DNA from: Candidatus Coatesiibacteriota bacterium
Lineage (GTDB): Bacteria; RBG-13-66-14; B26-G2; JAUVZD01
Assembly: GCA_030602715.1 (NCBI GenBank)
Contig: JAUVZD010000005.1
Span: 62,001-126,000, forward strand
Direction: 5' to 3'
Length of the DNA stretch: 64,000 nt
In this document: positions 1-64,000 of the stretch, piece after piece
How positions within the stretch are numbered: the stretch's first letter is position 1
How the letters are laid out: every line of letters begins with the position of its first letter
Made by a program: the position numbers and the translations under genes
The notes under the pieces: model-generated
Told to the model about the DNA's origin: nothing
The model's input: only the letters and a program-made list of their open reading frames with translations
Databases searched by the model: none

Positions 1-393
1 GTTGAGTCCGGTTGCTATGTCTAACTGTTTGCTGAACAGGGTGTGCTGGGAGCTTCTCTGCTCCGGGGTGGGGTTATTGCTGTAATCCAAGCCGGTCTCC
101 CCGACCGCTATCACTTTGGAGTTTTGAAGATAATATTTTATCTCCTCTAGGTGCTCAGAGCTCCATCCTTCCATCATAGCCGGGGAGATTCCCACTGCGG
201 TATATATCTCCGGGAAGCGGTCGGCAAGAGAGACCCCCCCGTGGAAGAGCTGGGGGTGGTCGGAGATGTTAACCATCGCCCCCACATTCAGCTCCTTCGC
301 CCGGGAGATCAATGTGGATACAGTGTTAAAATTGTAACCGTATTCTAGGACGAAATGACAATGGGTGTCAACCAGGGTGAAATCTTCCGTCAC
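1..393 (-). CDS. tatD: TatD family metal-dependent hydrolase (3' end outside window)
   Basis: This is the first 131 codons of a TatD-type deoxyribonuclease, a TIM-barrel metal-dependent hydrolase of the cytoplasm. The N-terminus carries the metal-binding HxH motif in VDTHCHF, and VGETGLDY further on is the family signature containing a metal-ligand glutamate. I chose the GTG start at 393 because a GGAGAGCGGA ribosome-binding sequence lies just upstream; an ATG slightly further upstream is in another frame and stops at once. The gene runs off the left window edge, so the C-terminal half is unseen. TatD proteins are implicated in DNA repair and 3'-5' exonuclease activity; the exact substrate here is unknown. 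Confidence 0.9.
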   Translation of the reverse strand, partial: MTEDFTLVDTHCHFVLEYGYNFNTVSTLISRAKELNVGAMVNISDHPQLFHGGVSLADRFPEIYTAVGISPAMMEGWSSEHLEEIKYYLQNSKVIAVGETGLDYSNNPTPEQRSSQHTLFSKQLDIATGLN

Positions 394-604
394 TCTCCGC
401 TCTCCATGATTAAATTATGGTGTATTTTAACTATTTAAATGTATCAAATTAGTCGTGTAAAATCAAGTTCAATGGCAAAAAAACTATTCAAAGAAGAAGG
501 CTATCCTCTTTATAAGTTTCCTTCTAACGGGAAATTTTTAAAGCCGGGTGCTTGTTCATGAGGTTTTTACTGATAATTTTCTTGATTCATGTTAAATTTC
601 TCTT
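394..604. other. AT-rich divergent intergenic region
   Basis: No gene is seen between the divergent tatD and 605 genes. On the minus strand a TTGATT/TACATT pair with a 17-base spacer (461-466 and 438-443) is a possible tatD promoter. I see no convincing promoter or ribosome-binding site for the plus-strand gene. Confidence 0.4.
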
Positions 605-2437
605 ATGTCTGTGGGAAATGGAATCATTCGTTTAAGGCTAAGCGGTCTCGCCCTGGTGGTCGCCCTCCTAACGCCTGCCGGGCTTCTGGCCGGGGATGTG
701 CCGGAATTGCTCAATTCACAGGCGGAGGTGGTTGCTCTGGAATCACTCCTGGGGCGGGAATACACGATACTTTATCTTTCCCGGATTACCCCCGAGCTCG
801 CCGAGCGAGATATACCCAACCTGCGCAGTCTGGCTCTGCAGTTGGGTGGAGGGGTGAATGGGGCTTTCATCCTCGTCGGGGAACCGCCTGGAGTGGCAGG
901 GAAGGCGTCATCTGCTTTGGACGGCTTACTGCCGGTGCTGGTGGGAGGTAAGAGTGGTTTGGGCTTTCTGGACCCGGGCATTGCGGACAACAGCCTGGTC
1001 GTCCTTGACGGTGTTGGCGAATTGCTCTTCCGCAGAGATGATATTCCTGCACCGGCTACTGTGGAGGAGGCGTTATCCCTGGGGGGATTGACTCCGCCGT
1101 CGGTGATACCCATACAGGTGGGAGAGGTGGTCCCCACATTTGACCTGCCGTCGGTGGAGGGAAAGCTCGCCATGGGGGATATGGTCAAGCGGGGGGCGGC
1201 TGTCTTCTATCTGGTGGATGCCGGCTGGGAAATGTTGGAGGAGGATGTCCAGCGGATGCAGTTTTTGGCGGACGACCTCTTTGAGGTGGCTTCAGTCGCT
1301 GTTCTGGTCTATGGTGCGGAGATGGCTCTGCTGGAGGAGCTCATCGGGGAAAAGAACCTGACCATTCCCCTGGGGATACTCAGTGAGGTGGCTCACAGAA
1401 GCCTGGTGGGGGAGGAGCCTTTGCCCCTCTTGATCGTGGTGAATGACCGGGGGCGGGTGATGCGGGTGAACTCCTACGCCTCCCCGCCGGGGATGGAGCA
1501 GGCGTTAGCCTATATCAACCTGGAGCAGAGAGAGTTGAGAGCGATGTCGGTGGAATTTTCCCCCGAAACTGTTCTGTTGAGCGGTATAGAGAGCAAGTGG
1601 TTTCCCAGAGGTTCCTTTACCTACGATGGGATGGGGCTGATATATAACGCCTACAGCCCGGACAGCGACGCCGAGGAGCTGTGGCTTCTGGAGCTTAGCG
1701 TGGATGAGGAGGGCGATTACGCAGCCGGCAAGGTGCGCAGATTGACCTACAACCGGGCGGACGATATCTCCCCCTGGGTGGGTGGAGGGTGGGTCTTTTT
1801 TCCTTCCCTTCGCTCAGGAGGTGTGGAGCTTTGGGCTTATCATCTTGCCGGGAATAATTTCACCCAGCTGACCAGCAGTGACTGTAATGAGGAGTTCCCC
1901 GCATCCCCGCTGAACGGGGAGGAGGTGGTCTTTCAGAGCGATATCCAGGGTAACTGGGATCTGTGGCTCTGCAGTCCCTATGGGCGCAATCTGAAGCAGT
2001 TGACCGACCACTGGGCGGAGGACTATCACCCCGCCTACTCCTCCGACGGGACTCGGCGGATAGCCTTCTGTTCGGAGAGGGGGGGGAGCCCGGATATCTG
2101 GGTGGTGGGTAGGGACGGAAGGGGGCTTACCCAGTTGACCTTTTATGAGGGTCGGGAGGATTTTCCCACCTGGAACCGGGACGGGACCAGAATTGTTTAT
2201 TGTAGTGATGAGGGGGGGAGTTTGGACATCTGGCTCATCTCCGACGATGGGATGGAGGTGGCTAGGGTGAGCGAGGAGCCCGGCGATGAGCTGTGCCCCA
2301 TATTTTCGCCTTCGGGTGACGCCATCATCTATTTTATGGATAATGGTGGAAAGTATGACATTGTATGTGTGGGCGTGAGTGAGGTGATAGAGGAGGAAGG
2401 TGGCGGGGAAGGAGCTGAGGAAGAGGAACAGCGGTAA
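605..2437 (+). CDS. Secreted thioredoxin-fold / TolB-like propeller protein
   Basis: A 610-residue exported protein of unknown role. Residues 1-30 form a signal peptide. Residues about 35-165 and 170-300 look like two thioredoxin/AhpC-like segments; the second opens with VGEVVPTFDLPSVEGK, the usual entry to peroxiredoxin-like domains, but neither segment shows a CxxC or clear peroxidatic cysteine, so they are probably not redox active. Residues about 340-590 contain repeated blades such as YSSDGTRRIAFCSERGGSPD and WNRDGTRIVYCSDEGG, typical of TolB/WD40-like (PD40) propellers. The C-terminus is acidic and Glu-rich. No ribosome-binding site is evident before the ATG at 605. It is likely periplasmic and may bind protein or glycan. 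Confidence 0.75.
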   Translation: MSVGNGIIRLRLSGLALVVALLTPAGLLAGDVPELLNSQAEVVALESLLGREYTILYLSRITPELAERDIPNLRSLALQLGGGVNGAFILVGEPPGVAGKASSALDGLLPVLVGGKSGLGFLDPGIADNSLVVLDGVGELLFRRDDIPAPATVEEALSLGGLTPPSVIPIQVGEVVPTFDLPSVEGKLAMGDMVKRGAAVFYLVDAGWEMLEEDVQRMQFLADDLFEVASVAVLVYGAEMALLEELIGEKNLTIPLGILSEVAHRSLVGEEPLPLLIVVNDRGRVMRVNSYASPPGMEQALAYINLEQRELRAMSVEFSPETVLLSGIESKWFPRGSFTYDGMGLIYNAYSPDSDAEELWLLELSVDEEGDYAAGKVRRLTYNRADDISPWVGGGWVFFPSLRSGGVELWAYHLAGNNFTQLTSSDCNEEFPASPLNGEEVVFQSDIQGNWDLWLCSPYGRNLKQLTDHWAEDYHPAYSSDGTRRIAFCSERGGSPDIWVVGRDGRGLTQLTFYEGREDFPTWNRDGTRIVYCSDEGGSLDIWLISDDGMEVARVSEEPGDELCPIFSPSGDAIIYFMDNGGKYDIVCVGVSEVIEEEGGGEGAEEEEQR

Positions 2438-2618
2438 AATTTGGGAAAAAGGTGAGAGATTTGGTCGTTGAGAGGAAATATTCGGGTATATGGCATTGAA
2501 TGGGTATTTTTTTTAATTTTTCAGGTTTTTTTAGTTGATTTTTAGCTCAGGATGTGTAATACTGATAGTGTTGAGATTAGGATTCTAATAGCAAAACAAA
2601 TAGAAAAAGAGGGAGGAT

Positions 2619-3242
2619 ATGATAGGACAGAACCGAAGCGAGAGCGAACGAGTTCTTCCCCCCCGGGGAAGGTCAATAATGTTCATCGACAACTCCAACA
2701 TTTTCCGCAACCTCAATCTGGTTGGACAGGAGTTTCGCATTGACTACAAGCAATTCGAGGCGGTAATGGAGAGGGAGGGCCCCATTTGGGAGACCCACTT
2801 CTTCGCTACCGAGGCTATTGACGAGGATTATGCTCGGGAGAAGCAGAACGATTTTTATAATTTTCTGCGTCTTTCGTTGAATTACCATGTCCACACCGTC
2901 CGCCTGAAGACCAGAGAAGTGCGGTGTCAGAATTGCGGAATGAACTGGTTGTCCCACGTGGAGAAGGGGATTGATGTCTGGCTGGCTTCCAAGATGCTCA
3001 TTCTTCTCTCCCGCAACGCCTATGACACCTGCATCCTGGTCTCCGGTGACGGCGACTACCTGGAGGCGGTTAAGGAAGTGCGCAACATGGCTAAGAAGGT
3101 GGAGCTGGTGGCTTTTCGTGGCTCCTATTCTAGGGAGCTCGCCGAGCAGGTTACCAAGATAACCTTTATTGAGGACATAGCAGACGATATTCGCATGGAA
3201 TTCGGAAGTCGCTTCAACTCCTCTATTGCGTCCAACCCGTAA
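2619..3242 (+). CDS. NYN domain protein (LabA/DUF88-like)
   Basis: A 207-residue protein with a NYN domain, a PIN-like nuclease fold found in LabA/DUF88 proteins that act on RNA. The conserved acidic positions are visible: FIDNSNIF near residue 25, KGIDVWLASKML near 115 and VSGDGDYLEAV near 140. A CQNC pair lies in the middle. The ATG at 2619 follows a GGGAGGAT ribosome-binding site; an internal ATG at residue 21 would also keep the whole domain. It is transcribed alone, with a T-rich 181-base spacer before it that holds no gene, and ends at a strong terminator. RNase activity is inferred from the family; no substrate can be named. Confidence 0.85.
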   Translation: MIGQNRSESERVLPPRGRSIMFIDNSNIFRNLNLVGQEFRIDYKQFEAVMEREGPIWETHFFATEAIDEDYAREKQNDFYNFLRLSLNYHVHTVRLKTREVRCQNCGMNWLSHVEKGIDVWLASKMLILLSRNAYDTCILVSGDGDYLEAVKEVRNMAKKVELVAFRGSYSRELAEQVTKITFIEDIADDIRMEFGSRFNSSIASNP

Positions 3243-3268
3243 ACGGTGAACGAATCGCTCGCATTTTT

Positions 3269-3295
3269 TGCGGACCCAGCCGGGTCCGCATTTTT
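3269..3295 (+). terminator. Intrinsic terminator after the NYN gene
   Basis: A perfect 9-base-pair GC-rich stem (TGCGGACCC with GGGTCCGCA, loop AGCC) is followed directly by five T residues. Confidence 0.9.
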
Positions 3296-3349
3296 ATACC
3301 CATTTGTAACCATCCTGGTGGTAAAAGGCAAAATTTGCACCGAATATTA

Positions 3350-3378
3350 TTGAAAATTGAGCTAAGAGGTGTTATTAC
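3350..3378 (+). promoter_or_regulatory. Probable secA sigma-70 promoter
   Basis: TTGAAA at 3350 and TATTAC at 3373 are separated by 17 bases, about 35 bases before the secA start. Confidence 0.55.
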
Positions 3379-3411
3379 TTATATTTGGTAATTCTCAGGA
3401 GGTTTTAGAGG

Positions 3412-6400
3412 TTGATTGGAAAGCTGATAACCAGGGCCTTCGGCAGCAAGTATGAGCGGGATGTCAAACGCTACACGCCTATAGTTAAGGAGATCAACCG
3501 CATATATCACACCTTGGCGGACCTCTCCGAGGAGGAGCTGAGGGCAAAGACCGAAGAGTTCAAGTCTCGCATTGCCGAACGGCAGGCTGACGGTGAAGAA
3601 CTGGAGAAGATACTGGACGACCTTCTGCCGCAAGCCTATGCGGTGGTTAAGGAAGCCTGTCGGCGAAACCTGGACAAGGAGTGGGAGGTCACCGGTTATA
3701 CCATAAAGTGGGATATGGTCCCTTATGATGTGCAGTTGATGGGAGCCATAGCTCTGCACGAGGGCAAGATAGCCGAGATGGCTACCGGTGAAGGTAAAAC
3801 CCTGGTCGCCACCATGCCGATCTATCTAAACGCTCTGGCTGGGCGGGGGGTGCATCTGGTCACGGTCAACGATTATCTGGCAATGCGGGACGCCCAATGG
3901 ATGGGGGGGATATATGAGTATCTGGGGTTAACCGTTGGCTGTATTCAGGGACAGATGCCCCCGGCTGATAGGCGGGAGCACTATGCCGCCGATATCACCT
4001 ACGGCACCAACTCCGAGTTCGGTTTTGACTATCTGCGGGATAACGGGCTGGCAATGCGCCCCGAGGACTGCGTCCAGCGGGAGTATTATTACGCCATAGT
4101 TGATGAAGTTGACTCGGTGCTGATTGACGAAGCCCGCACCCCCTTGATTATATCCGGACTTGCGCCCCAGGACCGGCACCACTACAAACAATACAAACCT
4201 ATGGTGGATAAGCTTTTTTCCGCCCAGAGAAATTTGCTCGCTCGCCAACTTAAGGAAGCTGAGGAAGTCTTAAATAGTGACGGTGGTGACCGAGATGAAC
4301 TCTTTTCCGCCGGGACCATCTTGCTCAAGGCTCGCATGGGGCTACCCAAGAACCGCAGACTGCTCAAGTTGATGGAGGAGGGCTGGGTGAAGAAACTGGT
4401 GGAGGATACCGAACGGGTTTATATGCGTGACAAGACTTTGCATACCGTTCGGGAGGAGCTGTATTTCTCCATTGACGAACATTCTCATGCGGTGGAGCTC
4501 TCCGATAGGGGGCGGGAGCTTCTCTCTCCCCAGGACCCGGACCTTTTTGTGGTGCCGGATATCGCCGAGGGACTATCCATGATAGACGGGGACGATTCGC
4601 TGAATGAGTTTGATAAGCATAAAGCCCGCCAGAGGGTGGCGGCGGAGTTTGAGGAGAAGAATAACCGGCTATCCAACATTCAGCAGTTGCTAAAATCATA
4701 CGCTCTCTTTGAGAGAGATGTTGACTATATAGTGAAGGACGGCAGGGTGGTCATCGTAGATCAATTTACCGGTCGGTTGATGCCCACACGCCGCTACTCC
4801 GACGGACTGCATCAGGCTCTGGAGGCGAAAGAGGGGGTGGATATTGAGAAAGAGACTCAGACGCTTGCCACCGTCACCATCCAGAACTATTTTCGCATGT
4901 ATGAGAAGTTGGCAGGCATGACCGGCACGGCGGTTACCGAGGCGGGGGAGTTTTACTCTATCTATAAGATGGACACGGTGCTGATTCCCACCAACGAGCC
5001 GGTCAGGCGTGTTGACTACGACGATGTCATCTATCGCACCAAGCGGGAGAAGTATAATGCAATTCTTGAAGAGATAATCCGCCAGAACGAGATGGGGCGA
5101 CCTGTTTTGATGGGGACCATCTCCGTGGATGTCTCCGAGAAGATATCTCGCATGTTGAGCGCCAAGGGGATAAAGCATTCTGTGCTCAACGCCAAGCATC
5201 ACCAGAAGGAGGCGGAGATAGTCCGCTTTGCCGGGGAGCCGGGAACGGTGACCATCGCCACCAATATGGCTGGTCGGGGAACGGACATAAAGCTGGGAGG
5301 GGGTGTGGTGAAGTGTGAGGTCTGTGCCCTACTCCCCGAGCCCGGTCAGGAGCCAGACCATCCTGAGTGGGAGAAGGAGTGTCGGGAGGATGTGCCCTGT
5401 GGGTTAGCTATCATAGGCACCGAGCGCCATGAGGCTCGGCGCATTGACCGCCAGTTGCGGGGGCGTTCCGGTCGTCAGGGGGACCCCGGCTCCAGCCGCT
5501 TCTTCCTGAGCCTGGAGGATGACCTGATGCGCCTCTTCGGCTCCGACCGTATCGCTGGAGCTATGTCCCGTCTGGGAATGGAGGAGGGCGAGCAGATAGA
5601 ATCCGGCTTGGTAACCCGCACCATTGAGACCGCTCAGAAGCGGGTGGAGGAACAGCATTTCGGCATCCGTAAGCGGGTGCTGGAATACGACGATGTGATG
5701 AACAAACAGCGGGAGGTCATCTATGATATCCGCACCCAGATGCTCAAGGGGAAGGATATCAGAGCAAACTTCTTCCTGATGGTGGAGGAGCTTCTTGATG
5801 AGCAGTTGCCTCTGTATTTCCCGGAAAATATCCATCCCGAGGAGTGGGATGTTGACGGGCTTTCCGCCTGGATGATGTCCACATTCTCCGTCTCCCTAAA
5901 ACCAGATGAGTTGCCGGATGAATTCTCACAGGCACGGGAGCATATTCTGGAGCTGATAAAAGGTGCCCACGCTGGGAAGGAGGGGGAGCTGGGCTCAGAG
6001 CAGATGCGCCAGTTGGAACGGCTGGTCATCCTCTCCACGGTGGACCAAACCTGGAAAGAACACCTCTATGAGATGGACAGCCTGAGGGAGGGTATCGGTC
6101 TGCGCTCCTACGGCGGTCTGGACCCACTGGTGGAATATAAGGGCGAGGCGTTTCGCATGTTCGGTGAGCTTATAGACCGCATCAATCAGGAGGTGGCTGG
6201 CAAGCTCTTCCACGCAAGGTTGGCTACCGCTCCCCAGCAGATGGAACGGGAGAGGGAACGGGCTGCCCAGCAGGTCAGCTTCTCCCGCTCCGCAGAAGGA
6301 CCCGGTCAGCCGACCCGTTCCCGCAAGCCCCGCACCGCCGACGGCAAGAAGGTAGGACCCAACGACCCCTGCCCCTGCGGTAGCGGGAAGAAGTATAAGA

Positions 6401-6420
6401 AGTGCTGTATGGGGAAGTGA
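3412..6420 (+). CDS. secA: Preprotein translocase ATPase SecA
   Basis: The 1002-residue motor ATPase of Sec secretion. It binds preproteins and drives them through SecYEG at the inner membrane. Walker A (ATGEGKT) is near residue 125, the DEVDS helicase motif near 230, and the second RecA-like domain carries NMAGRGTDIKLGGG and RQLRGRSGRQGDPG. An insertion with a few cysteines lies between these last two motifs. The C-terminus ends in the SEC-C zinc-binding motif (CPCGSGKKYKKCC), which contacts SecB or lipid. The start is a TTG at 3412 with an AGGAGG ribosome-binding site about 10 bases upstream. Transcription is monocistronic, from its own promoter to a terminator. Confidence 0.98.
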   Translation: MIGKLITRAFGSKYERDVKRYTPIVKEINRIYHTLADLSEEELRAKTEEFKSRIAERQADGEELEKILDDLLPQAYAVVKEACRRNLDKEWEVTGYTIKWDMVPYDVQLMGAIALHEGKIAEMATGEGKTLVATMPIYLNALAGRGVHLVTVNDYLAMRDAQWMGGIYEYLGLTVGCIQGQMPPADRREHYAADITYGTNSEFGFDYLRDNGLAMRPEDCVQREYYYAIVDEVDSVLIDEARTPLIISGLAPQDRHHYKQYKPMVDKLFSAQRNLLARQLKEAEEVLNSDGGDRDELFSAGTILLKARMGLPKNRRLLKLMEEGWVKKLVEDTERVYMRDKTLHTVREELYFSIDEHSHAVELSDRGRELLSPQDPDLFVVPDIAEGLSMIDGDDSLNEFDKHKARQRVAAEFEEKNNRLSNIQQLLKSYALFERDVDYIVKDGRVVIVDQFTGRLMPTRRYSDGLHQALEAKEGVDIEKETQTLATVTIQNYFRMYEKLAGMTGTAVTEAGEFYSIYKMDTVLIPTNEPVRRVDYDDVIYRTKREKYNAILEEIIRQNEMGRPVLMGTISVDVSEKISRMLSAKGIKHSVLNAKHHQKEAEIVRFAGEPGTVTIATNMAGRGTDIKLGGGVVKCEVCALLPEPGQEPDHPEWEKECREDVPCGLAIIGTERHEARRIDRQLRGRSGRQGDPGSSRFFLSLEDDLMRLFGSDRIAGAMSRLGMEEGEQIESGLVTRTIETAQKRVEEQHFGIRKRVLEYDDVMNKQREVIYDIRTQMLKGKDIRANFFLMVEELLDEQLPLYFPENIHPEEWDVDGLSAWMMSTFSVSLKPDELPDEFSQAREHILELIKGAHAGKEGELGSEQMRQLERLVILSTVDQTWKEHLYEMDSLREGIGLRSYGGLDPLVEYKGEAFRMFGELIDRINQEVAGKLFHARLATAPQQMERERERAAQQVSFSRSAEGPGQPTRSRKPRTADGKKVGPNDPCPCGSGKKYKKCCMGK

Positions 6421-6468
6421 GAGGTGGAGGGTTAGGTCACATCCTTCGTAAAGGTTCTAACTTAGTAT

Positions 6469-6503
6469 AAAAATCCCCACCTAAAGATGAGTGGGGGTTT
6501 TGG
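6469..6503 (+). terminator. Intrinsic terminator after secA
   Basis: The stem ATCCCCAC/GTGGGGGT with a 10-base loop is followed by a T-rich stretch. It lies 50 bases after the secA stop. The remaining bases up to 6660 are AT-rich with no gene. Confidence 0.75.
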
Positions 6504-6659
6504 GTGGTAATAGTATCGGGGAGATTTAAAATATCCGTTTATTGGGTGTATGATAAAAATGGCAAGTTCTTGGTTAAAGAATGACTTGGATTTCCCCTTT
6601 ATTCCAAATAATAAAATATCTTAGCTTTACTACTCGTATATTATTTTCCGAAAGTTTCC

Positions 6660-6692
6660 AACAAAAAAAGCCCCACTCTGCAAGTGGGGCTG
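6660..6692 (-). terminator. Intrinsic terminator after rpoD
   Basis: On the minus strand a GCCCCACTT/AGTGGGGC stem-loop is followed by seven T residues, immediately after the rpoD stop. Confidence 0.92.
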
Positions 6693-6710
6693 AGTCGGCA
6701 TAATTTAGTT

Positions 6711-8477
6711 CTACAGGTCCAGGAACGCCCTCAGTTTCTTGGAGCGTGAAGGATGGCGGAGTTTGCGTAGGGCTTTCGCCTCTATCTGGCGGACGCGCTC
6801 CCGAGTTACATCAAAGACCATTCCCACCTCGTCCAGGGTGCGGGGGATGCCGTCGCCCACCCCGAAGCGGTAGCGCAGGACTCGCTCCTCCCGGGGGTTG
6901 AGGGTGGAGAGCACCCTCTCAATCTGCTCCTGGAGCATGGAGAATGCCGCCGAACGGGCGGGGGAGATGACATTTCGGTCCTCAATGAAGTCTCCCAGAT
7001 GGCTGTCCTCCTCCTCCCCGATGGGGGTCTCCAGGGATATGGGCTCCTGTGCTATTTTGAGAACCCGGCGCACCTTTTCTACGCTCATGTCCATATGGTC
7101 GGCGATCTCCTCCGGCAGGGGCTCACGACCGTGCTCCTGCACCAGTTGCCGGGAGGAGCGGATGACCTTACCGATGGCTTCTATCATATGAACCGGGATG
7201 CGGATGGTGCGGGCTTGGTCGGCTATGGCTCTGGTGATTGCCTGGCGAATCCACCAGGTGGCGTAAGTGGAGAATTTATAGCCCCTGTGGTAGTCAAACT
7301 TGTCCACCGCCCGCATCAAGCCTATGTTGCCCTCTTGGATAAGGTCCAGGAACTGCAAGCCTCGGTTGGTGTATTTCTTGGCGATGGAGACCACCAGACG
7401 AACGTTGGCTTTGACCAGAGCCATCTTGGCGTTGTAAGCTGCGTTCTGTCCTTCCTGCATCTCTTTTATCAAGGAGAGGAAGTCTTCCGCATTCATTCGC
7501 ACCGAGCGTTCCAGAGCCCGTAGATTGCGGCGGTTGGAGACGACCTGTGAGTGAGCTGTGAGCAGTTGCTCCTTTTCTATTCCGGTTTCCTTAAGCAGCT
7601 TTTTCCCGGTAATCTCTCCGGATTTGAGCAGACGACACCAACTGGTCAAGTCCTTGGAGCTCATATTGACCTTTTTTAATGAACGGTTTATTCGGCGTCT
7701 GAACCTGACCATCTCCCTGGCTATCTCTTTGGCTTTTTCAACAAACTTGTCCATCTGGATGGTGTTGAAGTCCACCCGCTCCAAGATATGTAGGGCTTCG
7801 GAGCGCTCTATCTCTATCTCGTCAAGAATTTGTTGATGGCGTTCGTCTGAGCGGCGAGTTTTATGCAGTTTGGTGAACAGCTTCTCAATCTCATTGCGAA
7901 TAGTATTCAGCTGTTCCAGGGTGTTGGACAGCTCAATGGTGAGTTCTCTCTGCTTCCACAGCGGAAGGCGCCCCTCGGTGTTGACATTGACCACCTCTTC
8001 CATCTTCACCTTGCGTTCTTTGACCTCGCAGATTAAATCCACCATAAGTTGGAAGATCAGGTAGGTGGAGAATATCGCCCTGCGGGTGTGGCGGTAACCG
8101 TTTTCAATCTTCTTGGCCAGGCTAACCTCACCCTCACGGGAGAGCAAGGGGACCCGCCCCATCTCCCGAAGATAGAGGCGCACGGAATCGTCTATCTTGC
8201 CTTCCAGTCCAGCTTTTAATTTTTTCTCTTTCTTATTCTGTTTCGCCTTACGCTTCCTAGCGCCAGTTTTGCTGTCCACGACATCAATGCCCAGCTCATT
8301 GAACATTAGTAGTATGTCATCAATCTGCTCCGGGGAGACCATCTCCTCGGGTAGGGCGGAGTTCAACTCCTCAAAGGTGAGATGCCCTCTCTTTCTTCCC
8401 AGAGCAATCAGTTCCTCTACCGCTCGACTTCTGTCAATGTTTGTAGTTTCTTGTTTTTTCTTTTCCTTTTCGCTCAT
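6711..8477 (-). CDS. rpoD: Primary RNA polymerase sigma factor (RpoD/SigA)
   Basis: A 588-residue group 1 sigma factor that directs RNA polymerase to housekeeping promoters. Region 1.1 is at about residues 15-65, region 1.2 begins at [11 protein letters not shown] near 97, and a long charged non-conserved region follows. Regions 2.1-2.4 include [14 protein letters not shown], which melts and reads the -10 element. Region 3 follows, and region 4.2 ([17 protein letters not shown]) reads the -35 element. An AAGRR-like Lys/Arg-rich stretch lies near residue 75. The TTGACA-N17-TATAAT promoters in the window fit this factor. It lies downstream of dnaG, the order of the classical macromolecular synthesis operon, but it also has its own promoter. 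Confidence 0.97.
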
Positions 8478-8555
8478 AAACCTCCCATATTATAGAAAAG
8501 GATGGTAAACAAGAAAGGACTGCAACAAGAAAGTCTAATTTCACAAAATTAATCA

Positions 8556-8584
8556 ATTTTACCACACTTTTGGTGAAATTTCAA
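8556..8584 (-). promoter_or_regulatory. rpoD promoter
   Basis: On the minus strand TTGAAA (8584-8579) and TAAAAT (8561-8556) are exactly 17 bases apart, about 80 bases before the rpoD start, inside the 216-base AT-rich gap between dnaG and rpoD. Confidence 0.75.
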
Positions 8585-8693
8585 GTCTTACGCTAATTAT
8601 TTTTCATTTTATGGATTATTTGTGATGTTTTGTATCTAGTTATCGCTAAATATTAGATAGTTTAGAACAAAATTGTGCTAAGGATAATTCCCG

Positions 8694-10529
8694 TTATTTG
8701 GACTCGGGGGAGTCGGTTCCTTTCTCATCGGGAAGGTTGTCATCCTCACAGATATGGGCTTTACGCCGAGCCAGCTCTTGTGCCTGCTTTAGGGTGGAGA
8801 TGTCCGATTCAAGCTCCGCTTTTCCTTTAAATCCCTGCTCTATTTTTCGGTGCAGAGCCTCCTGGTTGATTCGGCGGATAAGGTCCTGGTATGCTTTCTC
8901 CGCATCCCAGGTGAATTCTATGTGGGCGCAGTGAGCGATGAACTCCGTGGCGGCAGTATCGTCGCCGACCAATTTCAGCAGTTCTTTGACCACCTCTTCG
9001 GTATCTTTAGCGCCCAACCTCAAGACCGCTCCAACCACTGCTATGGATGCCGGGTGTATTAGTCCCTCTTCAAGAATATCCTCGGCGGCTCTGGGTATAT
9101 ATTGTGGATAATTGAGCAAGAGAGCTATGAACTCCGCCTCATAGCGTGGTGGTTTTGTGGATGGTGTGGAAACGGGTTCGGTTGCCTCCTGGGTGGGGGA
9201 GGCTGCCCTCTCGTATCTTCTGGCTTGCCTGGAAAACTCCTCAATAGCCCCGGTCAGAGTGCTGGGGTCCAGATGGAGTTTTTGACAGATGCTCTCCACC
9301 ACAGCCATTCGGCGCACACCCGGGGGCAGTTTGTGCAGGGCTTCTCCTAGGAAGTGCACCATCCGAGCTCTCCCCTCCGGGGTTTTGACCGCCTCCCTTC
9401 CGCCTCCCTCGGCGATGAGGTGATCCCAACCTTCGTGAGCCTTCCCCAGGAGTTCAAGCAAACTCCTGGCTCCGTTGGCGCGGATGTAATCGTCGGGGTC
9501 CAGACCCTCGGGCATGAGAGCCACTTTCACATCCAATCCGGCGCCCAGCAGGAGGGGAAGACTGCGCAGGGTGGCTTTCTTCCCGGCTTCGTCGCCGTCG
9601 TAGCAGATGACCACCTGCTCGCAGAAGCGGGCTATGGTTCCCGCCTGCCCCTCGGTCAGGGCGGTGCCCAGAGGTGCGACCACCCCGGGGATGCCCTGCT
9701 GGAGTAGGGAGATGCAATCCAGATAGCCCTCAACCAGAATTGCCGGGAAACCCTCTTTCCAGCCCTCACGGGCGATGTGCAGGGGATAGAGCAGGCGCCC
9801 CTTATGAAAAAGGATGCTCTCTTTGGAGTTGAGGTATTTGGGCTCGCTTTCGTCCAGGCTTCGCCCCCCGAAGCCGACTATCTTTCCCAGAGGCTCGCAG
9901 ATGGCTATGGTAAGGCGGTTGCGGAAGAAGTCGTAGTATCCCCCCTTCTCGCTACTGCTAATAAGCACGGAGGCGCTCATCTCCTCGTCGCTGAAGCCCA
10001 GCTTGGAGAGATGGGAGCGAGTGTCCTCCCAGCCTGGTCCGGCAAGTCCCAAGCCGAATCTACCCCAATTTTTCTCCGCCACCTCACGCTCTTTTAAGAA
10101 CTTGACCGCAGGATGGTCCTGTGGGGCTTGCTTCAGTCTTTCGGCGAAATCCTTCTGGGCTTGTTCCAGGGCGAGGAATCCCCGCTCCTTCAGGGTGCGG
10201 GTGCGCTTTGCCTCCTCGGGGTCACGCCTGCTGGTGGGCTCCGCAACCCCAGCCTGGCGAGCCAGGAGGGCTAGGGCGCCGGGAAAGTCCAATCCCTCTG
10301 TCTGCATAACGAAGCTGAAGATATCTCCGCCGGCGCCACAGCCGAAGCAGTGGAAGATGCCCTTCTCCGGGTCAACATAGAATGAGGGCTTGGTGTCGGA
10401 GTGGAAGGGGCAGAGCCCTACGAAGCGCCGTCCCACCTTGCGCAGTTTTAGGTGGGCGCCGACGACGGAGAGGATGTCGCTTTTAGCGCGAACCTCTTCT
10501 TTATAATTTTCCCAGTCGGATAGGGGCAT
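8694..10529 (-). CDS. dnaG: DNA primase DnaG
   Basis: A 611-residue primase that makes RNA primers at the replication fork. The N-terminal CHC2 zinc finger is complete (CPFH at about 41-44 and CFGC at about 61-64). The Toprim catalytic core carries VEGYLD near 265 and the CYDGDEAG acidic motif near 310. The C-terminal part is the helicase-interaction region and is less conserved. No ribosome-binding site is seen before the ATG at 10529. The gene lies between an AT-rich defence-type insert upstream and rpoD downstream. Confidence 0.97.
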   Translation of the reverse strand: MPLSDWENYKEEVRAKSDILSVVGAHLKLRKVGRRFVGLCPFHSDTKPSFYVDPEKGIFHCFGCGAGGDIFSFVMQTEGLDFPGALALLARQAGVAEPTSRRDPEEAKRTRTLKERGFLALEQAQKDFAERLKQAPQDHPAVKFLKEREVAEKNWGRFGLGLAGPGWEDTRSHLSKLGFSDEEMSASVLISSSEKGGYYDFFRNRLTIAICEPLGKIVGFGGRSLDESEPKYLNSKESILFHKGRLLYPLHIAREGWKEGFPAILVEGYLDCISLLQQGIPGVVAPLGTALTEGQAGTIARFCEQVVICYDGDEAGKKATLRSLPLLLGAGLDVKVALMPEGLDPDDYIRANGARSLLELLGKAHEGWDHLIAEGGGREAVKTPEGRARMVHFLGEALHKLPPGVRRMAVVESICQKLHLDPSTLTGAIEEFSRQARRYERAASPTQEATEPVSTPSTKPPRYEAEFIALLLNYPQYIPRAAEDILEEGLIHPASIAVVGAVLRLGAKDTEEVVKELLKLVGDDTAATEFIAHCAHIEFTWDAEKAYQDLIRRINQEALHRKIEQGFKGKAELESDISTLKQAQELARRKAHICEDDNLPDEKGTDSPESK

Positions 10530-10590
10530 GGTGTGATTTGTATAATTTTGAATGTGGTTTTAGTTTTAGGTTTTATTTTTCTTATCAATG

Positions 10591-11574
10591 TTATTTATCA
10601 TATTTGAATGGAGCTAATGCTTTATCTAATATTCTCAATTGTTCGATGTAACTCTCAAAGGAGTTTGAATAATATAAAAACCTTTCTTCGAAAGTAAGGT
10701 TGTAATTTGATTTGAAATAATATGTGTAATCATAAGGATCTATGTATATTTTTACATTGCCTCTATCTATAATATATTTTGGTTGAAGGGTTTTATTGTG
10801 GGATAGTTCATTTCTTTCATTATATAAACTGATGAGCCAATCACATTTTATTAGACCCTTGATGTAATTTTGAACATGTTGGTTTTTGGAAGTTATGTTA
10901 TTATTTTTAATACGAAAATAGTGGGAATCTTTGAAGTTTTTATATGCACATTCTTTTCCATTTCTGATTTCAAGTTTGCATCCACAATTTGTGATGATAT
11001 TCATGAAAAATCCAATCGAGTCAAGGAAAGAATATATAGCATATAATAGACCTTCATAATTGCATGCTAGTTGTATGGAATAAATGTTATAGTTATTTAC
11101 TATGTCAACGTCGTTTTTCATAATAGTTAATATTTTTTCAACATTGTTTTTAAAGTATAGATATTGGGTGGCTTTAATTGGAAAAACACCTGTATCAATA
11201 AAAAATCCTTCTTCAATATATATCTTGGGGCAAGTAAATAGGTAGTCATGTGTTAAAAAGTGTTTAAACTCAACGGGAAAAGTAAGGTTACAAAATTTTC
11301 TACGTGCTAAAAAAGTGAAGCGGGATTCAATTCTTCCAAGTGAACTTTTTTCTGGAGTTTTTGATGTGTCAATCTTTGGACAATCCTCTAAACAACCTTC
11401 AATTTTTTGCATCTTGCCGTTTGTCAAAGGGTAATATCTTGAATGGCAATGTTTGTTTTTTTCAACATGAGGGCAACGTTCTTCTCTATTTTGTTTACCC
11501 AAAATGTTCCTTAATTTTGAAAGATTGGAAACCTTATAAAATCTGTTATGTTTTAAACAGCTTTTGCTTTTCAT
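10591..11574 (-). CDS. Unknown Cys-rich protein with HEPN-like motif
   Basis: I do not recognise this 327-residue protein. Its N-terminus has a Cys/His cluster (C34, H36, H42, C43, H44, C61, C65) that could bind zinc. The rest is rich in Asn, Tyr, Ile and Lys. Near residue 258 the segment NERNELSHNK contains R-x4-H, the pattern of HEPN ribonuclease or toxin domains and of Cthe_2314-like HEPN proteins; this single motif is suggestive only. Base composition is far more AT-rich than in dnaG just downstream, which signals horizontal acquisition together with the restriction-modification gene 106 bases upstream. A companion role in phage defence is an inference. Confidence 0.6.
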   Translation of the reverse strand: MKSKSCLKHNRFYKVSNLSKLRNILGKQNREERCPHVEKNKHCHSRYYPLTNGKMQKIEGCLEDCPKIDTSKTPEKSSLGRIESRFTFLARRKFCNLTFPVEFKHFLTHDYLFTCPKIYIEEGFFIDTGVFPIKATQYLYFKNNVEKILTIMKNDVDIVNNYNIYSIQLACNYEGLLYAIYSFLDSIGFFMNIITNCGCKLEIRNGKECAYKNFKDSHYFRIKNNNITSKNQHVQNYIKGLIKCDWLISLYNERNELSHNKTLQPKYIIDRGNVKIYIDPYDYTYYFKSNYNLTFEERFLYYSNSFESYIEQLRILDKALAPFKYDK

Positions 11575-11680
11575 AATTCCTAATCTTGCTTAAGTTAAAA
11601 ACTGTTTCGGGTTAAAAAAATAATGGATAAAAAAGATTAGTTTGCAAAATTATCCTATTTAGGAAAAGTATTTTTCAGCA

Positions 11681-14404
11681 TTAGGGTTTAAAGTATTCAA
11701 ATTCTTCTATTAGAATTCTATAAATCTTATCTAAGACGATTTTGGTCCTTTCTTTAATTTCTTGTAATAACTCATGAAGATCGTCAGAACGACGGACTTC
11801 TGCAAACTTACGGATTTGAACTAGACCGGAATATGTAGTTAAAAAGTCAGGATAATCAAAGTATTTGAAGTAAGGTTCATCGTCTAAGCCTACATACTCA
11901 AGTTTATCACCTTTACAATAGTTATGACCCCATACTTGATAAAGTTTCTTTACTGCATTAACTAATTCTATAGCCATTGGAGGGTTTTTTACAATTTCTG
12001 AGTCTAGGATTTTTGACCAGAATGAATCTATATTTGTAGGGCATAGTGGATTATCTACGAATATCTCAGGTGCACCTTCAACAGGATTGTCTTTTTCGAA
12101 TTTTGTCACCACACAACGATTTACAGCCAAACCATAAGAAAAGCATAATGAATAGAAATATTTTTCAAGTTCCTTTTTTATGTTAGGTTTCCATATGTCA
12201 TGTTGGTTAAAAAAGATAGGATACCTGCCATTAAGTGCTTTTGTGAGCGCAAACCAAGTAAATATTTTTTTTGCAGAATCCAAGTTATATGCACAATAAG
12301 CGTATTTGTCTGTTGGTCCGTTTATTATTCTTGTCCTATTTAAACTTTTAAAGTCATTATCTAGTCTAAACCACACTCTTTTCTCATAGTCTAAAGAAAA
12401 TCTATTTTCATTAACTTGCCTTACTCTAACTGGTGTACAATCTCCCATAAATCCAATATACTTGGAATTTACAACGCCATATGTTTTTATGTTATCACGT
12501 TCAGGCGCTTTTAATGGAAGTCCCCCAACAACATCTTGAGATAATTCCTTTTTTGTTCTGCTCCTTTTAAAATCATACATTTTTTGACCACACCATTCTT
12601 TTATTGTGGGTTTAATTTGAGAGAATAAAACACTTTTACTACCTCGGATTATATTTCTTATATTCCTGTTGAGATCGTCTAGGCTACTGTTCCAGTTAAG
12701 TTGAAGGTCTTCGTTAACAAGACTTGTAAAATCCCTTACTTTTATTGCATTTTTATTTCCTGCGGGTTTATAATTGAATCTCCAGATGGTAAATGAAATG
12801 GGAAATTTACCGCCTATTTTGAAAAATTCATTACCTGTAATAATAAAACCTTTTTCATACTTGAAATATTTATCAAATTCTTTACGAAATTTAGTATATG
12901 AGGGGCGCGGGATTAGCCACGCGGTTGGTGTGAATACCATGATAATTGGTTCAAAATCTGGGTTGTCTTTAACTTGTATTTTTGAGATATTAACAATCTG
13001 ACCCAGGAATGCAAGGAATCTTTCCTTTTCTGCATCTTTTCCTGTTAGTTCTACTATTGATTTGTCAATGTTGTAGTCAGCACCTGTTTTTTGCCTAATA
13101 CTTAAAGGCTCATCTGTGCTTTTATATGGTGGGTTCAATAGAAATGCTATAGGTTTGTCAATTTTCAAATTTTTCTCTTTTAGCTCCTTTTTTAAGTGAT
13201 TAAGATATTTACTTGCAGGTTTATCTAAAAAGTTTAAACCTTTATTTCTTGTGGTTTTAGGGACGATTGTAAAACCCATCTCTATGTGTTCTGGGTCTGC
13301 TTTCATTCTGCGCTCAATTATTTTTAATAATTCTGGTTGCAACTCTGAAACTATCTTATGTTTTAAATGTCCTCTCCAGCTAGTTACAAGGTTGCCTGAA
13401 CCACCTGCAGGGTCTAATACAATATATTTGTCACTTAATTTCTTCTCATAATAGTGATGGACAAACCAAAGAGCAAATTTACTAAGGTTATGGTCAGTGA
13501 ATATTATTCCGTGTTGCCTTGTATATTCAGGTTTTAATTTTGAAATTACTTCATCAAATCTGCTAAAGTAGTAGTCAACCGTAAGACCAGAGCCTTCGTT
13601 TGTGAAAACATAATGACTTTCTATAAACTTTCTAAAATCATGTTGTTTTCTGGGATTTACTTTGAACCTTTCGCTTGTTTTAGTAGTAGTTGTTTTACTG
13701 TTTTTGCTTATGATAAATAAATATGATGCATCGCTAGGTGGTGGCTCCGGTACTATGGCAGTCGTGTCCCAAAATTTTAGAATAGTATAAAAACAATGTA
13801 CCGCTTCCATTGGGTCGTCAAAAAAAGATTTCATATGCTCTATTTTTTGAATAAAGTTTTGGGGATTTATTTGCCTCCTTACTGAATCTAAGTTTTTTAA
13901 TGCGTCCACAAATTCTGATAAAGGTATTTCTAAATCATCACCAAAAATGCTATCTTTGTCGTAAGGCCTAACACATATTGTAGCATTTTTAATTATTTCT
14001 GCTTTTTGCCCTTTATTTGTTTTTCTTGCATTTATTATTCCAGCTTCGCTTGCAGATTTCTGTGGGTTTGTTTTTTTCGCAATTTCCAAAGCAAACGTTG
14101 GTATATCATTTAGCTTCCATAAACCAATAAAGGCGTGAGCAATAATACATATTGCTGAAAAAGCTAATCCCTTTTTCTCGTAATGTAGTGCCTGAAAAAA
14201 ACCTGATTGCCAATCTTCGTATCTTGCTTTCAATTCAACTGCTAGTTGACCTTCAATATATATGTCTGCATTTTCAGCTTCTGTTTCCCTTTTAAACCTT
14301 TTTCCGAATATTTTTCTGAATATTGGGAATACAAGATGGTCTGTTGCCTTTTCTGGTCTTTCACTGAGAATGTATTCCCGCAACTGTTCTATTTCCCTTT
14401 TCAT
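11681..14404 (-). CDS. Type IIG-like restriction-modification protein
   Basis: A 907-residue single-chain restriction-modification enzyme. The N-terminus has a PD-(D/E)xK-type nuclease signature, D47-x9-E57-L-K59, in a context (FFQALHYEKKGL) common in such enzymes. The methyltransferase core follows: motif I LDPAGGSGNL near residue 331 for S-adenosylmethionine and the catalytic motif IV NPPY near 423, which marks N6-adenine methylation. The C-terminal 400 residues probably hold the target recognition region. The composition is strongly AT-rich against its flanks. An AAAGGTG ribosome-binding site precedes the ATG. It lies between tmk and dnaG, in the same direction. Expected action is modification of host sites and cutting of unmodified foreign DNA; the recognition sequence cannot be read. 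Confidence 0.85.
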   Translation of the reverse strand: MKREIEQLREYILSERPEKATDHLVFPIFRKIFGKRFKRETEAENADIYIEGQLAVELKARYEDWQSGFFQALHYEKKGLAFSAICIIAHAFIGLWKLNDIPTFALEIAKKTNPQKSASEAGIINARKTNKGQKAEIIKNATICVRPYDKDSIFGDDLEIPLSEFVDALKNLDSVRRQINPQNFIQKIEHMKSFFDDPMEAVHCFYTILKFWDTTAIVPEPPPSDASYLFIISKNSKTTTTKTSERFKVNPRKQHDFRKFIESHYVFTNEGSGLTVDYYFSRFDEVISKLKPEYTRQHGIIFTDHNLSKFALWFVHHYYEKKLSDKYIVLDPAGGSGNLVTSWRGHLKHKIVSELQPELLKIIERRMKADPEHIEMGFTIVPKTTRNKGLNFLDKPASKYLNHLKKELKEKNLKIDKPIAFLLNPPYKSTDEPLSIRQKTGADYNIDKSIVELTGKDAEKERFLAFLGQIVNISKIQVKDNPDFEPIIMVFTPTAWLIPRPSYTKFRKEFDKYFKYEKGFIITGNEFFKIGGKFPISFTIWRFNYKPAGNKNAIKVRDFTSLVNEDLQLNWNSSLDDLNRNIRNIIRGSKSVLFSQIKPTIKEWCGQKMYDFKRSRTKKELSQDVVGGLPLKAPERDNIKTYGVVNSKYIGFMGDCTPVRVRQVNENRFSLDYEKRVWFRLDNDFKSLNRTRIINGPTDKYAYCAYNLDSAKKIFTWFALTKALNGRYPIFFNQHDIWKPNIKKELEKYFYSLCFSYGLAVNRCVVTKFEKDNPVEGAPEIFVDNPLCPTNIDSFWSKILDSEIVKNPPMAIELVNAVKKLYQVWGHNYCKGDKLEYVGLDDEPYFKYFDYPDFLTTYSGLVQIRKFAEVRRSDDLHELLQEIKERTKIVLDKIYRILIEEFEYFKP

Positions 14405-14470
14405 TATTCACCTTTCTTTTTTGCTCAAAAATTTCTATTCAAAAATATATTAGCATTTTTTGGTTAGTTT

Positions 14471-15115
14471 TTAAATTTTTTCATCGTACCCCACCACCCC
14501 CGCCAGGACCTTCTCCACCCTCTTCCAGACCTCGTCTTCTGTGCCCTCGCCGTCTATAACCACGAAGGTCTCTTTGTCCTGCTTTGCCATAGCAAGATAA
14601 CCATCGCGCACCCGCTCGTGGAAGTCAAGCCCACGCCCCTCTATGCGGTCCGGGGAGGAGCCGGCGTCGGCTATGCGGGAAAGCCCCACCTCGGGGGGTA
14701 GGTCTATGAGAATCACCATATCGGGCCAGAGACCGCCGCCGGCAAACTCGCAGGCGTTCTCCAGGTCGGTTAAGTCCAGCCCCAGACCGTAGCCCTGATA
14801 GGCCAGGGTGGAGTGGGAGTAGCGGTCAGAGAGCACCACCTTGTCGGCGATGAGCGCCGGGGCGATGACCTCCTCCACCAGTTGCGCCCTTGCGGTGAGG
14901 TAGAGCAGGGCTTCGGTTGACGGAGCAAGCTCTATCTCCTTGCGCATCAGGAGAAGCTCGCGCACCCGCTCGCCCAAAGGGGTGCTTCCCGGTTCCCGGA
15001 CAAGTAGATGGTCTATTCCCCTTTCGGCGAGCCAGTGGTCGGAGCGGTCAGCTTGGGTGGATTTGCCCGAACCCTCAATGCCTTCAAAGGCGATGAATTT
15101 AATCGTTGATGACAT
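14471..15115 (-). CDS. tmk: Thymidylate kinase
   Basis: A 214-residue kinase that phosphorylates dTMP to dTDP for DNA synthesis. The P-loop EGIEGSGKST is at about residues 10-19. REPGSTPLGE follows, where most family members have GGT, so one glycine is replaced by serine. The DRYSHSTLAYQG motif near 95-106 binds the substrate. A TTGCCT-N17-TATAAT promoter ends only about 13 bases before the ATG, so the mRNA leader would be very short. The restriction-modification gene starts 66 bases downstream on the same strand and could be co-transcribed. Confidence 0.95.
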   Translation of the reverse strand: MSSTIKFIAFEGIEGSGKSTQADRSDHWLAERGIDHLLVREPGSTPLGERVRELLLMRKEIELAPSTEALLYLTARAQLVEEVIAPALIADKVVLSDRYSHSTLAYQGYGLGLDLTDLENACEFAGGGLWPDMVILIDLPPEVGLSRIADAGSSPDRIEGRGLDFHERVRDGYLAMAKQDKETFVVIDGEGTEDEVWKRVEKVLAGVVGYDEKI

Positions 15116-15127
15116 AGATAGTCACCA

Positions 15128-15156
15128 ATTATAATCCATAAGCGGGCGACAGGCAA
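15128..15156 (-). promoter_or_regulatory. tmk promoter, very short leader
   Basis: On the minus strand TTGCCT (15156-15151) and TATAAT (15133-15128) are 17 bases apart. The expected transcription start near 15121 leaves a leader of only about 5-7 bases before the ATG at 15115. Confidence 0.75.
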
Positions 15157-15178
15157 TATAATAATCGCAGTTTGGGTG

Positions 15179-15210
15179 AAAAAAATGCGGCTGAGTCCCC
15201 TCAGCCGCAA
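15179..15210 (-). terminator. Intrinsic terminator after the inositol phosphate synthase gene
   Basis: A perfect 10-base-pair stem (TGCGGCTGAG/CTCAGCCGCA, loop GGGA) is followed by seven T residues on the minus strand. Confidence 0.93.
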
Positions 15211-15236
15211 AAGAGAACCAGTATTTCCTTCTTACT

Positions 15237-16334
15237 CTACCCCTTTTTCTTTGCTTTGTCCAGGTGGTATTTCTTGATGAAATCCTCCACCATATCCCGG
15301 GCTTTGTCGTCGGGAATCTGCTTGGGCGGGGATTTCTTGAAGTATGCCGACGGTTCCACCAGCGCCCCGGAGATGCCGTGGTCCATTGCCAACTTACAGC
15401 AGCGGACCGCATCTATCACCACACCGGCTGAGTTGGGGCTGTCCCACACCTCCAGCTTCATCTCTATATTGAGGGGGACATCGCCGAAGGTCTTGCCCTC
15501 CAGGCGGATGAAAGCCCACTTGCGGTCGGTCAGCCAGGCGACATAGTCGCTGGGACCGATGTGGATATTGTCCTCGCCGATGTCGTAGGGGAGCATGGAG
15601 GTTACTGCGGATGTCTTGGATATCTTCTTGGATTCTAGGCGGCTTCGCTCCAGCATGTTCAGGAAGTCGGTGTTTCCGCCCACATTGAGCTGGGAGGTGC
15701 GCATCAGCTTCACGCCCCGGTCAATGAACAGGCGGGCAAGGGTGCGGTGAACGATGGTGGCTCCCACCTGGCTCTTGATGTCGTCGCCGATGACCGGCAG
15801 TTTCCTCTCCTTGAAGCGCTTCTGCCAGTATTTTTCCCGGGCGATGAAGACCGGGATGCAATTGATAAAACCACAACCGGCATCAAGAACCTGCTCCACA
15901 TACCATTTGGTGGCTTCTTCACTTCCCACCGGCAGGTAGTTGATGACCACATCACAGCCGGTGTCCTTGAGTATGCCGATGATGTCGTCGGTGGGACCGG
16001 GCGCCTTCTCAATTATCTGTGAGAGGTAATAGCCCAAACCGTCGTGGGTCATTCCCCGGACAACAGTGATCCCGGTCTTGGGGACATCGCAGAATTTGTA
16101 GGTGTTATTGGGCTTGGTGTAGATGGCTTCGGCGAGGTCTTTGCCCACCTTATTTTTATCAATATCAATGGCGGCGACGAACTCTATGTCATTTATGTGA
16201 TACCCGCCAAGATTGACATGCATGATGCCGGGGACTTGGTCACCTTCTTTGACTTTTTTATAATACTCCACGCCCTGCACCAGAGATGAGGCGCAGTTGC
16301 CCACACCGATTATAGCCACTTTTATTTTTGGCAT
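15237..16334 (-). CDS. ino1: myo-Inositol-1-phosphate synthase
   Basis: A 365-residue NAD-dependent synthase that converts glucose 6-phosphate to 1D-myo-inositol 3-phosphate (inositol-1-phosphate in older naming). The N-terminal Rossmann motif is [23 protein letters not shown] and [14 protein letters not shown] are hallmark segments of the family, followed by [17 protein letters not shown]. The length matches the short actinobacterial and archaeal form rather than the roughly 500-residue eukaryotic one. A strong AAGGAGGTC ribosome-binding site precedes the ATG. The gene lies 43 bases downstream of a CDP-alcohol phosphatidyltransferase, which suggests that the product is used directly for inositol phospholipid synthesis. 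Confidence 0.95.
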
Positions 16335-16377
16335 GGAAAAGACCTCCTTGAGAGAAAACCTGCTATATCTAAATTGG

Positions 16378-17109
16378 TTATTGTTTGCCTGTCTTACCGC
16401 TAATCGGTGATATATTCCCGTTTGGCTCGGATGTTTCCTGGGTTGTCTTTTTCAATTCCAGATTTGCTTCATCCACCAATCCCAGTTTGATGTTTTTCCG
16501 GGTGTGCAGGATGCGTTGAACCGCAGTGATGTGGGTGAGCACGGCTAAAAGCCACAGAGCTCCAAGAAGGATGTAGCCCCCTGCGATGGCTCCGATGATG
16601 AGCAGGATTAGGCGTTCCGGGCGCTCCATCAAACCCACCTTACATTCTACGCCTAAACCCTCGGCACGAGCCTTGGTGTAGGGGACGAAGATGGAACCGA
16701 CAAGCACCAGGACGGTGACCACGGTGTGGATGATGTCTCCACTGACGGCGAAGAAATATATCAAGCCGGTTAGCACCGCCGTCTCCGAATAGCGGTCAAG
16801 AACCGAGTCCAGATATGCGCCGAAGCGTGACTGGCGACCCCCCGCTCGGGCTACAGCACCGTCAAAGATGTCACATAAAGCGGAGAGGAGGATTAAAATC
16901 CCGGCCAGGCGGATGAAGAAAATCTGCGAATAGACGGTCAGAGTGGGAAGCTCGGCGGCAAAGGCGAAGGAAAGCCCCGCAGCCAACGAGAAGACGAAAC
17001 CAAGGATGGTAAAAAAGTTCGGAGATACCTTTAACCTGCTCAACAGGTTCGCCGCTGGGGCAAAAATTTTATTGATAAAATTCCGCCCGCCGCTTCGGAT
17101 GCTTTTCAA
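16378..17109 (-). CDS. CDP-alcohol phosphatidyltransferase (probable PI-phosphate synthase)
   Basis: A 243-residue inner-membrane enzyme that moves a phosphatidyl group from CDP-diacylglycerol to an alcohol. The full signature DG-x2-AR-x8-G-x3-D-x3-D is present (starting [12 protein letters not shown], then [13 protein letters not shown], near residues 82-108), and several hydrophobic segments surround it. Because inositol phosphate synthase follows directly, the acceptor is most likely inositol phosphate, as in actinobacterial phosphatidylinositol-phosphate synthase; phosphatidylglycerophosphate synthase is the main alternative. The start is a TTG at 17109 with a strong GAGGGAGGG ribosome-binding site. 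The 172 bases upstream of it hold no gene. Confidence 0.85.
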
Positions 17110-17281
17110 ATCCCTCCCTCGTGATTGTAATCAGATAAGGCTAACACGATAGTATATCAAAGTCAATACATAAACATCTTAATATGATGTAACTTACCGA
17201 CGGGAGATGATGTCCCTGGTGGGTAGCGATGGCAGAGGAGCGGAGAGGAGATATAGTTATCATCCAATCTGGACTATGGGG

Positions 17282-18316
17282 TCACTCTAACTGGAAAGTT
17301 CCCTCCCCATCCCGGTAGAAGCTGTATTCACCAGAATCACCGACAGAACCGCTCCACACCTCGCCGAACTCCCCTTTCTCAAAGAGGTAGAGTTTTCCCT
17401 CTATTGTAGTTGATGTTATCTCCTTCTTTTCGCCTGTGTCGTGGTGAAAGATGAGCAGGAGGACGGCATAGTAGTCCTCTTCCACCTCGATATAGCAAAG
17501 CTCCACCTCGTCTATGCGCTGGGGATTGCGGACTATGGTGATAGAGGGAAGCTCAAAAAGAAGTTCTTCCGTATCCTCATTCAAAACACAGACCCACACC
17601 TCCCTCTCCTCCCCCTTGAGTGGAACCACTTCCGGTTCGGCAAAGTCGTCCAATTCCGGGGTCATCAGGGCGGAGACCTCCACCTCGCTCATCTCCTTGG
17701 GGGTTATCTCTTGCGGTGGTTTCTTCTCCTTTTCCGGCTCCTTCTGTGGCGCTTCCACGATTATGGGAGCTTCTTTTTTCGTCACTTTCATTTTGCTGGC
17801 TATGGCGATGAGTTCGGCGCCCCGGGAATCGCAGACATCGGCGAAGAGGATACCGCAAACCCTCGGCGCTTCGTATCCGAAACAGCGATACTCCCAGGCT
17901 CGGTAGGGCTTCTCAAAGTGACCGGTGGGAAATATCGTCAGGTGGGCTTTCCCCAGGGAGGAGCTTTCTATCTTCGTCTTCTCTATGAGCAGGTCGTTGC
18001 CATAGACCCAAGCAAAAGTGCCGTCCTTGAATTTGATCTGGTAGTAGAAGTCAATCCCCCCGGATACCGGCTGGTTAAACATATACAGGGAGCGGTCCAC
18101 CAGCTTGAACTTGGTCCCCCAGGGAAATTTCTCCCCCGGATTGGCTTTGGGATGGGGTTGGTCAAGGACATATACATTGGGCGACTTTACCGACCCGAAG
18201 AAGTGATCTATCGGTGGTGCTTCATCCTTCTCCCGCACTACCTTCTCCTCTTTGGTACAGGAAGTTAAGATAATGAGAAGAAGGATGGATAGGCAGATGC
18301 TTACCGCTTGGCGCAT
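17282..18316 (-). CDS. SH3-like lipoprotein of unknown function
   Basis: A 344-residue lipoprotein: a hydrophobic signal ends in the lipobox LTSC near residue 20. The ATG at 18316 is chosen because GGAGG lies four bases upstream. Residues about 45-110 resemble a bacterial SH3 domain with FPWGTKFKLVDR and TFAWVYGNDLL, the WV(Y/F)G ending that is typical of SH3b. A Pro/Glu/Lys-rich linker near 180-220 separates it from a C-terminal beta-rich region. It resembles its upstream neighbour in order and in the phrase starting ATTIPTGHFEKPYRAWEYR-like text (here FPTGHFEKPYRAWEYR), so the two are probably an old duplication. Envelope location is inferred; function is unknown. Confidence 0.75.
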   Translation of the reverse strand: MRQAVSICLSILLLIILTSCTKEEKVVREKDEAPPIDHFFGSVKSPNVYVLDQPHPKANPGEKFPWGTKFKLVDRSLYMFNQPVSGGIDFYYQIKFKDGTFAWVYGNDLLIEKTKIESSSLGKAHLTIFPTGHFEKPYRAWEYRCFGYEAPRVCGILFADVCDSRGAELIAIASKMKVTKKEAPIIVEAPQKEPEKEKKPPQEITPKEMSEVEVSALMTPELDDFAEPEVVPLKGEEREVWVCVLNEDTEELLFELPSITIVRNPQRIDEVELCYIEVEEDYYAVLLLIFHHDTGEKKEITSTTIEGKLYLFEKGEFGEVWSGSVGDSGEYSFYRDGEGTFQLE

Positions 18317-18362
18317 AAGACCTCCTTTTTCCAAACCAGGGCAATTATAATATCATCCTTCT

Positions 18363-19232
18363 CTATTTCCAGACGGAACCGTCCTCACCGCTCCAGATTA
18401 AGCGAAACTCACCCTTGTGGAATAGATACAGGTGGGCGTCGCCTGCCGGGTTCATCTTTGCCGATGGTGTGGCTTCGTCGGAGATGAACTGCTCAATAAG
18501 TATAGCATTATGATCGGACGTTAGATGGACCAGGCGGTAGCCCACCCGCAGATTTCCATGGTAGCTTTCGGTCAAGCCCTCTTCCGGCAGGAGAGCCTCC
18601 ACCCGACCCTCAGCCAGGGTCAGGACAGCGAGCTGGACCTTGCGGGTGGCTATGCCCTCCTCCTCGCTCACCACCCAGGAGACCAGGGCAAGAAGCTCGG
18701 GGATGTCGTCGCCGTCTATATCGGCGGTGGTCAGGTGGTAGGCTTGGGGACGGGTTTTGCCATAGACCCGAAAGTCCCAGTGTCCCTCGTTCTTCTCAAA
18801 GTTGCCGCCGGGGAAGACCGATTCATGAACCAGAGAAAGGCTGGTATTTTCTATCTCTTCCCTCTTGATGTCCAGGTATCCGCCGAAGACCCAACCCTCC
18901 GAGCCGTCCGCCAGGTGCAGTTTATACCAGTAGTCCCGGCGACCGCTTTCGGGGTCAAACCAGGGATAGGGGAAGCGGTCGTAGATGTATAAGGCGTCGC
19001 CCCAAGCCAGCTTGGCGATGCTCTCGTCGTCGGTTGTGGGTTCGGAGCGGATGTTGAGCTCCCTTGCGGCGACGGTGATGTGCATGGGGATTAGCTCTGG
19101 TGGAGGAACCGTCGCCGTCTCCAGGGGGATGTCCTCATCTTTTGGGGGGGTCTCCTGCTGGGGGGAGCAGGACAGGACGGCGCCTATTATTAGAGTTGTG
19201 ATGATTATTTTATTGAATGGTGCGGGTACCAT
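18363..19232 (-). CDS. SH3b-domain lipoprotein, paralogue of downstream gene
   Basis: A 289-residue lipoprotein with signal and lipobox (GAVLSC near residue 21). Residues about 50-115 form an SH3b domain: AARELNIRSEPTTDDESIA is the usual LNVRSGPS-like entry and EGWVFGGYLDI the usual exit. A C-terminal region ends in LYLFHKGEFRLIWSGEDG, closely matching LYLFEKGEFGEVWSGSVG in the neighbouring lipoprotein, which shows common ancestry. It starts 46 bases upstream of that gene. SH3b domains usually bind peptidoglycan or peptide; the role here is unknown. Confidence 0.77.
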   Translation of the reverse strand: MVPAPFNKIIITTLIIGAVLSCSPQQETPPKDEDIPLETATVPPPELIPMHITVAARELNIRSEPTTDDESIAKLAWGDALYIYDRFPYPWFDPESGRRDYWYKLHLADGSEGWVFGGYLDIKREEIENTSLSLVHESVFPGGNFEKNEGHWDFRVYGKTRPQAYHLTTADIDGDDIPELLALVSWVVSEEEGIATRKVQLAVLTLAEGRVEALLPEEGLTESYHGNLRVGYRLVHLTSDHNAILIEQFISDEATPSAKMNPAGDAHLYLFHKGEFRLIWSGEDGSVWK

Positions 19233-19325
19233 CGGGAAAATTTATGGAGGAAGATTACCTTGTTTCGGCAAGGGAGGATACTGTGGGTCTTTGATGATGG
19301 CTCTCTCTGGTGGGGCGTTTCTCGC

Positions 19326-21284
19326 TCATCCCGATTTGTACTCCAATACCAGCAGATAGACCAGGGTGGGGGGCTCCTGACACAGGAGGAAGATATGACC
19401 TTCGCCGTCCACCAGAACATCCCGGGGACGAATGGGACCACTGCTGGGGTCTATGGTGGAGAGGTCCAGCATGTCTATGTATTCCCCGTTGCCGTCAAAA
19501 AACTGGATTCGGCTGTGGTCGCCCATCTCCACGCTGACCAGAACGGTTCCCTCTTTATAGGTTACTTTATCAGCCGAACGGCAGAGTGCCATCAGGTCAC
19601 GGGTCAGCATTCCGCTGGGGTCGGCGTCTATTCCGGAGAGACCGGAGAAATCCCCCAGTTCGGTGCCGAAGCGTCCGATGCGGGCTGTTATCTTGTCGTT
19701 GCGGTCAAACTTGATAAGGCAGTTGTTTGCCGCATCCAGGATGATGTAGTTGCCCACTCCGTCAACGCAGATGTCGGTGGGGTCGGGGCGGAGGGGATAG
19801 TCGGGGTAGAGCTGAGGGATGTTTATCTCCGCCAGGAAGTTACCCTGGGGGTCAAAACGCTGGACTCGGCGGTTGATCCGTTCCACCACCAGCAGGTTGC
19901 CGTCCCGCTCAAAGGTAAGAGAGTAAGGCAGGTTGAAGGAACCCTTTCTCGGTGAGGGTAAGGGATTTTCCATCTCATCCAGGGTGTCGGAGATGCAAAG
20001 CAGGCAGTTTCCAACCTGGTCAAACTTCTTGACGCAGTGGTTGCCGGAATCGGTCACCCAGATGTTCCCCTCCCGGTCACAGGTGATGCTGGTGGGATGG
20101 TTCATTCTGCTTCCTCGCCCCTCCCCTTTGCCACCGATTCTGGTGATGAGCTCGCCGTTCATATTGAACGAGTATATCCTGCAAGCCACCGAATCAACCA
20201 GGTAGATAGTATGGGTTGTCTCTTCAAGGAAGATTCCGCTGGGGTTGATGGGTCGGCTCAATTTTTCGCATTTAACAAGCGGCATTATCTTGAAACGTCC
20301 TTGCAGGGGAAGAGCGGTTGCCACCGGTGTAGGGGGGGCTTCTTTGGTGGGCACAACCTCCTCCTGGCGGGGGACGGGCACCTCCACCAATTCGGTGGAA
20401 AAGGTGGATACTTTGTTTCGTCCTGCCTCCTTGGCTTGATAGAGTGCCTTATCGGCGTTTTTAATCAGGGAATTAATATCCCGACTGTCCTGGGGGTATA
20501 TAGCCGTACCTAAGGAAGCGGTCAGGGAGACGGTCTGACCTTCGCCGGTGTCTATGACCTCATTTTCTATCGCCTGGCGAATCCCCTCGGCCAGTTTTAT
20601 AGCGCTCTTAGAGTTAGTCTGGGGCAGGATAATGGCGATCTCTTCCCCGCCGTAGCGGGCGCAGACTCCCTGTTCCCCCACCGTATTCAAGACCACTTTG
20701 GCTAGCGCCTGCAAGACCAGATCCCCCACTGGATGACCGTAGGTGTCGTTGATATTTTTAAAGTGGTCTATATCCAGAATTACCAAGCCCACATTCCAGC
20801 CCTCTTTGGTGGCGTCAAGAATCTCCAGCTGAAGCTGATTGTCAAAGTAAGCACGGCTGAAAAGACCGGTCAATGAGTCCCGCTTGGTGGCTTCTTTATT
20901 GATAGCCTCCCCCAGAAGATCGCGGAACATAGACAGGAATTCGCTGTCCCGCCGGGGGAGGTTGTTTCCCTCCACTATGTATATATCAAGAGTGTGGGTG
21001 ACACGATTGTTGGTCAGGGTGATGGGAAGGGAGATGAGCGGAATAAGTTCACTCAGCTCCATCTGGCTGAGATGGGGGGATAGAAACTTCAGCTCTTTTT
21101 CCCCTCTGAATCCCACCTCGCTTAGCCCTACGCCCCGGCAGTTAGTATGTTGTTCAATGCTCTCTAGCACTTTATTGACCACATTGTTCATATCAAAGTC
21201 AAAATTTATCATGTTGAGAATTTCGTTGATGATAACCGAAGTGCGGGTCCAGGAGGCTAGATTATCCTGGGAATCATATAACAT
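19326..21284 (-). CDS. GGDEF diguanylate cyclase fused to an NHL propeller
   Basis: A 652-residue protein in three parts. Residues 1-130 resemble a degenerate GAF-like sensor. Residues about 135-300 form a GGDEF domain with RDSLTGLFSRAYF, VILDIDHFKNINDTYGH and the active-site motif GGEEI (a functional variant), so it should make cyclic di-GMP from two GTP. The product-inhibition RxxD site five residues before GGEEI is absent. After a Pro-rich linker, residues about 340-650 hold NHL repeats such as DREGNIWVTDSGNHCVKKFD. No transmembrane segment is seen, so the propeller would be cytoplasmic. It has its own sigma-70 promoter. GGDEF with a C-terminal NHL propeller is an unusual architecture. Confidence 0.88.
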   Translation of the reverse strand: MLYDSQDNLASWTRTSVIINEILNMINFDFDMNNVVNKVLESIEQHTNCRGVGLSEVGFRGEKELKFLSPHLSQMELSELIPLISLPITLTNNRVTHTLDIYIVEGNNLPRRDSEFLSMFRDLLGEAINKEATKRDSLTGLFSRAYFDNQLQLEILDATKEGWNVGLVILDIDHFKNINDTYGHPVGDLVLQALAKVVLNTVGEQGVCARYGGEEIAIILPQTNSKSAIKLAEGIRQAIENEVIDTGEGQTVSLTASLGTAIYPQDSRDINSLIKNADKALYQAKEAGRNKVSTFSTELVEVPVPRQEEVVPTKEAPPTPVATALPLQGRFKIMPLVKCEKLSRPINPSGIFLEETTHTIYLVDSVACRIYSFNMNGELITRIGGKGEGRGSRMNHPTSITCDREGNIWVTDSGNHCVKKFDQVGNCLLCISDTLDEMENPLPSPRKGSFNLPYSLTFERDGNLLVVERINRRVQRFDPQGNFLAEINIPQLYPDYPLRPDPTDICVDGVGNYIILDAANNCLIKFDRNDKITARIGRFGTELGDFSGLSGIDADPSGMLTRDLMALCRSADKVTYKEGTVLVSVEMGDHSRIQFFDGNGEYIDMLDLSTIDPSSGPIRPRDVLVDGEGHIFLLCQEPPTLVYLLVLEYKSG

Positions 21285-21342
21285 GGTCTCATTTTCTCCA
21301 GTAGGAGGAAGTCTGAACTGATTTGGCGGCTGTTTACATATA

Positions 21343-21371
21343 ATTTTACACTAGCTAGACCGTTTAGTCAA
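21343..21371 (-). promoter_or_regulatory. Promoter of the GGDEF-NHL gene
   Basis: TTGACT (21371-21366) and TAAAAT (21348-21343) on the minus strand have a 17-base spacer, about 60 bases before the start, in the divergent gap with def. Confidence 0.75.
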
Positions 21372-21445
21372 TTGTATTCCAAAATAGCTTGAAAAAAATA
21401 CTCAGGGGTGATAATATTAAAAATCGGACTGAGGGGGTTATCAAT

Positions 21446-21976
21446 TTGGCACGGTTGAAGATTCATACCTTGGGTTCTAAGGTTCTTCAGCAAAAAGCCG
21501 AGCAAGTAACCGAGTTTGACGGTGAGCTTTCCGAGTTAGCCGGGAAAATGATGCAGATAATGGTGCAGGGAAACGGAGTGGGGCTTGCCGCCCCTCAGGT
21601 GGGTAAAAGCATTCGCCTCATCGTGGTCGCCTTCCTTGTTGAAGGCGCCCTGATAGAAGGGGAGGAGAGATTCTCCTGTATAGTTAACCCCCGGCTCACC
21701 CTTGGTGGTGAGACCAGGGTGAGGGAGGAGGGATGTCTTTGCCTGCCGGGAATTGAGGGTGAGGTGGAGCGTTACTCCCTGTGTGAGCTTTATGGACAGA
21801 ATCTAACCGGTGAGGAGATACAGGTCTCCTTCTCCGACCTCCCGGCGAGGATATTACAGCATGAGGTGGACCACCTGGATGGAATACTGTTCATAGATCG
21901 GATTTCGCTCACCTCACGAGCCCTGCTGTCCAAGAAACTGCGTCAGCTTCGCAGAAAGCGGAGTGAGGAAGATTGA
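21446..21976 (+). CDS. def: Peptide deformylase
   Basis: A 176-residue metalloenzyme that removes the formyl group from nascent N-formylmethionine. All three motifs are present: GVGLAAPQVG, EGCLCLPG (the cysteine of EGC is a metal ligand; the next residue is C rather than the usual S) and QHEVDHLDG with the metal-binding HExxH. A longer frame from a TTG at 21389 exists, but the TTG at 21446 has a GAGGGGG ribosome-binding site eight bases upstream and yields the normal family length. It opens a long co-directional run and overlaps fmt by four bases, pairing removal and addition of the formyl group. Confidence 0.95.
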   Translation: MARLKIHTLGSKVLQQKAEQVTEFDGELSELAGKMMQIMVQGNGVGLAAPQVGKSIRLIVVAFLVEGALIEGEERFSCIVNPRLTLGGETRVREEGCLCLPGIEGEVERYSLCELYGQNLTGEEIQVSFSDLPARILQHEVDHLDGILFIDRISLTSRALLSKKLRQLRRKRSEED

Positions 21977-22911
21977 TTCGGGTGGTTTTCATGGGTTCCG
22001 CCTCCTTCGCCTGCCCCTCGCTTGAGGTTCTGCAGCAGGAGGAGGCGTTTGAGCTGGTTGCGGTGGTGACCCAGCCGGACAGACCTGCCGGGCGGGGCAG
22101 GAAACTCCGTCCGACGCCGATAAATGAGCTCTTCGGAAAACTTGGTCGGGAGGTCATCCAGCCGGATTCGGTAAACGACGAGAGTTTCCTGAGCGAACTC
22201 AGAGCCCTATCCCCGGAGGTCATAGCGGTGGTCGCCTTCGGGCAGAAGCTGGGAGATGCACTTTTAAGGTTACCTCGCTTGGGATGTGTTAACCTGCACG
22301 GCTCGCTTCTTCCAGCCCTCAGGGGAGCTGCTCCCATCCAGTGGGCTTTGATAAACGGTTTAAGCGAGACCGGTATAACTACAATAATGATGGCAGAGAA
22401 GATAGATGCAGGCAATATCCTTTTACAAAGAGCAACCCCCATTGGAGATGACGACGACTGTGGTCGTCTCCACGACCGCCTGGCGGAGATGGGCGCCGGG
22501 CTTCTGGTGGAGACGCTTCTGGGACTTGCCGACGGTAGGATTACCCCACAGCCTCAGGACCCTTCTCTGGTCACCAGAGCGCCGAAGATAGATCCTGCCG
22601 ACAGGGAGGTTAATTGGCGGGAGGAAGCCAGGGCGGTATTTAACCGCATACGGGCTTTCTGCCCTCTTCCCGGGGCACGGAGCGGGCTGGACGGCAGGAT
22701 GGTCAAGTTGTTGGGAGTCAGGTTGGGTGAATCCTCTGGGGAGATGGTGGAAGCGGGGACGATACTTACCATTGATGAGGAGGGGGCGGTGATAGCCTGT
22801 GGTCAGGGTAGTGTGATAGTGAGCAGAATGCAGATGGAGGGCGGAAGACCCAGCTCCCCAAAGGCTCTCCTGGCGGGACGGCGTATCAAAGAAGGGTGTG
22901 TGTTAGACTGA
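21973..22911 (+). CDS. fmt: Methionyl-tRNA formyltransferase
   Basis: A 312-residue enzyme that formylates Met-tRNA(fMet) from 10-formyltetrahydrofolate. The N-terminal formyltransferase fold starts IRVVFMGSASFACPSL. The catalytic region reads CVNLHGSLLPALRGAAPIQ, with the conserved N, H and downstream D (MAEKIDAGNILLQ). The C-terminal domain binds tRNA. The start is a TTG inside the overlap TTGA with the def stop, with GAGGAAGA just upstream, which indicates translational coupling. Confidence 0.95.
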   Translation: MIRVVFMGSASFACPSLEVLQQEEAFELVAVVTQPDRPAGRGRKLRPTPINELFGKLGREVIQPDSVNDESFLSELRALSPEVIAVVAFGQKLGDALLRLPRLGCVNLHGSLLPALRGAAPIQWALINGLSETGITTIMMAEKIDAGNILLQRATPIGDDDDCGRLHDRLAEMGAGLLVETLLGLADGRITPQPQDPSLVTRAPKIDPADREVNWREEARAVFNRIRAFCPLPGARSGLDGRMVKLLGVRLGESSGEMVEAGTILTIDEEGAVIACGQGSVIVSRMQMEGGRPSSPKALLAGRRIKEGCVLD

Positions 22912-22921
22912 TAGGATAGAG

Positions 22922-23725
22922 ATGGTAACCAAAACCCAGAATAATATTTGGAAGGTGCCCAAGCAGGATGTAGGTGCCTTTCTATATCTCTCCCTGCTCT
23001 CGGCGTTGCTGATAAGCCTTCTGGGATTATGCATCGCTTATGGGGTGAGCGCCTGGACCGAATCCTGGGGTAGTTGGCGTTGGCTGATATTGGCTCCGTT
23101 GATAACATTCGCTCAGGTGCCGATTCTTTTTTTGGGTTGGTTCTCTCTGGTTCTTATTGGGGTAGTTGATACCAAACGGGGTTTTGAGGTCTTCGTCATC
23201 GGCTTCTTCTATCCCCTTATCCACGTAATCCGTCCCCTGTTTCGGGTGGATAGTGTGCGATTGTTGGAATCTTTCATCGCTGTCAATAACCTGTTGGTAG
23301 ACCGCCGGATAAAACCCATCACCCCGAACCGTCTTCTGGTGCTCCTTCCCCACTGCCTTCAGGATCGCTCCTGCCCTCACCGTATAACCTTCAACATAGA
23401 CAACTGCACCGGATGCGGTCGCTGTGAGATAGCCGAGCTCAGAGTGGTCGCTGAAAAGCTTGGATTCCAGCTCTTTGTGGTGCCCGGGGGTTCCCTGGCA
23501 CGCAGGTTGGTCGCCGAACACCTGCCGGATGCTATTGTTGCGGTAGCCTGCGAGCGGGATTTAGCCAGCGGAATTATTGACAGCTTTCCCATACCGGTGT
23601 ATGCCATAATAAATTTTCGTCCCCAGGGCTACTGCCTGGAGACCTGCGTGGATATCGGACTCATTCGCCGAACCATAGAGGTGCTGATGGGCGGACGATT
23701 TCGCGGTTTGGAGAAGGGGGTTTAG
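22922..23725 (+). CDS. DUF116 family membrane protein
   Basis: A 267-residue protein of the DUF116 family, whose biochemical role is not known to me. Two hydrophobic segments lie at about residues 18-45 and 60-95. The conserved C-terminal part has PHCLQDRSCPHRI, then CTGCGRCEIAEL, an arrangement of cysteines that could hold an iron-sulfur cluster or zinc. GYCLETCVDIGLIRR follows. The gene starts 10 bases after fmt and ends three bases before folP, so it is surely part of the same transcript. DUF116 genes next to def and fmt occur in several bacterial groups, as far as I recall. Confidence 0.85.
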   Translation: MVTKTQNNIWKVPKQDVGAFLYLSLLSALLISLLGLCIAYGVSAWTESWGSWRWLILAPLITFAQVPILFLGWFSLVLIGVVDTKRGFEVFVIGFFYPLIHVIRPLFRVDSVRLLESFIAVNNLLVDRRIKPITPNRLLVLLPHCLQDRSCPHRITFNIDNCTGCGRCEIAELRVVAEKLGFQLFVVPGGSLARRLVAEHLPDAIVAVACERDLASGIIDSFPIPVYAIINFRPQGYCLETCVDIGLIRRTIEVLMGGRFRGLEKGV

Positions 23726-23728
23726 AAG

Positions 23729-24985
23729 GTGCCTGGGGGGGATAAGAGGATAACCAAAATAGAGAGTATCCATCTGGGGAGGACCGACCAACTGGCTGAA
23801 CTGATGCGACGCCTGGGGGTGGATGAGGGGGGAGTGGAGAAGATGGTGCCCAAGGGCTTTACGCGGGTCTTTTTACTGCGGGACATCTCCGCAGGGGCGG
23901 CAAACATAGTCAAACAGGAAGCTCTGGCGGTTGGTGCAGAGTGTGCCACACCCCGGCAGGTAGTTACCGGCAAGCCGGAGTGCTGTGATGCGTTGCTGAT
24001 GGGTGACCTCTCCAAGTTGAACCTGCTTGGAAAGAAGCTTGACGGTCAACCCTTCGGGCTCTCTGCGCTGGGAGATGAGATTGTGAGGGTGGTGGAAAAT
24101 TATCTGCAAGGGGAGGGCTTTATCTGGCGGATAAAGGAGCGGGTGCTGGATTTCTCCGAGGGACCGAAGATAATGGGGGTGATCAACCTTACCCCGGATT
24201 CGTTCTCCGATGGGGGGAAATATGCCACGATTGATGATGCGGTCAAGCGTGCCCAGGAGATGGTGGCAGAGGGAGCGGAGATTATAGATGTGGGAGGGAC
24301 CTCCACCCGGCCGGGCTCTTCCGCCCCAAACGAGGAGGAGGAGTGGGCTCGTCTCTTGGGCTTCTTTGAGTGTACCGATGATATTTCCGCACCCCTCTCG
24401 GTGGATACCTACCGCAGTGGAATTGCTGAGAGGGCTGTAGGGTGTGGGGCGGAGGTGGTAAACGATATCACCGCCTTGAGAGCTGACCCTCGGATGGCTC
24501 CATTTTGCGCTGAGGCTGGCGTGGGGGTGGTGCTTATGCACATGCAGGGTGAGCCGACAGATATGCAAAAAAACCCCCAATATGAGAATGTCATAGGTGA
24601 AATATTGGCCTTCCTGAAGGAGCGTTTAGCGGAACTAACGGAGTCGGGCATTGAGGAGGAGCGGATGGCGGTGGATGTGGGCATCGGTTTCGGAAAGACC
24701 TTAGAGCACAACCTGGCTTTGCTGGGTGGGCTTTCCGCTTTCTGTGAGCTTGGACGTCCTATGGTGGTGGGAGCCAGCCGTAAATCCTTCATAGGGAAGC
24801 TTCTTGATTTGGAGATGGGGGATAGGGTGCTCCCCTCGGTGGTGGCGGCGGTGATCTCTGCAGAGAGGGGTGCCGCCATCCTGCGAGTGCATGATGTAGC
24901 CGAGACCGCCATTGCCTTCAAGTTATTGACCGCCTGCCGGCAGGCTTATGCTCGGGAGGCGCTGGGGGGTGGCGGTCGTGTTTGA
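23729..24985 (+). CDS. folP: Dihydropteroate synthase with N-terminal extension
   Basis: A 418-residue folate enzyme joining 4-aminobenzoate to dihydropterin pyrophosphate. The core begins near residue 150 with IMGVINLTPDSFSDGG and EIIDVGGTSTRPG, both diagnostic loops. SVDTYRSG, VLMHMQG, GIGFGKTLEHN and GASRKSFIG follow. Most family members are about 280 residues, so residues 1-140 form an extra domain, with LRDISAGAANIVKQEAL, similar to extensions seen in some thermophile and anaerobe enzymes. The start is a GTG at 23729. It overlaps cdaA. It supplies tetrahydrofolate, the source of the formyl group used by fmt upstream. Confidence 0.93.
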   Translation: MPGGDKRITKIESIHLGRTDQLAELMRRLGVDEGGVEKMVPKGFTRVFLLRDISAGAANIVKQEALAVGAECATPRQVVTGKPECCDALLMGDLSKLNLLGKKLDGQPFGLSALGDEIVRVVENYLQGEGFIWRIKERVLDFSEGPKIMGVINLTPDSFSDGGKYATIDDAVKRAQEMVAEGAEIIDVGGTSTRPGSSAPNEEEEWARLLGFFECTDDISAPLSVDTYRSGIAERAVGCGAEVVNDITALRADPRMAPFCAEAGVGVVLMHMQGEPTDMQKNPQYENVIGEILAFLKERLAELTESGIEEERMAVDVGIGFGKTLEHNLALLGGLSAFCELGRPMVVGASRKSFIGKLLDLEMGDRVLPSVVAAVISAERGAAILRVHDVAETAIAFKLLTACRQAYAREALGGGGRV

Positions 24986-25736
24986 GCTTCACTTCTCAGT
25001 TGTGGATGCCATTGATATTTTGCTCATCGCCTTCGTCCTCTACAGCCTGTTTATGCTCATCCGGGGCACCCAAGCCCTGCAGATATTCATCGGGCTTCTG
25101 GTGGTGTTGATATTCTCCGCTGTGGCTCGCTTCTACAACCTACCGGGTGTCTCCTGGCTAGTGCGCTCCTTTGAGATGGTTTGGGTCATAGTCTTCTGCA
25201 TAATTTTCCAGCAGGAACTGCGCCAGGCGCTTGCCGGCATAGGACGCAGTCGGCTGTTTCGGGTCTTTCTGGGGGCTTCTTCGGAAGTGGTAGATGAGGT
25301 GGTGCAGGCAGTTGATGTCCTGGCTAAGCGAGGCGTGGGAGCCTTAGTCGTCTTTGAGCGGGATATCGGTCTGGGCGAATATATTGAGAAGGGGGTCAAG
25401 ATCTGGTCAAATGTCTATTCCGAGCTTTTGGTCTCCATCCTTCAGCCGGAAGGTCCTCTGCACGATGGGGCGGTGATTATCAGAGGAGACAAAATTGCCG
25501 CTTGTTCGGTGATGCTGCCCATCTCCGTTGACCCTCACATCACCCGCTTTATGGGCGCACGGCACCGAGCGGCTATTGGCACCAGCGAGGTCAGCGATGC
25601 GGTGGTGGTGGTCATCTCCGAGGAGACTCGCAAGGTCTCGCTCGCCGAGGGAGGCAAGCTCTCGGTGATAAACGACATGAAGGACCTCAAACGGGAGCTG
25701 ATCCGCCTGCTCTCTCGCAAGGAGAGGCGCAGATGA
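24969..25736 (+). CDS. cdaA: Diadenylate cyclase CdaA
   Basis: A 255-residue membrane enzyme that makes cyclic di-AMP from two ATP. Three transmembrane helices fill residues about 8-80. The DAC (DisA_N) domain follows with the catalytic motifs LHDGAVII and RHRAAIG. I chose the GTG at 24969, which has GGGAGG eight bases upstream; an ATG at 24948 adds seven residues but has a weak ribosome-binding site. The gene overlaps folP and its regulator gene cdaR. c-di-AMP usually controls potassium and osmolyte transport and cell-wall balance. Confidence 0.93.
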   Translation: MAVVFELHFSVVDAIDILLIAFVLYSLFMLIRGTQALQIFIGLLVVLIFSAVARFYNLPGVSWLVRSFEMVWVIVFCIIFQQELRQALAGIGRSRLFRVFLGASSEVVDEVVQAVDVLAKRGVGALVVFERDIGLGEYIEKGVKIWSNVYSELLVSILQPEGPLHDGAVIIRGDKIAACSVMLPISVDPHITRFMGARHRAAIGTSEVSDAVVVVISEETRKVSLAEGGKLSVINDMKDLKRELIRLLSRKERRR

Positions 25737-26692
25737 ATCTCATCGCCAGATTCCTGAAGTGGCTGGTGGCTAATCCGGGGACCAAGATAGCCTCCCTGGT
25801 TCTGGCGGTCATCATGTGGTTTTTCGCCCAGAGCGAGCAAGTTCACCAGAAGGTGTTCTATGTGCCGGTGGAGATCGCGAACATTCCCTCCCAGCTTTCC
25901 CTCTTCTCGGATGTGGACAGCCGGGTGGAGGTGCGTGTGGAGGGATTGGGTAAATATCTGATGATGCTGGGAAACGATGACTTTACCGCAAGGGTGGACG
26001 CCTCCGGCGTGGAGGACGGGCGCCATACAATGAATGTCAGCCCGCAGGAGGTAGTGGTGCACTCTGATAAGCAGGTTAAGGTTCTGGTGGTCCAGGACGG
26101 CTCGGAGGTAACCTTCCGCCTGGAGGAGCGGGCTAAGCGGAAGGTGCGCATCAGGGCGGAGGTAATTGGCCTTCCGGCTAAGGGTTATGTCATCTACGGA
26201 AAGCCCCTGGTTTATCCGGACAACGCCACCATCTATGGCCGTGAGGAGGTCTTGACGGCGATAGAGGAGGTGTGCACCGAGACGGTGGACTGTAGCGGAG
26301 CTGTCGGCGATGTTACCGTTCAGGTGGGGCTGGTAGTCCCGCTTGATGACCTGCGTATCTTGAGCCCCGAGGAGGTGACCGTTACCGTCTTCATCCAACC
26401 GGTGGACCGTCAGGAGTTCACCTCCTCTCAGATAATGATTCGCGGTTTCCCCCAGGGCGGGGGGACGGTTCTGGTTGACCAGGTGAGTCCTCAGCTTATC
26501 TTGGATGGAGCGAAAGAGGAGCTGGATAAGCTGACCGAGGATGATTTCGTGGTCTGGGTGGATGTATCCAAGTTAAGCGTTGGGGTGCATATTCTTCCCC
26601 TGCATGTTAACCTGCCCGGGGGAATAAAGTTGGTGGAGATGACCCCGGCGGAGGTTGCGGTGCAAGTGGTGGCAAAGGAGGAGATGAAATGA
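25733..26692 (+). CDS. cdaR: YbbR-domain protein, CdaA regulator CdaR
   Basis: A 319-residue protein with one N-terminal transmembrane helix (residues about 12-32) and YbbR-like extracytoplasmic repeats, for example VYVPVEIANIPSQLSL-like segments and RIRAEVIGLPAKGYV. In other bacteria CdaR binds CdaA across the membrane and tunes its cyclase activity. The ATG overlaps the cdaA stop by four bases, so the two are translationally coupled. Glu/Val-rich beta structure fills most of the chain. The regulatory link is taken from the family. Confidence 0.88.
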   Translation: MNLIARFLKWLVANPGTKIASLVLAVIMWFFAQSEQVHQKVFYVPVEIANIPSQLSLFSDVDSRVEVRVEGLGKYLMMLGNDDFTARVDASGVEDGRHTMNVSPQEVVVHSDKQVKVLVVQDGSEVTFRLEERAKRKVRIRAEVIGLPAKGYVIYGKPLVYPDNATIYGREEVLTAIEEVCTETVDCSGAVGDVTVQVGLVVPLDDLRILSPEEVTVTVFIQPVDRQEFTSSQIMIRGFPQGGGTVLVDQVSPQLILDGAKEELDKLTEDDFVVWVDVSKLSVGVHILPLHVNLPGGIKLVEMTPAEVAVQVVAKEEMK

Positions 26693-27519
26693 GAGCAAGT
26701 AGGATTCTTTTAACAATAGCAGTCCTGCTCTGCCTGGCGGGGAGTGCACACAGCGGAGCGGATATGGACAAAGCCCGCATGTTCTTTGAGAGCCACCAGT
26801 TTGACCTGGCAATAGAGGAACTCACCGGAGTAATCGCCGAGCGGGAGAACCTGGAGGATATTCCGGAAGCATACTACCTGCGGGGTTTGTGTTATCAGGT
26901 GTTGAACAAGATGGAATGGGCTTTGATGGATTTTATGGAGGCTCTGGACTACGACCCCCACTATATAGCCGCCTACATCGCCCTGGGGCAGGCATTTCTG
27001 GAGTTGGACGATATTGAGGGGGCAAAAGATAGCTTCCTCGGCGCTTTAGGTGAGGGCTCCGATAGCCCCGTAGTCGCCAGTTCCCTGGGTTATATCTATA
27101 TGGTGGAGGGGGACTTTGATTCCGCACGCAGATACCTTGAGGATGTGGTGACCAGCGGTCAGGCTACCTCCCATGCCTATGCCAACCTTGGTTATCTGGA
27201 TTACTTAGAGGGTAATATGGAGCGGGCGGAGTTCAACCTGAAGCGGGCGGTGGAGCTGGACAGTGAGGACCTGAAGGGTCGCTTCACCCTGGGATTGGTC
27301 TATGTGGCGCAGAATAAATATATGGAAGCCGCAGACCAACTGCAGGTGGTGGTAAATCGGGACAGCGCCGACTGGGAGGCAAGGCTTCTTTTAGCTAGAT
27401 GTTATATCCAGTTGGGGTTGAATCAAGCCGCCGAACGTCAGTTGAGCGAGGTCTTGACCATTCAACCGGACAACGCCACCGCCTTGAAGTGGCTTGAGGA
27501 GTTGGATGTAGAAGAATAA
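26689..27519 (+). CDS. Exported TPR-repeat protein
   Basis: A 276-residue protein with a signal peptide (about residues 1-21, ending HSG) and about seven tetratricopeptide repeats, such as AYIALGQAFLELDDIEGAKDSFLGAL and AYANLGYLDYLEGNMERAEF, each shorter than 30 residues apart. TPR arrays mediate protein binding. The ATG overlaps the cdaR stop by four bases. It is probably periplasmic or membrane attached; the partner is unknown. Confidence 0.85.
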   Translation: MRASRILLTIAVLLCLAGSAHSGADMDKARMFFESHQFDLAIEELTGVIAERENLEDIPEAYYLRGLCYQVLNKMEWALMDFMEALDYDPHYIAAYIALGQAFLELDDIEGAKDSFLGALGEGSDSPVVASSLGYIYMVEGDFDSARRYLEDVVTSGQATSHAYANLGYLDYLEGNMERAEFNLKRAVELDSEDLKGRFTLGLVYVAQNKYMEAADQLQVVVNRDSADWEARLLLARCYIQLGLNQAAERQLSEVLTIQPDNATALKWLEELDVEE

Positions 27520-27571
27520 CGGGTTTACCAGAGGGAGACTGTATAGCTAATAATCTGGGGGATAGTTAGTT

Positions 27572-28294
27572 ATGGGACAGATGCGATTGGGCGTAAATAT
27601 AGACCATGTAGCCACCGTCCGTCAGGCACGGATGACTTATGAGCCGGATCCAATTGCCGCTGCATATGAAGTGGAGCGAGCCGGAGCCCACCAGATTGTG
27701 ATGCACCTGCGGGAGGACCGCAGACATATCACCGACCGTGATTTTGAGCTGGCAATGCAGACCGTCCATCTGCCTATAGACCTGGAGATGGCTACCGACC
27801 CGCAGATTGTTGCCATCGCCACCAAGTGGAAGCCGCACATCTGCACCTTGGTGCCGGAGCGAAGGGAGGAGCTGACCACGGAAGGAGGTTTGGATGTCGC
27901 CGGCAACCTGGCATCGTTGAAGGAGGTCGTCGGGGAGTTGCTCGGGGCGGGGATACTGGTATCGCTCTTTATTGACCCGCAGGAGGAGCAGATCAGAGCC
28001 TCCCAGGAGAGTGGAGCGCAGGCGATTGAACTGCACACCGGCGAATATGCAAATGCGAAGGAGCGAAGCGAGGTAGCCCGGGAATTGGAAAGGCTGTCTG
28101 AAGCCGCCGCCCTGGCTTCTTCGCTGGGCTTGGAGGTAGCCGCCGGTCACGGCTTGACCTATCAGAATGTCACCCCAATTGTAAACATAATGGACATTGA
28201 GGAGCTGAACATCGGTCATAGCATCGTCTCCCGGGCAATATTTGTGGGGATTGAGCGTGCGGTTTCCGATATGCTGGCTCTTATGAGGAGATGA
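27572..28294 (+). CDS. pdxJ: Pyridoxine 5'-phosphate synthase PdxJ
   Basis: A 240-residue TIM-barrel enzyme that condenses 1-deoxyxylulose 5-phosphate with 3-amino-1-hydroxyacetone phosphate in the DXP-dependent vitamin B6 route. LGVNIDHVATVRQAR and EPDPIAAAYEVERAGA are diagnostic, followed by IVMHLREDRRHITD. HGLTYQNV near the C-terminus binds phosphate. The length is normal. It sits one base before acpS, a frequent bacterial pairing (pdxJ-acpS). Confidence 0.96.
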   Translation: MGQMRLGVNIDHVATVRQARMTYEPDPIAAAYEVERAGAHQIVMHLREDRRHITDRDFELAMQTVHLPIDLEMATDPQIVAIATKWKPHICTLVPERREELTTEGGLDVAGNLASLKEVVGELLGAGILVSLFIDPQEEQIRASQESGAQAIELHTGEYANAKERSEVARELERLSEAAALASSLGLEVAAGHGLTYQNVTPIVNIMDIEELNIGHSIVSRAIFVGIERAVSDMLALMRR

Positions 28295-28295
28295 G

Positions 28296-28694
28296 ATGGG
28301 GGTTGTGGGGATAGGAGCGGACTTGGTAGAGGTGGAGCGCATCGCAGGGGCGGTGAAGCAGTTTGGAGACCTGTTCCTGGAGCGTATCTATACCCCTCAT
28401 GAGCGGGAGTATGCCTCCGCCCACGGAAATTACCACGCCCATCTAGCCCTCCGATTTGCAGCCAAAGAGGCGGTAATGAAAGCCTTGGGCACCGGCTGGA
28501 GTGGAGGAATACGCTGGAAGGATATAGAGATGGTGCGAGTCAGTGGAAGACCGGAGGTGGTGCTTTACGGAAGGGCAAAAGAGCTTGCCGGCGAGCTGGG
28601 GGTTTTGAACATGCACATCACCGCCAGCCATAGCAGGGGGCTTGCCTTCTGTCAGGTGCTGTTGGAGGATGTTGGCGGGAAAGGAGAGGATTAA
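28296..28694 (+). CDS. acpS: Holo-[acyl-carrier-protein] synthase
   Basis: A 132-residue 4'-phosphopantetheinyl transferase that activates acyl carrier protein from coenzyme A. The magnesium-binding motifs IGADLVEVERI near residue 4 and RFAAKEAVMKALGTG near 50 are both present. GAGGAG just upstream of the ATG serves as ribosome-binding site within the end of pdxJ. coaD, which makes the coenzyme A precursor, lies elsewhere in this window. Confidence 0.95.
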   Translation: MGVVGIGADLVEVERIAGAVKQFGDLFLERIYTPHEREYASAHGNYHAHLALRFAAKEAVMKALGTGWSGGIRWKDIEMVRVSGRPEVVLYGRAKELAGELGVLNMHITASHSRGLAFCQVLLEDVGGKGED

Positions 28695-28699
28695 ATCAT

Positions 28700-30379
28700 A
28701 TGATTCCTGCACTTACCGTTCAGCAGATGCGCAAATGCGACCGGAGGGCAATCGTGGATATGGGTGTGCCCTCCTTGCTTTTGATGGAGCGAGCCGGCTG
28801 GGGCATCGCCCAGTTGGTCGATGAGCTAATAATCGCCGAACAGAGCCTTTTGGGCGGGAAGATACTGCTCCTTTGCGGACCGGGCAACAACGGTGGGGAT
28901 GGGCTGGTCGTCGCCCGCCACCTTGTCGCTCAGGGGGTTACGGTTGAGGCGGCGCTCTTTGCCCCCCGGGAGAAGCTGTCGCCCGATTGCGCTCACAACT
29001 TGCGGATGGCTGAGCACTTTGGCGTCCCCATCACCATGGTGGAGAGCACCACTAAATGCCGCTCAATCTTTAAGAACGTTACTCTGGTGGTTGACGCCCT
29101 CTTCGGCACCGGGGGGCATGCCGGGCTTACCGGCCTTTATGCCCGGGCATCCAAGATAGTGGCTGATACCGCTCTTCCGGTGGTCGCTGTTGACACACCC
29201 AGCGGTTTCTCCCTTGAGGAGAGCTCAGCCGGTGAGAGGGCCATCGTCGCCGATTTCACGGTTACCCTTGGTCTGCCCAAGGTGGGACAACTCTCCCCCC
29301 GTTTCTATGAATATTCCGGCGAGCTCTTCTGGCATGAGCTGGCATATCCTCCACCGGCGATAGAGGGGCAGAATCCCAGCGCATTTGTTGTGGAGGAACT
29401 GGACATCTCCCAACTTCTGCCCAAGCGTGAGCTTTGCGCCCACAAGGGAAACTACGGTCGGCTGTTGATAGTTGCCGGTTCCCCGGGAATGGTGGGGGCG
29501 GCGGTTATGGCTGCCGAGGGAGCTCTGCGCTGTGGTGCCGGGTTGGTCAAGGTGGCGATGCCGGCATCGCTGGAAGCCCAGGCAAGGGGTCTATTGATGG
29601 AGGCGATGACCATCCCCCTGCCCGATGAGGAGGGCAATTTTCACCCGCAGGCGTATAAACAACTCTCCGAACACCTGCGCTGGGCTGATGTGGTCGCGGT
29701 GGGTCCGGGTCTTGGCACCTCCACAGGTGCGCAGGCGATGGTAAGCCATCTTCTTTCCAAGCGACTTCCTCTGGTTATAGACGCCGACGGGCTGAACCTG
29801 CTTGCTGAGTTGGGTGAATATCGTCTGCCCCTCAACTCGGTGCTTACCCCGCACCCGGGAGAGATGTCCCGCCTGATTGGAGCGTCAATAGACCAAATTG
29901 AATCAAAGCGGAGGGAGCGAGCGGGGGAGCTGGCGCAGAAGTCGGGGGCGGTGGTGGTGCTCAAGGGTTATGGCAGTATAATCGCCGAACCCGACGGAGA
30001 AGCCTTCATCAACCCCACCGGAGGACCTGCCCTGGCGAGCGGTGGAAGCGGGGATGTGCTGACCGGGGCGATAGCCTCGTTTATCGGGCAAGGCTATCCG
30101 CCTCTGGAGGCGGCGGTGCTGGGTGCCTATCTTCACGGTCTGGCAGGATATGTGGCTGGAAGGGAGCTGGGCGAGGTGAGCGCAATAGCCGGTGATGTAC
30201 TTGATTTCCTGCCTGAGGTAATACGTATGATGGAGGAAGGCGACTTTTACAGTTGCCCCCCACCTCTTTTCGGCCTGGGACCTCGTCCTATCTACGGGCG
30301 GGCGACGATGGACTTTATGCTGGACGGTGAGTTGGATTACATGAATTATCTGAGAAGGGATCCGGGGAAATCACCCTGA
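28700..30379 (+). CDS. nnr: Bifunctional NAD(P)HX epimerase/dehydratase
   Basis: A 559-residue repair enzyme for hydrated NAD(P)H. The N-terminal YjeF_N epimerase domain (residues about 1-215) has LLCGPGNNGGDGLVVARHL and interconverts the R and S forms. The C-terminal ribokinase-like YjeF_C domain has VVLKGYGSII and the anion-hole motif GSGDVLTG near residue 447, and dehydrates S-NAD(P)HX at the cost of ADP or ATP. The length equals the usual fused form. It follows acpS by five bases and closes the def-to-nnr run. Confidence 0.94.
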   Translation: MIPALTVQQMRKCDRRAIVDMGVPSLLLMERAGWGIAQLVDELIIAEQSLLGGKILLLCGPGNNGGDGLVVARHLVAQGVTVEAALFAPREKLSPDCAHNLRMAEHFGVPITMVESTTKCRSIFKNVTLVVDALFGTGGHAGLTGLYARASKIVADTALPVVAVDTPSGFSLEESSAGERAIVADFTVTLGLPKVGQLSPRFYEYSGELFWHELAYPPPAIEGQNPSAFVVEELDISQLLPKRELCAHKGNYGRLLIVAGSPGMVGAAVMAAEGALRCGAGLVKVAMPASLEAQARGLLMEAMTIPLPDEEGNFHPQAYKQLSEHLRWADVVAVGPGLGTSTGAQAMVSHLLSKRLPLVIDADGLNLLAELGEYRLPLNSVLTPHPGEMSRLIGASIDQIESKRRERAGELAQKSGAVVVLKGYGSIIAEPDGEAFINPTGGPALASGGSGDVLTGAIASFIGQGYPPLEAAVLGAYLHGLAGYVAGRELGEVSAIAGDVLDFLPEVIRMMEEGDFYSCPPPLFGLGPRPIYGRATMDFMLDGELDYMNYLRRDPGKSP

Positions 30380-30438
30380 AGATTTGGTCGGCTTTTACTG
30401 GCTGATTTGAAACAATCCCCCCAAAATTTCGTAGGTAT

Positions 30439-30789
30439 ATGAGGATGGCTTTTATCCGCAGAAAGGGAAAGTACTTTTACCTGGTGCACAGCATTCGGGA
30501 GAAGGACGGGCGGATAAAGCACATCAATCTGGCTTATCTGGGAAAGGCTGCCAAGATTACCCCCCAGATTAAGGCTCAGGTAACCGAGAAATTTCCGCAC
30601 ATCTCCATAGATTGGGAGTCGCTTTTAATGCGGGAGGCTAAGGGCGTTTCCGAGCGCTCCCTCAAGGAGGTCATTGAGCAACCGAAGGCCAGGTTTCCGA
30701 AGGAAGATGAGCGAGCCCTCAAGGGAAAAGAGAGGAAGGGGAGGAAGGTCTCCAAAGAGGATGAGGAGGAGTGGCTGGAATGGGACTGA
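30439..30789 (+). CDS. Small basic protein of unknown function
   Basis: A 116-residue protein I cannot name. The first 45 residues (AFIRRKGKYFYLVHSIREKDG, then INLAYLGKA) match a pattern also seen at the N-terminus of some IS1634-type transposases, but no catalytic part follows, so it is a stand-alone small protein. The C-terminal half is very rich in Lys, Glu and Arg. It is followed after 49 bases by the sigma factor gene and may be co-transcribed with it. Confidence 0.6.
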   Translation: MRMAFIRRKGKYFYLVHSIREKDGRIKHINLAYLGKAAKITPQIKAQVTEKFPHISIDWESLLMREAKGVSERSLKEVIEQPKARFPKEDERALKGKERKGRKVSKEDEEEWLEWD

Positions 30790-30838
30790 GGCGAAAGTTG
30801 CTCTCCCCAACCCTGATGACGAACAGGGAGGAGAACTT

Positions 30839-31468
30839 TTGGGGAGGACGGTTGTTGATGTATCAACTTCCTCAAATGGTGAGATGAAGGCGCTTGTCCA
30901 GGAGAGCGACGAGGGTCTGGTGGAGCTTTGTCTTACCGGCGAGGAGCGGGCTTTTGAGGAACTTGTTGAACGGTATAATAGAGCGATATTTAATTATGTC
31001 ATCCGTTTGATTGGTTTTAGTGAGGATGCCAGAGACGCCGTCCAGGAGATTTTCATCAAAGCATTTCGCTCGCTTTCCAAATTAAATCCCCGAAACAAGT
31101 TTAAGAGTTGGCTCTATCGGATTGCACACAATCACTGCGTGGATATCCTCCGTCGCCGCAAGCCCACGGTGGCATTGGATGCCAAGATTGAGGACGATGA
31201 GGGCGGGGCTTATCATTTTCAACTGGTTGACCGCAGTGCCGACCCGGAGCGGAGAGCCCTGGCCCGTGAGACCGGCGAACTGCTGGAGGAAGCTATTATG
31301 GAGCTTCCCGCAGTATTCCGTGAGGTGATAGTTCTGCGCCATCTGCAGGAGCTATCCTACGAGGAGATCGCCAGGATTATGAAGATGCCTTTGGGGACGG
31401 TTAAGACCAATATCTTTCGTGGTCGGGAGATGCTCCGTGAACGACTACTGCAGATGGGAATTTCATAG
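30839..31468 (+). CDS. ECF-type RNA polymerase sigma factor
   Basis: A group 4 (ECF) sigma factor of about 209 residues. Region 2 reads DAVQEIFIKAFRSLSK and SWLYRIAHNHCVDILRRRK; region 4 reads LPAVFREVIVLRHLQELSYEEIA with the helix-turn-helix MPLGTVKTNIFRGREMLRE. I chose the TTG at 30839 because AGGGAGGAG lies five bases upstream; the ATG at 30884 has only a sequence touching the start. An open frame extends further upstream over the preceding gene but is not needed. The next gene is a likely anti-sigma factor, so this factor probably answers an envelope signal. Confidence 0.9.
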   Translation: MGRTVVDVSTSSNGEMKALVQESDEGLVELCLTGEERAFEELVERYNRAIFNYVIRLIGFSEDARDAVQEIFIKAFRSLSKLNPRNKFKSWLYRIAHNHCVDILRRRKPTVALDAKIEDDEGGAYHFQLVDRSADPERRALARETGELLEEAIMELPAVFREVIVLRHLQELSYEEIARIMKMPLGTVKTNIFRGREMLRERLLQMGIS

Positions 31469-31525
31469 AAACATTTTAAGCTGAGTTGCGTATAAGAGGA
31501 TGGAAGGAGATTTTAAGGAGAGAAG

Positions 31526-32110
31526 ATGGGTTTAGAGGAAAAATATCGGCGGATGATTCAGGAGGCTTTGGAGGAGGGAAGGAAGCTTCCCGAGGGAATA
31601 CCCGCACCGGTTCGCTCCTCCCGCCAGTTCCGCAAATACCATCGGCAGATGCAGGCACTTCTTGATAGTTTCCAGCGGGTGGCGGAGATTGAACCTCCGG
31701 AGGGATTGAAGGCGAGTATAATGGCTCACCTGAGCGCCGAGGGCTTGATGGCTCCCCATAGGGTCAAAGCCCGGCTGCTAAAGCGTGCTTCCTTCTGGGT
31801 GATGGTTGCAGGGGTGCTTCTTTCCTCCTGGTGCATCTTCAAACTCTTCACCATGGGCGCCGAATCATTCTGGGGCAGGGTGGTGCTATCTGTGGTCGGC
31901 TTTTTTAAAGACCTGAGCCTGCTCAGCAAGCTGTGGGGCTATATATCCATTGTCGGCTCCGGGTTGTGGACGGTTCTTTTGCGAGTCGCTTCCGCCCAGA
32001 TAGATGCCTACGGGATAGGGCTTTTCGTAGCTTTCGCCCTTCTATTCTACATAGTTCTGGTGATCTTCTTCCCTCGCTGGAGGAGCAAGCCGGTTGTAGT
32101 CAACGGTTGA
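31526..32110 (+). CDS. Probable membrane anti-sigma factor
   Basis: A 194-residue protein with a cytoplasmic N-terminal helix-rich region of about 85 residues, including IEPPEGLKASIMAHL, a phrase typical of anti-sigma factors, followed by two or three transmembrane segments (about 92-110 and 165-185 clearest). It follows the sigma factor by 57 bases with an AAGGAG ribosome-binding site. No zinc-binding HxxxCxxC motif is seen. The role is inferred from position and topology. Confidence 0.65.
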   Translation: MGLEEKYRRMIQEALEEGRKLPEGIPAPVRSSRQFRKYHRQMQALLDSFQRVAEIEPPEGLKASIMAHLSAEGLMAPHRVKARLLKRASFWVMVAGVLLSSWCIFKLFTMGAESFWGRVVLSVVGFFKDLSLLSKLWGYISIVGSGLWTVLLRVASAQIDAYGIGLFVAFALLFYIVLVIFFPRWRSKPVVVNG

Positions 32111-32173
32111 CATTCGTTCTAATTTGAGATTGAATTGTTGTTCACATAAAGTTAAATGGAAAGGAGATTTGCG

Positions 32174-33388
32174 ATGAAGGTAAGACATGAGCGCAGTAGG
32201 GCGGGTTGGGTTCTTATCGCGCTCATCGTCCTCGGCGCCACTCTGGCTCTGACCGGGTGCGGGCTGAGGATACTTTCGTCTCCGTTTGATTTTGATGAGG
32301 ATAAGTTCTTCTGCAAGGATGAGGGGGGAACCTTCAACTTCGGCGGGGAAATGTTTGTCCAGACTGAGCAGGGAGAGGAGGGCGGAACCTCCATAATCAT
32401 CAAGAGGGGGGAGAAGGAGGGGCAAGAGATAATTATCATTGAGGAAGGCGGCGAAAAGAAGGTCTTCACGATAACTGATGAAGAGGAACTGGATGTAGTG
32501 GTGGAATTTGACAGAGATTATGATGAAGAAGCAAGCATCGTCTCCGTTGCTGGTGGTGATGTCCATATAGGAGCAGACCAGTTGGTGGAAGGCGATGTGG
32601 TGGCGATCGGAAGTGACCTTACCGTTGAGGGGGAGGTCGTCGGTGATGTGGTCTGTGTGGGAGGAAAGCTGAAGATTCTACCTACCGCCATAATCCACGG
32701 CGAAGTGGTCAATGTGGGTGGACTTGCGGAAATAAGCGAGGAAGCGGTCATCAGTGGAAAAACAGTCAATATCTACTCCAAACTCCCGATAAAGGAGATA
32801 ATCTGTGTCGTTACCAACCCCTTCACCGCAAGGCTCTTCGGTATCGGCGGTAGTCTGATCACCTTTGCTTTCATATTACTCTTCGCCCTTTTGGTGATAG
32901 CCATAGCCCCCAAGCATTTAGATACCGCAACCGAAGCATTTTCCAAGGATTTCTTAAAGGTTGCCCTGGCAGGGGTAATAACCCTGGTGCTTGCACCGTT
33001 CGTTTGTTTGCTTCTTATCATTATCATCATAGGCATACCGCTTGCCCCGCTCTTTATCCTGCTGTTGCTTATCGCCGGGGGTTTCGGGATGGTGGCTTTC
33101 AGCCGGGTCTTAATGGCAAAGCTCTTCCCCAAGAAGGAAGCCCGAAAGTATGCCACTCCCATTCTTGGTTTACTCCTGCTTTACTCCCCGAGTCTTGTGG
33201 GGCGGTTGATAACCCTTATCCCTGGTGATGTGTTCTCAATAATCGGTGACATCATTCATGGTTTGGGCTTGGTGGTAATGCTCTGCGTCTTTGTCCTGGG
33301 TCTGGGAGCCTGCGTTATGACCCGCTTCGGTCGCCGGGATATCCTGGCTAAAGTGAAACCGAAAAAAGAGGCACCAGCCAAGGCGTAA
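32174..33388 (+). CDS. Bactofilin-like polymer-forming membrane protein
   Basis: A 404-residue envelope protein. An N-terminal hydrophobic segment ends in ALTGCG, a possible lipobox. Residues about 120-205 hold the glycine-rich beta-helix pattern of polymer-forming (bactofilin-like) domains, e.g. VEGDVVAIGSDLTVEGEVVG and AIIHGEVVNVGG. Four hydrophobic helices follow (residues about 225-370) and the tail is basic. The ATG at 32174 has AAGGAG seven bases upstream and is preferred to the ATG six codons earlier. Probably the target or sensor of the sigma/anti-sigma pair before it. Confidence 0.75.
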   Translation: MKVRHERSRAGWVLIALIVLGATLALTGCGLRILSSPFDFDEDKFFCKDEGGTFNFGGEMFVQTEQGEEGGTSIIIKRGEKEGQEIIIIEEGGEKKVFTITDEEELDVVVEFDRDYDEEASIVSVAGGDVHIGADQLVEGDVVAIGSDLTVEGEVVGDVVCVGGKLKILPTAIIHGEVVNVGGLAEISEEAVISGKTVNIYSKLPIKEIICVVTNPFTARLFGIGGSLITFAFILLFALLVIAIAPKHLDTATEAFSKDFLKVALAGVITLVLAPFVCLLLIIIIIGIPLAPLFILLLLIAGGFGMVAFSRVLMAKLFPKKEARKYATPILGLLLLYSPSLVGRLITLIPGDVFSIIGDIIHGLGLVVMLCVFVLGLGACVMTRFGRRDILAKVKPKKEAPAKA

Positions 33389-33431
33389 GGGAAAGATAGG
33401 TGAAATTTTATATCGGGGATAAATCCCGATA

Positions 33432-33464
33432 AAAAAAGAGCGGAGCGGAAGCCCTGCTCTTTTT
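33432..33464. terminator. Bidirectional terminator between convergent genes
   Basis: AAAAAGAGC pairs with GCTCTTTTT around a GC-rich interior. T-tracts flank both sides, so it can stop the plus-strand gene ending at 33388 and the minus-strand gene ending at 33563. Confidence 0.75.
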
Positions 33465-33515
33465 ATCTTTATAATGCAGAAATGGAAAAGAGGGTTGCGG
33501 GGTGCCTTCACCTTG

Positions 33516-33533
33516 GCAGGCGAAGAAGCCTGC
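33516..33533. repeat. Short palindrome
   Basis: GCAGGC and GCCTGC flank a GAAGAA loop in the convergent spacer. No T-tract follows. It resembles short dispersed intergenic palindromes. Confidence 0.4.
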
Positions 33534-33562
33534 TCCGATTTTAACAGGTGTTGATAGGTTAT

Positions 33563-35575
33563 CTAGAATCCCATTATTCCGGGAGGTATCTGCTTGCTCT
33601 CCTCTTCGGGACCCGCGCCGAAGATTCCTAAAATCTCCTCCGGAGTAATAAGAATGTTAGCATTTTTCCTGAGGGAGATATAGTAGTCTTGATATAGCTT
33701 GGTGGAGAATTCCCGCAAGGAGGTTAGGAGAACATTATATGCCTCGGCGGATATCTCCTCATCTGAAGGGGTGGTGCGGTTCTCCACGGTGATTATATAG
33801 GCTCCTTCGGGGCTTTCAATGACCGGGCTTGGGCTTCCTATCTCCCCTTCAAATACCCAGTCCAGAAGTCCCTTATAGTTACCCACCCCATCTATCCCCT
33901 TCTGACGGGTTATGTTGGTTATTCGCTCCACCTCAAGTCCTGCAGTTTTCGCCAGGGAGTCTATGGAGCTGTCTCCAACATTGGAGAGCAATTTTTCCGC
34001 ATCTTTGCGGGCAAGGTTTAGGGCGGCGTCCAGTTTGGCGTCCTCGCTGACCTGCTCCTTCACCTCCTCAAATTCGGGGAGGTGGGCATCCTTGAAATCT
34101 TCCAGCAGATATACATAGTAACCGGTCAGCACCGGCTGGGGAATCAGGGGGGAATATTCGTAATTTTCATAGACCTTTCCCGCGTCGCCGATCTGTTCCA
34201 GTTGGAAGACCTCTGCAGCAAGTTGCGGTTTGGAACCGATTTCCTTGATTACTCCGTCGTCACCGAAATATTCTGTGGAACGGGCTTCAATCCCCAATTC
34301 AGTGGCGATGCCGTCAATGTCACGTCCCCCGCTGAGCGCCTGGAATATCTCGTAAGCGCGGATCCTTGCGGTCTCCTCCGCCTTCATCTTGGTCAGCTTC
34401 TTCTCTATTTGCTCCCGTTCGTCCTCAAATCTGGGAATGTCCGCATCCCGATAGAAGATGTGGAAGCCCTGAGGTGTTTCCACCGCTTCTTTGGTGAATT
34501 CGCCCTCGTCCAGATTCATCAATGCTTTGTCCAGCTCCTCATCTCCGGTCATGCCCAGGGGGAGGAAGCCCATATCCCCGCCTTGCTCTGCGGTGTAGGA
34601 ATCGTCGCTATACTGGGAAGCCAGTTTGGAAAAATCCTCGCCTGCGGAAAGCTCGGCGATGATATCCTTTGCTTTTTTGCGGGAGGCATCCTTTTGGGAC
34701 GGGGTAGCATCAGATGGGAATTCAATGAGGATAGTGCGCAGGTGCACCAGTCCAGCCATGGCGTAGTCGGATTTGTGCTCCTCGTAGAAGGAGCGCAGCA
34801 TCTCCTCGGTGATAGTCACCTGTTTTCCCATCTGATTGAGGTCCACAAAGATATAACGTATCTTCGCCTGGCGAGGAAGGTAGTATCGTTTCCCGTGTTC
34901 CTGAAAGTATTTCCCCAAATCAAGCGACTTTACACTTACCTGGTCCATATAGTCTTTGGCTGGGAAGGAGATGAGGGCTATGTCTGCGGTCTCTTTTCCT
35001 CGCAGGTAGATATCGCTTATGTCCTGGTCTGTGAAGCGGGCGGAGGTTAATATCAGGTCAACCAGGTTGGAAGCGAGTATCTCCCTGCGGATCTGTTCTT
35101 CAAAGAAAGCCGGGGTGGAATAGAAGAAGTTGCCCAGTATCTGCTCGTAGAGGGAATAATCAAAGTTGCCCTCTTCGTCCTGGAAGAAGGTTGAGCGGCG
35201 GATATACTTGCGCACCTCTTCATCGGTCACTACCAAGCCCAGTCTCTCCGCTTCTTGCATCAATAGTTTCATATGGATGAGAGTCTCACTGGTCTTGCGA
35301 GCGGAATTTAGCAGAAGCTCCTGTTCCATCTCCGGGGTAAGGCGTCCGTACGTCTGCTCATACTGTGCTTTGGACATCAAATAGTCCATGGTCAGATATT
35401 CCATGAACTCATCAACATTTACGGTTTTGGAGCCCACCTCGGCGACGGTGTTGAGCTTTTGCTCCCTGAGAATACTTATACCGGTGCTGGCTCCCCACAG
35501 GAAGGTAGCCCCGATAAAGGCAATAGCCACCACCCACATGACCGGCTTCATTCCCTCACGCATGTCCTTTAGCAT
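33563..35575 (-). CDS. ppiD: PpiD/SurA-type peptidyl-prolyl isomerase
   Basis: A 670-residue membrane-anchored periplasmic chaperone. One transmembrane helix (residues about 12-33) is followed by a SurA_N-like chaperone region to about 200. The parvulin (PPIC) domain at about 270-385 contains LRTILIEFPSDAT, FSKLASQYSDDSYTAEQGGDMGF and TPQGFHIF. A second chaperone-like region fills 400-630. The architecture equals PpiD, which helps exported proteins fold as they leave SecYEG. It ends the minus-strand run that includes the polysaccharide export genes. Confidence 0.88.
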   Translation of the reverse strand: MLKDMREGMKPVMWVVAIAFIGATFLWGASTGISILREQKLNTVAEVGSKTVNVDEFMEYLTMDYLMSKAQYEQTYGRLTPEMEQELLLNSARKTSETLIHMKLLMQEAERLGLVVTDEEVRKYIRRSTFFQDEEGNFDYSLYEQILGNFFYSTPAFFEEQIRREILASNLVDLILTSARFTDQDISDIYLRGKETADIALISFPAKDYMDQVSVKSLDLGKYFQEHGKRYYLPRQAKIRYIFVDLNQMGKQVTITEEMLRSFYEEHKSDYAMAGLVHLRTILIEFPSDATPSQKDASRKKAKDIIAELSAGEDFSKLASQYSDDSYTAEQGGDMGFLPLGMTGDEELDKALMNLDEGEFTKEAVETPQGFHIFYRDADIPRFEDEREQIEKKLTKMKAEETARIRAYEIFQALSGGRDIDGIATELGIEARSTEYFGDDGVIKEIGSKPQLAAEVFQLEQIGDAGKVYENYEYSPLIPQPVLTGYYVYLLEDFKDAHLPEFEEVKEQVSEDAKLDAALNLARKDAEKLLSNVGDSSIDSLAKTAGLEVERITNITRQKGIDGVGNYKGLLDWVFEGEIGSPSPVIESPEGAYIITVENRTTPSDEEISAEAYNVLLTSLREFSTKLYQDYYISLRKNANILITPEEILGIFGAGPEEESKQIPPGIMGF

Positions 35576-35630
35576 TTTTTCCCACCACCTGGTACTTTAT
35601 TGGTTTTTAGGTAACCCTTGCCACCCGAGG

Positions 35631-36086
35631 TTATCCCGCGCTTCGTCCTCTGCCCCTATCTGCACCGCTTTTGGCGAGCAGGTCGGCACGGATGTTGCGC
35701 TCACGGGGTATGTGGCTTATCTTCCAGCTTTTGAATTTACTGCACTTATCCTTGACCTGCTGATGGAGTTTGCTCAAGATGGGGTTTTTGACTTTGTATC
35801 GGCCTCTTACCTGCCGGTCTAGGAGTTCGCTGTCGGTAAAAAGCTCCACCTCGGATGCGCCCCATCTGAGAGCCAACTGTAAGGCGGTGACCGCTGCTCG
35901 GTATTCCGCTTGATTGTTGGTTCCTACACCGATATATCGGTTAATTTCTGCCAGTATATGGTTACTACCATCGGTTACAACCACTCCTATCCCCGAGGGA
36001 CCCGGGTTTCCCAGGCTTGCGCCGTCAACATAAAGAATTAACTTGGAGGGCACGTCCTTTGGGGCTGGGGGGAAGGCTGTATCCAT
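35631..36086 (-). CDS. rnhA: Ribonuclease HI
   Basis: A 151-residue RNase H that cuts RNA in RNA-DNA hybrids. The four catalytic acidic residues are in place: D of LYVDGASLGNPGP near 22, E of TNNQAEYRAA near 61, D of LFTDSELL near 84, and D of RNIRADLLAK near 138. The length is normal. The 172-base gap before the next upstream gene holds no gene that I can see. Confidence 0.93.
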   Translation of the reverse strand: MDTAFPPAPKDVPSKLILYVDGASLGNPGPSGIGVVVTDGSNHILAEINRYIGVGTNNQAEYRAAVTALQLALRWGASEVELFTDSELLDRQVRGRYKVKNPILSKLHQQVKDKCSKFKSWKISHIPRERNIRADLLAKSGADRGRGRSAG

Positions 36087-36258
36087 CTAGCTTACATAAT
36101 CCACTTTGATTTTTGCGGTTATCACTTATAGATAGATGATGAAGATAACGCTTTCAGGTACTCATCCTCATCCAAACCCGACCTTGGCACAATTTTCTGA
36201 AAGTTTTATGTGTAGCTGCAAATGATAAAGACACTGGGACTGGCTGAACGGTGGTTTT

Positions 36259-37014
36259 TCAATCCCCATTGTCTTTTATGCTGCCAGCCTCAGATTCACC
36301 CGCTTCCTCTTGGCTCGGCGCATAAAGGAAGCGGGCGCAGTTAGGGCAACGTTGCAGTTCCTCCCCTATGTGAACCTTACTGACTAACTGAGGGGGAAGA
36401 TTGACAAAACAGCCCCGGCATATGCCCCCCTCTACCTGGACTACTGCGGAGCTGTTGCTGTGGTTTCGGGTCTTCTCGTAACGGGAGAGGGTGGTAGGGT
36501 CTAGTTGTGTGGTTAAACCCCGTCGGTTTTCATCCAGCTCCTCGGATTCATCCTTAAGAGAGACTTGCTCGGCGGAAAGTGTTTTCTCAAGTTCCATCAT
36601 CTGCGGACGGCTCTCATCCAGCTCCTTCTCCAGTGAGCTGAGTCTGGTTGTGTTTTCCTCCATGGCGTCCAGGGAAAGGAGGAATTCTTCCTCCAATTCT
36701 GATATCTTCTCCTGCGTTGAATCTATTTCTGACATTATTGCGGAATATTCCCGGTTTGTCTTAACCTCCAGAGCCTGCTTCTTATATCTATCCAGCAGAT
36801 TTTGGGAATTTTCAATGTCTCTCTCAGCCTTGCGGCGCCTTGCCGTCAGTTCATCAATACTGTTGCGGATCTTTTCAATATTCTCCTTAAGACTCTGGTT
36901 TTGCCTGTGCTGGTCCTCCAGTCTGTTTGGGATTTCCTGAAGCCTTGTAGAGATGACTTCCATACGGGCGTCAAGGTGCGAGAGCTGAATGAGGATTTTT
37001 AGTTGTTGGTTCAT
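36259..37014 (-). CDS. Coiled-coil zinc-ribbon protein (CT398-like)
   Basis: A 251-residue protein. Residues about 5-180 form a long coiled coil and the C-terminus carries a C4 zinc ribbon, with GGICRGCFVNLPP and LQRCPNCARFLY. This layout matches the CT398/zf-RING_7 family of unknown molecular role. The start is the ATG at 37014, in a four-base ATGA overlap with the stop of the Wzz-like gene; an in-frame ATG 12 codons earlier lies inside that gene and is not needed. Coupling to the polysaccharide export pair may be only operonic. Confidence 0.85.
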   Translation of the reverse strand: MNQQLKILIQLSHLDARMEVISTRLQEIPNRLEDQHRQNQSLKENIEKIRNSIDELTARRRKAERDIENSQNLLDRYKKQALEVKTNREYSAIMSEIDSTQEKISELEEEFLLSLDAMEENTTRLSSLEKELDESRPQMMELEKTLSAEQVSLKDESEELDENRRGLTTQLDPTTLSRYEKTRNHSNSSAVVQVEGGICRGCFVNLPPQLVSKVHIGEELQRCPNCARFLYAPSQEEAGESEAGSIKDNGD

Positions 37015-38642
37015 TTCTTTCGTTTGAATAGACCCCAGAAACCGCGCCATACCCTTCCTGGAAAGCGCAACGTTGCCATGATGTACGGATGTTTCCTCTC
37101 AAAGGGAGAGTAATCTATAAATTCGATGAGCAGGGCGATAATGATGCCAAAAAAAATCCCACCGGAAAAGGCGACGATGACGTTGAGCTTCTTTTTGGGT
37201 TTCACCGGAGTTAAATTCAGTGAAGGAGGTGATAATACCCTGATCTTGGCATAACGGGACTTCTGTTGTATCTCCTTCACTCGTTCGGCTTCGTATTGAA
37301 TAAGAAGGGCATTATATATACTGGCTAATTCCTTGTAATTGGTCACCAGGCGAAATAATTCGGCTAACTTAGGTGGGAGTTTCGCCAGTATGTCATCAAA
37401 TTGGAATCTTAACTCAGATATTTGGGAATCCAGAGCATTCAAATTGGCGCGCAATGTTTCCACCATTCGGTCGGACAAATCTGCCTTCAATCGGTTTAGC
37501 AGGTCCACTTGTTCCTGAACCATAGGACTTTCTTCGGTATAGGTGGTGCGCGCGAACTCAAGGTTAAAGAGGAGGGTGTCAAAGTTTTCCATCATAGTTG
37601 AGTAGCTGACATTGCCGTCGGAAAGGAGGGGGAGCAGGGAAGCCATCACTTCTGGGGGGATTTTGTCGTCGGTCTCTACTTCCTCAAGGAAGTAGAGAAT
37701 TACGGATTTTTGTATCTCTGCCATAGTTCTCGCTATTTTCAACTCAGCGATCTGCTGTTCAATGGCAGTGTTCTCTTCCCCAATATATAGGATGCCCTCT
37801 TTCTGCTGGAATTTGGTAATTTTGTCCTGGAGTTCATCTTTCTCCTTCTTAACCTCATTCATCCTCTCTTTGAGAAGACGTAAGGATTCATTGGTAGCCA
37901 TCTGATTGTGGGAGTAGTTGGATTCAATGTAAGTGTCCAGAAGGACGGAGATGATGCTCTGGGCGGTTATCGGGTCATAATAGTGGGAGGAAATCTCTAC
38001 TGTGCCTCTTGGGGTTTCCCACACTATTACCCTTTCAGTAGTCATTTCTTTTACTAACTCGTTGCGACTGAATACCTCAAATTTTATCTTTTTGTTCTTT
38101 TTTGGATTTGGGTCTGAAAGGGTGAACCGCAGTCCTCCGCCGTAGAATGTTTCGTTATTACTTCCCGAACCTACCAATATATCTTTGTCACGGTAAACTT
38201 TGAAGTCTCCGGCGTCATCAATATATCGGATACAATATTCCCCCGGGCTGGTGGACTTATTAGTGGAGATGGCGCCGATTATCTGTTGTCCCCGATAATC
38301 ATTAGGGATTTTCTTGCGGTCCACCTGGAGGTTAAGCTTGTCCACCACGCTGCCAATAATCGCACTTGAAGTCATTATTGATATCTCCAATTCCAGGGGG
38401 CTCGCCTTCAATTTAGTGATATCTGGGATGCCTGCCATCGCTCCTATGTCAATAGTGAGTGCTTCTTTTTCCGGATAGATGACCATATTGGCATGGGAGG
38501 AGTAGATGGGGCGGATGAAGAACATGCTGATAATCCCGGTTATGAAAGCGGCAAGTAAGGCAAGGAAGATGATTAACAGCCTTCGCTTCCAGATAACACT
38601 AATATAGTAACTAAGAGTAGTTTTTGGGGTTGTTTCCGGCAT
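37011..38642 (-). CDS. Wzz-type polysaccharide chain-length/export protein
   Basis: A 543-residue inner-membrane protein of the polysaccharide co-polymerase type. A first transmembrane helix (about residues 17-38) opens the Wzz domain, long periplasmic coiled-coil segments fill 240-450, and a second transmembrane helix (about 482-505, VIVAFSGGIFFGIIIALLI) closes it. The short cytoplasmic tail has no tyrosine-kinase domain and no Walker motif. It starts 25 bases after the Wza-like gene, and together they would set chain length and carry polysaccharide across the envelope. No glycosyltransferase is nearby. Confidence 0.88.
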   Translation of the reverse strand: MPETTPKTTLSYYISVIWKRRLLIIFLALLAAFITGIISMFFIRPIYSSHANMVIYPEKEALTIDIGAMAGIPDITKLKASPLELEISIMTSSAIIGSVVDKLNLQVDRKKIPNDYRGQQIIGAISTNKSTSPGEYCIRYIDDAGDFKVYRDKDILVGSGSNNETFYGGGLRFTLSDPNPKKNKKIKFEVFSRNELVKEMTTERVIVWETPRGTVEISSHYYDPITAQSIISVLLDTYIESNYSHNQMATNESLRLLKERMNEVKKEKDELQDKITKFQQKEGILYIGEENTAIEQQIAELKIARTMAEIQKSVILYFLEEVETDDKIPPEVMASLLPLLSDGNVSYSTMMENFDTLLFNLEFARTTYTEESPMVQEQVDLLNRLKADLSDRMVETLRANLNALDSQISELRFQFDDILAKLPPKLAELFRLVTNYKELASIYNALLIQYEAERVKEIQQKSRYAKIRVLSPPSLNLTPVKPKKKLNVIVAFSGGIFFGIIIALLIEFIDYSPFERKHPYIMATLRFPGRVWRGFWGLFKRKK

Positions 38643-38667
38643 AACCTTTCCTTTTCCCGCTCGGTGG

Positions 38668-39324
38668 CTATTCAGTAAAGATATCCACCAGTTGGTTGCC
38701 GCGAATGATCATGTTGAAGGATGGAGCGATGGACTCAAGAAGTTTGTTCACCCGGGCGATCATGGTTCGGGGAACATAGATAATGTCTCCTCTCTCTATC
38801 AGGATATTAGTGGTTAAGTCGCCCTTTTTGAGGATGTCGCTCACATTGACGGAGATGACTTGGGGGTTGTTCATATCACCACGGATGACTTTTACATCCC
38901 ATAGCAGGGCTGAATACATTGGTCCACCGGCAATGGCGAGCGCTTCTACAACGGTGAGCCGGGGGGTCATGTTATATACCCCTGGTCTCCAGACCTCCCC
39001 GATTATTACATAACGATTGTTTACCGCTCTCGCCAAGGTTACCAGCACCACGGGGTCTATTATGTAAGCCTTATAGAGCTCTTTCAGTTGTTTGGAGAGT
39101 TCGTTGGGGGTTAAACCATTTACATATATTCGGTCGAAGTAATAGGATTCAATATATCCGCTGTCATCCACGGTGAAGTAGCCGTAAAAGCCTCTGGTGG
39201 TGGGTATGACATCAATGCTGACTATGTCGCCGGGACCGATGAAGTATTCTCCCAGGCATGCCGTAGAGGTAAGTAAGGTGGCTAAAGCGACAGTTGCCGA
39301 TAGGATGTATTTACGCGTTGACAT
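38668..39324 (-). CDS. Wza-type polysaccharide export protein
   Basis: A 218-residue exported protein with a signal peptide (about residues 1-24). YFIGPGDIVSIDVIPTT is the start of the Poly_export domain and is followed by SLBB-like beta-grasp segments, VIIGEVWRPGVYN and GDIIYVPRT. It is shorter than E. coli Wza and lacks the C-terminal outer-membrane helix and lipobox cysteine at the expected place. GGGAGGAATGAG precedes the ATG. It begins the export pair with the Wzz-type gene. Confidence 0.88.
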   Translation of the reverse strand: MSTRKYILSATVALATLLTSTACLGEYFIGPGDIVSIDVIPTTRGFYGYFTVDDSGYIESYYFDRIYVNGLTPNELSKQLKELYKAYIIDPVVLVTLARAVNNRYVIIGEVWRPGVYNMTPRLTVVEALAIAGGPMYSALLWDVKVIRGDMNNPQVISVNVSDILKKGDLTTNILIERGDIIYVPRTMIARVNKLLESIAPSFNMIIRGNQLVDIFTE

Positions 39325-39411
39325 CTCATTCCTCCCAAAAGTCCATTGGGGGCATTCGGGCTCACTTACAATATTTTTTCACCAGGCTAAGCTTTGCAGC
39401 AACTAAAGATT

Positions 39412-40611
39412 TTATCCTAAAATGTGTCTGCTCTTCAGCAATAGCTTAGGGTGGGAGAGGAGTGCGGTGCGCAATATGTAGAGAAAATCTACCCCTCCCT
39501 TCTGGTTGCTGTGAGCCATTAGTTGGTTTATTATATTGGCGGTTGTGTTTAGCTCGTCATCGTTTAGGTGGTTTATCACATTCTTTATCTTCTTATACCA
39601 GTTCAGGGTTCGGAGCACCTGCTCTTGAAGGGGATTGTAGTATTCCTCCTTCCAGATCTTTTCCTTCTTTCCTCCATCAAGGAACTTAGCCGCTGCTTTC
39701 CCCGCCAGGTCACCGGATATCAAGGCGTTGATGATGCCTGCGCCTGAGAAGGCGTCTGATAGATGGGCGGCATCGCCCACTATCACCAGATTATTCTGAT
39801 ACATCTTCTTCAAACCGGCGGCGGCTGGCACCGCACCTACCACGAACTCGACGATGTTATCCTTCGCTTCGGGGAAGTATCTATCCAAAAATGCATCCAG
39901 ATAAGCAGTCGCCGGTCTGCCGTTGTCCGCAAGACTCGGGGTTATTCCCAATCCGAGATTGGCTCGTCCTTCACCCTTGGGGAAAGCCCAAGCGTATCCG
40001 CCCGGGACTATCTCCACGCCCATGTAAAAATGCACATAATCCTTGAAGGGGAGTTCAATATTGTTTACCAGCACCTGAGCACAAGAATGAATCTGGGAGA
40101 GTTCACATTTTGCTTCAAGACCGGCAAAGCGGGCGGTTGTGGACTCCACTCCATCGGCGGCGATGACCACCTCCGCTCCAATCTCCTTTCGCTCCCCTCT
40201 CTCCGTCTCAACTTTTACCGCGCTTATGTCCTTCCCCGCAAGGACCAAACCCGTCGCACGGGTCCGTGTGGCTAGATGAGCTCCAGACTCTCCTGCGAAT
40301 GCGAACAGGTCACGGTCAAATATCTTCCTTTCCAGCACATAGCCCACGTGGGGGAATTCTTTTACGATGCGGGTCCCGTCTGCAGTCTCCACCATCCCCC
40401 CGTTGATGGGGCTTGCAATCCAGCTGGGACGGGGCGAAAAGAAAGACTCCAACCGATAGGAGGGCACCGCCTCGGCACAGCGGATGGGAGTGCCCACCTC
40501 CGGTCGCTTTTCCAGAAGGAGGACGCTTAACCCGCTTACGGCTGCAGCTTTCGCAGCCATAGAACCTGCCGGTCCTCCTCCTACGACCACCACCTGATAT
40601 TTTTCCTGCAC
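39412..40611 (-). CDS. Geranylgeranyl reductase family flavoprotein
   Basis: A 399-residue FAD-dependent oxidoreductase. The dinucleotide motif VVVVGGGPAGSMAAKAAA starts at residue 8 and the second FAD motif LVIVGDAAHLSDAFSGAGI lies near 285. This matches the geranylgeranyl reductase family, which saturates isoprenoid chains of chlorophyll, quinones or archaeal-type lipids. The conserved PxxY-like region RCAEAVPSYRLE near 42-53 is present. The substrate cannot be told; an isoprenoid quinone or a membrane lipid is possible. It is nine bases downstream of a tandem exported protein. Confidence 0.85.
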   Translation of the reverse strand: MQEKYQVVVVGGGPAGSMAAKAAAVSGLSVLLLEKRPEVGTPIRCAEAVPSYRLESFFSPRPSWIASPINGGMVETADGTRIVKEFPHVGYVLERKIFDRDLFAFAGESGAHLATRTRATGLVLAGKDISAVKVETERGERKEIGAEVVIAADGVESTTARFAGLEAKCELSQIHSCAQVLVNNIELPFKDYVHFYMGVEIVPGGYAWAFPKGEGRANLGLGITPSLADNGRPATAYLDAFLDRYFPEAKDNIVEFVVGAVPAAAGLKKMYQNNLVIVGDAAHLSDAFSGAGIINALISGDLAGKAAAKFLDGGKKEKIWKEEYYNPLQEQVLRTLNWYKKIKNVINHLNDDELNTTANIINQLMAHSNQKGGVDFLYILRTALLSHPKLLLKSRHILG

Positions 40612-40619
40612 GGAAGTAT

Positions 40620-41312
40620 CTACTGTTTGGTTATTACAACCTTGCTGGGGTCGCTCTTGTCATTTTCCAGATAATACTTTATATCTAAAATCTGACCCTT
40701 ATCTATAGTAATCGTCTCACTATAGACTGTGGGCATAGATTTTAGGTCGGGGATGCCTTCCCCGGTCCAAAGTTTTATCTGGACTTCATACTCTCCTGGT
40801 GTAAGGGAGATGGAAGCCTGTTTGCCAAAGTATGTGTAATATTTGTAAGTGTTTCCCAGGATGGCTACCTCATCAAAGCCGGAGACATGGGTTTTAATGT
40901 CGTCGTCAACGGCGATGCCACAGAGGAAGTTCAGGCTGTCGGAGGAGGAAGTTTCGCTGTATTCCCCTTCCAGAAGAATGTTCACCGTTCCCACTCTTAT
41001 TGGGGTTGAGCCGCCTTCGGTGGTGCCTCCTCCATTGCCTGTAGTGGTGTCACCGGGTTTTCGGCTGAGCATGTAGTTGACCAGCGAGTCGGGTATCTTT
41101 ACATCTTTGAGGTAAAGGATATCCTGAGTCGTGAGATTGAAGGTGGCGTCCCTGGAATCTATCAAGGCTATGATGGTCTGCTCAGTCACCCCCTTTTCGT
41201 ATAAGGAGACAATTTCTTCAATTGATATCTCGCCGACCGCAAATGCACTGCTGGATAGACCTAACACCACTGCCAGGATGAGAATCATCCAATTTGCTCT
41301 TTTTACAGACAT
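40620..41312 (-). CDS. Exported protein of unknown function, tandem paralogue A
   Basis: A 230-residue protein with a signal peptide (about residues 1-25). Residues about 28-85 form a small helical module (ISIEEIVSLYEKGVTEQ, then ALIDSRDATFNLT and SLVNYMLSRK) that occurs also in the adjacent gene. A Gly/Thr linker leads to a beta-rich C-terminal domain containing LWTGEGIPDLKS. I cannot assign a function. The two genes are adjacent in the same direction and both precede the geranylgeranyl-reductase-type gene. Confidence 0.75.
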   Translation of the reverse strand: MSVKRANWMILILAVVLGLSSSAFAVGEISIEEIVSLYEKGVTEQTIIALIDSRDATFNLTTQDILYLKDVKIPDSLVNYMLSRKPGDTTTGNGGGTTEGGSTPIRVGTVNILLEGEYSETSSSDSLNFLCGIAVDDDIKTHVSGFDEVAILGNTYKYYTYFGKQASISLTPGEYEVQIKLWTGEGIPDLKSMPTVYSETITIDKGQILDIKYYLENDKSDPSKVVITKQ

Positions 41313-41361
41313 TTATCTTCCTCCAGGGTTTATCTGGGTTTAATCTCAACGACGGTTAAGA

Positions 41362-42063
41362 CTATTGAACATTAATGTTCAGATTCTCTAAGCCCCCCGG
41401 GCTCTCCAAGGATAAATACAGGTCGCCAAACTTTCCAGCCTCAACGACGATGGGGTAGCTCCACACCGGGGTCAGGGTGCTTATTTCCGGTATTCCCTCC
41501 CCGGTCCACAGGTATAACTCCAGATTGTAACTACCCCCTTTTAGGGAGATGGAGGTATTCTTCGCTATTTGGGTAGAATAGAAATATTCTCCACCGACTA
41601 TCTCAACCTGGTCAAAGCCGGACTGTGTGGTTTTGATATCTCCGTCAACGCCGATTGCCAGGAAAAACTGCAGTTCCTTGGATTTGGATCTCTCAACGAA
41701 TTCACCAGTTACAAACACATTTATGGTGCCTATCTGAACGGTAATTTCAGCGCTTTCATCGCCCCCTTCAGCAGTTACGGATTCAACGCCATAGACATCC
41801 CCTTCCTTGCGCTCAACTATATAAGCTATCAGGTAATCGGGGAGCCCTGCCTCTCTCATAAAGACGATGTCATCCTGGGTAACGATGAATGTGGCGTCCC
41901 TGGAATCAATGAAGTCTATCATCTCCTTCACCGACATACCGCCCATCATGACCCGGACTATTGTTTCTATTGAGATTTCACCGGTTGCCAGTGCGCTGTA
42001 GGTGGGGCTTAGAATAGATAAAACAACAAGAGTTGAGATAATGACCTTTGCTTCCAACTTCAA
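41362..42063 (-). CDS. Exported protein of unknown function, tandem paralogue B
   Basis: A 233-residue protein with a signal peptide (about residues 1-26) and the same two-part layout as its neighbour. Shared phrases include FIDSRDATF, the segment around DYLIAYIVERK, DGDIKTTQSGFDQVEI and LWTGEGIPE. Identity is clear at motif level but moderate overall, so the duplication is old. It has a TTGACA promoter upstream. Function unknown; probably periplasmic. Confidence 0.75.
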   Translation of the reverse strand: MKLEAKVIISTLVVLSILSPTYSALATGEISIETIVRVMMGGMSVKEMIDFIDSRDATFIVTQDDIVFMREAGLPDYLIAYIVERKEGDVYGVESVTAEGGDESAEITVQIGTINVFVTGEFVERSKSKELQFFLAIGVDGDIKTTQSGFDQVEIVGGEYFYSTQIAKNTSISLKGGSYNLELYLWTGEGIPEISTLTPVWSYPIVVEAGKFGDLYLSLESPGGLENLNINVQ

Positions 42064-42130
42064 CCTCCAGAATCCATCTGGTGTTTTTAAGACTTTTTCA
42101 TCTTGAAGTTGTTTTCATATGAGCTACATA

Positions 42131-42159
42131 ATTTAACATTCTGAGCCACATCTTGTCAA
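42131..42159 (-). promoter_or_regulatory. Promoter for the 42063-to-33563 gene run
   Basis: On the minus strand a perfect TTGACA (42159-42154) is 17 bases from TTAAAT (42136-42131), about 70 bases before the first gene of the run. Confidence 0.65.
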
Positions 42160-42202
42160 GGGCTTATTGCACCGCCTGCAACTCTCACGGAGACCAAATA
42201 AT

Positions 42203-42231
42203 TTGACCGCCTTCCTTTTTGATGCTAGACT
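42203..42231 (+). promoter_or_regulatory. rsmE promoter
   Basis: TTGACC (42203) and TAGACT (42226) with a 17-base spacer, about 34 bases before the rsmE start. Confidence 0.6.
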
Positions 42232-42264
42232 TGGAATTGGAACTTTTAAGGAGATTTTTCAGTT

Positions 42265-43041
42265 GTGAAAAGATATATCGTAGAGGGGGGAACGCTGTCA
42301 GGCGGAAGGCTTGCCCTGACCGGCGGGGAGGCTCACCACGCTGTGGTGGTAAATCGTTTGCGGACGGGTGAGTCCTTCATAGCCATTGACGGAACGGGTG
42401 GGGAGTTCCTTTGTGAAGCGGCGGAGGTTTCTTCCAAAAGGGTGATAGGAAGAATAATCGCCGAGCGGTTCGGGTGCGGGGAGCCGAGCATTCAAGTGAT
42501 CCTAGCCCAGTCGCTTCTCAAGGGAAAGAGCCTCACCCAGGCGTTGGACGGAGCGGTTCAGATGGGGATAAGCGACTTCATCCCCTTCACTAGTGCCTAC
42601 TCCGTGGCTCGCCCAAAAAGTCCGCAAACCTTACAGACGAAGTTGGAGAAGGTGGCTCGGGAGGCGACCAAACAGTGCGAGCGCTCGGTCTTCCCCCGCA
42701 TCCACAATCTGACCACGGTTCAGAAGTTGGTTGAGGGTATTGCGACGGCGGATCTCGCCCTTTTATTGACCCTTGCGGAGGGTGCCGTCCCCTTGGATGA
42801 AGCGCTTTCGGGGATGAAGGATATCCCCCAGAAGCTTCTCATCCTGGTTGGACCGGAGGGGGGTTTCAGCGAGGAGGAGGTGGGGAATTTGAGGTGTGCC
42901 GGGGCGGTGGCGGTCGGTTTGGGACCCCGGCGCATACGTGCCAGCCTGGCAGGGACAATAGCATGTGCTGGAATTATGATGTATTTCAAACAGATGTTGA
43001 GGGAGGAGAAGGAGTGGACGACTGTATCTTCTGCAAAATAG
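42265..43041 (+). CDS. rsmE: 16S rRNA (uracil(1498)-N(3))-methyltransferase
   Basis: A 258-residue SPOUT-class methyltransferase that modifies U1498 in the 30S decoding site. The N-terminal PUA-like part includes GGEAHHAVVVNRLRTGE; the SPOUT knot carries LVGPEGGFSEEEV and LGPRRIRASLAGTIA. The start is a GTG with AAGGAG about 12 bases upstream. Its end overlaps the HIT gene by 28 bases. Confidence 0.95.
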   Translation: MKRYIVEGGTLSGGRLALTGGEAHHAVVVNRLRTGESFIAIDGTGGEFLCEAAEVSSKRVIGRIIAERFGCGEPSIQVILAQSLLKGKSLTQALDGAVQMGISDFIPFTSAYSVARPKSPQTLQTKLEKVAREATKQCERSVFPRIHNLTTVQKLVEGIATADLALLLTLAEGAVPLDEALSGMKDIPQKLLILVGPEGGFSEEEVGNLRCAGAVAVGLGPRRIRASLAGTIACAGIMMYFKQMLREEKEWTTVSSAK

Positions 43042-43358
43042 CGGCGGGGGATGTTCCCGCCTCCATCGTCAAGCAGGACGATTTGGTGGTAGCCTTTGAG
43101 GATATTAACCCCCAGGCTCCTATCCACATCCAGATAATCCCCCGAAAACATATCCCCAGTGTGCTGGAGTTGGACTCGGCTCAGGTGGATATTCTGGCTC
43201 GGATGGTGGAGACGGCGAACGAGATAGCCAGAGAGCGGGGGCTTGATGAGCGGGGCTTTCGCCTGGTCTTCAACTGCGGACCGGAGGCGGGTCAGACCGT
43301 GCCCCACCTGCACCTTCATCTCCTCGGTGGTAGGGCGATGAGCTGGCCCCCGGGCTAG
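43014..43358 (+). CDS. HIT family nucleotide-binding protein
   Basis: A 114-residue histidine-triad protein (HinT-like). CIFCKIAAGDVPAS near residue 4 and the triad VPHLHLHLLGG near the C-terminus are both diagnostic, and the length is typical. Such proteins hydrolyse purine nucleoside phosphoramidates. The start is a GTG at 43014, with GGGAGGAGAAGG directly upstream; a longer frame starting at 42894 lies wholly over rsmE and is spurious. The overlap with rsmE indicates coupled translation. Confidence 0.93.
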   Translation: MDDCIFCKIAAGDVPASIVKQDDLVVAFEDINPQAPIHIQIIPRKHIPSVLELDSAQVDILARMVETANEIARERGLDERGFRLVFNCGPEAGQTVPHLHLHLLGGRAMSWPPG

Positions 43359-43414
43359 AGTCGGGAGATTCCCGCTGTACTTGAATCATCTCCGGAGAAT
43401 ACCTGTGAAAGAAG

Positions 43415-44242
43415 ATGCCTGAGCTTCCCGAAGCGCAGACTATCGCCGATGGCTTGAGGCGCCATCTGGTCGGAAGGCGCATCTCCCATCTGCATGTAAA
43501 CAGAAAAGATATTCTGAATGTCAGCCCCCAGCGTCTGCGGGGTAATCTTATCGGCAGAAAGGTGCTGGCTGTTGACCGGCGAGGGAAGAAGGTTTTTTGG
43601 GAACTGGAGGGAGAAAGGATTCTGGTCTTCTCCCTGGGTATGAGCGGTCAGCTATATCTCCTTCCTGCAGACGAAGAGCCGCCACTCCACACCCATTTGA
43701 TAGTTGAGTTTGAAGGTCTAGTGAGGTCTTTAATATTTCGGGACGTCCGCAGGTTCGGCAGGGTAAACCTGGAGAAGGGTTTACCCTCCCAAAATTCTGA
43801 AAGCGTCCTCTCCAAACTGGGTCCGGACGCTCTGGCGCTCTCCGAGTTGGAGTTTGTAACCCTCTTCGCTGGAAGGAAGCGCCGGCTCAAGCCTCTACTG
43901 CTGGACCAGGAGTTCATATGTGGGCTGGGCAACATCTATACCGACGAAACCCTCTTTAGAGCAGGATTGCACCCCCTGCGCAGGTGCGATGACCTGGGTG
44001 AGGGGGAACTGCGCCGCCTCTTTCAGGCGATGAGGGATGTACTCACCGAAGCCATCGCTTCCGGGGGCTCAAGCGTTAGCGACTATGTGGATGCAGGTGG
44101 GGAAATGGGCAGTTTTCAGGTGCATCATCGTGTCTATGGCTGTGAGAGTGAACCCTGCCCGATCTGCGGTGAAATAATCAAGAAAATCAAGGTAGGTGGT
44201 CGGGGGACTTATTATTGTCCCCGCTGCCAGGTGTTGGAGTGA
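43415..44242 (+). CDS. mutM: Formamidopyrimidine-DNA glycosylase
   Basis: A 275-residue base-excision repair enzyme that removes 8-oxoguanine and cleaves the strand. The N-terminal PELPE supplies the catalytic proline and glutamate, the lysine of GKKVFWELEG the beta-hairpin site, and LGMSGQL follows. QEFICGLGNIYTDE is the helix-two-turn-helix motif. The zinc finger CPICGEIIKK to YYCPRCQ is complete at the end. The length is standard. Confidence 0.97.
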   Translation: MPELPEAQTIADGLRRHLVGRRISHLHVNRKDILNVSPQRLRGNLIGRKVLAVDRRGKKVFWELEGERILVFSLGMSGQLYLLPADEEPPLHTHLIVEFEGLVRSLIFRDVRRFGRVNLEKGLPSQNSESVLSKLGPDALALSELEFVTLFAGRKRRLKPLLLDQEFICGLGNIYTDETLFRAGLHPLRRCDDLGEGELRRLFQAMRDVLTEAIASGGSSVSDYVDAGGEMGSFQVHHRVYGCESEPCPICGEIIKKIKVGGRGTYYCPRCQVLE

Positions 44243-44275
44243 GGACGGATTTTTTGCAGAGATTTCAAATCTTTG

Positions 44276-45007
44276 CTACAATTTCCTCCGCTTCGCCGCA
44301 AGCCTTGCCCGATATTCCTCTCGGGCTTTCTCCATGTCCTGCACCATCTTCTCCTCCAGCCCCCGTCTGCGGATGGTTATGTCCCGCATGTGCGCGCCGA
44401 GAATGGTTGTGGCTACCAGCAAACCGAAGGCGAAACAGAGATAATTCTCTTCCCCGCTGGCTAAGACAAAGGATAACCATGGTCTCCTCAGGGCGGTAGC
44501 CCAGCTGTATTTCAGCCAGGCGGAGAACAGAAAGAAGGGCAGAATGGTGAGGGTCATTACGATGTTGACCAGCACCACTCGCTTCTCAAAGAGGAGGGTG
44601 ATTAAACCCACCAACAGGCAGAAGGTGAGGGTGACCGGGGAGAGGATTGCCAGGGCACCGGCGGCGGTTGCCATGCCCCGACCGCCCCGAAAGCCGATAT
44701 AGACGCTGAAATTGTGCCCCAACACTGCAGCAAAGCCTGTAAAATAGTGCACACCGTCAAGACCGTATTGGAGGGCTAAGAGGGTGGGGATGAGCCCTTT
44801 GGCGAAGTCTATGGTCATCGTAATAATGAACCAGCGCACTCCCAGAAGACGGCCCAGGTTGCGGGCACCGAGGTTGCCGGTTCCCAGCTTGCTCAGGTCA
44901 TAGCCGGTCTTTACCCTGACTATTGTGTAGGAGGTGGGGATGGAACCAACCAGATAGCCAAGAAGGACGAAGGGGAGACCTTGGGTTATGAGTGCCCACC
45001 AATCCAT
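44276..45007 (-). CDS. plsY: Glycerol-3-phosphate acyltransferase PlsY
   Basis: A 243-residue inner-membrane enzyme that acylates glycerol 3-phosphate from acyl-phosphate, the first step of phospholipid synthesis. Five hydrophobic segments and the three family motifs are visible: LVGSIPTSYTI, GNLGARNLGR and GHNFSVYIGFRGGRGMAT. The C-terminal tail of about 45 residues is longer than usual and charged. It has its own promoter and is divergent from the cysteine desulfurase. Confidence 0.95.
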   Translation of the reverse strand: MDWWALITQGLPFVLLGYLVGSIPTSYTIVRVKTGYDLSKLGTGNLGARNLGRLLGVRWFIITMTIDFAKGLIPTLLALQYGLDGVHYFTGFAAVLGHNFSVYIGFRGGRGMATAAGALAILSPVTLTFCLLVGLITLLFEKRVVLVNIVMTLTILPFFLFSAWLKYSWATALRRPWLSFVLASGEENYLCFAFGLLVATTILGAHMRDITIRRRGLEEKMVQDMEKAREEYRARLAAKRRKL

Positions 45008-45027
45008 ATTTCAATCCTCTCTGAAAT

Positions 45028-45056
45028 ATTCTAACAGGTTGGTGGTTAGAAGTCAA
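45028..45056 (-). promoter_or_regulatory. plsY promoter
   Basis: TTGACT (45056-45051) and TAGAAT (45033-45028) on the minus strand are 17 bases apart, about 21 bases before the start codon. Confidence 0.8.
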
Positions 45057-45092
45057 TATCACGCCTAAAGCGCTCACATCCTCCCTTTTTGA

Positions 45093-45121
45093 TTGACAGG
45101 CAGAGGAGGAGATAATATCAT
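45093..45121 (+). promoter_or_regulatory. Cysteine desulfurase operon promoter
   Basis: A perfect TTGACA (45093) and TATCAT (45116) with a 17-base spacer, about 44 bases before the start of the desulfurase gene. Confidence 0.8.
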
Positions 45122-45164
45122 TACTTGCCCTTTTCTTATGGAAATATGAGGAGATGATTTCCAT

Positions 45165-46334
45165 ATGCCAGTAGTCTATTTTGACAATAATGCCACCACT
45201 CCCCTTGACCGGCGGGTGCTGGAGGCGATGATGCCCTATCTGACCGAGCGTTACGCCAACCCCAACAGTATCTATTCCATCGCCAAGGAGGTGCGCCAGG
45301 GGGTGGAGGAGGCTCGGCAGAAGACCGCTTCCGCTTTGGGTTGTGACGAGAGCGAGATAATATTCACTGCCGGGGGAAGCGAGAGCAACAACACCGTGAT
45401 TAAGGGCGTGTGGGCTCAGAATAAGGGTAAAGGGCACATCATCACCAGCTCAATAGAGCACCCGGCGGTGCTTGAGGTCTGTCAGTGGCTGGAGAAGCAG
45501 GGCGCCTCGGTCACCTATCTGCCGGTGGATGAATACGGTATGGTGCATCCTGAGGAGCTTGCCAAGGCACTCCGTGATGATACCGTCCTGGTCAGCGTTA
45601 TGTTTGCCAATAACGAAAGTGGAACCATAAATCCTGTTGAGGAGATGGGTGGAATGTGCAGGGAGAAGGGGGTGCCCTTCCACACCGATGCGGTGCAAGC
45701 TGTGGGAAAACTCCCCATCAACCTGGAAAAAACGCCCATGGACTTTCTCTCCCTCTCTGCCCACAAGCTCAATGGACCCAAGGGCGTGGGGGCTCTATAC
45801 GCTCGTAAGGGACAACGATTCGTCCCCCTGATTCAGGGTGGTCATCAGGAGAGGAATCGGCGGTCGGGAACCGAGAATACCGCCGGCATCATCGGGCTGG
45901 GGGAGGCGTTACGCATAGCGATAGAGGAACAGAAGCAGGAGAAAGCCGAGCTCACCCGACTGCGGGATATGCTCCACGATGGCGTGATGGAGAGTATCAA
46001 GGATGTTACTCTGTTCGGTCATCCCAAGAAACGCCTGCCGGGCACCTGCACCCTGGCTTTCAAATATCTGGAGGGGGAATCCATCCTGCTCTCCCTGGAT
46101 ATGGAGGAAATCTGCGCCTCCACCGGTTCAGCCTGTTCCTCCGGCTCGCTTGAGCCCAGCCATGTCTATCTGGCTATGGGTTATAGCCACGAGGAAGCTC
46201 AGGGGGCGGTGCGCTTCTCGCTGGGGAGATTTAACACTCAGAAGGATGTGGAGTATGTGTTGGAGAAGCTCCCGCCCATCATCAAACGCCTGAGGGAGCT
46301 ATCCCCGCTGACCCCAAAAGGATATATCTCCTAG
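45165..46334 (+). CDS. nifS: Cysteine desulfurase (NifS/IscS type)
   Basis: A 389-residue PLP enzyme that takes sulfur from cysteine for iron-sulfur clusters and thiolation. It starts YFDNNATTPLDRRV; the PLP lysine lies in SLSAHKLNGPKG near residue 204 and the catalytic cysteine in STGSACSSGS near 325. This short active-site loop is that of group I (NifS/IscS) enzymes. No scaffold gene (nifU or iscU) follows; the next two genes are small membrane-associated proteins. GAGGAG lies about 12 bases upstream of the ATG. Confidence 0.94.
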   Translation: MPVVYFDNNATTPLDRRVLEAMMPYLTERYANPNSIYSIAKEVRQGVEEARQKTASALGCDESEIIFTAGGSESNNTVIKGVWAQNKGKGHIITSSIEHPAVLEVCQWLEKQGASVTYLPVDEYGMVHPEELAKALRDDTVLVSVMFANNESGTINPVEEMGGMCREKGVPFHTDAVQAVGKLPINLEKTPMDFLSLSAHKLNGPKGVGALYARKGQRFVPLIQGGHQERNRRSGTENTAGIIGLGEALRIAIEEQKQEKAELTRLRDMLHDGVMESIKDVTLFGHPKKRLPGTCTLAFKYLEGESILLSLDMEEICASTGSACSSGSLEPSHVYLAMGYSHEEAQGAVRFSLGRFNTQKDVEYVLEKLPPIIKRLRELSPLTPKGYIS

Positions 46335-46346
46335 GAGGTGGATGGT

Positions 46347-46811
46347 TTGAATCTGGTGATAATGATAACGCTTTCAGTTATCGCCGCCTGTTTTATAGTC
46401 GCTCTCATATTTCTCATCCCTCTGCTGATTGAGGCTCGGCGGGCGTCCCACAATATCTCCCAGTTGGCAAAGATGGGGACTGAGGAACTTACCCCAATTA
46501 TTAAGGAGATGCGGGAAGCCACCTGGGAGATAAAGATGATAGCCAAGGATATCAGAGGGGGGGTCAGCGCCACCACCGCCCTGTGGGAGACGGTCAGGGG
46601 AATCACCGAGAGGCTCACCCACCTGGGTAAAACTCTGGGAGATACCACCGGCAGGGTGATGACCATCACCACGGCGGCGATCGGCGTGGGCAAGCTGATA
46701 TGGAACTTCATCGTGGAGATGCGCCGCAGGCGGGCTGAGTCTGTGGATATGGAGGAGGTAAGCGAGCCCTCTCATCCTCAACCGATGAGGGAAGATAGAA
46801 CCGAAGAATAG
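46347..46811 (+). CDS. DUF948-like membrane protein
   Basis: A 154-residue protein with one N-terminal transmembrane helix (about residues 3-28) and a helical coiled-coil-like region, the layout of DUF948 proteins. AGGAGG lies eight bases before the TTG at 46347; a GTG three codons earlier overlaps that ribosome-binding site. Residues about 85-120 are hydrophobic to amphipathic. It precedes a YtxH-like protein, a pairing often seen in Gram-positive and other bacteria. Confidence 0.75.
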   Translation: MNLVIMITLSVIAACFIVALIFLIPLLIEARRASHNISQLAKMGTEELTPIIKEMREATWEIKMIAKDIRGGVSATTALWETVRGITERLTHLGKTLGDTTGRVMTITTAAIGVGKLIWNFIVEMRRRRAESVDMEEVSEPSHPQPMREDRTEE

Positions 46812-46856
46812 GATGGGTTGATTTTTAAGATTGCATAGGTAGAAGGAGGATTGACC

Positions 46857-47132
46857 ATGGCAGATAGAACTGATGGTTCGGGTGTTCTGATGGCTTTCCT
46901 GCTGGGTGGAATTATCGGGGCTGGATTGGCTCTGCTCTTTGCCCCCCAGAGCGGGAAGCGCACCCGGGAGGACATAAAGGAGTTCACCGAGAAGACCACC
47001 GACACTGTAAGGGATATCTCTGAGAAAGCAACAAAGGAGATAGGGGAACTCTATGAGAAGGGCAGGGGGCTGGTGGAGGAGCGTGTGCCCAAAAAGGAGG
47101 AGAAGGAAGCCAAGGGAAAGACCAAGAAGTAG
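46857..47132 (+). CDS. YtxH domain protein
   Basis: A 91-residue protein. A short hydrophobic helix with GALLLGGIIGAGLALLFAP-like text (here MAFLLGGIIGAGLALLFAP) is followed by SGKRTREDIKE, the standard YtxH/DUF948-partner signature, and a Lys/Glu-rich tail. AAGGAGGA precedes the ATG. YtxH proteins have been linked to stress responses; the role here is open. Confidence 0.85.
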   Translation: MADRTDGSGVLMAFLLGGIIGAGLALLFAPQSGKRTREDIKEFTEKTTDTVRDISEKATKEIGELYEKGRGLVEERVPKKEEKEAKGKTKK

Positions 47133-47153
47133 CAATTGTGTCTTGAGGATGCG

Positions 47154-47192
47154 AAAAGCCGTCCCCCACCAGAGGCGGGGGACGGCTTTTTA
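47154..47192. terminator. Strong bidirectional terminator
   Basis: AAAAGCCGTCCCCC pairs with GGGGGACGGCTTTTT around a 9-base loop. A-rich and T-rich flanks let it act for the plus-strand operon and the minus-strand sbcC-like gene. Confidence 0.92.
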
Positions 47193-47208
47193 TGCTTTTT
47201 TCTGCCCC

Positions 47209-49248
47209 TTACAATTTAAGCTTTATCAGTCTCCCCCAATCGTCGTGGTAATCGTGGCAGGTGAAGAGGAGCACCTGGTAATCCCTGGATAGCTGCTCAA
47301 GGATGCTTCGGGTGGCTTCTCGCCGGACGGGGTCAAAGTTGACGGTGATATCGTCCAGGATGAGCGGGGGGCGCACGCCGGCGGTGAGGTAGCGCACCAA
47401 ACCCAGGCGAGCCACCAGATAGAACTGGTCCTGAGTGGCAGTGGACAGCTTCTCTATTGGTACCATCTCACCGCTCTCCGGTGCCAGGGCGGTTATGGAG
47501 AGGGTGTCCGCATCCATCTTTACCTCACGGTATCTTCCGGCGGTGATGGTGGAGATGTATTTGGAGAGTTCCTCCTCTATCATGGGGACGGCAGAGGCTA
47601 AGACCTCCTGGTGGGCTTGGCGCAGAAGCTCTTCGGTCCCTATCAGCACCTCACAGCGGTGGTGGTAATATGCTCCCCACTCCTCAAGCCTCTCCCGCTC
47701 CTCCTCCAGAGCGGTCAACTGCTCTGGGTCGGCTTGGGAGGCAAGGAGAGCATAGTCAATTTCTTTCAGCTCATCATTCAATTCATCGGCCTCACCATCC
47801 AGCTTGGTAACTTCTTTTTCCCGCCGCTCAAGCTCCTCGGCGAACTGGGGGGAGGCTAGGTCCTCAGCGAAGGCATAAGGGAGAAGGCCCTCTTTCTCCT
47901 GTAAGACCGAAGAATAGCGAATGTTTATATGTTTTTTTTCATTATCCAATCCCGCGCTGTCTCTATCACCGACAGAGCCATCTAAGCGGGCTCGCTCCTT
48001 TTCTAAGTCAGATTCTAGATTTTTCCTTTTTTTGAATTTCTCCTCTACTTCGGCGAAATCAGCTACTCCTAACCCCATTAAAGCCGTCTCCAGGTCCTTT
48101 TGCACAATATCCTTTTTTGCTAACCCGCCCGGCACTTTCCGTCCCAATAAAAATATAATTCCTCCTATAACTGCCATAATCGCTCCGGAGATAACCAAAG
48201 TAATTTGGGGAATATCGTATATAGACAGGTAACCCCAGACCGCCCCGGCTAATGATGCTGTTAAACCAAACCCACCTAGAATTGCCCCCAGAATTCTCAC
48301 TATGATAGGGGCTTTGACCGGGGAGGCGGCGATATGCGACCAATTTTCATAAGTCTTTTTAATATTTTCCCATTCAACCTCGGTTATGGGGGGCAGTTCG
48401 CCCAGCTCATCCTCCAGCTTTTTGATTTCTCCCCGGCATGTGAGAGCTTTCTCCAGACGGTCATTTTCGTCGGCGAGTTTTGTCAGTTCGCCGGTTATCT
48501 CCTGGAGGCGGAGGTTTTTCTGCAATACATCTTTTTTAGGGTCGAAAATTTCCTTCAGTTCGGCTAACTTTACTTCATTATCCACTTTTAACTTTCGTTT
48601 ATTCAGGATATCTTGTACCTGTGGGGTAAATCTGGCTATCTCCTCCTCCAACCGACTAAGTGTTCTTTGAGCGTCATCTAAACGCTTGGCTGGGCCGGAA
48701 GCGTCCTTTGCTCTGCTGGTGGCTTCGGAGTGTAAGCCAGCCAAAATCCCCTCCATATCTACTCCCGCCTGTCCCCCGCCCACATTCCTCAGGCGCTCGG
48801 TTACACTTCCACCTTTTTTAAAATCGTCGGAAAGCTCACCCTGGCGCACGCAGGCGGTGCTCAGGAAGAAGTCCTCATCGGGACATCCAGTCAGCTCCGT
48901 CACTCGCTTATTGATTGCATCGGGATTTGATAGCTCTTTCCCCCCACCAGCCAATCTTCCCAAGCCCCTGCCGAACTCCTTCTCCAACAGATATTCCTCT
49001 CCCCGCTCATCCTGTAATGTCAGCGCAAGACGGAAGCCCTTTTCCTTGCCCCAAGTGGTCAAGGAGAGGACTTCCTGTGCTCCGGTGTTATGTTTTTTAA
49101 AGAAAGCGCAGACGATGGCGGAAAGTATGGTGGATTTACCGGATTCGTTGGGTCCCTTGATGACATTCAGCCCCTCACTAAATTCAATTGTGCTTTCCTT
49201 GGCGAAGCGACCGAAACCTTCCAGGGAGAGTTTACGCAGGCGCATCAC
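47209..49248 (-). CDS. yhaN: SbcC/Rad50-like ATPase with membrane segment (YhaN type)
   Basis: A 679-residue SMC-like ATPase. Walker A KGPNESGKST is at about residues 33-42; the signature region LSTATQDQFYLVARLG and Walker B LILDDITVNFD lie near the C-terminus. Between two coiled-coil arms there are two transmembrane helices (about residues 310-370), instead of the long arm and zinc hook of Rad50. That arrangement is known from Bacillus YhaN. The start overlaps the partner nuclease gene by four bases. A DNA-end-processing complex tethered to the membrane is inferred. Confidence 0.9.
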   Translation of the reverse strand: MMRLRKLSLEGFGRFAKESTIEFSEGLNVIKGPNESGKSTILSAIVCAFFKKHNTGAQEVLSLTTWGKEKGFRLALTLQDERGEEYLLEKEFGRGLGRLAGGGKELSNPDAINKRVTELTGCPDEDFFLSTACVRQGELSDDFKKGGSVTERLRNVGGGQAGVDMEGILAGLHSEATSRAKDASGPAKRLDDAQRTLSRLEEEIARFTPQVQDILNKRKLKVDNEVKLAELKEIFDPKKDVLQKNLRLQEITGELTKLADENDRLEKALTCRGEIKKLEDELGELPPITEVEWENIKKTYENWSHIAASPVKAPIIVRILGAILGGFGLTASLAGAVWGYLSIYDIPQITLVISGAIMAVIGGIIFLLGRKVPGGLAKKDIVQKDLETALMGLGVADFAEVEEKFKKRKNLESDLEKERARLDGSVGDRDSAGLDNEKKHINIRYSSVLQEKEGLLPYAFAEDLASPQFAEELERREKEVTKLDGEADELNDELKEIDYALLASQADPEQLTALEEERERLEEWGAYYHHRCEVLIGTEELLRQAHQEVLASAVPMIEEELSKYISTITAGRYREVKMDADTLSITALAPESGEMVPIEKLSTATQDQFYLVARLGLVRYLTAGVRPPLILDDITVNFDPVRREATRSILEQLSRDYQVLLFTCHDYHDDWGRLIKLKL

Positions 49249-50354
49249 TCACCGCCCCCTTTGCCCAGCCGGCTCAGTCCTTCTCGTAGTATTTCGCCGA
49301 GTAGGGCTCGCTCTTTATCATCGCTTGCCTCATCCATCCGCTCGGCGACCAGGCGGGCGAAGACGCCTGCGGTGGTGCGCTCGCCGAAATCGGCAGGTGA
49401 GAACTCCTCCGGCGGGCTGGTGTGGTCAATGATGTCCAGGTGGAGGAAACTGGAGGAATATTCGGCTAAAAACTCCTCTCGGTTGAGGGTGAAGTTGGGG
49501 CTGGTTGTCCCGCTTAGTTCTATTATTAAGATAAGTTGGGGGTCTCCTCGCTCCGCCACCAGGGAGTGGATTTCCGCCGACTCGGTCAGCGGTTCTATTT
49601 GCAGGGGGAGGGTCTCTACTTGTAGAATGCCCACCCTCTCCTTGCGGTAGTTGAGTTTTTTGTTCTCCAAAGAAAATTCGCCCACCACCGCCCAGCCGGT
49701 ATCGTGGTGGTCCCTCCTCGTTGGCTCCAATGCGCCGGGATATATCGCCGGTGGTCTGTCGTTCATTTGCTGATAGCTGTGCCAGTGCCCCAGGGCGATG
49801 TAGTCAAATCCGCTTCGGGCTATATCCTCAGTATGAATGAGCATGGCGTCCTCTGTAACTTGCCCCACCACCGAGCCGTGAGCCACGGCTATATTCAGAG
49901 CCGCCTGGGGATTGGGCGAAAGGCCCTCAAGGGCGTTTTCATTGCTCTTGGTTTTGGTCTGAGCCCTGCCGCAGACGAATACCCCGCCGGGCAGGTCGTC
50001 AAACAGGAAGGAGGGGTTTTGGGGGGTGATGATGTGGGTGTTCTCGGGAAGTTTCAGTTGGTGGTATGGCGATGAGCTGTCATAAGCGTCGTGGGTGCCG
50101 GGCAGTAGCACCACCCGCATCCCGGCGGAGGTCAGGTCGCTCAGAGCTCTGTCCACCAGATTGGAGGTGGCGGGGGAAATTCTGGGGGAATCAAAGAGGT
50201 CGCCAGCGACTATAAATAGGTCAGTTCCTTCATCTATTGCCAATCCCACCAGACGCTGGAAGGATTCGGCGATATAACGGCGCACCTTTGTCCCCCCGAA
50301 CTCGCTTTTGGTGCCCAGGTGGATGTCGGCGCAGTGTAGGAATTTTATGCTCAC
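49245..50354 (-). CDS. yhaO: SbcD/Mre11-like nuclease (YhaO type)
   Basis: A 369-residue metallophosphoesterase. Motifs in order are CADIHLGTK, VAGDLFDS, PGTHDAYD (T replaces the usual N of GNHD), AHGSVVG and LGHWHSYQ, giving the two-metal site of Mre11/SbcD. The C-terminal half is less conserved. It lies upstream of and overlaps the YhaN-type ATPase gene by four bases, so they form one complex as in SbcCD. Confidence 0.92.
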   Translation of the reverse strand: MSIKFLHCADIHLGTKSEFGGTKVRRYIAESFQRLVGLAIDEGTDLFIVAGDLFDSPRISPATSNLVDRALSDLTSAGMRVVLLPGTHDAYDSSSPYHQLKLPENTHIITPQNPSFLFDDLPGGVFVCGRAQTKTKSNENALEGLSPNPQAALNIAVAHGSVVGQVTEDAMLIHTEDIARSGFDYIALGHWHSYQQMNDRPPAIYPGALEPTRRDHHDTGWAVVGEFSLENKKLNYRKERVGILQVETLPLQIEPLTESAEIHSLVAERGDPQLILIIELSGTTSPNFTLNREEFLAEYSSSFLHLDIIDHTSPPEEFSPADFGERTTAGVFARLVAERMDEASDDKERALLGEILREGLSRLGKGGGE

Positions 50355-50369
50355 GGTTTCAGTGGTAGT

Positions 50370-51065
50370 TTATTGAATTTCAATACGATAGATATAACCG
50401 CTGCTCCAGGAGCAGTTTATCAGGTAGGTGCCGTCAAATGCCAGCCCCTCTGGGTTCTCGGCTGGGGCGTCAAAGGAATCCAGCACGGTGCCGTCTGCAG
50501 GGTTGACCTTGTATATTTTATTGCTCAGGAAGTCAGCCACCCACAGATTACTTCCGTCGTAGGCGATTCCCTCCGGATAACCGTAGGGGGCGTCAAACTC
50601 TTTAATGACCGTTCCTGTCGCCGGGTCTATCTGATAGAGCTTGTCATCTTCGGTGTCTCCGCACCACAGATATTGACCGTCGTAAGCCATGCCCACCGGT
50701 CGGGGTCCGGGGGAGGGGAACTGCATGAGGATGGTGCCGTCACTGGGATCCATCTTGTAGATGATTGCATCATACCAGTCGCAGGACCACAGTCCATCAT
50801 CAAAGTAAGCTAAATCTTCAATGTGTTCGGTAGGGGCGTCGTAGGAGGCGAGCACACTACCGTTTGCGTAATCCAGTTTATAAACTTTGGGTTGGGCATC
50901 CTTGAACCAGGCGGTGTGCCACAGGTAGGTGCCGTCGTATTCCAGTCCCACCGCAAGCTCACCCGGTGAGGGGTAGAGGAGGATGTAGGAGTAGAGCGGT
51001 AAGTCACAGCTGATGAGCGGTGTAATCAGGAGTAGTGTGATAATGATTAAGGGAAAAGTTTTCAT
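50370..51065 (-). CDS. Beta-propeller lipoprotein
   Basis: A 231-residue lipoprotein with lipobox PLISC near residue 20. The mature part has five repeats such as AYDGQYLWCGDTEDDKLYQID and AYDGSNLWVADFLSNKIYKVN, each 40-43 residues, like glutaminyl-cyclase-type or NHL propellers. The ATG at 51065 has GGAAAGG about eight bases upstream; an upstream in-frame extension lacks a signal peptide. Function is unknown. It ends 15 bases before the SbcD-like gene. Confidence 0.75.
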   Translation of the reverse strand: MKTFPLIIITLLLITPLISCDLPLYSYILLYPSPGELAVGLEYDGTYLWHTAWFKDAQPKVYKLDYANGSVLASYDAPTEHIEDLAYFDDGLWSCDWYDAIIYKMDPSDGTILMQFPSPGPRPVGMAYDGQYLWCGDTEDDKLYQIDPATGTVIKEFDAPYGYPEGIAYDGSNLWVADFLSNKIYKVNPADGTVLDSFDAPAENPEGLAFDGTYLINCSWSSGYIYRIEIQ

Positions 51066-51166
51066 CTTGGTTTCCTTTCCTGGATTGTGGGGTATAATAA
51101 TTAAACCCTGTGGGGATTTTTCATGGATAATTCTCACTTATAATAACATAGATAAGGCAAAATGGA

Positions 51167-51195
51167 TTGACAAAATTATTTGCTTATGATAGGAT
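51167..51195 (+). promoter_or_regulatory. rnpB promoter
   Basis: A perfect TTGACA (51167) and TAGGAT (51190) with a 17-base spacer, ending about 8 bases before the RNA 5' end. Confidence 0.8.
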
Positions 51196-51202
51196 AGTTA
51201 TG

Positions 51203-51613
51203 TTGGAGGTGGTCGGGCGACCGCGCTTGCCCCATTTTGGGGCGGTGAGGAAAGTCCGAACTCCACAGGGCAGGGTGCTGGGTAATACCCAGGGGGGGCG
51301 ACCCCATGGAAAGTGCCGCAGAAACTACACCGCCTAAGCCGGGGTATCCCGGCCGGTAAGGGTGAAATGGTGAGGTAAGAGCTCACCGGTGGGCGGGGTG
51401 ACCCGCTCAGCCGGGCAAACCCCACCCGGAGCAATGCCAAACAGGGCTGAGCCGTAAGGACCGGATGACCCGTCCGGCGGTCGCAAGTCCCGAAGCCCGG
51501 GTAGGCTGCAAAGAGGAGGGGGGAGACCCCATCCCAAGACGAATGGTCGTCGGCGGTTTCCTCAGAGGGGGTAAGAGGCGCCGCTCACAGAATTCGGCTT
51601 ATGACTACCTCCA
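51203..51613 (+). ncRNA. rnpB: RNase P RNA, bacterial class A
   Basis: The catalytic RNA that matures tRNA 5' ends. Conserved blocks are clear: GAGGAAAGTCCGAACTCC near the 5' end, GCCGCAGAAACTACACC, AGGGTGAAATGGTGAGGTAA in the core, and ACAGAATTCGGCTTATGA at the 3' end. The terminal P1 stem is formed by GGAGGT at 51205 and ACCTCC at 51607. The length of about 410 bases is normal for type A. It has its own promoter and a strong hairpin after it. Confidence 0.95.
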
Positions 51614-51647
51614 TCCCCCACATCTAAATGCTATATATGTGACCTAA

Positions 51648-51685
51648 TGTGGCTAGACATTCATGTCTAGCCACACCTGGTTTTT
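51648..51685 (+). terminator. Perfect palindrome and T-tract after rnpB
   Basis: A 13-base-pair perfect inverted repeat (arms TGTGGCTAGACAT, 51648-51660 and 51663-51675) is followed by CCTGG and five T residues. It probably stops rnpB transcription, although the gap to the T-tract is long; it may also be a dispersed palindromic element. Confidence 0.65.
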
Positions 51686-52250
51686 AGGTGAAGAACCTTC
51701 CCGTCTCAACGATTGCCAAGACCAATACCGCCAGACAGACGACCGCCCAGGTCCAGCGGAACCATCCGCTGCTGGTGCGGAATCGCTTGCTTACGGTGAT
51801 GAAATAATAGATGCCGAAGCCGATGGCTACAGTGAATAATAATAAGCCCAGATTGATCAGTATGAGCACCGCAGGCGATGTCCTGAATACCATGGCGAAG
51901 TTGATGAAGATGGCGCACCTCAAACCTATCGCCGCTCCACAGCCCACCCCCAGGCTCATATCCACCATCTCCAGTTTAGCGGAGAACAGCCTGGCGCCTT
52001 TGAGGATGGCTAATACCCCCAGGGCTACCCCCGCTGGTACGAGCACCAGCAGGGCGTTTATTGCCGAGGACCTGCCGATATATTGGAATATATCGGAGGG
52101 GTGGAGGAATAGATAGGCACGAAGGAAGGCGACAAAGCAGAGTTCCAGAATGGCTAATGCCACGCAAGCCTGCCATCCTCCCACAAAAAAATGAACTCCA
52201 CCTGAAAATATCTCTTTGCCGCTCAGGCTTGGGTTTTTTTTCTTTCTCAT
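51684..52250 (-). CDS. Small polytopic membrane protein
   Basis: A 188-residue protein with about five predicted transmembrane segments (near residues 20-45, 60-82, 105-125, 128-150 and 165-185). No family is recognised. It is flanked by rnpB and tRNA-Val, and nothing in the neighbourhood suggests a substrate. The reading frame is clean and the composition matches the flanks. Confidence 0.65.
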   Translation of the reverse strand: MRKKKNPSLSGKEIFSGGVHFFVGGWQACVALAILELCFVAFLRAYLFLHPSDIFQYIGRSSAINALLVLVPAGVALGVLAILKGARLFSAKLEMVDMSLGVGCGAAIGLRCAIFINFAMVFRTSPAVLILINLGLLLFTVAIGFGIYYFITVSKRFRTSSGWFRWTWAVVCLAVLVLAIVETGRFFT

Positions 52251-52339
52251 GACCTTTTATGTGTGGTCAAAAAAACAACCCGGTGTCTCTTTTAGGTGGG
52301 CTACCTGGAGCTATACTATCATCGGTCTCTTTATGTAAA

Positions 52340-52361
52340 GTCCCCCGTTTGTTACGGGGGC
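52340..52361 (-). terminator. Hairpin after tRNA-Val
   Basis: CCCCCGT and ACGGGGG (minus strand, loop AACAA) lie just after the tRNA 3' end. The following stretch is only mildly T-rich, so the terminator is weak or assisted. Confidence 0.5.
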
Positions 52362-52369
52362 AATGATTC

Positions 52370-52445
52370 TGGTGGGCAGAACAGGATTTGAACCTGCGAC
52401 CTCCTGCTTGTAAGGCAGGCGCTCTCCCATCTGAGCTATCCGCCC
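52370..52445 (-). tRNA. tRNA-Val (anticodon UAC)
   Basis: On the minus strand the gene starts GGGCGGATAGCTCAG and folds into a full cloverleaf with a 7-base-pair acceptor stem (one G-U), an anticodon stem CCTGC/GCAGG around the loop CTTACAA, and a T arm with GGTTCAAATCC. The CCA end is encoded. The anticodon TAC reads valine codons. Confidence 0.96.
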
Positions 52446-52457
52446 GGTGTCAACGGG

Positions 52458-52486
52458 AAGATAACATTATGTGGAGGAGTTGTCAA
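52458..52486 (-). promoter_or_regulatory. tRNA-Val promoter
   Basis: A perfect TTGACA (52486-52481) and TATCTT (52463-52458) on the minus strand are 17 bases apart and end 12 bases before the tRNA. Confidence 0.8.
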
Positions 52487-52546
52487 GGGTTATCACCATC
52501 ATAGTATTCAAAACATTTTTTCTATAATTAGGGGAAAAAACTATAG

Positions 52547-52573
52547 TTGAAATAGAAAAGGATATGGTATAAT
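52547..52573 (+). promoter_or_regulatory. Possible promoter of the T9SS-type gene
   Basis: TTGAAA (52547) and a perfect TATAAT (52568) with a short 15-base spacer, about 58 bases before the start codon. Confidence 0.45.
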
Positions 52574-52630
52574 TATATTAGGAGTATATAATTGTAGCGT
52601 AGTTAGTCAAATAATTTAGGAGGTGGGGAG

Positions 52631-54349
52631 ATGAACAGGAACAATAAAGTCATGTTTATTCTTGCCAGCGTCTTAATAACCTCGGGAATAAGTATTTCTT
52701 ACTCAGCGGATTGGCATATTACTACGGTGAAGAACGACGATGATGGATTTGGATTTGAAAATGTTCATATAAGACTAGACAGTGAAGACCGTCCTTACAT
52801 AACATTTAATGATGAGTGGTGGGATGGGGTGTATGAATGGTATGATTATCTCAAATATGCTTACTGGACGGGGGATAGTTGGGATATTGCTTCAATAGAC
52901 GTCATATACGGCATTTTCAATGATACCTCCTTGGCTCTGGACTCCCGGGATTACCCTTTGATAGCCTATACTTGCCTTTACTACACGGGGAATAAACAGT
53001 ATGGCTCTTTGCTATTAGCTACCTGGACGGGAAGCGATTGGGATATTCAGGATGTATGTGAGGAGTTAGAACCCTCTCCGGACTTGACCTCTTTGGCGGT
53101 GGATAGTCTGGACCATCCCCATATGGTATTTAATTGTCGGGAAGATGGTCCTTCTCCTGGTTTAAACTACGCTCAATGGTCCGGTTCCGTCTGGAATACT
53201 CAGGCGGTGGATTCAGAGACGAATTTGGATGATGGGTCCATTAAAGTAGATTCAGAGAATAGTCCACACATTGCTTATATAACAGGTTATTCCAATCGTG
53301 ACCTGAAATACGCAGAATTGGTAGCAGGAACCTGGTCTGTACAGGTTCTTGATAGTGGCTATTTATCAACTGCTTCATTAGTTTTGGATAGCATGGAATT
53401 CCCTCACATTACTTATCGTCATGATGGCGTTAAATATTACTACTGGGATGGAGCCACCTGGGTTTTTGAAACTGTTGATACTGCTGGTGATGATCCCAGT
53501 CTCGCTCTGGACAGTCTGGATGTCCCCCATATCGCTTATACTGATTCTGCGGACGCACTTAAATATGCCCATAAAATTGGGGATAGTTGGGAGATTACTA
53601 CTTTTGATAATACTCATGCAAACAGCCTTTCTCTGACTCTGGACAGCCAGGACCATCCCCACATCTGCTTCTACGACTATGTCTTAGAAAAGTTGAGATA
53701 CCTCTGGTATGGAGACCCGCTTACTGAAATATCTCTTCAGTCCTTTACTACAAATTATGTAGCCGAAGAGATAGTGGTCCAATGGTCTGTCTCCGACTCC
53801 ACCTCAGATGAGCAAATCGCCGGCTTCAACCTCTATCGTAGAGAGATGGGGGCGGAGGATGATGTTGGGAGTGGTGGTGTAAGTGATGATGGCTTTCCAC
53901 CTATACAAAATGAAGCTATAAAGACCTGGTCCAAGATTAACTCCCAGCTCATCACCGGTGAAAATCCTTATGAATTTACCGACAGCGATGTGCAGGGGGG
54001 CTTTACCTACGAATACAAGCTGGAGGCGGTGCTAGCTGACCAATCCACAGAAGTTCTGGGCACAGCAAGCTGTGCCACTACGCCCACCTCCTTCGCCATC
54101 AACAAGCTTTATCCTAACCCGGCAAGCGACCACCTCGCCTGCCTTCTTTCCGTCCCCAATGCCGGCTTGGTGGAGCTTGCGCTATACGACCTTTCCGGTC
54201 GCCTAGTTGCCTGCCAAAAGCTGGAGGCTGCCGAGGCGACGGAGCTTGAAGCGGTGATGGATGTTTCTTCGCTGGCTAGCGGGGTCTATATATTACAGGC
54301 GACCTACGGTGATGCTCAAACTAGCACTCTGGCTGTAGTGGCGCGATAA
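52631..54349 (+). CDS. Secreted repeat protein with T9SS type A sorting domain
   Basis: A 572-residue secreted protein. A signal peptide (about 1-25) is followed by seven or eight repeats to about residue 360, e.g. SLALDSLDVPHIAYTDSADA and SLTLDSQDHPHICFYDYV, each with a D-S-x-D-x-P-H core and a W-D/W-E strand, probably a beta-propeller. A fibronectin-like segment follows (about 375-480). The last 80 residues are a type IX sorting domain: INKLYPNPASDHLAC, LYDLSGRLV, and LASGVYILQATYGD. Such domains route proteins through the type IX system to the cell surface. A good AGGAGGTGGGG ribosome-binding site precedes the ATG. The codon and base composition is slightly more AT-rich than its neighbours. 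Confidence 0.88.
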   Translation: MNRNNKVMFILASVLITSGISISYSADWHITTVKNDDDGFGFENVHIRLDSEDRPYITFNDEWWDGVYEWYDYLKYAYWTGDSWDIASIDVIYGIFNDTSLALDSRDYPLIAYTCLYYTGNKQYGSLLLATWTGSDWDIQDVCEELEPSPDLTSLAVDSLDHPHMVFNCREDGPSPGLNYAQWSGSVWNTQAVDSETNLDDGSIKVDSENSPHIAYITGYSNRDLKYAELVAGTWSVQVLDSGYLSTASLVLDSMEFPHITYRHDGVKYYYWDGATWVFETVDTAGDDPSLALDSLDVPHIAYTDSADALKYAHKIGDSWEITTFDNTHANSLSLTLDSQDHPHICFYDYVLEKLRYLWYGDPLTEISLQSFTTNYVAEEIVVQWSVSDSTSDEQIAGFNLYRREMGAEDDVGSGGVSDDGFPPIQNEAIKTWSKINSQLITGENPYEFTDSDVQGGFTYEYKLEAVLADQSTEVLGTASCATTPTSFAINKLYPNPASDHLACLLSVPNAGLVELALYDLSGRLVACQKLEAAEATELEAVMDVSSLASGVYILQATYGDAQTSTLAVVAR

Positions 54350-54369
54350 ATAAATGTAGAGAGTCATCT

Positions 54370-54397
54370 GTAAGGGCGGATAACCATCCGCCCTTAC
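54370..54397. repeat. Perfect 12-base-pair intergenic palindrome
   Basis: GTAAGGGCGGAT and ATCCGCCCTTAC flank the loop AACC, 20 bases after the secreted protein gene. No T-tract follows, so it is either a Rho-type or stabilising hairpin or a dispersed palindromic element. Confidence 0.65.
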
Positions 54398-54476
54398 TTA
54401 TATATGGGATATAAGTTCCCTCCCTACATTTTAAAGACTGAGATTCATTACTAGATATATGGATGGCGTTTTGCAC

Positions 54477-55502
54477 CTAACATGGTGTCCGGGCGGATAA
54501 CTGACCACAGGCGCCGAAGATATCCGCACCCCTGCTTTGCCTGACGGTGACCGTATTGGGACCGGCGAGCAGAATCTGAAAGAATGCGTCAATCGTATCT
54601 TTGGTGGGCTGATTGAAGGGCAGACCGGGGCAGGGATTGTAGGCGATGAGGTTTATCTTGCAGGGGATGGTGCGGGTTAGAGCGAGCATCCCCTCCGCCT
54701 CCTGGGAACGGTCGTTCACTCCGCCGAGGAGGACATATTCAATCGTGGAACGTTCGCCGGTGATGCGACTGTATTCAACCAGTCCGGCGAGCACCTCCTT
54801 TATGGGGTGTTTTTGGTTTATGGGCATCAAGCGGGAGCGGAGTTCGTCGCTGGGGGCGTTTAAGGACAGGGCAAGCCGAACCCCCAATCCGGAGTCAGCC
54901 AGCCGGCGCATCCCCTCCGGGATGCCTACGGTGGAGACGGCGATGCGCCTGCGCCCGATGGAAAAGAGCTCCCTTGCCCAGCCCAGAGCGGGGACGACCG
55001 CCGAAAGATTTAAGAGCGGCTCGCCCATGCCCATCAGCACCAGGTTGCGGATGGATTCCTGACCGTGTTCGCCGAGTGCCAGGCGTAGTTGGTCCAGTAT
55101 CTCCCCTGCGCTCAGGTTGCGGCGGAAGCCCATACCGGCGGTGGCGCAGAAGGAACAGCCTAGAGCGCAGCCCACCTGGGTGGAGATGCACAGGGTGCCG
55201 TGCTCCTCGGCGGGCAGAAAGACCATCTCTATGTGGTCGCCGTCGTTAAGGGACAGAAGATGCTTGGTCGCCCCGTCGCTTGGGGAGGTCGCTGTGCGTT
55301 TGATTACCGATTGTGCCAGGGAATACCTTTCGGCAAGGAGACCGTGCAGAGAGGAGGGAAGGTTGCTCATATCTGCGAAGTTCGCCACACCCTCTTTGTG
55401 CATCCAGCGAGCCAACTGCTGAGCCCGAAAAAGGGGTTCACCGAACTCCTTCATCAGGGAGGTGAGTTCCTGCGAATTGAGGGCTTTGAGGTCGGGTTTC
55501 AT
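54477..55502 (-). CDS. rlmN: Dual-specificity 23S rRNA/tRNA methyltransferase RlmN
   Basis: A 341-residue radical-SAM enzyme that methylates C2 of A2503 in 23S rRNA and of A37 in some tRNAs. The cluster-binding motif CALGCSFC is near residue 112-119, followed by ATAGMGFRRNL and VLMGMGEPLLN. The second catalytic cysteine lies in GADIFGACGQL near the end. The length is normal. It follows rarA on the same strand by 50 bases. Confidence 0.96.
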   Translation of the reverse strand: MKPDLKALNSQELTSLMKEFGEPLFRAQQLARWMHKEGVANFADMSNLPSSLHGLLAERYSLAQSVIKRTATSPSDGATKHLLSLNDGDHIEMVFLPAEEHGTLCISTQVGCALGCSFCATAGMGFRRNLSAGEILDQLRLALGEHGQESIRNLVLMGMGEPLLNLSAVVPALGWARELFSIGRRRIAVSTVGIPEGMRRLADSGLGVRLALSLNAPSDELRSRLMPINQKHPIKEVLAGLVEYSRITGERSTIEYVLLGGVNDRSQEAEGMLALTRTIPCKINLIAYNPCPGLPFNQPTKDTIDAFFQILLAGPNTVTVRQSRGADIFGACGQLSARTPC

Positions 55503-55551
55503 GGCGGGTGGTTTTAGCTACCGGTGAGATAGGGGAAGAGGGGAGGCTTCA

Positions 55552-56877
55552 TCAATCCTTCTCCAGCGCCTCTTCAATCTTCTTACTAAACCACTCCATC
55601 CGCTTGGCTATCTCCCGCTCAAAGCCTATCTTCTTGGGCTGGTAGAACTCTCTCTTCTCCGGTAGATACTTTTGGGCAACGAAGCCTGCGGGATAGTCGT
55701 GCGGATAGAGATACTCCACCCCTTCCGGCAGGCGATGTGGGGGCAGATTGCGCAGGTGCATGGGGACGGGCATTATGGGTTTTTCCCGCAGGTCCTTCTG
55801 TGCCCGGCTCAGCGCTATATAAGCGGAGTTGGATTTGGGAGCGGTGGCGATATAGACCGTGGCTTCTGCCAGGGGTATGGCGCCCTCCGGTAGACCGATA
55901 TGTTCTAAGGCGACCATTGCCGAGGTGGCGATGGGAAGCGCCTGCGGGTCGGCAAGACCGACATCCTCGGCGGCGGAGATGACCAGTCGGCGGGCGATGA
56001 ACATGGGGTCTTCGCCACCTTCTATCATCTTTGCCAGCCAGTAGAGGGAGGCGTCGGGGTCGCTTCCCCTGAGGGACTTGATGAAGGCGGAGATGGTCTG
56101 GTAGTGCTCGTCTTCATCGGCATCATAGCTGATGTGCCGTCTCTGCACCGACTCCTGCGCCGTCTCCAGGTCTATGCGCACCACGCCCTTCTCATTCGGT
56201 GCGGTGGAAAGGGCGGCTATCTCCAGGGTGTTTAGCAGTCGGCGTGCGTCTCCCCCGGCGATGTCAATCAGGAAGCTCTGGGCTTTCTTGTCCACCTTGA
56301 CTTTCATACTGCCCAGCCCCCGCTCCTTGTCGGTGAGCGCTCTCTTCATTATCTCCAGCAGATGTTTCTCCTCCAGGAGCTCAAGCTCAAAGACGGTGGA
56401 GCGAGAGAGCAAGGTGGAGTTTATGCTGAAATAGGGGTTGTGGACGGTGGCTCCGATCAGGGTGATGGTGCCCCTCTCGGTGTGGGGAAGGAGGGCGTCC
56501 TGCTGGGCTTTGTTGAAGCGGTGTAGCTCGTCTATAAATAGTATGGTTATGCGCTGGGTTTGGCGCAAGCGGTTGCGCGCCGATTCCACCTCCGCCCTAA
56601 GCTCCTTGACCCCGGCACTGACCGCATTCAGGGTTACGAAGGTGCTTTGGGTGGTGTTGGATATCACTTCAGCCAGGCTGGTCTTACCGCATCCCGGAGG
56701 ACCGGTGAGGATGAGGTTGGTCAGGCGCTTGGCTTCAAGCATTCTACGCAGTAGCCGTCCGGGTCCGAGGAGATGTTCCTGACCGGCGAACTCCTCAAGG
56801 GTGCGGGGTCGCATGCGCGCGGCTAGTGGTGTTGCTTTCTCCTCCGCCTCATTCTCATTCTGGAACAGATCGCTCAT
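55552..56877 (-). CDS. rarA: Replication-associated recombination protein RarA (MgsA)
   Basis: A 441-residue AAA ATPase of the clamp-loader-like RarA/MgsA family that acts at stalled forks. Walker A LTGPPGCGKTSL, Walker B ILFIDELHRFNKAQQD, and the RarA-typical C-terminal segment (MIEGGEDPMFIARRLVISA and MPVPMHLRN) are present. The ATG at 56877 is chosen over the frame opening at 56925. No ribosome-binding site precedes it; instead TGCTATTATAAAACT lies directly before the ATG, so a leaderless transcript is possible. A structured RNA gene ends 35 bases upstream. Confidence 0.94.
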   Translation of the reverse strand: MSDLFQNENEAEEKATPLAARMRPRTLEEFAGQEHLLGPGRLLRRMLEAKRLTNLILTGPPGCGKTSLAEVISNTTQSTFVTLNAVSAGVKELRAEVESARNRLRQTQRITILFIDELHRFNKAQQDALLPHTERGTITLIGATVHNPYFSINSTLLSRSTVFELELLEEKHLLEIMKRALTDKERGLGSMKVKVDKKAQSFLIDIAGGDARRLLNTLEIAALSTAPNEKGVVRIDLETAQESVQRRHISYDADEDEHYQTISAFIKSLRGSDPDASLYWLAKMIEGGEDPMFIARRLVISAAEDVGLADPQALPIATSAMVALEHIGLPEGAIPLAEATVYIATAPKSNSAYIALSRAQKDLREKPIMPVPMHLRNLPPHRLPEGVEYLYPHDYPAGFVAQKYLPEKREFYQPKKIGFEREIAKRMEWFSKKIEEALEKD

Positions 56878-56911
56878 AGTTTTATAATAGCAGAATCTGG
56901 GTTTTCTGGGT

Positions 56912-57129
56912 AAAAAAATCCCCACCCTGCCGTGTGGAGGACCGAACTTTAGAACCTGTTCTACCAGGTGGGAGGCTTGTGTTCAGCTTCATGCTCCCCA
57001 CCCGGGGCATGCAATCCACCGCACAACTCAGCGTCCCTTTCTAGGTTCGTTGGCTCTAAAAATATCGCTCCATCACGAACATGGTAGGGAATATGGTATA
57101 TCCCTCCAAGCCTCTTTCTCAAAGAACCT
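56912..57129 (-). ncRNA. Structured non-coding RNA, 6S RNA-like
   Basis: About 218 bases of non-coding transcript between priA and rarA. It starts just after a perfect consensus promoter and ends at an intrinsic terminator (CTCCAC/GTGGGG, seven T residues). Inside, CGAACCTAGAA pairs with TTCTAAAGTTCG, GAGTTGTG with CACAAGCCTC (two-base bulge), and ATGCCCC with GGGGAGCAT at the tip. The apical text GCGGTGGATTGCATGCCCC, then GGGGAGCATGAAGC, is like the conserved GCGG-T-GG-GCATG hairpin and AAGCC region of E. coli 6S RNA. 6S RNA binds the sigma-70 polymerase as a promoter mimic. Location beside rarA also occurs for 6S genes in other groups, as far as I recall. The assignment is likely but not certain; three small extra hairpins lie at the 5' side. 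Confidence 0.55.
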
Positions 57130-57134
57130 TGATA

Positions 57135-57163
57135 ATTATAATTATTCCGTCGATATATGTCAA
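57135..57163 (-). promoter_or_regulatory. Perfect consensus sigma-70 promoter
   Basis: TTGACA (57163-57158) and TATAAT (57140-57135) on the minus strand match the consensus at all 12 positions with a 17-base spacer. Transcription would start near 57129 into the structured RNA. Confidence 0.9.
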
Positions 57164-57214
57164 GTGGGAAATTTTAAACCTTATAGTGGAAGTGGTGGTG
57201 TCAAGATTTGATAG

Positions 57215-59674
57215 TTATAATAGGTCAACCGGGTCCACATCTACATACATCCGCCCAAAGCGCCCCTTGCGCCCCCAGGGCAGATGGCGGATGGAGGCGA
57301 GCATCTCCTGCATAATGGTCGCTTTGGGAGCGGAGATGATTATCTGCCAGCGATAGTAACCGCGCATGCGGGAGATAGCCGCCGGTGCAGGTCCCAATAT
57401 GCGCACATCGGTAAGTCCCCTCTCCTCCTTGGCAATCTCCAGTTGTCGGCGCAACTTTGTCGCCTGCTCTTTGGCAACGCCCTTTCTACGGTCCTCCGCC
57501 ATCACCACCGCAATACGGCTGAAGGGAGGATAAGACAGGCGCTTGCGGAACACAATCTCTCTTTCATAGAAGCTGGGATAGTCCTGCTTGGCAGCCAGGG
57601 CTACCGCATAGTGCTTGGGTTGGAAGGTCTGGATGATAGCCAGCCCGCCGGCTTCGCCTCTACCGCTTCTGCCGCAGACCTGGGTGAGCAGTTGGAAGGT
57701 GCGTTCCCCGGCACGAAAGTCCGGCAGAGCCAGAGCGGTGTCTGCGCTCACCACCCCCACCAAGCCCACATTGGGATAGTCCAATCCCTTGGACACCATT
57801 TGCGTGCCGATAAGAACATTATGTTCTCCGCTTCCAAAGGCGGATAGTATCTCCTGGTGGCTTCCCGCCCGACGGGTGGCATCGGCGTCCATGCGCACCA
57901 GCCCCACTTCCCCCAGAATGTGCTCCAGTTCCTCAAGCACCTGTTCGGTGCCCAAGCCGAGCAGTTCTATGCTCCCCTCTTTGCACTGCAGGCATTTTTT
58001 CGGCAGGGAACGATTGTAGTAGCAGTAGTGGCACTCCAGCCGATTTGTGGCTTGATGGTAGGTGAGGGTGACATCACAGCGGGGACAGCGCATGGTGTGC
58101 CCACACTCCTTGCATATTGCCACGGTAGCGTAGCCTCTGCGGTTTTGCAGTAGAATCGCCTGGTGGTTAGCCTTCAGCGTGGCGAGGGTGGCGTCAATCA
58201 GCTCCTTGCTGAAGAAGCGGGAGGTGCCGAAGCGCTCTGAGCGGCGCATGTCCACCACTTTCACCTCCGGAAGGGGAAGCTCCTTCACACGCTTGGTAAG
58301 CACCGCCAGAGTGTATTTTCCACCTTTGGCGTTGTGATAGGATTCCAGACTGGGGGTGGCACTGCCCAGTATGACCGGTGCCGGAGGGGAGGAGATAGCC
58401 GCTCGCTTGATTGCTGTATCCCTGCCGTGATAGCGGGGGTTGGGCTCGGACTGCTTGTAGCTGGCGTCGTGTTCCTCATCCACCACGATTAAACCGATAT
58501 TTTCCAGGGGGGAGAAGACCGCCGAGCGAGGACCTACCACCGCATCAAGCAGTCCCAGACGAGCCTTGCGCCAGACGGCGAAACGGCTGGCAAGGGTCAT
58601 GTTGGAATGGAACACACTGACGCCGGTCCCCAAAGCCTTCTGGAAGCGCTCTATCGTCTGGGGGGTGAGCGATATCTCCGGCACCAGGACGATTGCCTGC
58701 TTGCCGTTGGCGATGACCTGCTCCACAGCACGAATGTAGAGATAGGTCTTGCCGGAGCCGGTAACACCATAGATGAGCATGGTGGCGTGCTTCTCCCCGC
58801 TCAGTAATTCCTCAATCTGCTTTAGGGCTGACGTTTGTTCCTTGGTGGGGGGCAGGGGCTTGGGGGGGGTGGGGGGTGTTGGACTCTCCTCCTCGGGGAT
58901 GCTCATATAAGCCAAGCCCAGTTTGAGCAGGGACCTCGCGGTCGCTCGGCTGGTCTCCCGCTCCACCTCTTTGAAGGGTATGGGGAAGAGGGAGGAGAGG
59001 AGAATGTTGAGGGCTTTGGCTCGGGATTTTGCCCGCTTTCCCTCCTCCGCAAGATACTTACTTGCCGTTTCCCGGTCTATGGGGGTGAGGAGCGCATATT
59101 CGTAGGCATCTGCGGGATTGGTGATGAATGGCATGACAGCGACCAGTTCTTCGCCTACCAAGGTGCGCAATGTTCTATGTAACACCCAGAGGCTCAAACC
59201 GAGCAGGGAAACCAGCTCGTCGGTGGTGGCTATTCCTTTTAGCTGTAGGTGGTCCAGGATAGCCTTTTTGGTCTTCTCCAGCTTCTGCCAGTCGCCACTT
59301 TTGCTTATCCCCGATGGAGTCAGCGAGACCAGGTCGTGACATTTGACCTTCAGCCCACCGGGGAGCATGGCATTGAAGACCTCGCCGATGGGGGAGAGGT
59401 AGTATTCGGCGAGCCAGTCGGCTAGTTTCAGTAGATGGGTGCTGAACAGGGGCAGATGGTTCAGGGGACGGAGGACCTCTTTTATGTCCGGGAATTGGGG
59501 CTTGGAGGTTTGACCCAGGACGACTCCCGGGATCTCCTTCTGCTTGCCGAAGTTGACCAGCACCCTATCGCCGGGTCTGAGCAAACCCCGCCCCTCCTCG
59601 CACACCCCGTAGGTGAAGGAGCCTCCGGCGGCTACCCCAACGGCGATGTTGACATATTCGCTGTATTCGCTCAT
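57215..59674 (-). CDS. priA: Primosomal replication protein PriA
   Basis: An 819-residue helicase that restarts stalled forks. The N-terminal 3'-DNA-binding domain begins VNIAVGVAAGGSFTYGV. Walker A is GVTGSGKTYLY near residue 300, the DEEH motif VVDEEHDASYKQ near 395, and the zinc region holds eight cysteines (CKECGHTMRCPRC, then CHYCYYNRSLPKKCLQC). VLIGTQMVSKGLDYPNV is the later helicase motif. I prefer the ATG at 59674; a longer frame opening at a TTG at 59710 runs through the upstream terminator hairpin. Confidence 0.96.
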   Translation of the reverse strand: MSEYSEYVNIAVGVAAGGSFTYGVCEEGRGLLRPGDRVLVNFGKQKEIPGVVLGQTSKPQFPDIKEVLRPLNHLPLFSTHLLKLADWLAEYYLSPIGEVFNAMLPGGLKVKCHDLVSLTPSGISKSGDWQKLEKTKKAILDHLQLKGIATTDELVSLLGLSLWVLHRTLRTLVGEELVAVMPFITNPADAYEYALLTPIDRETASKYLAEEGKRAKSRAKALNILLSSLFPIPFKEVERETSRATARSLLKLGLAYMSIPEEESPTPPTPPKPLPPTKEQTSALKQIEELLSGEKHATMLIYGVTGSGKTYLYIRAVEQVIANGKQAIVLVPEISLTPQTIERFQKALGTGVSVFHSNMTLASRFAVWRKARLGLLDAVVGPRSAVFSPLENIGLIVVDEEHDASYKQSEPNPRYHGRDTAIKRAAISSPPAPVILGSATPSLESYHNAKGGKYTLAVLTKRVKELPLPEVKVVDMRRSERFGTSRFFSKELIDATLATLKANHQAILLQNRRGYATVAICKECGHTMRCPRCDVTLTYHQATNRLECHYCYYNRSLPKKCLQCKEGSIELLGLGTEQVLEELEHILGEVGLVRMDADATRRAGSHQEILSAFGSGEHNVLIGTQMVSKGLDYPNVGLVGVVSADTALALPDFRAGERTFQLLTQVCGRSGRGEAGGLAIIQTFQPKHYAVALAAKQDYPSFYEREIVFRKRLSYPPFSRIAVVMAEDRRKGVAKEQATKLRRQLEIAKEERGLTDVRILGPAPAAISRMRGYYRWQIIISAPKATIMQEMLASIRHLPWGRKGRFGRMYVDVDPVDLL

Positions 59675-59687
59675 CAAAACGATGATA

Positions 59688-59720
59688 AGAAAAATTCCCC
59701 CCTTTGGCAAGGGGGGAATT
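59688..59720 (-). terminator. Intrinsic terminator upstream of priA
   Basis: On the minus strand AATTCCCCCC pairs with GGGGGGAATT (8-base loop), followed by four or more T residues. It stops the secreted-protein gene upstream of priA. The same palindrome type occurs widely as an intergenic repeat in bacteria. Confidence 0.85.
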
Positions 59721-59744
59721 GAGGTCTCAAGTCAAGTCCCGGGC

Positions 59745-61094
59745 TTAATGGTACCATTCGGGGCTTTCCTCTTCCCATGCCGGGTTCTCAATCATTTCCG
59801 GGATGAGCGGTATCAGCGTGGGCAATATCAGACCGTCTGTGTCCTTCTCCTGGAGATTGACCCAGCCACTGTATTTCAGCTCCGATTGCCACTCTCCGTC
59901 CTCATAGAACGGGTCAAATATGCCGGCTTTCATCCAGTCGCCCTCGGTCTCCATCAACTTTATTGTGTCCAGGAAGAGTAGCTTTTCCTTCCCCTGCACC
60001 GGCTTGGCATTTACATCAGGTTCTTGGTAGAAAGTAACTCCATTGGGCGCAAGCACCTGAAAAGTATCCACCTGGTAGAAGGGGCTGGTGAGGATGTAGA
60101 TGAGGGAGCCGATGAGGCTTTCGGGCAAATGCTCGCCGGATTCGCCATATGGATAGACGCCCAGCGAGCCGATGTCCGGATAATAAGCCAGATGACCAAA
60201 GTCCATCTTAGTCGGTTCAAAGTCGGTGAAGGACCATAATAGGGCATGGGAATAGAGCTTCTGGCTGTAGCCCCGAAGAGCCACATCCAACTTGACATCG
60301 GTCAGTTCCTGCACTTCAGGCATATGGAAGCCGGCGACCCAGCGAATGTCCTGCCATTGGAAGTCATCGCCGGGGATGACATATATCTTCCCTTCGCCGA
60401 TGGTCCCCGCCCAGGAGGCGCCGGTGTAGAGGGGGTAAGCGAAACGCCCGGTTGATGCACCGTAGTCCTGGGTGAGTTCATAGTCGTAGATGCAGGTGAC
60501 CGTCTTGGTTTCGTGGGGGTTGAAGTGGACCGGCCAGGAGGCGGAGAGGGTGTGAGCGCTATATAGGGGGTAATTGTAGTGGTCGTCATAGGTGGGGTGG
60601 TCCTCGTCGGGGTAGTATTTTCGGAAGTAGAGCGGTTCTCCCTCCTGCGGTTCTTTGCTGTTAATTACCCCGAGTTTCTCCTTGAAACCCACCCAATCAA
60701 GGTTTATCTCAGCCAGATAGCTGGGGTCGTAATAACTGTGGTAGAGGCCCTCGGTCTCCACCGCTTCACCGTTGACTAAAACTGTGAGGGAGTCCTTATA
60801 GTCACCGAATTCGGCATAGAGGGCGGATGTGAAGATGGTTTTAATTGCCAGAGGGAGATACATCACCACCGCCTGTTCCTCGTCTCCGTTGGTGAAGAGG
60901 AAGCCGGCGGTCACCTTGGCGTGTTCTGGATGGAGCTCTATGACCACCACCTCGCTCTCCATGGTGATGTCCGGATACTTATCCAGAGTGATGGCTGGCG
61001 CCGGGTTCTGGATGACCGAGCCCAGGTAACCGGCATCCGCCATAACTATAGTTGGGAGGAGAAGAAAGATGATGAAAATGGTGATTTTATACAT
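59745..61094 (-). CDS. Secreted DUF4424-like protein of unknown function
   Basis: A 449-residue protein with a signal peptide (about 1-19, ending VMADA). The phrase VTAGFLFTNGDEEQAVVMYLP near residue 60 is like DUF4424 domains, which have an N-terminal beta-sandwich with a repeated mention of a fluctuating F-N-x-x-D-x-x-V pattern. YEYELTQDYGAS-like text (CIYDYELTQDYG) lies mid-way. Residues about 345-430 look like an SH3b-type domain with LAPNGVTFYQEPD and WVNLQEKD. The ATG at 61094 has GGGGAT upstream; the frame continues to 61400 but that part overlaps the end of pta. Envelope location inferred; function unknown. Confidence 0.72.
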   Translation of the reverse strand: MYKITIFIIFLLLPTIVMADAGYLGSVIQNPAPAITLDKYPDITMESEVVVIELHPEHAKVTAGFLFTNGDEEQAVVMYLPLAIKTIFTSALYAEFGDYKDSLTVLVNGEAVETEGLYHSYYDPSYLAEINLDWVGFKEKLGVINSKEPQEGEPLYFRKYYPDEDHPTYDDHYNYPLYSAHTLSASWPVHFNPHETKTVTCIYDYELTQDYGASTGRFAYPLYTGASWAGTIGEGKIYVIPGDDFQWQDIRWVAGFHMPEVQELTDVKLDVALRGYSQKLYSHALLWSFTDFEPTKMDFGHLAYYPDIGSLGVYPYGESGEHLPESLIGSLIYILTSPFYQVDTFQVLAPNGVTFYQEPDVNAKPVQGKEKLLFLDTIKLMETEGDWMKAGIFDPFYEDGEWQSELKYSGWVNLQEKDTDGLILPTLIPLIPEMIENPAWEEESPEWYH

Positions 61095-61177
61095 TGGGAA
61101 TCCCCTATGGATTATCAAATTGTTTGGGCGATTTAGGTAGTTTGAATGTAGCCGGTTTCTGAATCTCCAAAACATAA

Positions 61178-62179
61178 TCATCCCCCCGCTTGCACCACGG
61201 TGAAAGCTACCACATCTACCACATCCTGCACCGAACAACCCCGGGAGAGGTCGTTCACCGGCTTTGCCAGCCCCTGCAGGATGGGCCCGACGGCGGTGGC
61301 TTTGGCAAGGCGCTGGGTCAGTTTGTAGGCGATGTTTGCTGAATCCAAATCGGGGAAGATGAGCACATTTGCCCGCCCGGCAACCGGTGAGCCGGGGCAC
61401 TTACGCTCGGCGACTGAGGGGACCAGAGCGGAATCAACCTGCAGCTCGCCGTCTATGAGCAGGTCAGGGTCCTTCTCCTTGGCGATGCGCAGGGCGTTGA
61501 CTACCTTATCCACATCCTCGTGCTGAGAGCTTCCCTTGGTGCTGAAGGAGAGCATTGCCACTATAGGCTCCATATCCAGCAGTCGCTTTGCCGAGTGGGC
61601 GGTGCTCACTGCGATATCCGCCAACTGCTCCGCATTGGGCTGAGGAACCACCGCACAGTCGGCGAAGATGAGGTTGCCCTCCGAACCGAACTCCGACTCA
61701 TCCAGCACCATTAAAAAGAAGCTGGACAGGGTGGAGATGCCCTTTGTCAAGCCCACACAATGCAGAGCGCTCTTTACCGTTTGGGCGGTGGGTGTCGCCG
61801 CTCCCACCACCATCCCGTCCGCAAGACCCTGATGCACCATCATAGCCCCGAAGAATGTGGGGTCGGAGACTGTCTCAGTGGCGGATTTGAGGTCGGGGCA
61901 CTTCTTCCCCCGCAGACGAAGATATTCTTCAGCGAACTCACTCAGGTGCGGGGAGGTAGTGGGTTGGATGGATTTGGGAAGGGCGGAGATATCTACACCG
62001 GCTTTTTCGGCGCCGCCGGCTACCTCATCCGGATCACCCAAAAGGAGAAGCTCCCTTGCCAGCCCCAGCTCACTTATCTTTGAAACTGCACAGATGATGC
62101 GCTCGTCCGTTCCTTCGGGCAGGACGATGCGCCTGGGATTTTCCTTTGCCTTGCGATGGATGAGCTCTACCAGGTGCAT
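61178..62179 (-). CDS. pta: Phosphate acetyltransferase (short form)
   Basis: A 333-residue enzyme that interconverts acetyl-CoA and acetyl phosphate. [13 protein letters not shown] opens the PTA domain; [18 protein letters not shown] and [19 protein letters not shown] are the family core, and [20 protein letters not shown] the C-terminal signature. It lacks the N-terminal BioD-like and DRTGG domains of the long form. No acetate kinase gene is near. A GGGAGAT ribosome-binding site precedes the ATG, and it starts six bases after coaD. Confidence 0.95.
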
Positions 62180-62185
62180 GTTTGG

Positions 62186-62677
62186 CTATCTCCCGAACTT
62201 CTCCCGCAGTCTCTTTTCCACTATGGGGGGGACGAAAGAGCTCACATCCCCCTTGTCTGCGGCAATATTGCGCACCAGGGTGGAGTTGAGATAGAAGTAT
62301 TCCTGCGAGGGCATGAGGAAGACGGTGTCAATTGAGGGGGCTAACTTGCGGTTTGCCTGTGCCATCTGAAGCTCATACTCAAAGTCGGAGATAGCCCGGA
62401 GTCCACGGATGAGTATCGTCGCCCCCATCTGCCGGGCGAAGTCCACGGTGAGCCCCGCATAGGAGTGAACCTCCACCTGCGGTAGGTCGGCGACTAGGGA
62501 CTGCACCATATCGGTCCGTTCCTTCAGGTTGAAGAGGGGACCTTTCTTGGGGTTTTTGGCGATGGCGAGAATCAGGCGGTCGGAGACTTGCAGAGCCCTC
62601 TGGATGATGTCCAGATGACCGTTGGTGATGGGGTCAAAGGTGCCGGGATAGACCGCTATCAGCGGTTTCCTCTCCAT
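62186..62677 (-). CDS. coaD: Pantetheine-phosphate adenylyltransferase CoaD
   Basis: A 163-residue enzyme of coenzyme A synthesis that joins AMP to 4'-phosphopantetheine. AVYPGTFDPITNGHLDII near residue 10 holds the TxGH nucleotide-binding motif, and YFYLNSTLVRNIAADKGDVSSFVP near 130 the ISSTxIR-like motif. The gene is the first of a coaD-pta run and lies beside a methyltransferase module upstream. Confidence 0.96.
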   Translation of the reverse strand: MERKPLIAVYPGTFDPITNGHLDIIQRALQVSDRLILAIAKNPKKGPLFNLKERTDMVQSLVADLPQVEVHSYAGLTVDFARQMGATILIRGLRAISDFEYELQMAQANRKLAPSIDTVFLMPSQEYFYLNSTLVRNIAADKGDVSSFVPPIVEKRLREKFGR

Positions 62678-62708
62678 ATGGGGGGTCCTTTGGGGGGGCG
62701 TCGGTGGC

Positions 62709-63080
62709 TTATTTTAGGAGTTCAATCCATACTTCGTTTTTTAGTGTCTGCTTAATTTTCTTATTTAAAATAGTTCGTAGATAGGAGTTAATAATTTCAT
62801 CGTGTCTTTCCTTTAATTTCTCTAACTCAGGTACGATGTTTTTAATATATTTTTGGTCTTCAGGGACATATATTTCATCAGCACCAGAATCCAGAAATAT
62901 CTTTAAGAAACGGGCTTCCTCCTCCGAGGAGCATTCAATGTATTCATTTCCGCTGTAAAGTTTCCAACCAAAAAGGTCTTGGATGATTTTTGTGTCATCA
63001 TTTGGCTTCGGTAACTTACGCAGGATGAGTTGTTCTTGGGAGAGCACATTTTCACGATAGAATTCGCCGATTTTCTTCAT
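62709..63080 (-). CDS. Small protein downstream of DNA methyltransferase, unknown
   Basis: A 123-residue protein that I do not recognise. It has no signal peptide or membrane segment; a mostly helical, Lys/Glu-rich C-terminal half (PELEKLKERHDEIINSYL) follows an N-terminal mixed region. It starts six bases after the methyltransferase gene in the same direction and has the same AT-rich composition, so it belongs to that module and may be a specificity or accessory subunit. That is inference. Confidence 0.6.
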   Translation of the reverse strand: MKKIGEFYRENVLSQEQLILRKLPKPNDDTKIIQDLFGWKLYSGNEYIECSSEEEARFLKIFLDSGADEIYVPEDQKYIKNIVPELEKLKERHDEIINSYLRTILNKKIKQTLKNEVWIELLK

Positions 63081-63086
63081 AATTTT

Positions 63087-64000
63087 TTACTCCTCTTCAA
63101 CTCGCTTAATTATTTCTTTCTTGACCGCCTCAATTTCAACCTCTTCCTTTGTTTTTCTACTTCTCTTGAAGCTTTTTGCCTTATCAATTCTTGACCTTAC
63201 TAAATCAACAACAGCACGATAGACTTCAATTTGTTCTTCCTCGGAAAGCCCCAATATATCTCCCATAATTATCTTATCCAGCTCCCGGCGGTCGGGTTTG
63301 ACTTTTTCAAGGGATACCTCTTCAGGTGTGGATGAGCCCAGTTCGGAGAAGATGGATTCTATTTGTCTTCCTTTAATACTTTCTAAAGGAGATTTTAATT
63401 TTCGCTGAATTTTTTTATTTATTTTAAATGGAACTTTCAGTAGTTCAAGTTGATAAACATTCGTATAAACTGCACCTTGTCCTAAATTCAAAATCCCATC
63501 TATTTCAATATGCAAGGGGATTATTGTGCTATTTAGGTAGGAATATAAATTTAGGAAAGTAGATTTTTTATTTATATAGATGTAAAAGAATCTTTTGTCA
63601 GCCCAGTTTTTCTGTGCATCATAAATTCCATATCTATCGTTATAAGCATCTGACCAAAGTAAATCTGGCTTTTCCCATTTTCCCAAATCATACCACCTTT
63701 TCCTACTCGCACATGTCGGTCTTTCATTGTATCCCTTTCGTTCTCCAGCTTTAATATATTTAAGGACCTTAGTTCCCTTCAAATCATTCTTATCCTTATG
63801 TATCATCAAAACCCTATACTTCAAATCATCAGGGTTAACAACAATTGATTTACATTCCCTAGGCGACTTGATAACATAATTGGGAACCCACTTCCCCTTC
63901 TCATCCTTATGCATCCAAAATTCCTTCTCAATTCCTTTTCTCTTTATCTCCTCCTCGGTTAAATAGAAGAATTCATTGGCACCAGTTGTGAATCCACGGC
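63087..64000 (-). CDS. N-6 DNA methyltransferase, C-terminal part (5' end outside window)
   Basis: The frame is open to the right edge. Its first visible residues read RGFTTGANEFFYLTEEEIK, the usual N-6 adenine methyltransferase phrase after the catalytic core. Downstream, LNLGQGAVYTNVYQLELLKVP is typical of the end of the target recognition region, and the tail EEEQIEVYRAVVDLVRSRIDKAKS is common to these enzymes. The catalytic NPPY is outside the window. The visible 304 codons end at 63087. The region is AT-rich like the insert at 10.6-14.4 kb, which points to acquired defence DNA. Confidence 0.85.
   Translation of the reverse strand, partial: RGFTTGANEFFYLTEEEIKRKGIEKEFWMHKDEKGKWVPNYVIKSPRECKSIVVNPDDLKYRVLMIHKDKNDLKGTKVLKYIKAGERKGYNERPTCASRKRWYDLGKWEKPDLLWSDAYNDRYGIYDAQKNWADKRFFYIYINKKSTFLNLYSYLNSTIIPLHIEIDGILNLGQGAVYTNVYQLELLKVPFKINKKIQRKLKSPLESIKGRQIESIFSELGSSTPEEVSLEKVKPDRRELDKIIMGDILGLSEEEQIEVYRAVVDLVRSRIDKAKSFKRSRKTKEEVEIEAVKKEIIKRVEEE

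Follow-up and report, generated by a model that had tools for sequence, protein, structure and literature searches.

The window, meaning the whole stretch of 64,000 nucleotides that was analyzed, almost certainly contains a canonical, single-copy 6S RNA gene whose role at the RNA polymerase holoenzyme is assigned by homology. The gene is real, ordinary, and well conserved. An Rfam scan of the whole window matched it to RF00013 (6S/SsrS) on the minus strand at 100.4 bits (E value, 5.1e-19), compared with a gathering score of 46.4 bits for this family, and the alignment spans all 187 positions of the model (1 to 187). An earlier note made from the letters alone had described a 6S-like RNA here, and this full-length match, well over the cutoff, bears out that reading. 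Table 1 collects the coordinates. For a phylum with few sampled genomes, the result provides a 6S annotation that can be made with confidence; its value is mainly in annotation, and its wider scientific consequence is small.

Table 1. Coordinates of the 6S RNA gene, its predicted parts, and its neighbors (positions in the window)
Feature	Position	Strand	Basis or remark
-35 hexamer TTGACA of the 6S promoter	57158..57163	minus	promoter scan
-10 hexamer TATAAT, 17-nt spacer	57135..57140	minus	promoter scan
Predicted 5' leader of the primary transcript, about 35 to 36 nt, small hairpin	57094..57128	minus	distance from -10 to body compared with relatives; fold
6S/SsrS RNA body (RF00013)	56915..57093	minus	covariance-model match
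3' central-bubble hairpin ACCUG-GUAGAA-CAGGU, predicted when pRNA is bound	56954..56969	minus	constrained fold
U7 run at 3' end, intrinsic-terminator-like	56912..56918	minus	sequence; terminator scan
Predicted pRNA 5'-GUUGGCUCUAAAAA	57049..57062	plus	template is 6S positions 45 to 32; alignment; fold with template blocked
rarA (mgsA)	55552..56877	minus	Pfam MgsA_C, 3.9e-63; downstream of 6S, same strand
priA	57215..59671	minus	Pfam PriA domains; upstream, same strand; start codon approximate

Family membership and fold

On either strand at the locus, Rfam families other than RF00013 gave only chance-level scores, and a search of the 2.3-Mb genome, which is rated 100% complete, found one copy of 6S RNA. 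The hallmark motifs of the family are present, namely, GUGAUGG, GAGCCAAC, CCCACCUG..CAGGUUC, and CACGGCA; of these, the bubble motifs GAGCCAAC, in the pRNA template region, and CCCACCUG..CAGGUUC align with the 6S RNAs of relatives. With other members of RF00013 the gene shares the full-length covariance-model match, a rod with a central bubble, the motifs, a length of about 180 nt, and a pRNA template region. It differs in what appears to be a leader of about 36 nt at the 5' end, and the rest lies within the range of the family.

The mature part of the RNA (183 to 191 nt) folds at -75.2 kcal/mol (z = -4.1), a value that none of 200 shuffled sequences equaled, as expected from the nested stems that had been proposed; with the leader included, the z score of the minimum free energy is -2.8. 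Moreover, covariation was measured in 28 6S homologues from many lineages, which were aligned by sequence alone and onto which the Rfam structure was mapped through the window. Under that structure, 69.7% of cells were paired, in comparison to 60.8% after shuffling and approximately 50% when the structure was slid by one column. Double changes occurred in 174 cells (94.7 when shuffled), the covariation score was 0.294 (0.173 when shuffled), and none of 500 shuffles attained any of these values. Aligned homologues, therefore, covary above both the shuffled and the slid controls, which is the check that the earlier note had suggested. RNAalifold, given no structure as input, recovered the closing stem; 9 of its 15 pairs show compensatory changes. 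The apical arm was aligned less well (63% of cells paired). The 6S rod, with its closing stem, central bubble, and apical arm, is evidenced by the covariance-model match and the covariation together. In the free RNA, RNAfold shuts the central bubble in part and, taken alone, does not show it open. A long helix that would collapse the central bubble was also considered and rejected, as it is not consistent across the 28 sequences.

Promoter, leader, and 3' end

The promoter upstream of the gene (57163-57135) is the sole site in the 64 kb that carries all 12 consensus core bases, TTGACA and TATAAT at a 17-nt spacing, where shuffled sequences predict 0.04 such sites; the match first noted from the letters is both exact and unique in the window. 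Transcription would start near 57128. The length of 218 nt previously given for the RNA, counted from about 57129 to the U run, is also correct. Although the coordinates of that extent hold, it takes in an extra leader, and the conserved 6S body is limited to the stretch matched by the model.

The -10 element ends 41 nt from the 6S body, a distance that would leave a leader of about 36 nt. In class mates, 2 nt separate the best promoter from the body, and in many other relatives the gap is within about 25 nt. Such a long leader is absent from the class mates checked. The leader is probably removed during maturation, and it may only reflect promoter turnover. A weak candidate site, TTGAGA-16-TATACC, which may be a chance match, lies nearer the 6S body, at the place where class mates have their promoter. 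The idea that the leader hairpin competes with the closing stem was also examined and set aside: an alternative pairing of -7.7 kcal/mol exists, yet the pair probabilities of the closing stem are near 1 in the precursor. We regard as improbable a regulatory scheme in which 6S RNA is made as a precursor whose structured leader is unusually long, from a promoter of maximal strength, with a weak second promoter at the class-mate position, so that leader removal or promoter choice would control the accumulation of active 6S RNA, and partial read-through would couple 6S output to rarA.

The U7 run stands immediately 3' of the closing stem, as expected from the intrinsic terminator that had been claimed; the local 6-bp hairpin that the terminator scan places directly 5' of the T7, however, is a match of a kind that turns up in this region about as often as chance predicts (4 such hits against 2.9 expected). 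Taken together, the consensus promoter and the terminator-like 3' end are sequence signals that would fit a separate transcript. A protein-coding reading of the locus was rejected because it has no substantial frame. To that degree the absence of an open frame asserted earlier holds, but short same-strand frames do exist inside the 6S gene: one of 45 amino acids, one of 53 amino acids, and a third that extends rarA N-terminally to a GTG codon and barely touches the U run.

The rarA neighborhood and alternative readings

The 6S gene lies directly upstream of rarA, as had been noticed, with 37 nt between the 6S body and the rarA ATG at 56877. The 6S RNA of lactic acid bacteria and the 6S-1 RNA of Bacillus subtilis have already been linked to rarA in the literature, and so the neighborhood here is no novelty (PMC8414754). 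The order differs, however. The rarA gene precedes 6S in lactic acid bacteria and has the opposite direction in B. subtilis (PMC8414754), whereas here 6S precedes rarA and shares its strand, as in three alicyclobacilli and three genomes of other lineages. The genes next to 6S in this genome also differ from those in Escherichia coli, where the neighbors are zapA and ygfA.

RF00013 matched at an E value of 0.1 or lower in 10 of the 14 genomes of the same phylum. Within the class, the genome studied (G000) has the 37-nt spacing between the 6S body and the rarA ATG; in G003, G002, G004, and G006, 6S also precedes rarA and shares its strand, at about 137 nt from the start of the match in G003 and at about 1 kb in the other three, where an opposite-strand gene intervenes. 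For G005, the genome search with RF00013 gave no match; the 6S motifs were read upstream of rarA, where a sensitive RF00013 scan then scored 33.9 bits (E value, 2.5e-5). This divergent 6S (L146, 1716-1892, minus strand), directly upstream of rarA and below the Rfam cutoff, was found by its position, so that 6S stands just upstream of rarA in every one of the six class members with an identified rarA. Position upstream of rarA can, therefore, reveal divergent 6S genes that score below the Rfam cutoff. Neither a rarA ortholog nor an RF00013 match was found in G001 (91% complete, 200 contigs), and searches of G007 and G011 gave no RF00013 match. The 6S and rarA genes fall on separate contigs in the phylum's other class, where adjacency cannot be demonstrated.

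Among other lineages, G028, G034, and G051 have 6S directly before rarA. Among 80 named rarA neighborhoods, only 3 hold an above-cutoff 6S within about 3 kb, all of them alicyclobacilli; the arrangement is thus patchy, and a general rule of rarA adjacency in bacteria was rejected. In three loci of other lineages (L042, L043, and L044), 6S follows a small gene that looks zapA-like by eye and precedes rarA or an apparent RNase Y gene.

This proximity raises the question of whether the element is instead a structured 5' leader of rarA, transcribed from the consensus promoter into rarA and acting in cis. The shared strand, the 37 nt to the ATG, and the failure to identify a convincing separate rarA promoter are all compatible with such a leader. 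We nevertheless consider it very unlikely, given that the whole length of the element fits a trans-acting RNA family and that the element ends in a U7 run, that a hairpin and T run lie between 6S and rarA in class mates, that G002, G004, and G006 have an opposite-strand gene in between, and that the other class of the phylum has 6S off the rarA contig. The termination signal here and the hairpin and T run that class mates have of their own argue against the plain rarA leader that had been named as the competing explanation, and this form of it was rejected because class mates part the two genes by hairpins or an inserted gene. Some read-through into rarA may occur besides the 6S function.

Another candidate is a 6S relative that binds core polymerase rather than sigma-bound holoenzyme, like Ms1, which is described as a structural relative of 6S (PMC9130861). 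The high RF00013 score, the retention of the bubble motifs of holoenzyme-binding 6S RNAs, and the description of Ms1 from Actinobacteria leave this reading even less probable than a cis-acting leader. The chance that the element is a fortuitous structure or a decayed 6S copy is negligible: nothing was found in its favor, and the E value of 5e-19, the intact promoter and conserved motifs, and the absence of a second copy from a genome rated 100% complete rule this out at the sequence level.

Predicted pRNA and release

Open-promoter mimicry, holoenzyme binding, and pRNA-driven release are known from the 6S literature (PMC8876501, PMC8414754), and the following mechanism is proposed for the 6S RNA described here. 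RNA polymerase with the primary sigma factor would transcribe the gene from its full-consensus promoter and end transcription at the U7 run that follows the closing stem. By analogy, the 6S body of about 180 nt would mimic an open promoter, and in starved cells it would occupy the housekeeping holoenzyme, so that housekeeping transcription would fall. Once nutrients are back, polymerase would copy the 5' strand of the bubble into a pRNA that starts with G, whose predicted 5' end reads GUUGGCUC. Synthesis of the pRNA would open the downstream helix, allowing the 3'-bubble hairpin to form and polymerase to be freed; for the refolding step, the backing is the constrained fold.

The pRNA start is placed at G57049 on the plus strand, as suggested by homology with B. 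subtilis and E. coli and by alignment of the template region. Its G start and early GG pair are common to the pRNA of B. subtilis 6S-1, and Gram-negative pRNAs have the GG pair at positions 4/5, the same as predicted here. The core of the pRNA template in E. coli 6S is GAGCC, which is also present in this RNA; the initiating base of the E. coli pRNA is A, in contrast to the predicted G. When the 14 template bases were blocked in a single-sequence fold, the pair probabilities of the 3'-bubble hairpin were predicted to be 0.66 to 1.0, in comparison to 0.0 in the free RNA. A hairpin in the 3' central bubble has been described for pRNA-bound 6S RNA of E. coli and B. subtilis (PMC8876501), and the constrained fold agrees with this known rearrangement and supports the predicted refolding.

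Other features were seen along the way. The window also contains a bacterial RNase P class A RNA (51205-51616, plus strand; 263.7 bits) less than 6 kb from the 6S gene, a tRNA gene from the Rfam scan (52373-52445, minus strand), and a predicted protein (52631-54349, plus strand) with a C-terminal end that by eye is like a type A sorting domain (YPNPASDHL...). Lastly, a distant genome (G070) has two 6S copies on different contigs (C338:6688-6869 and C171:11475-11656).
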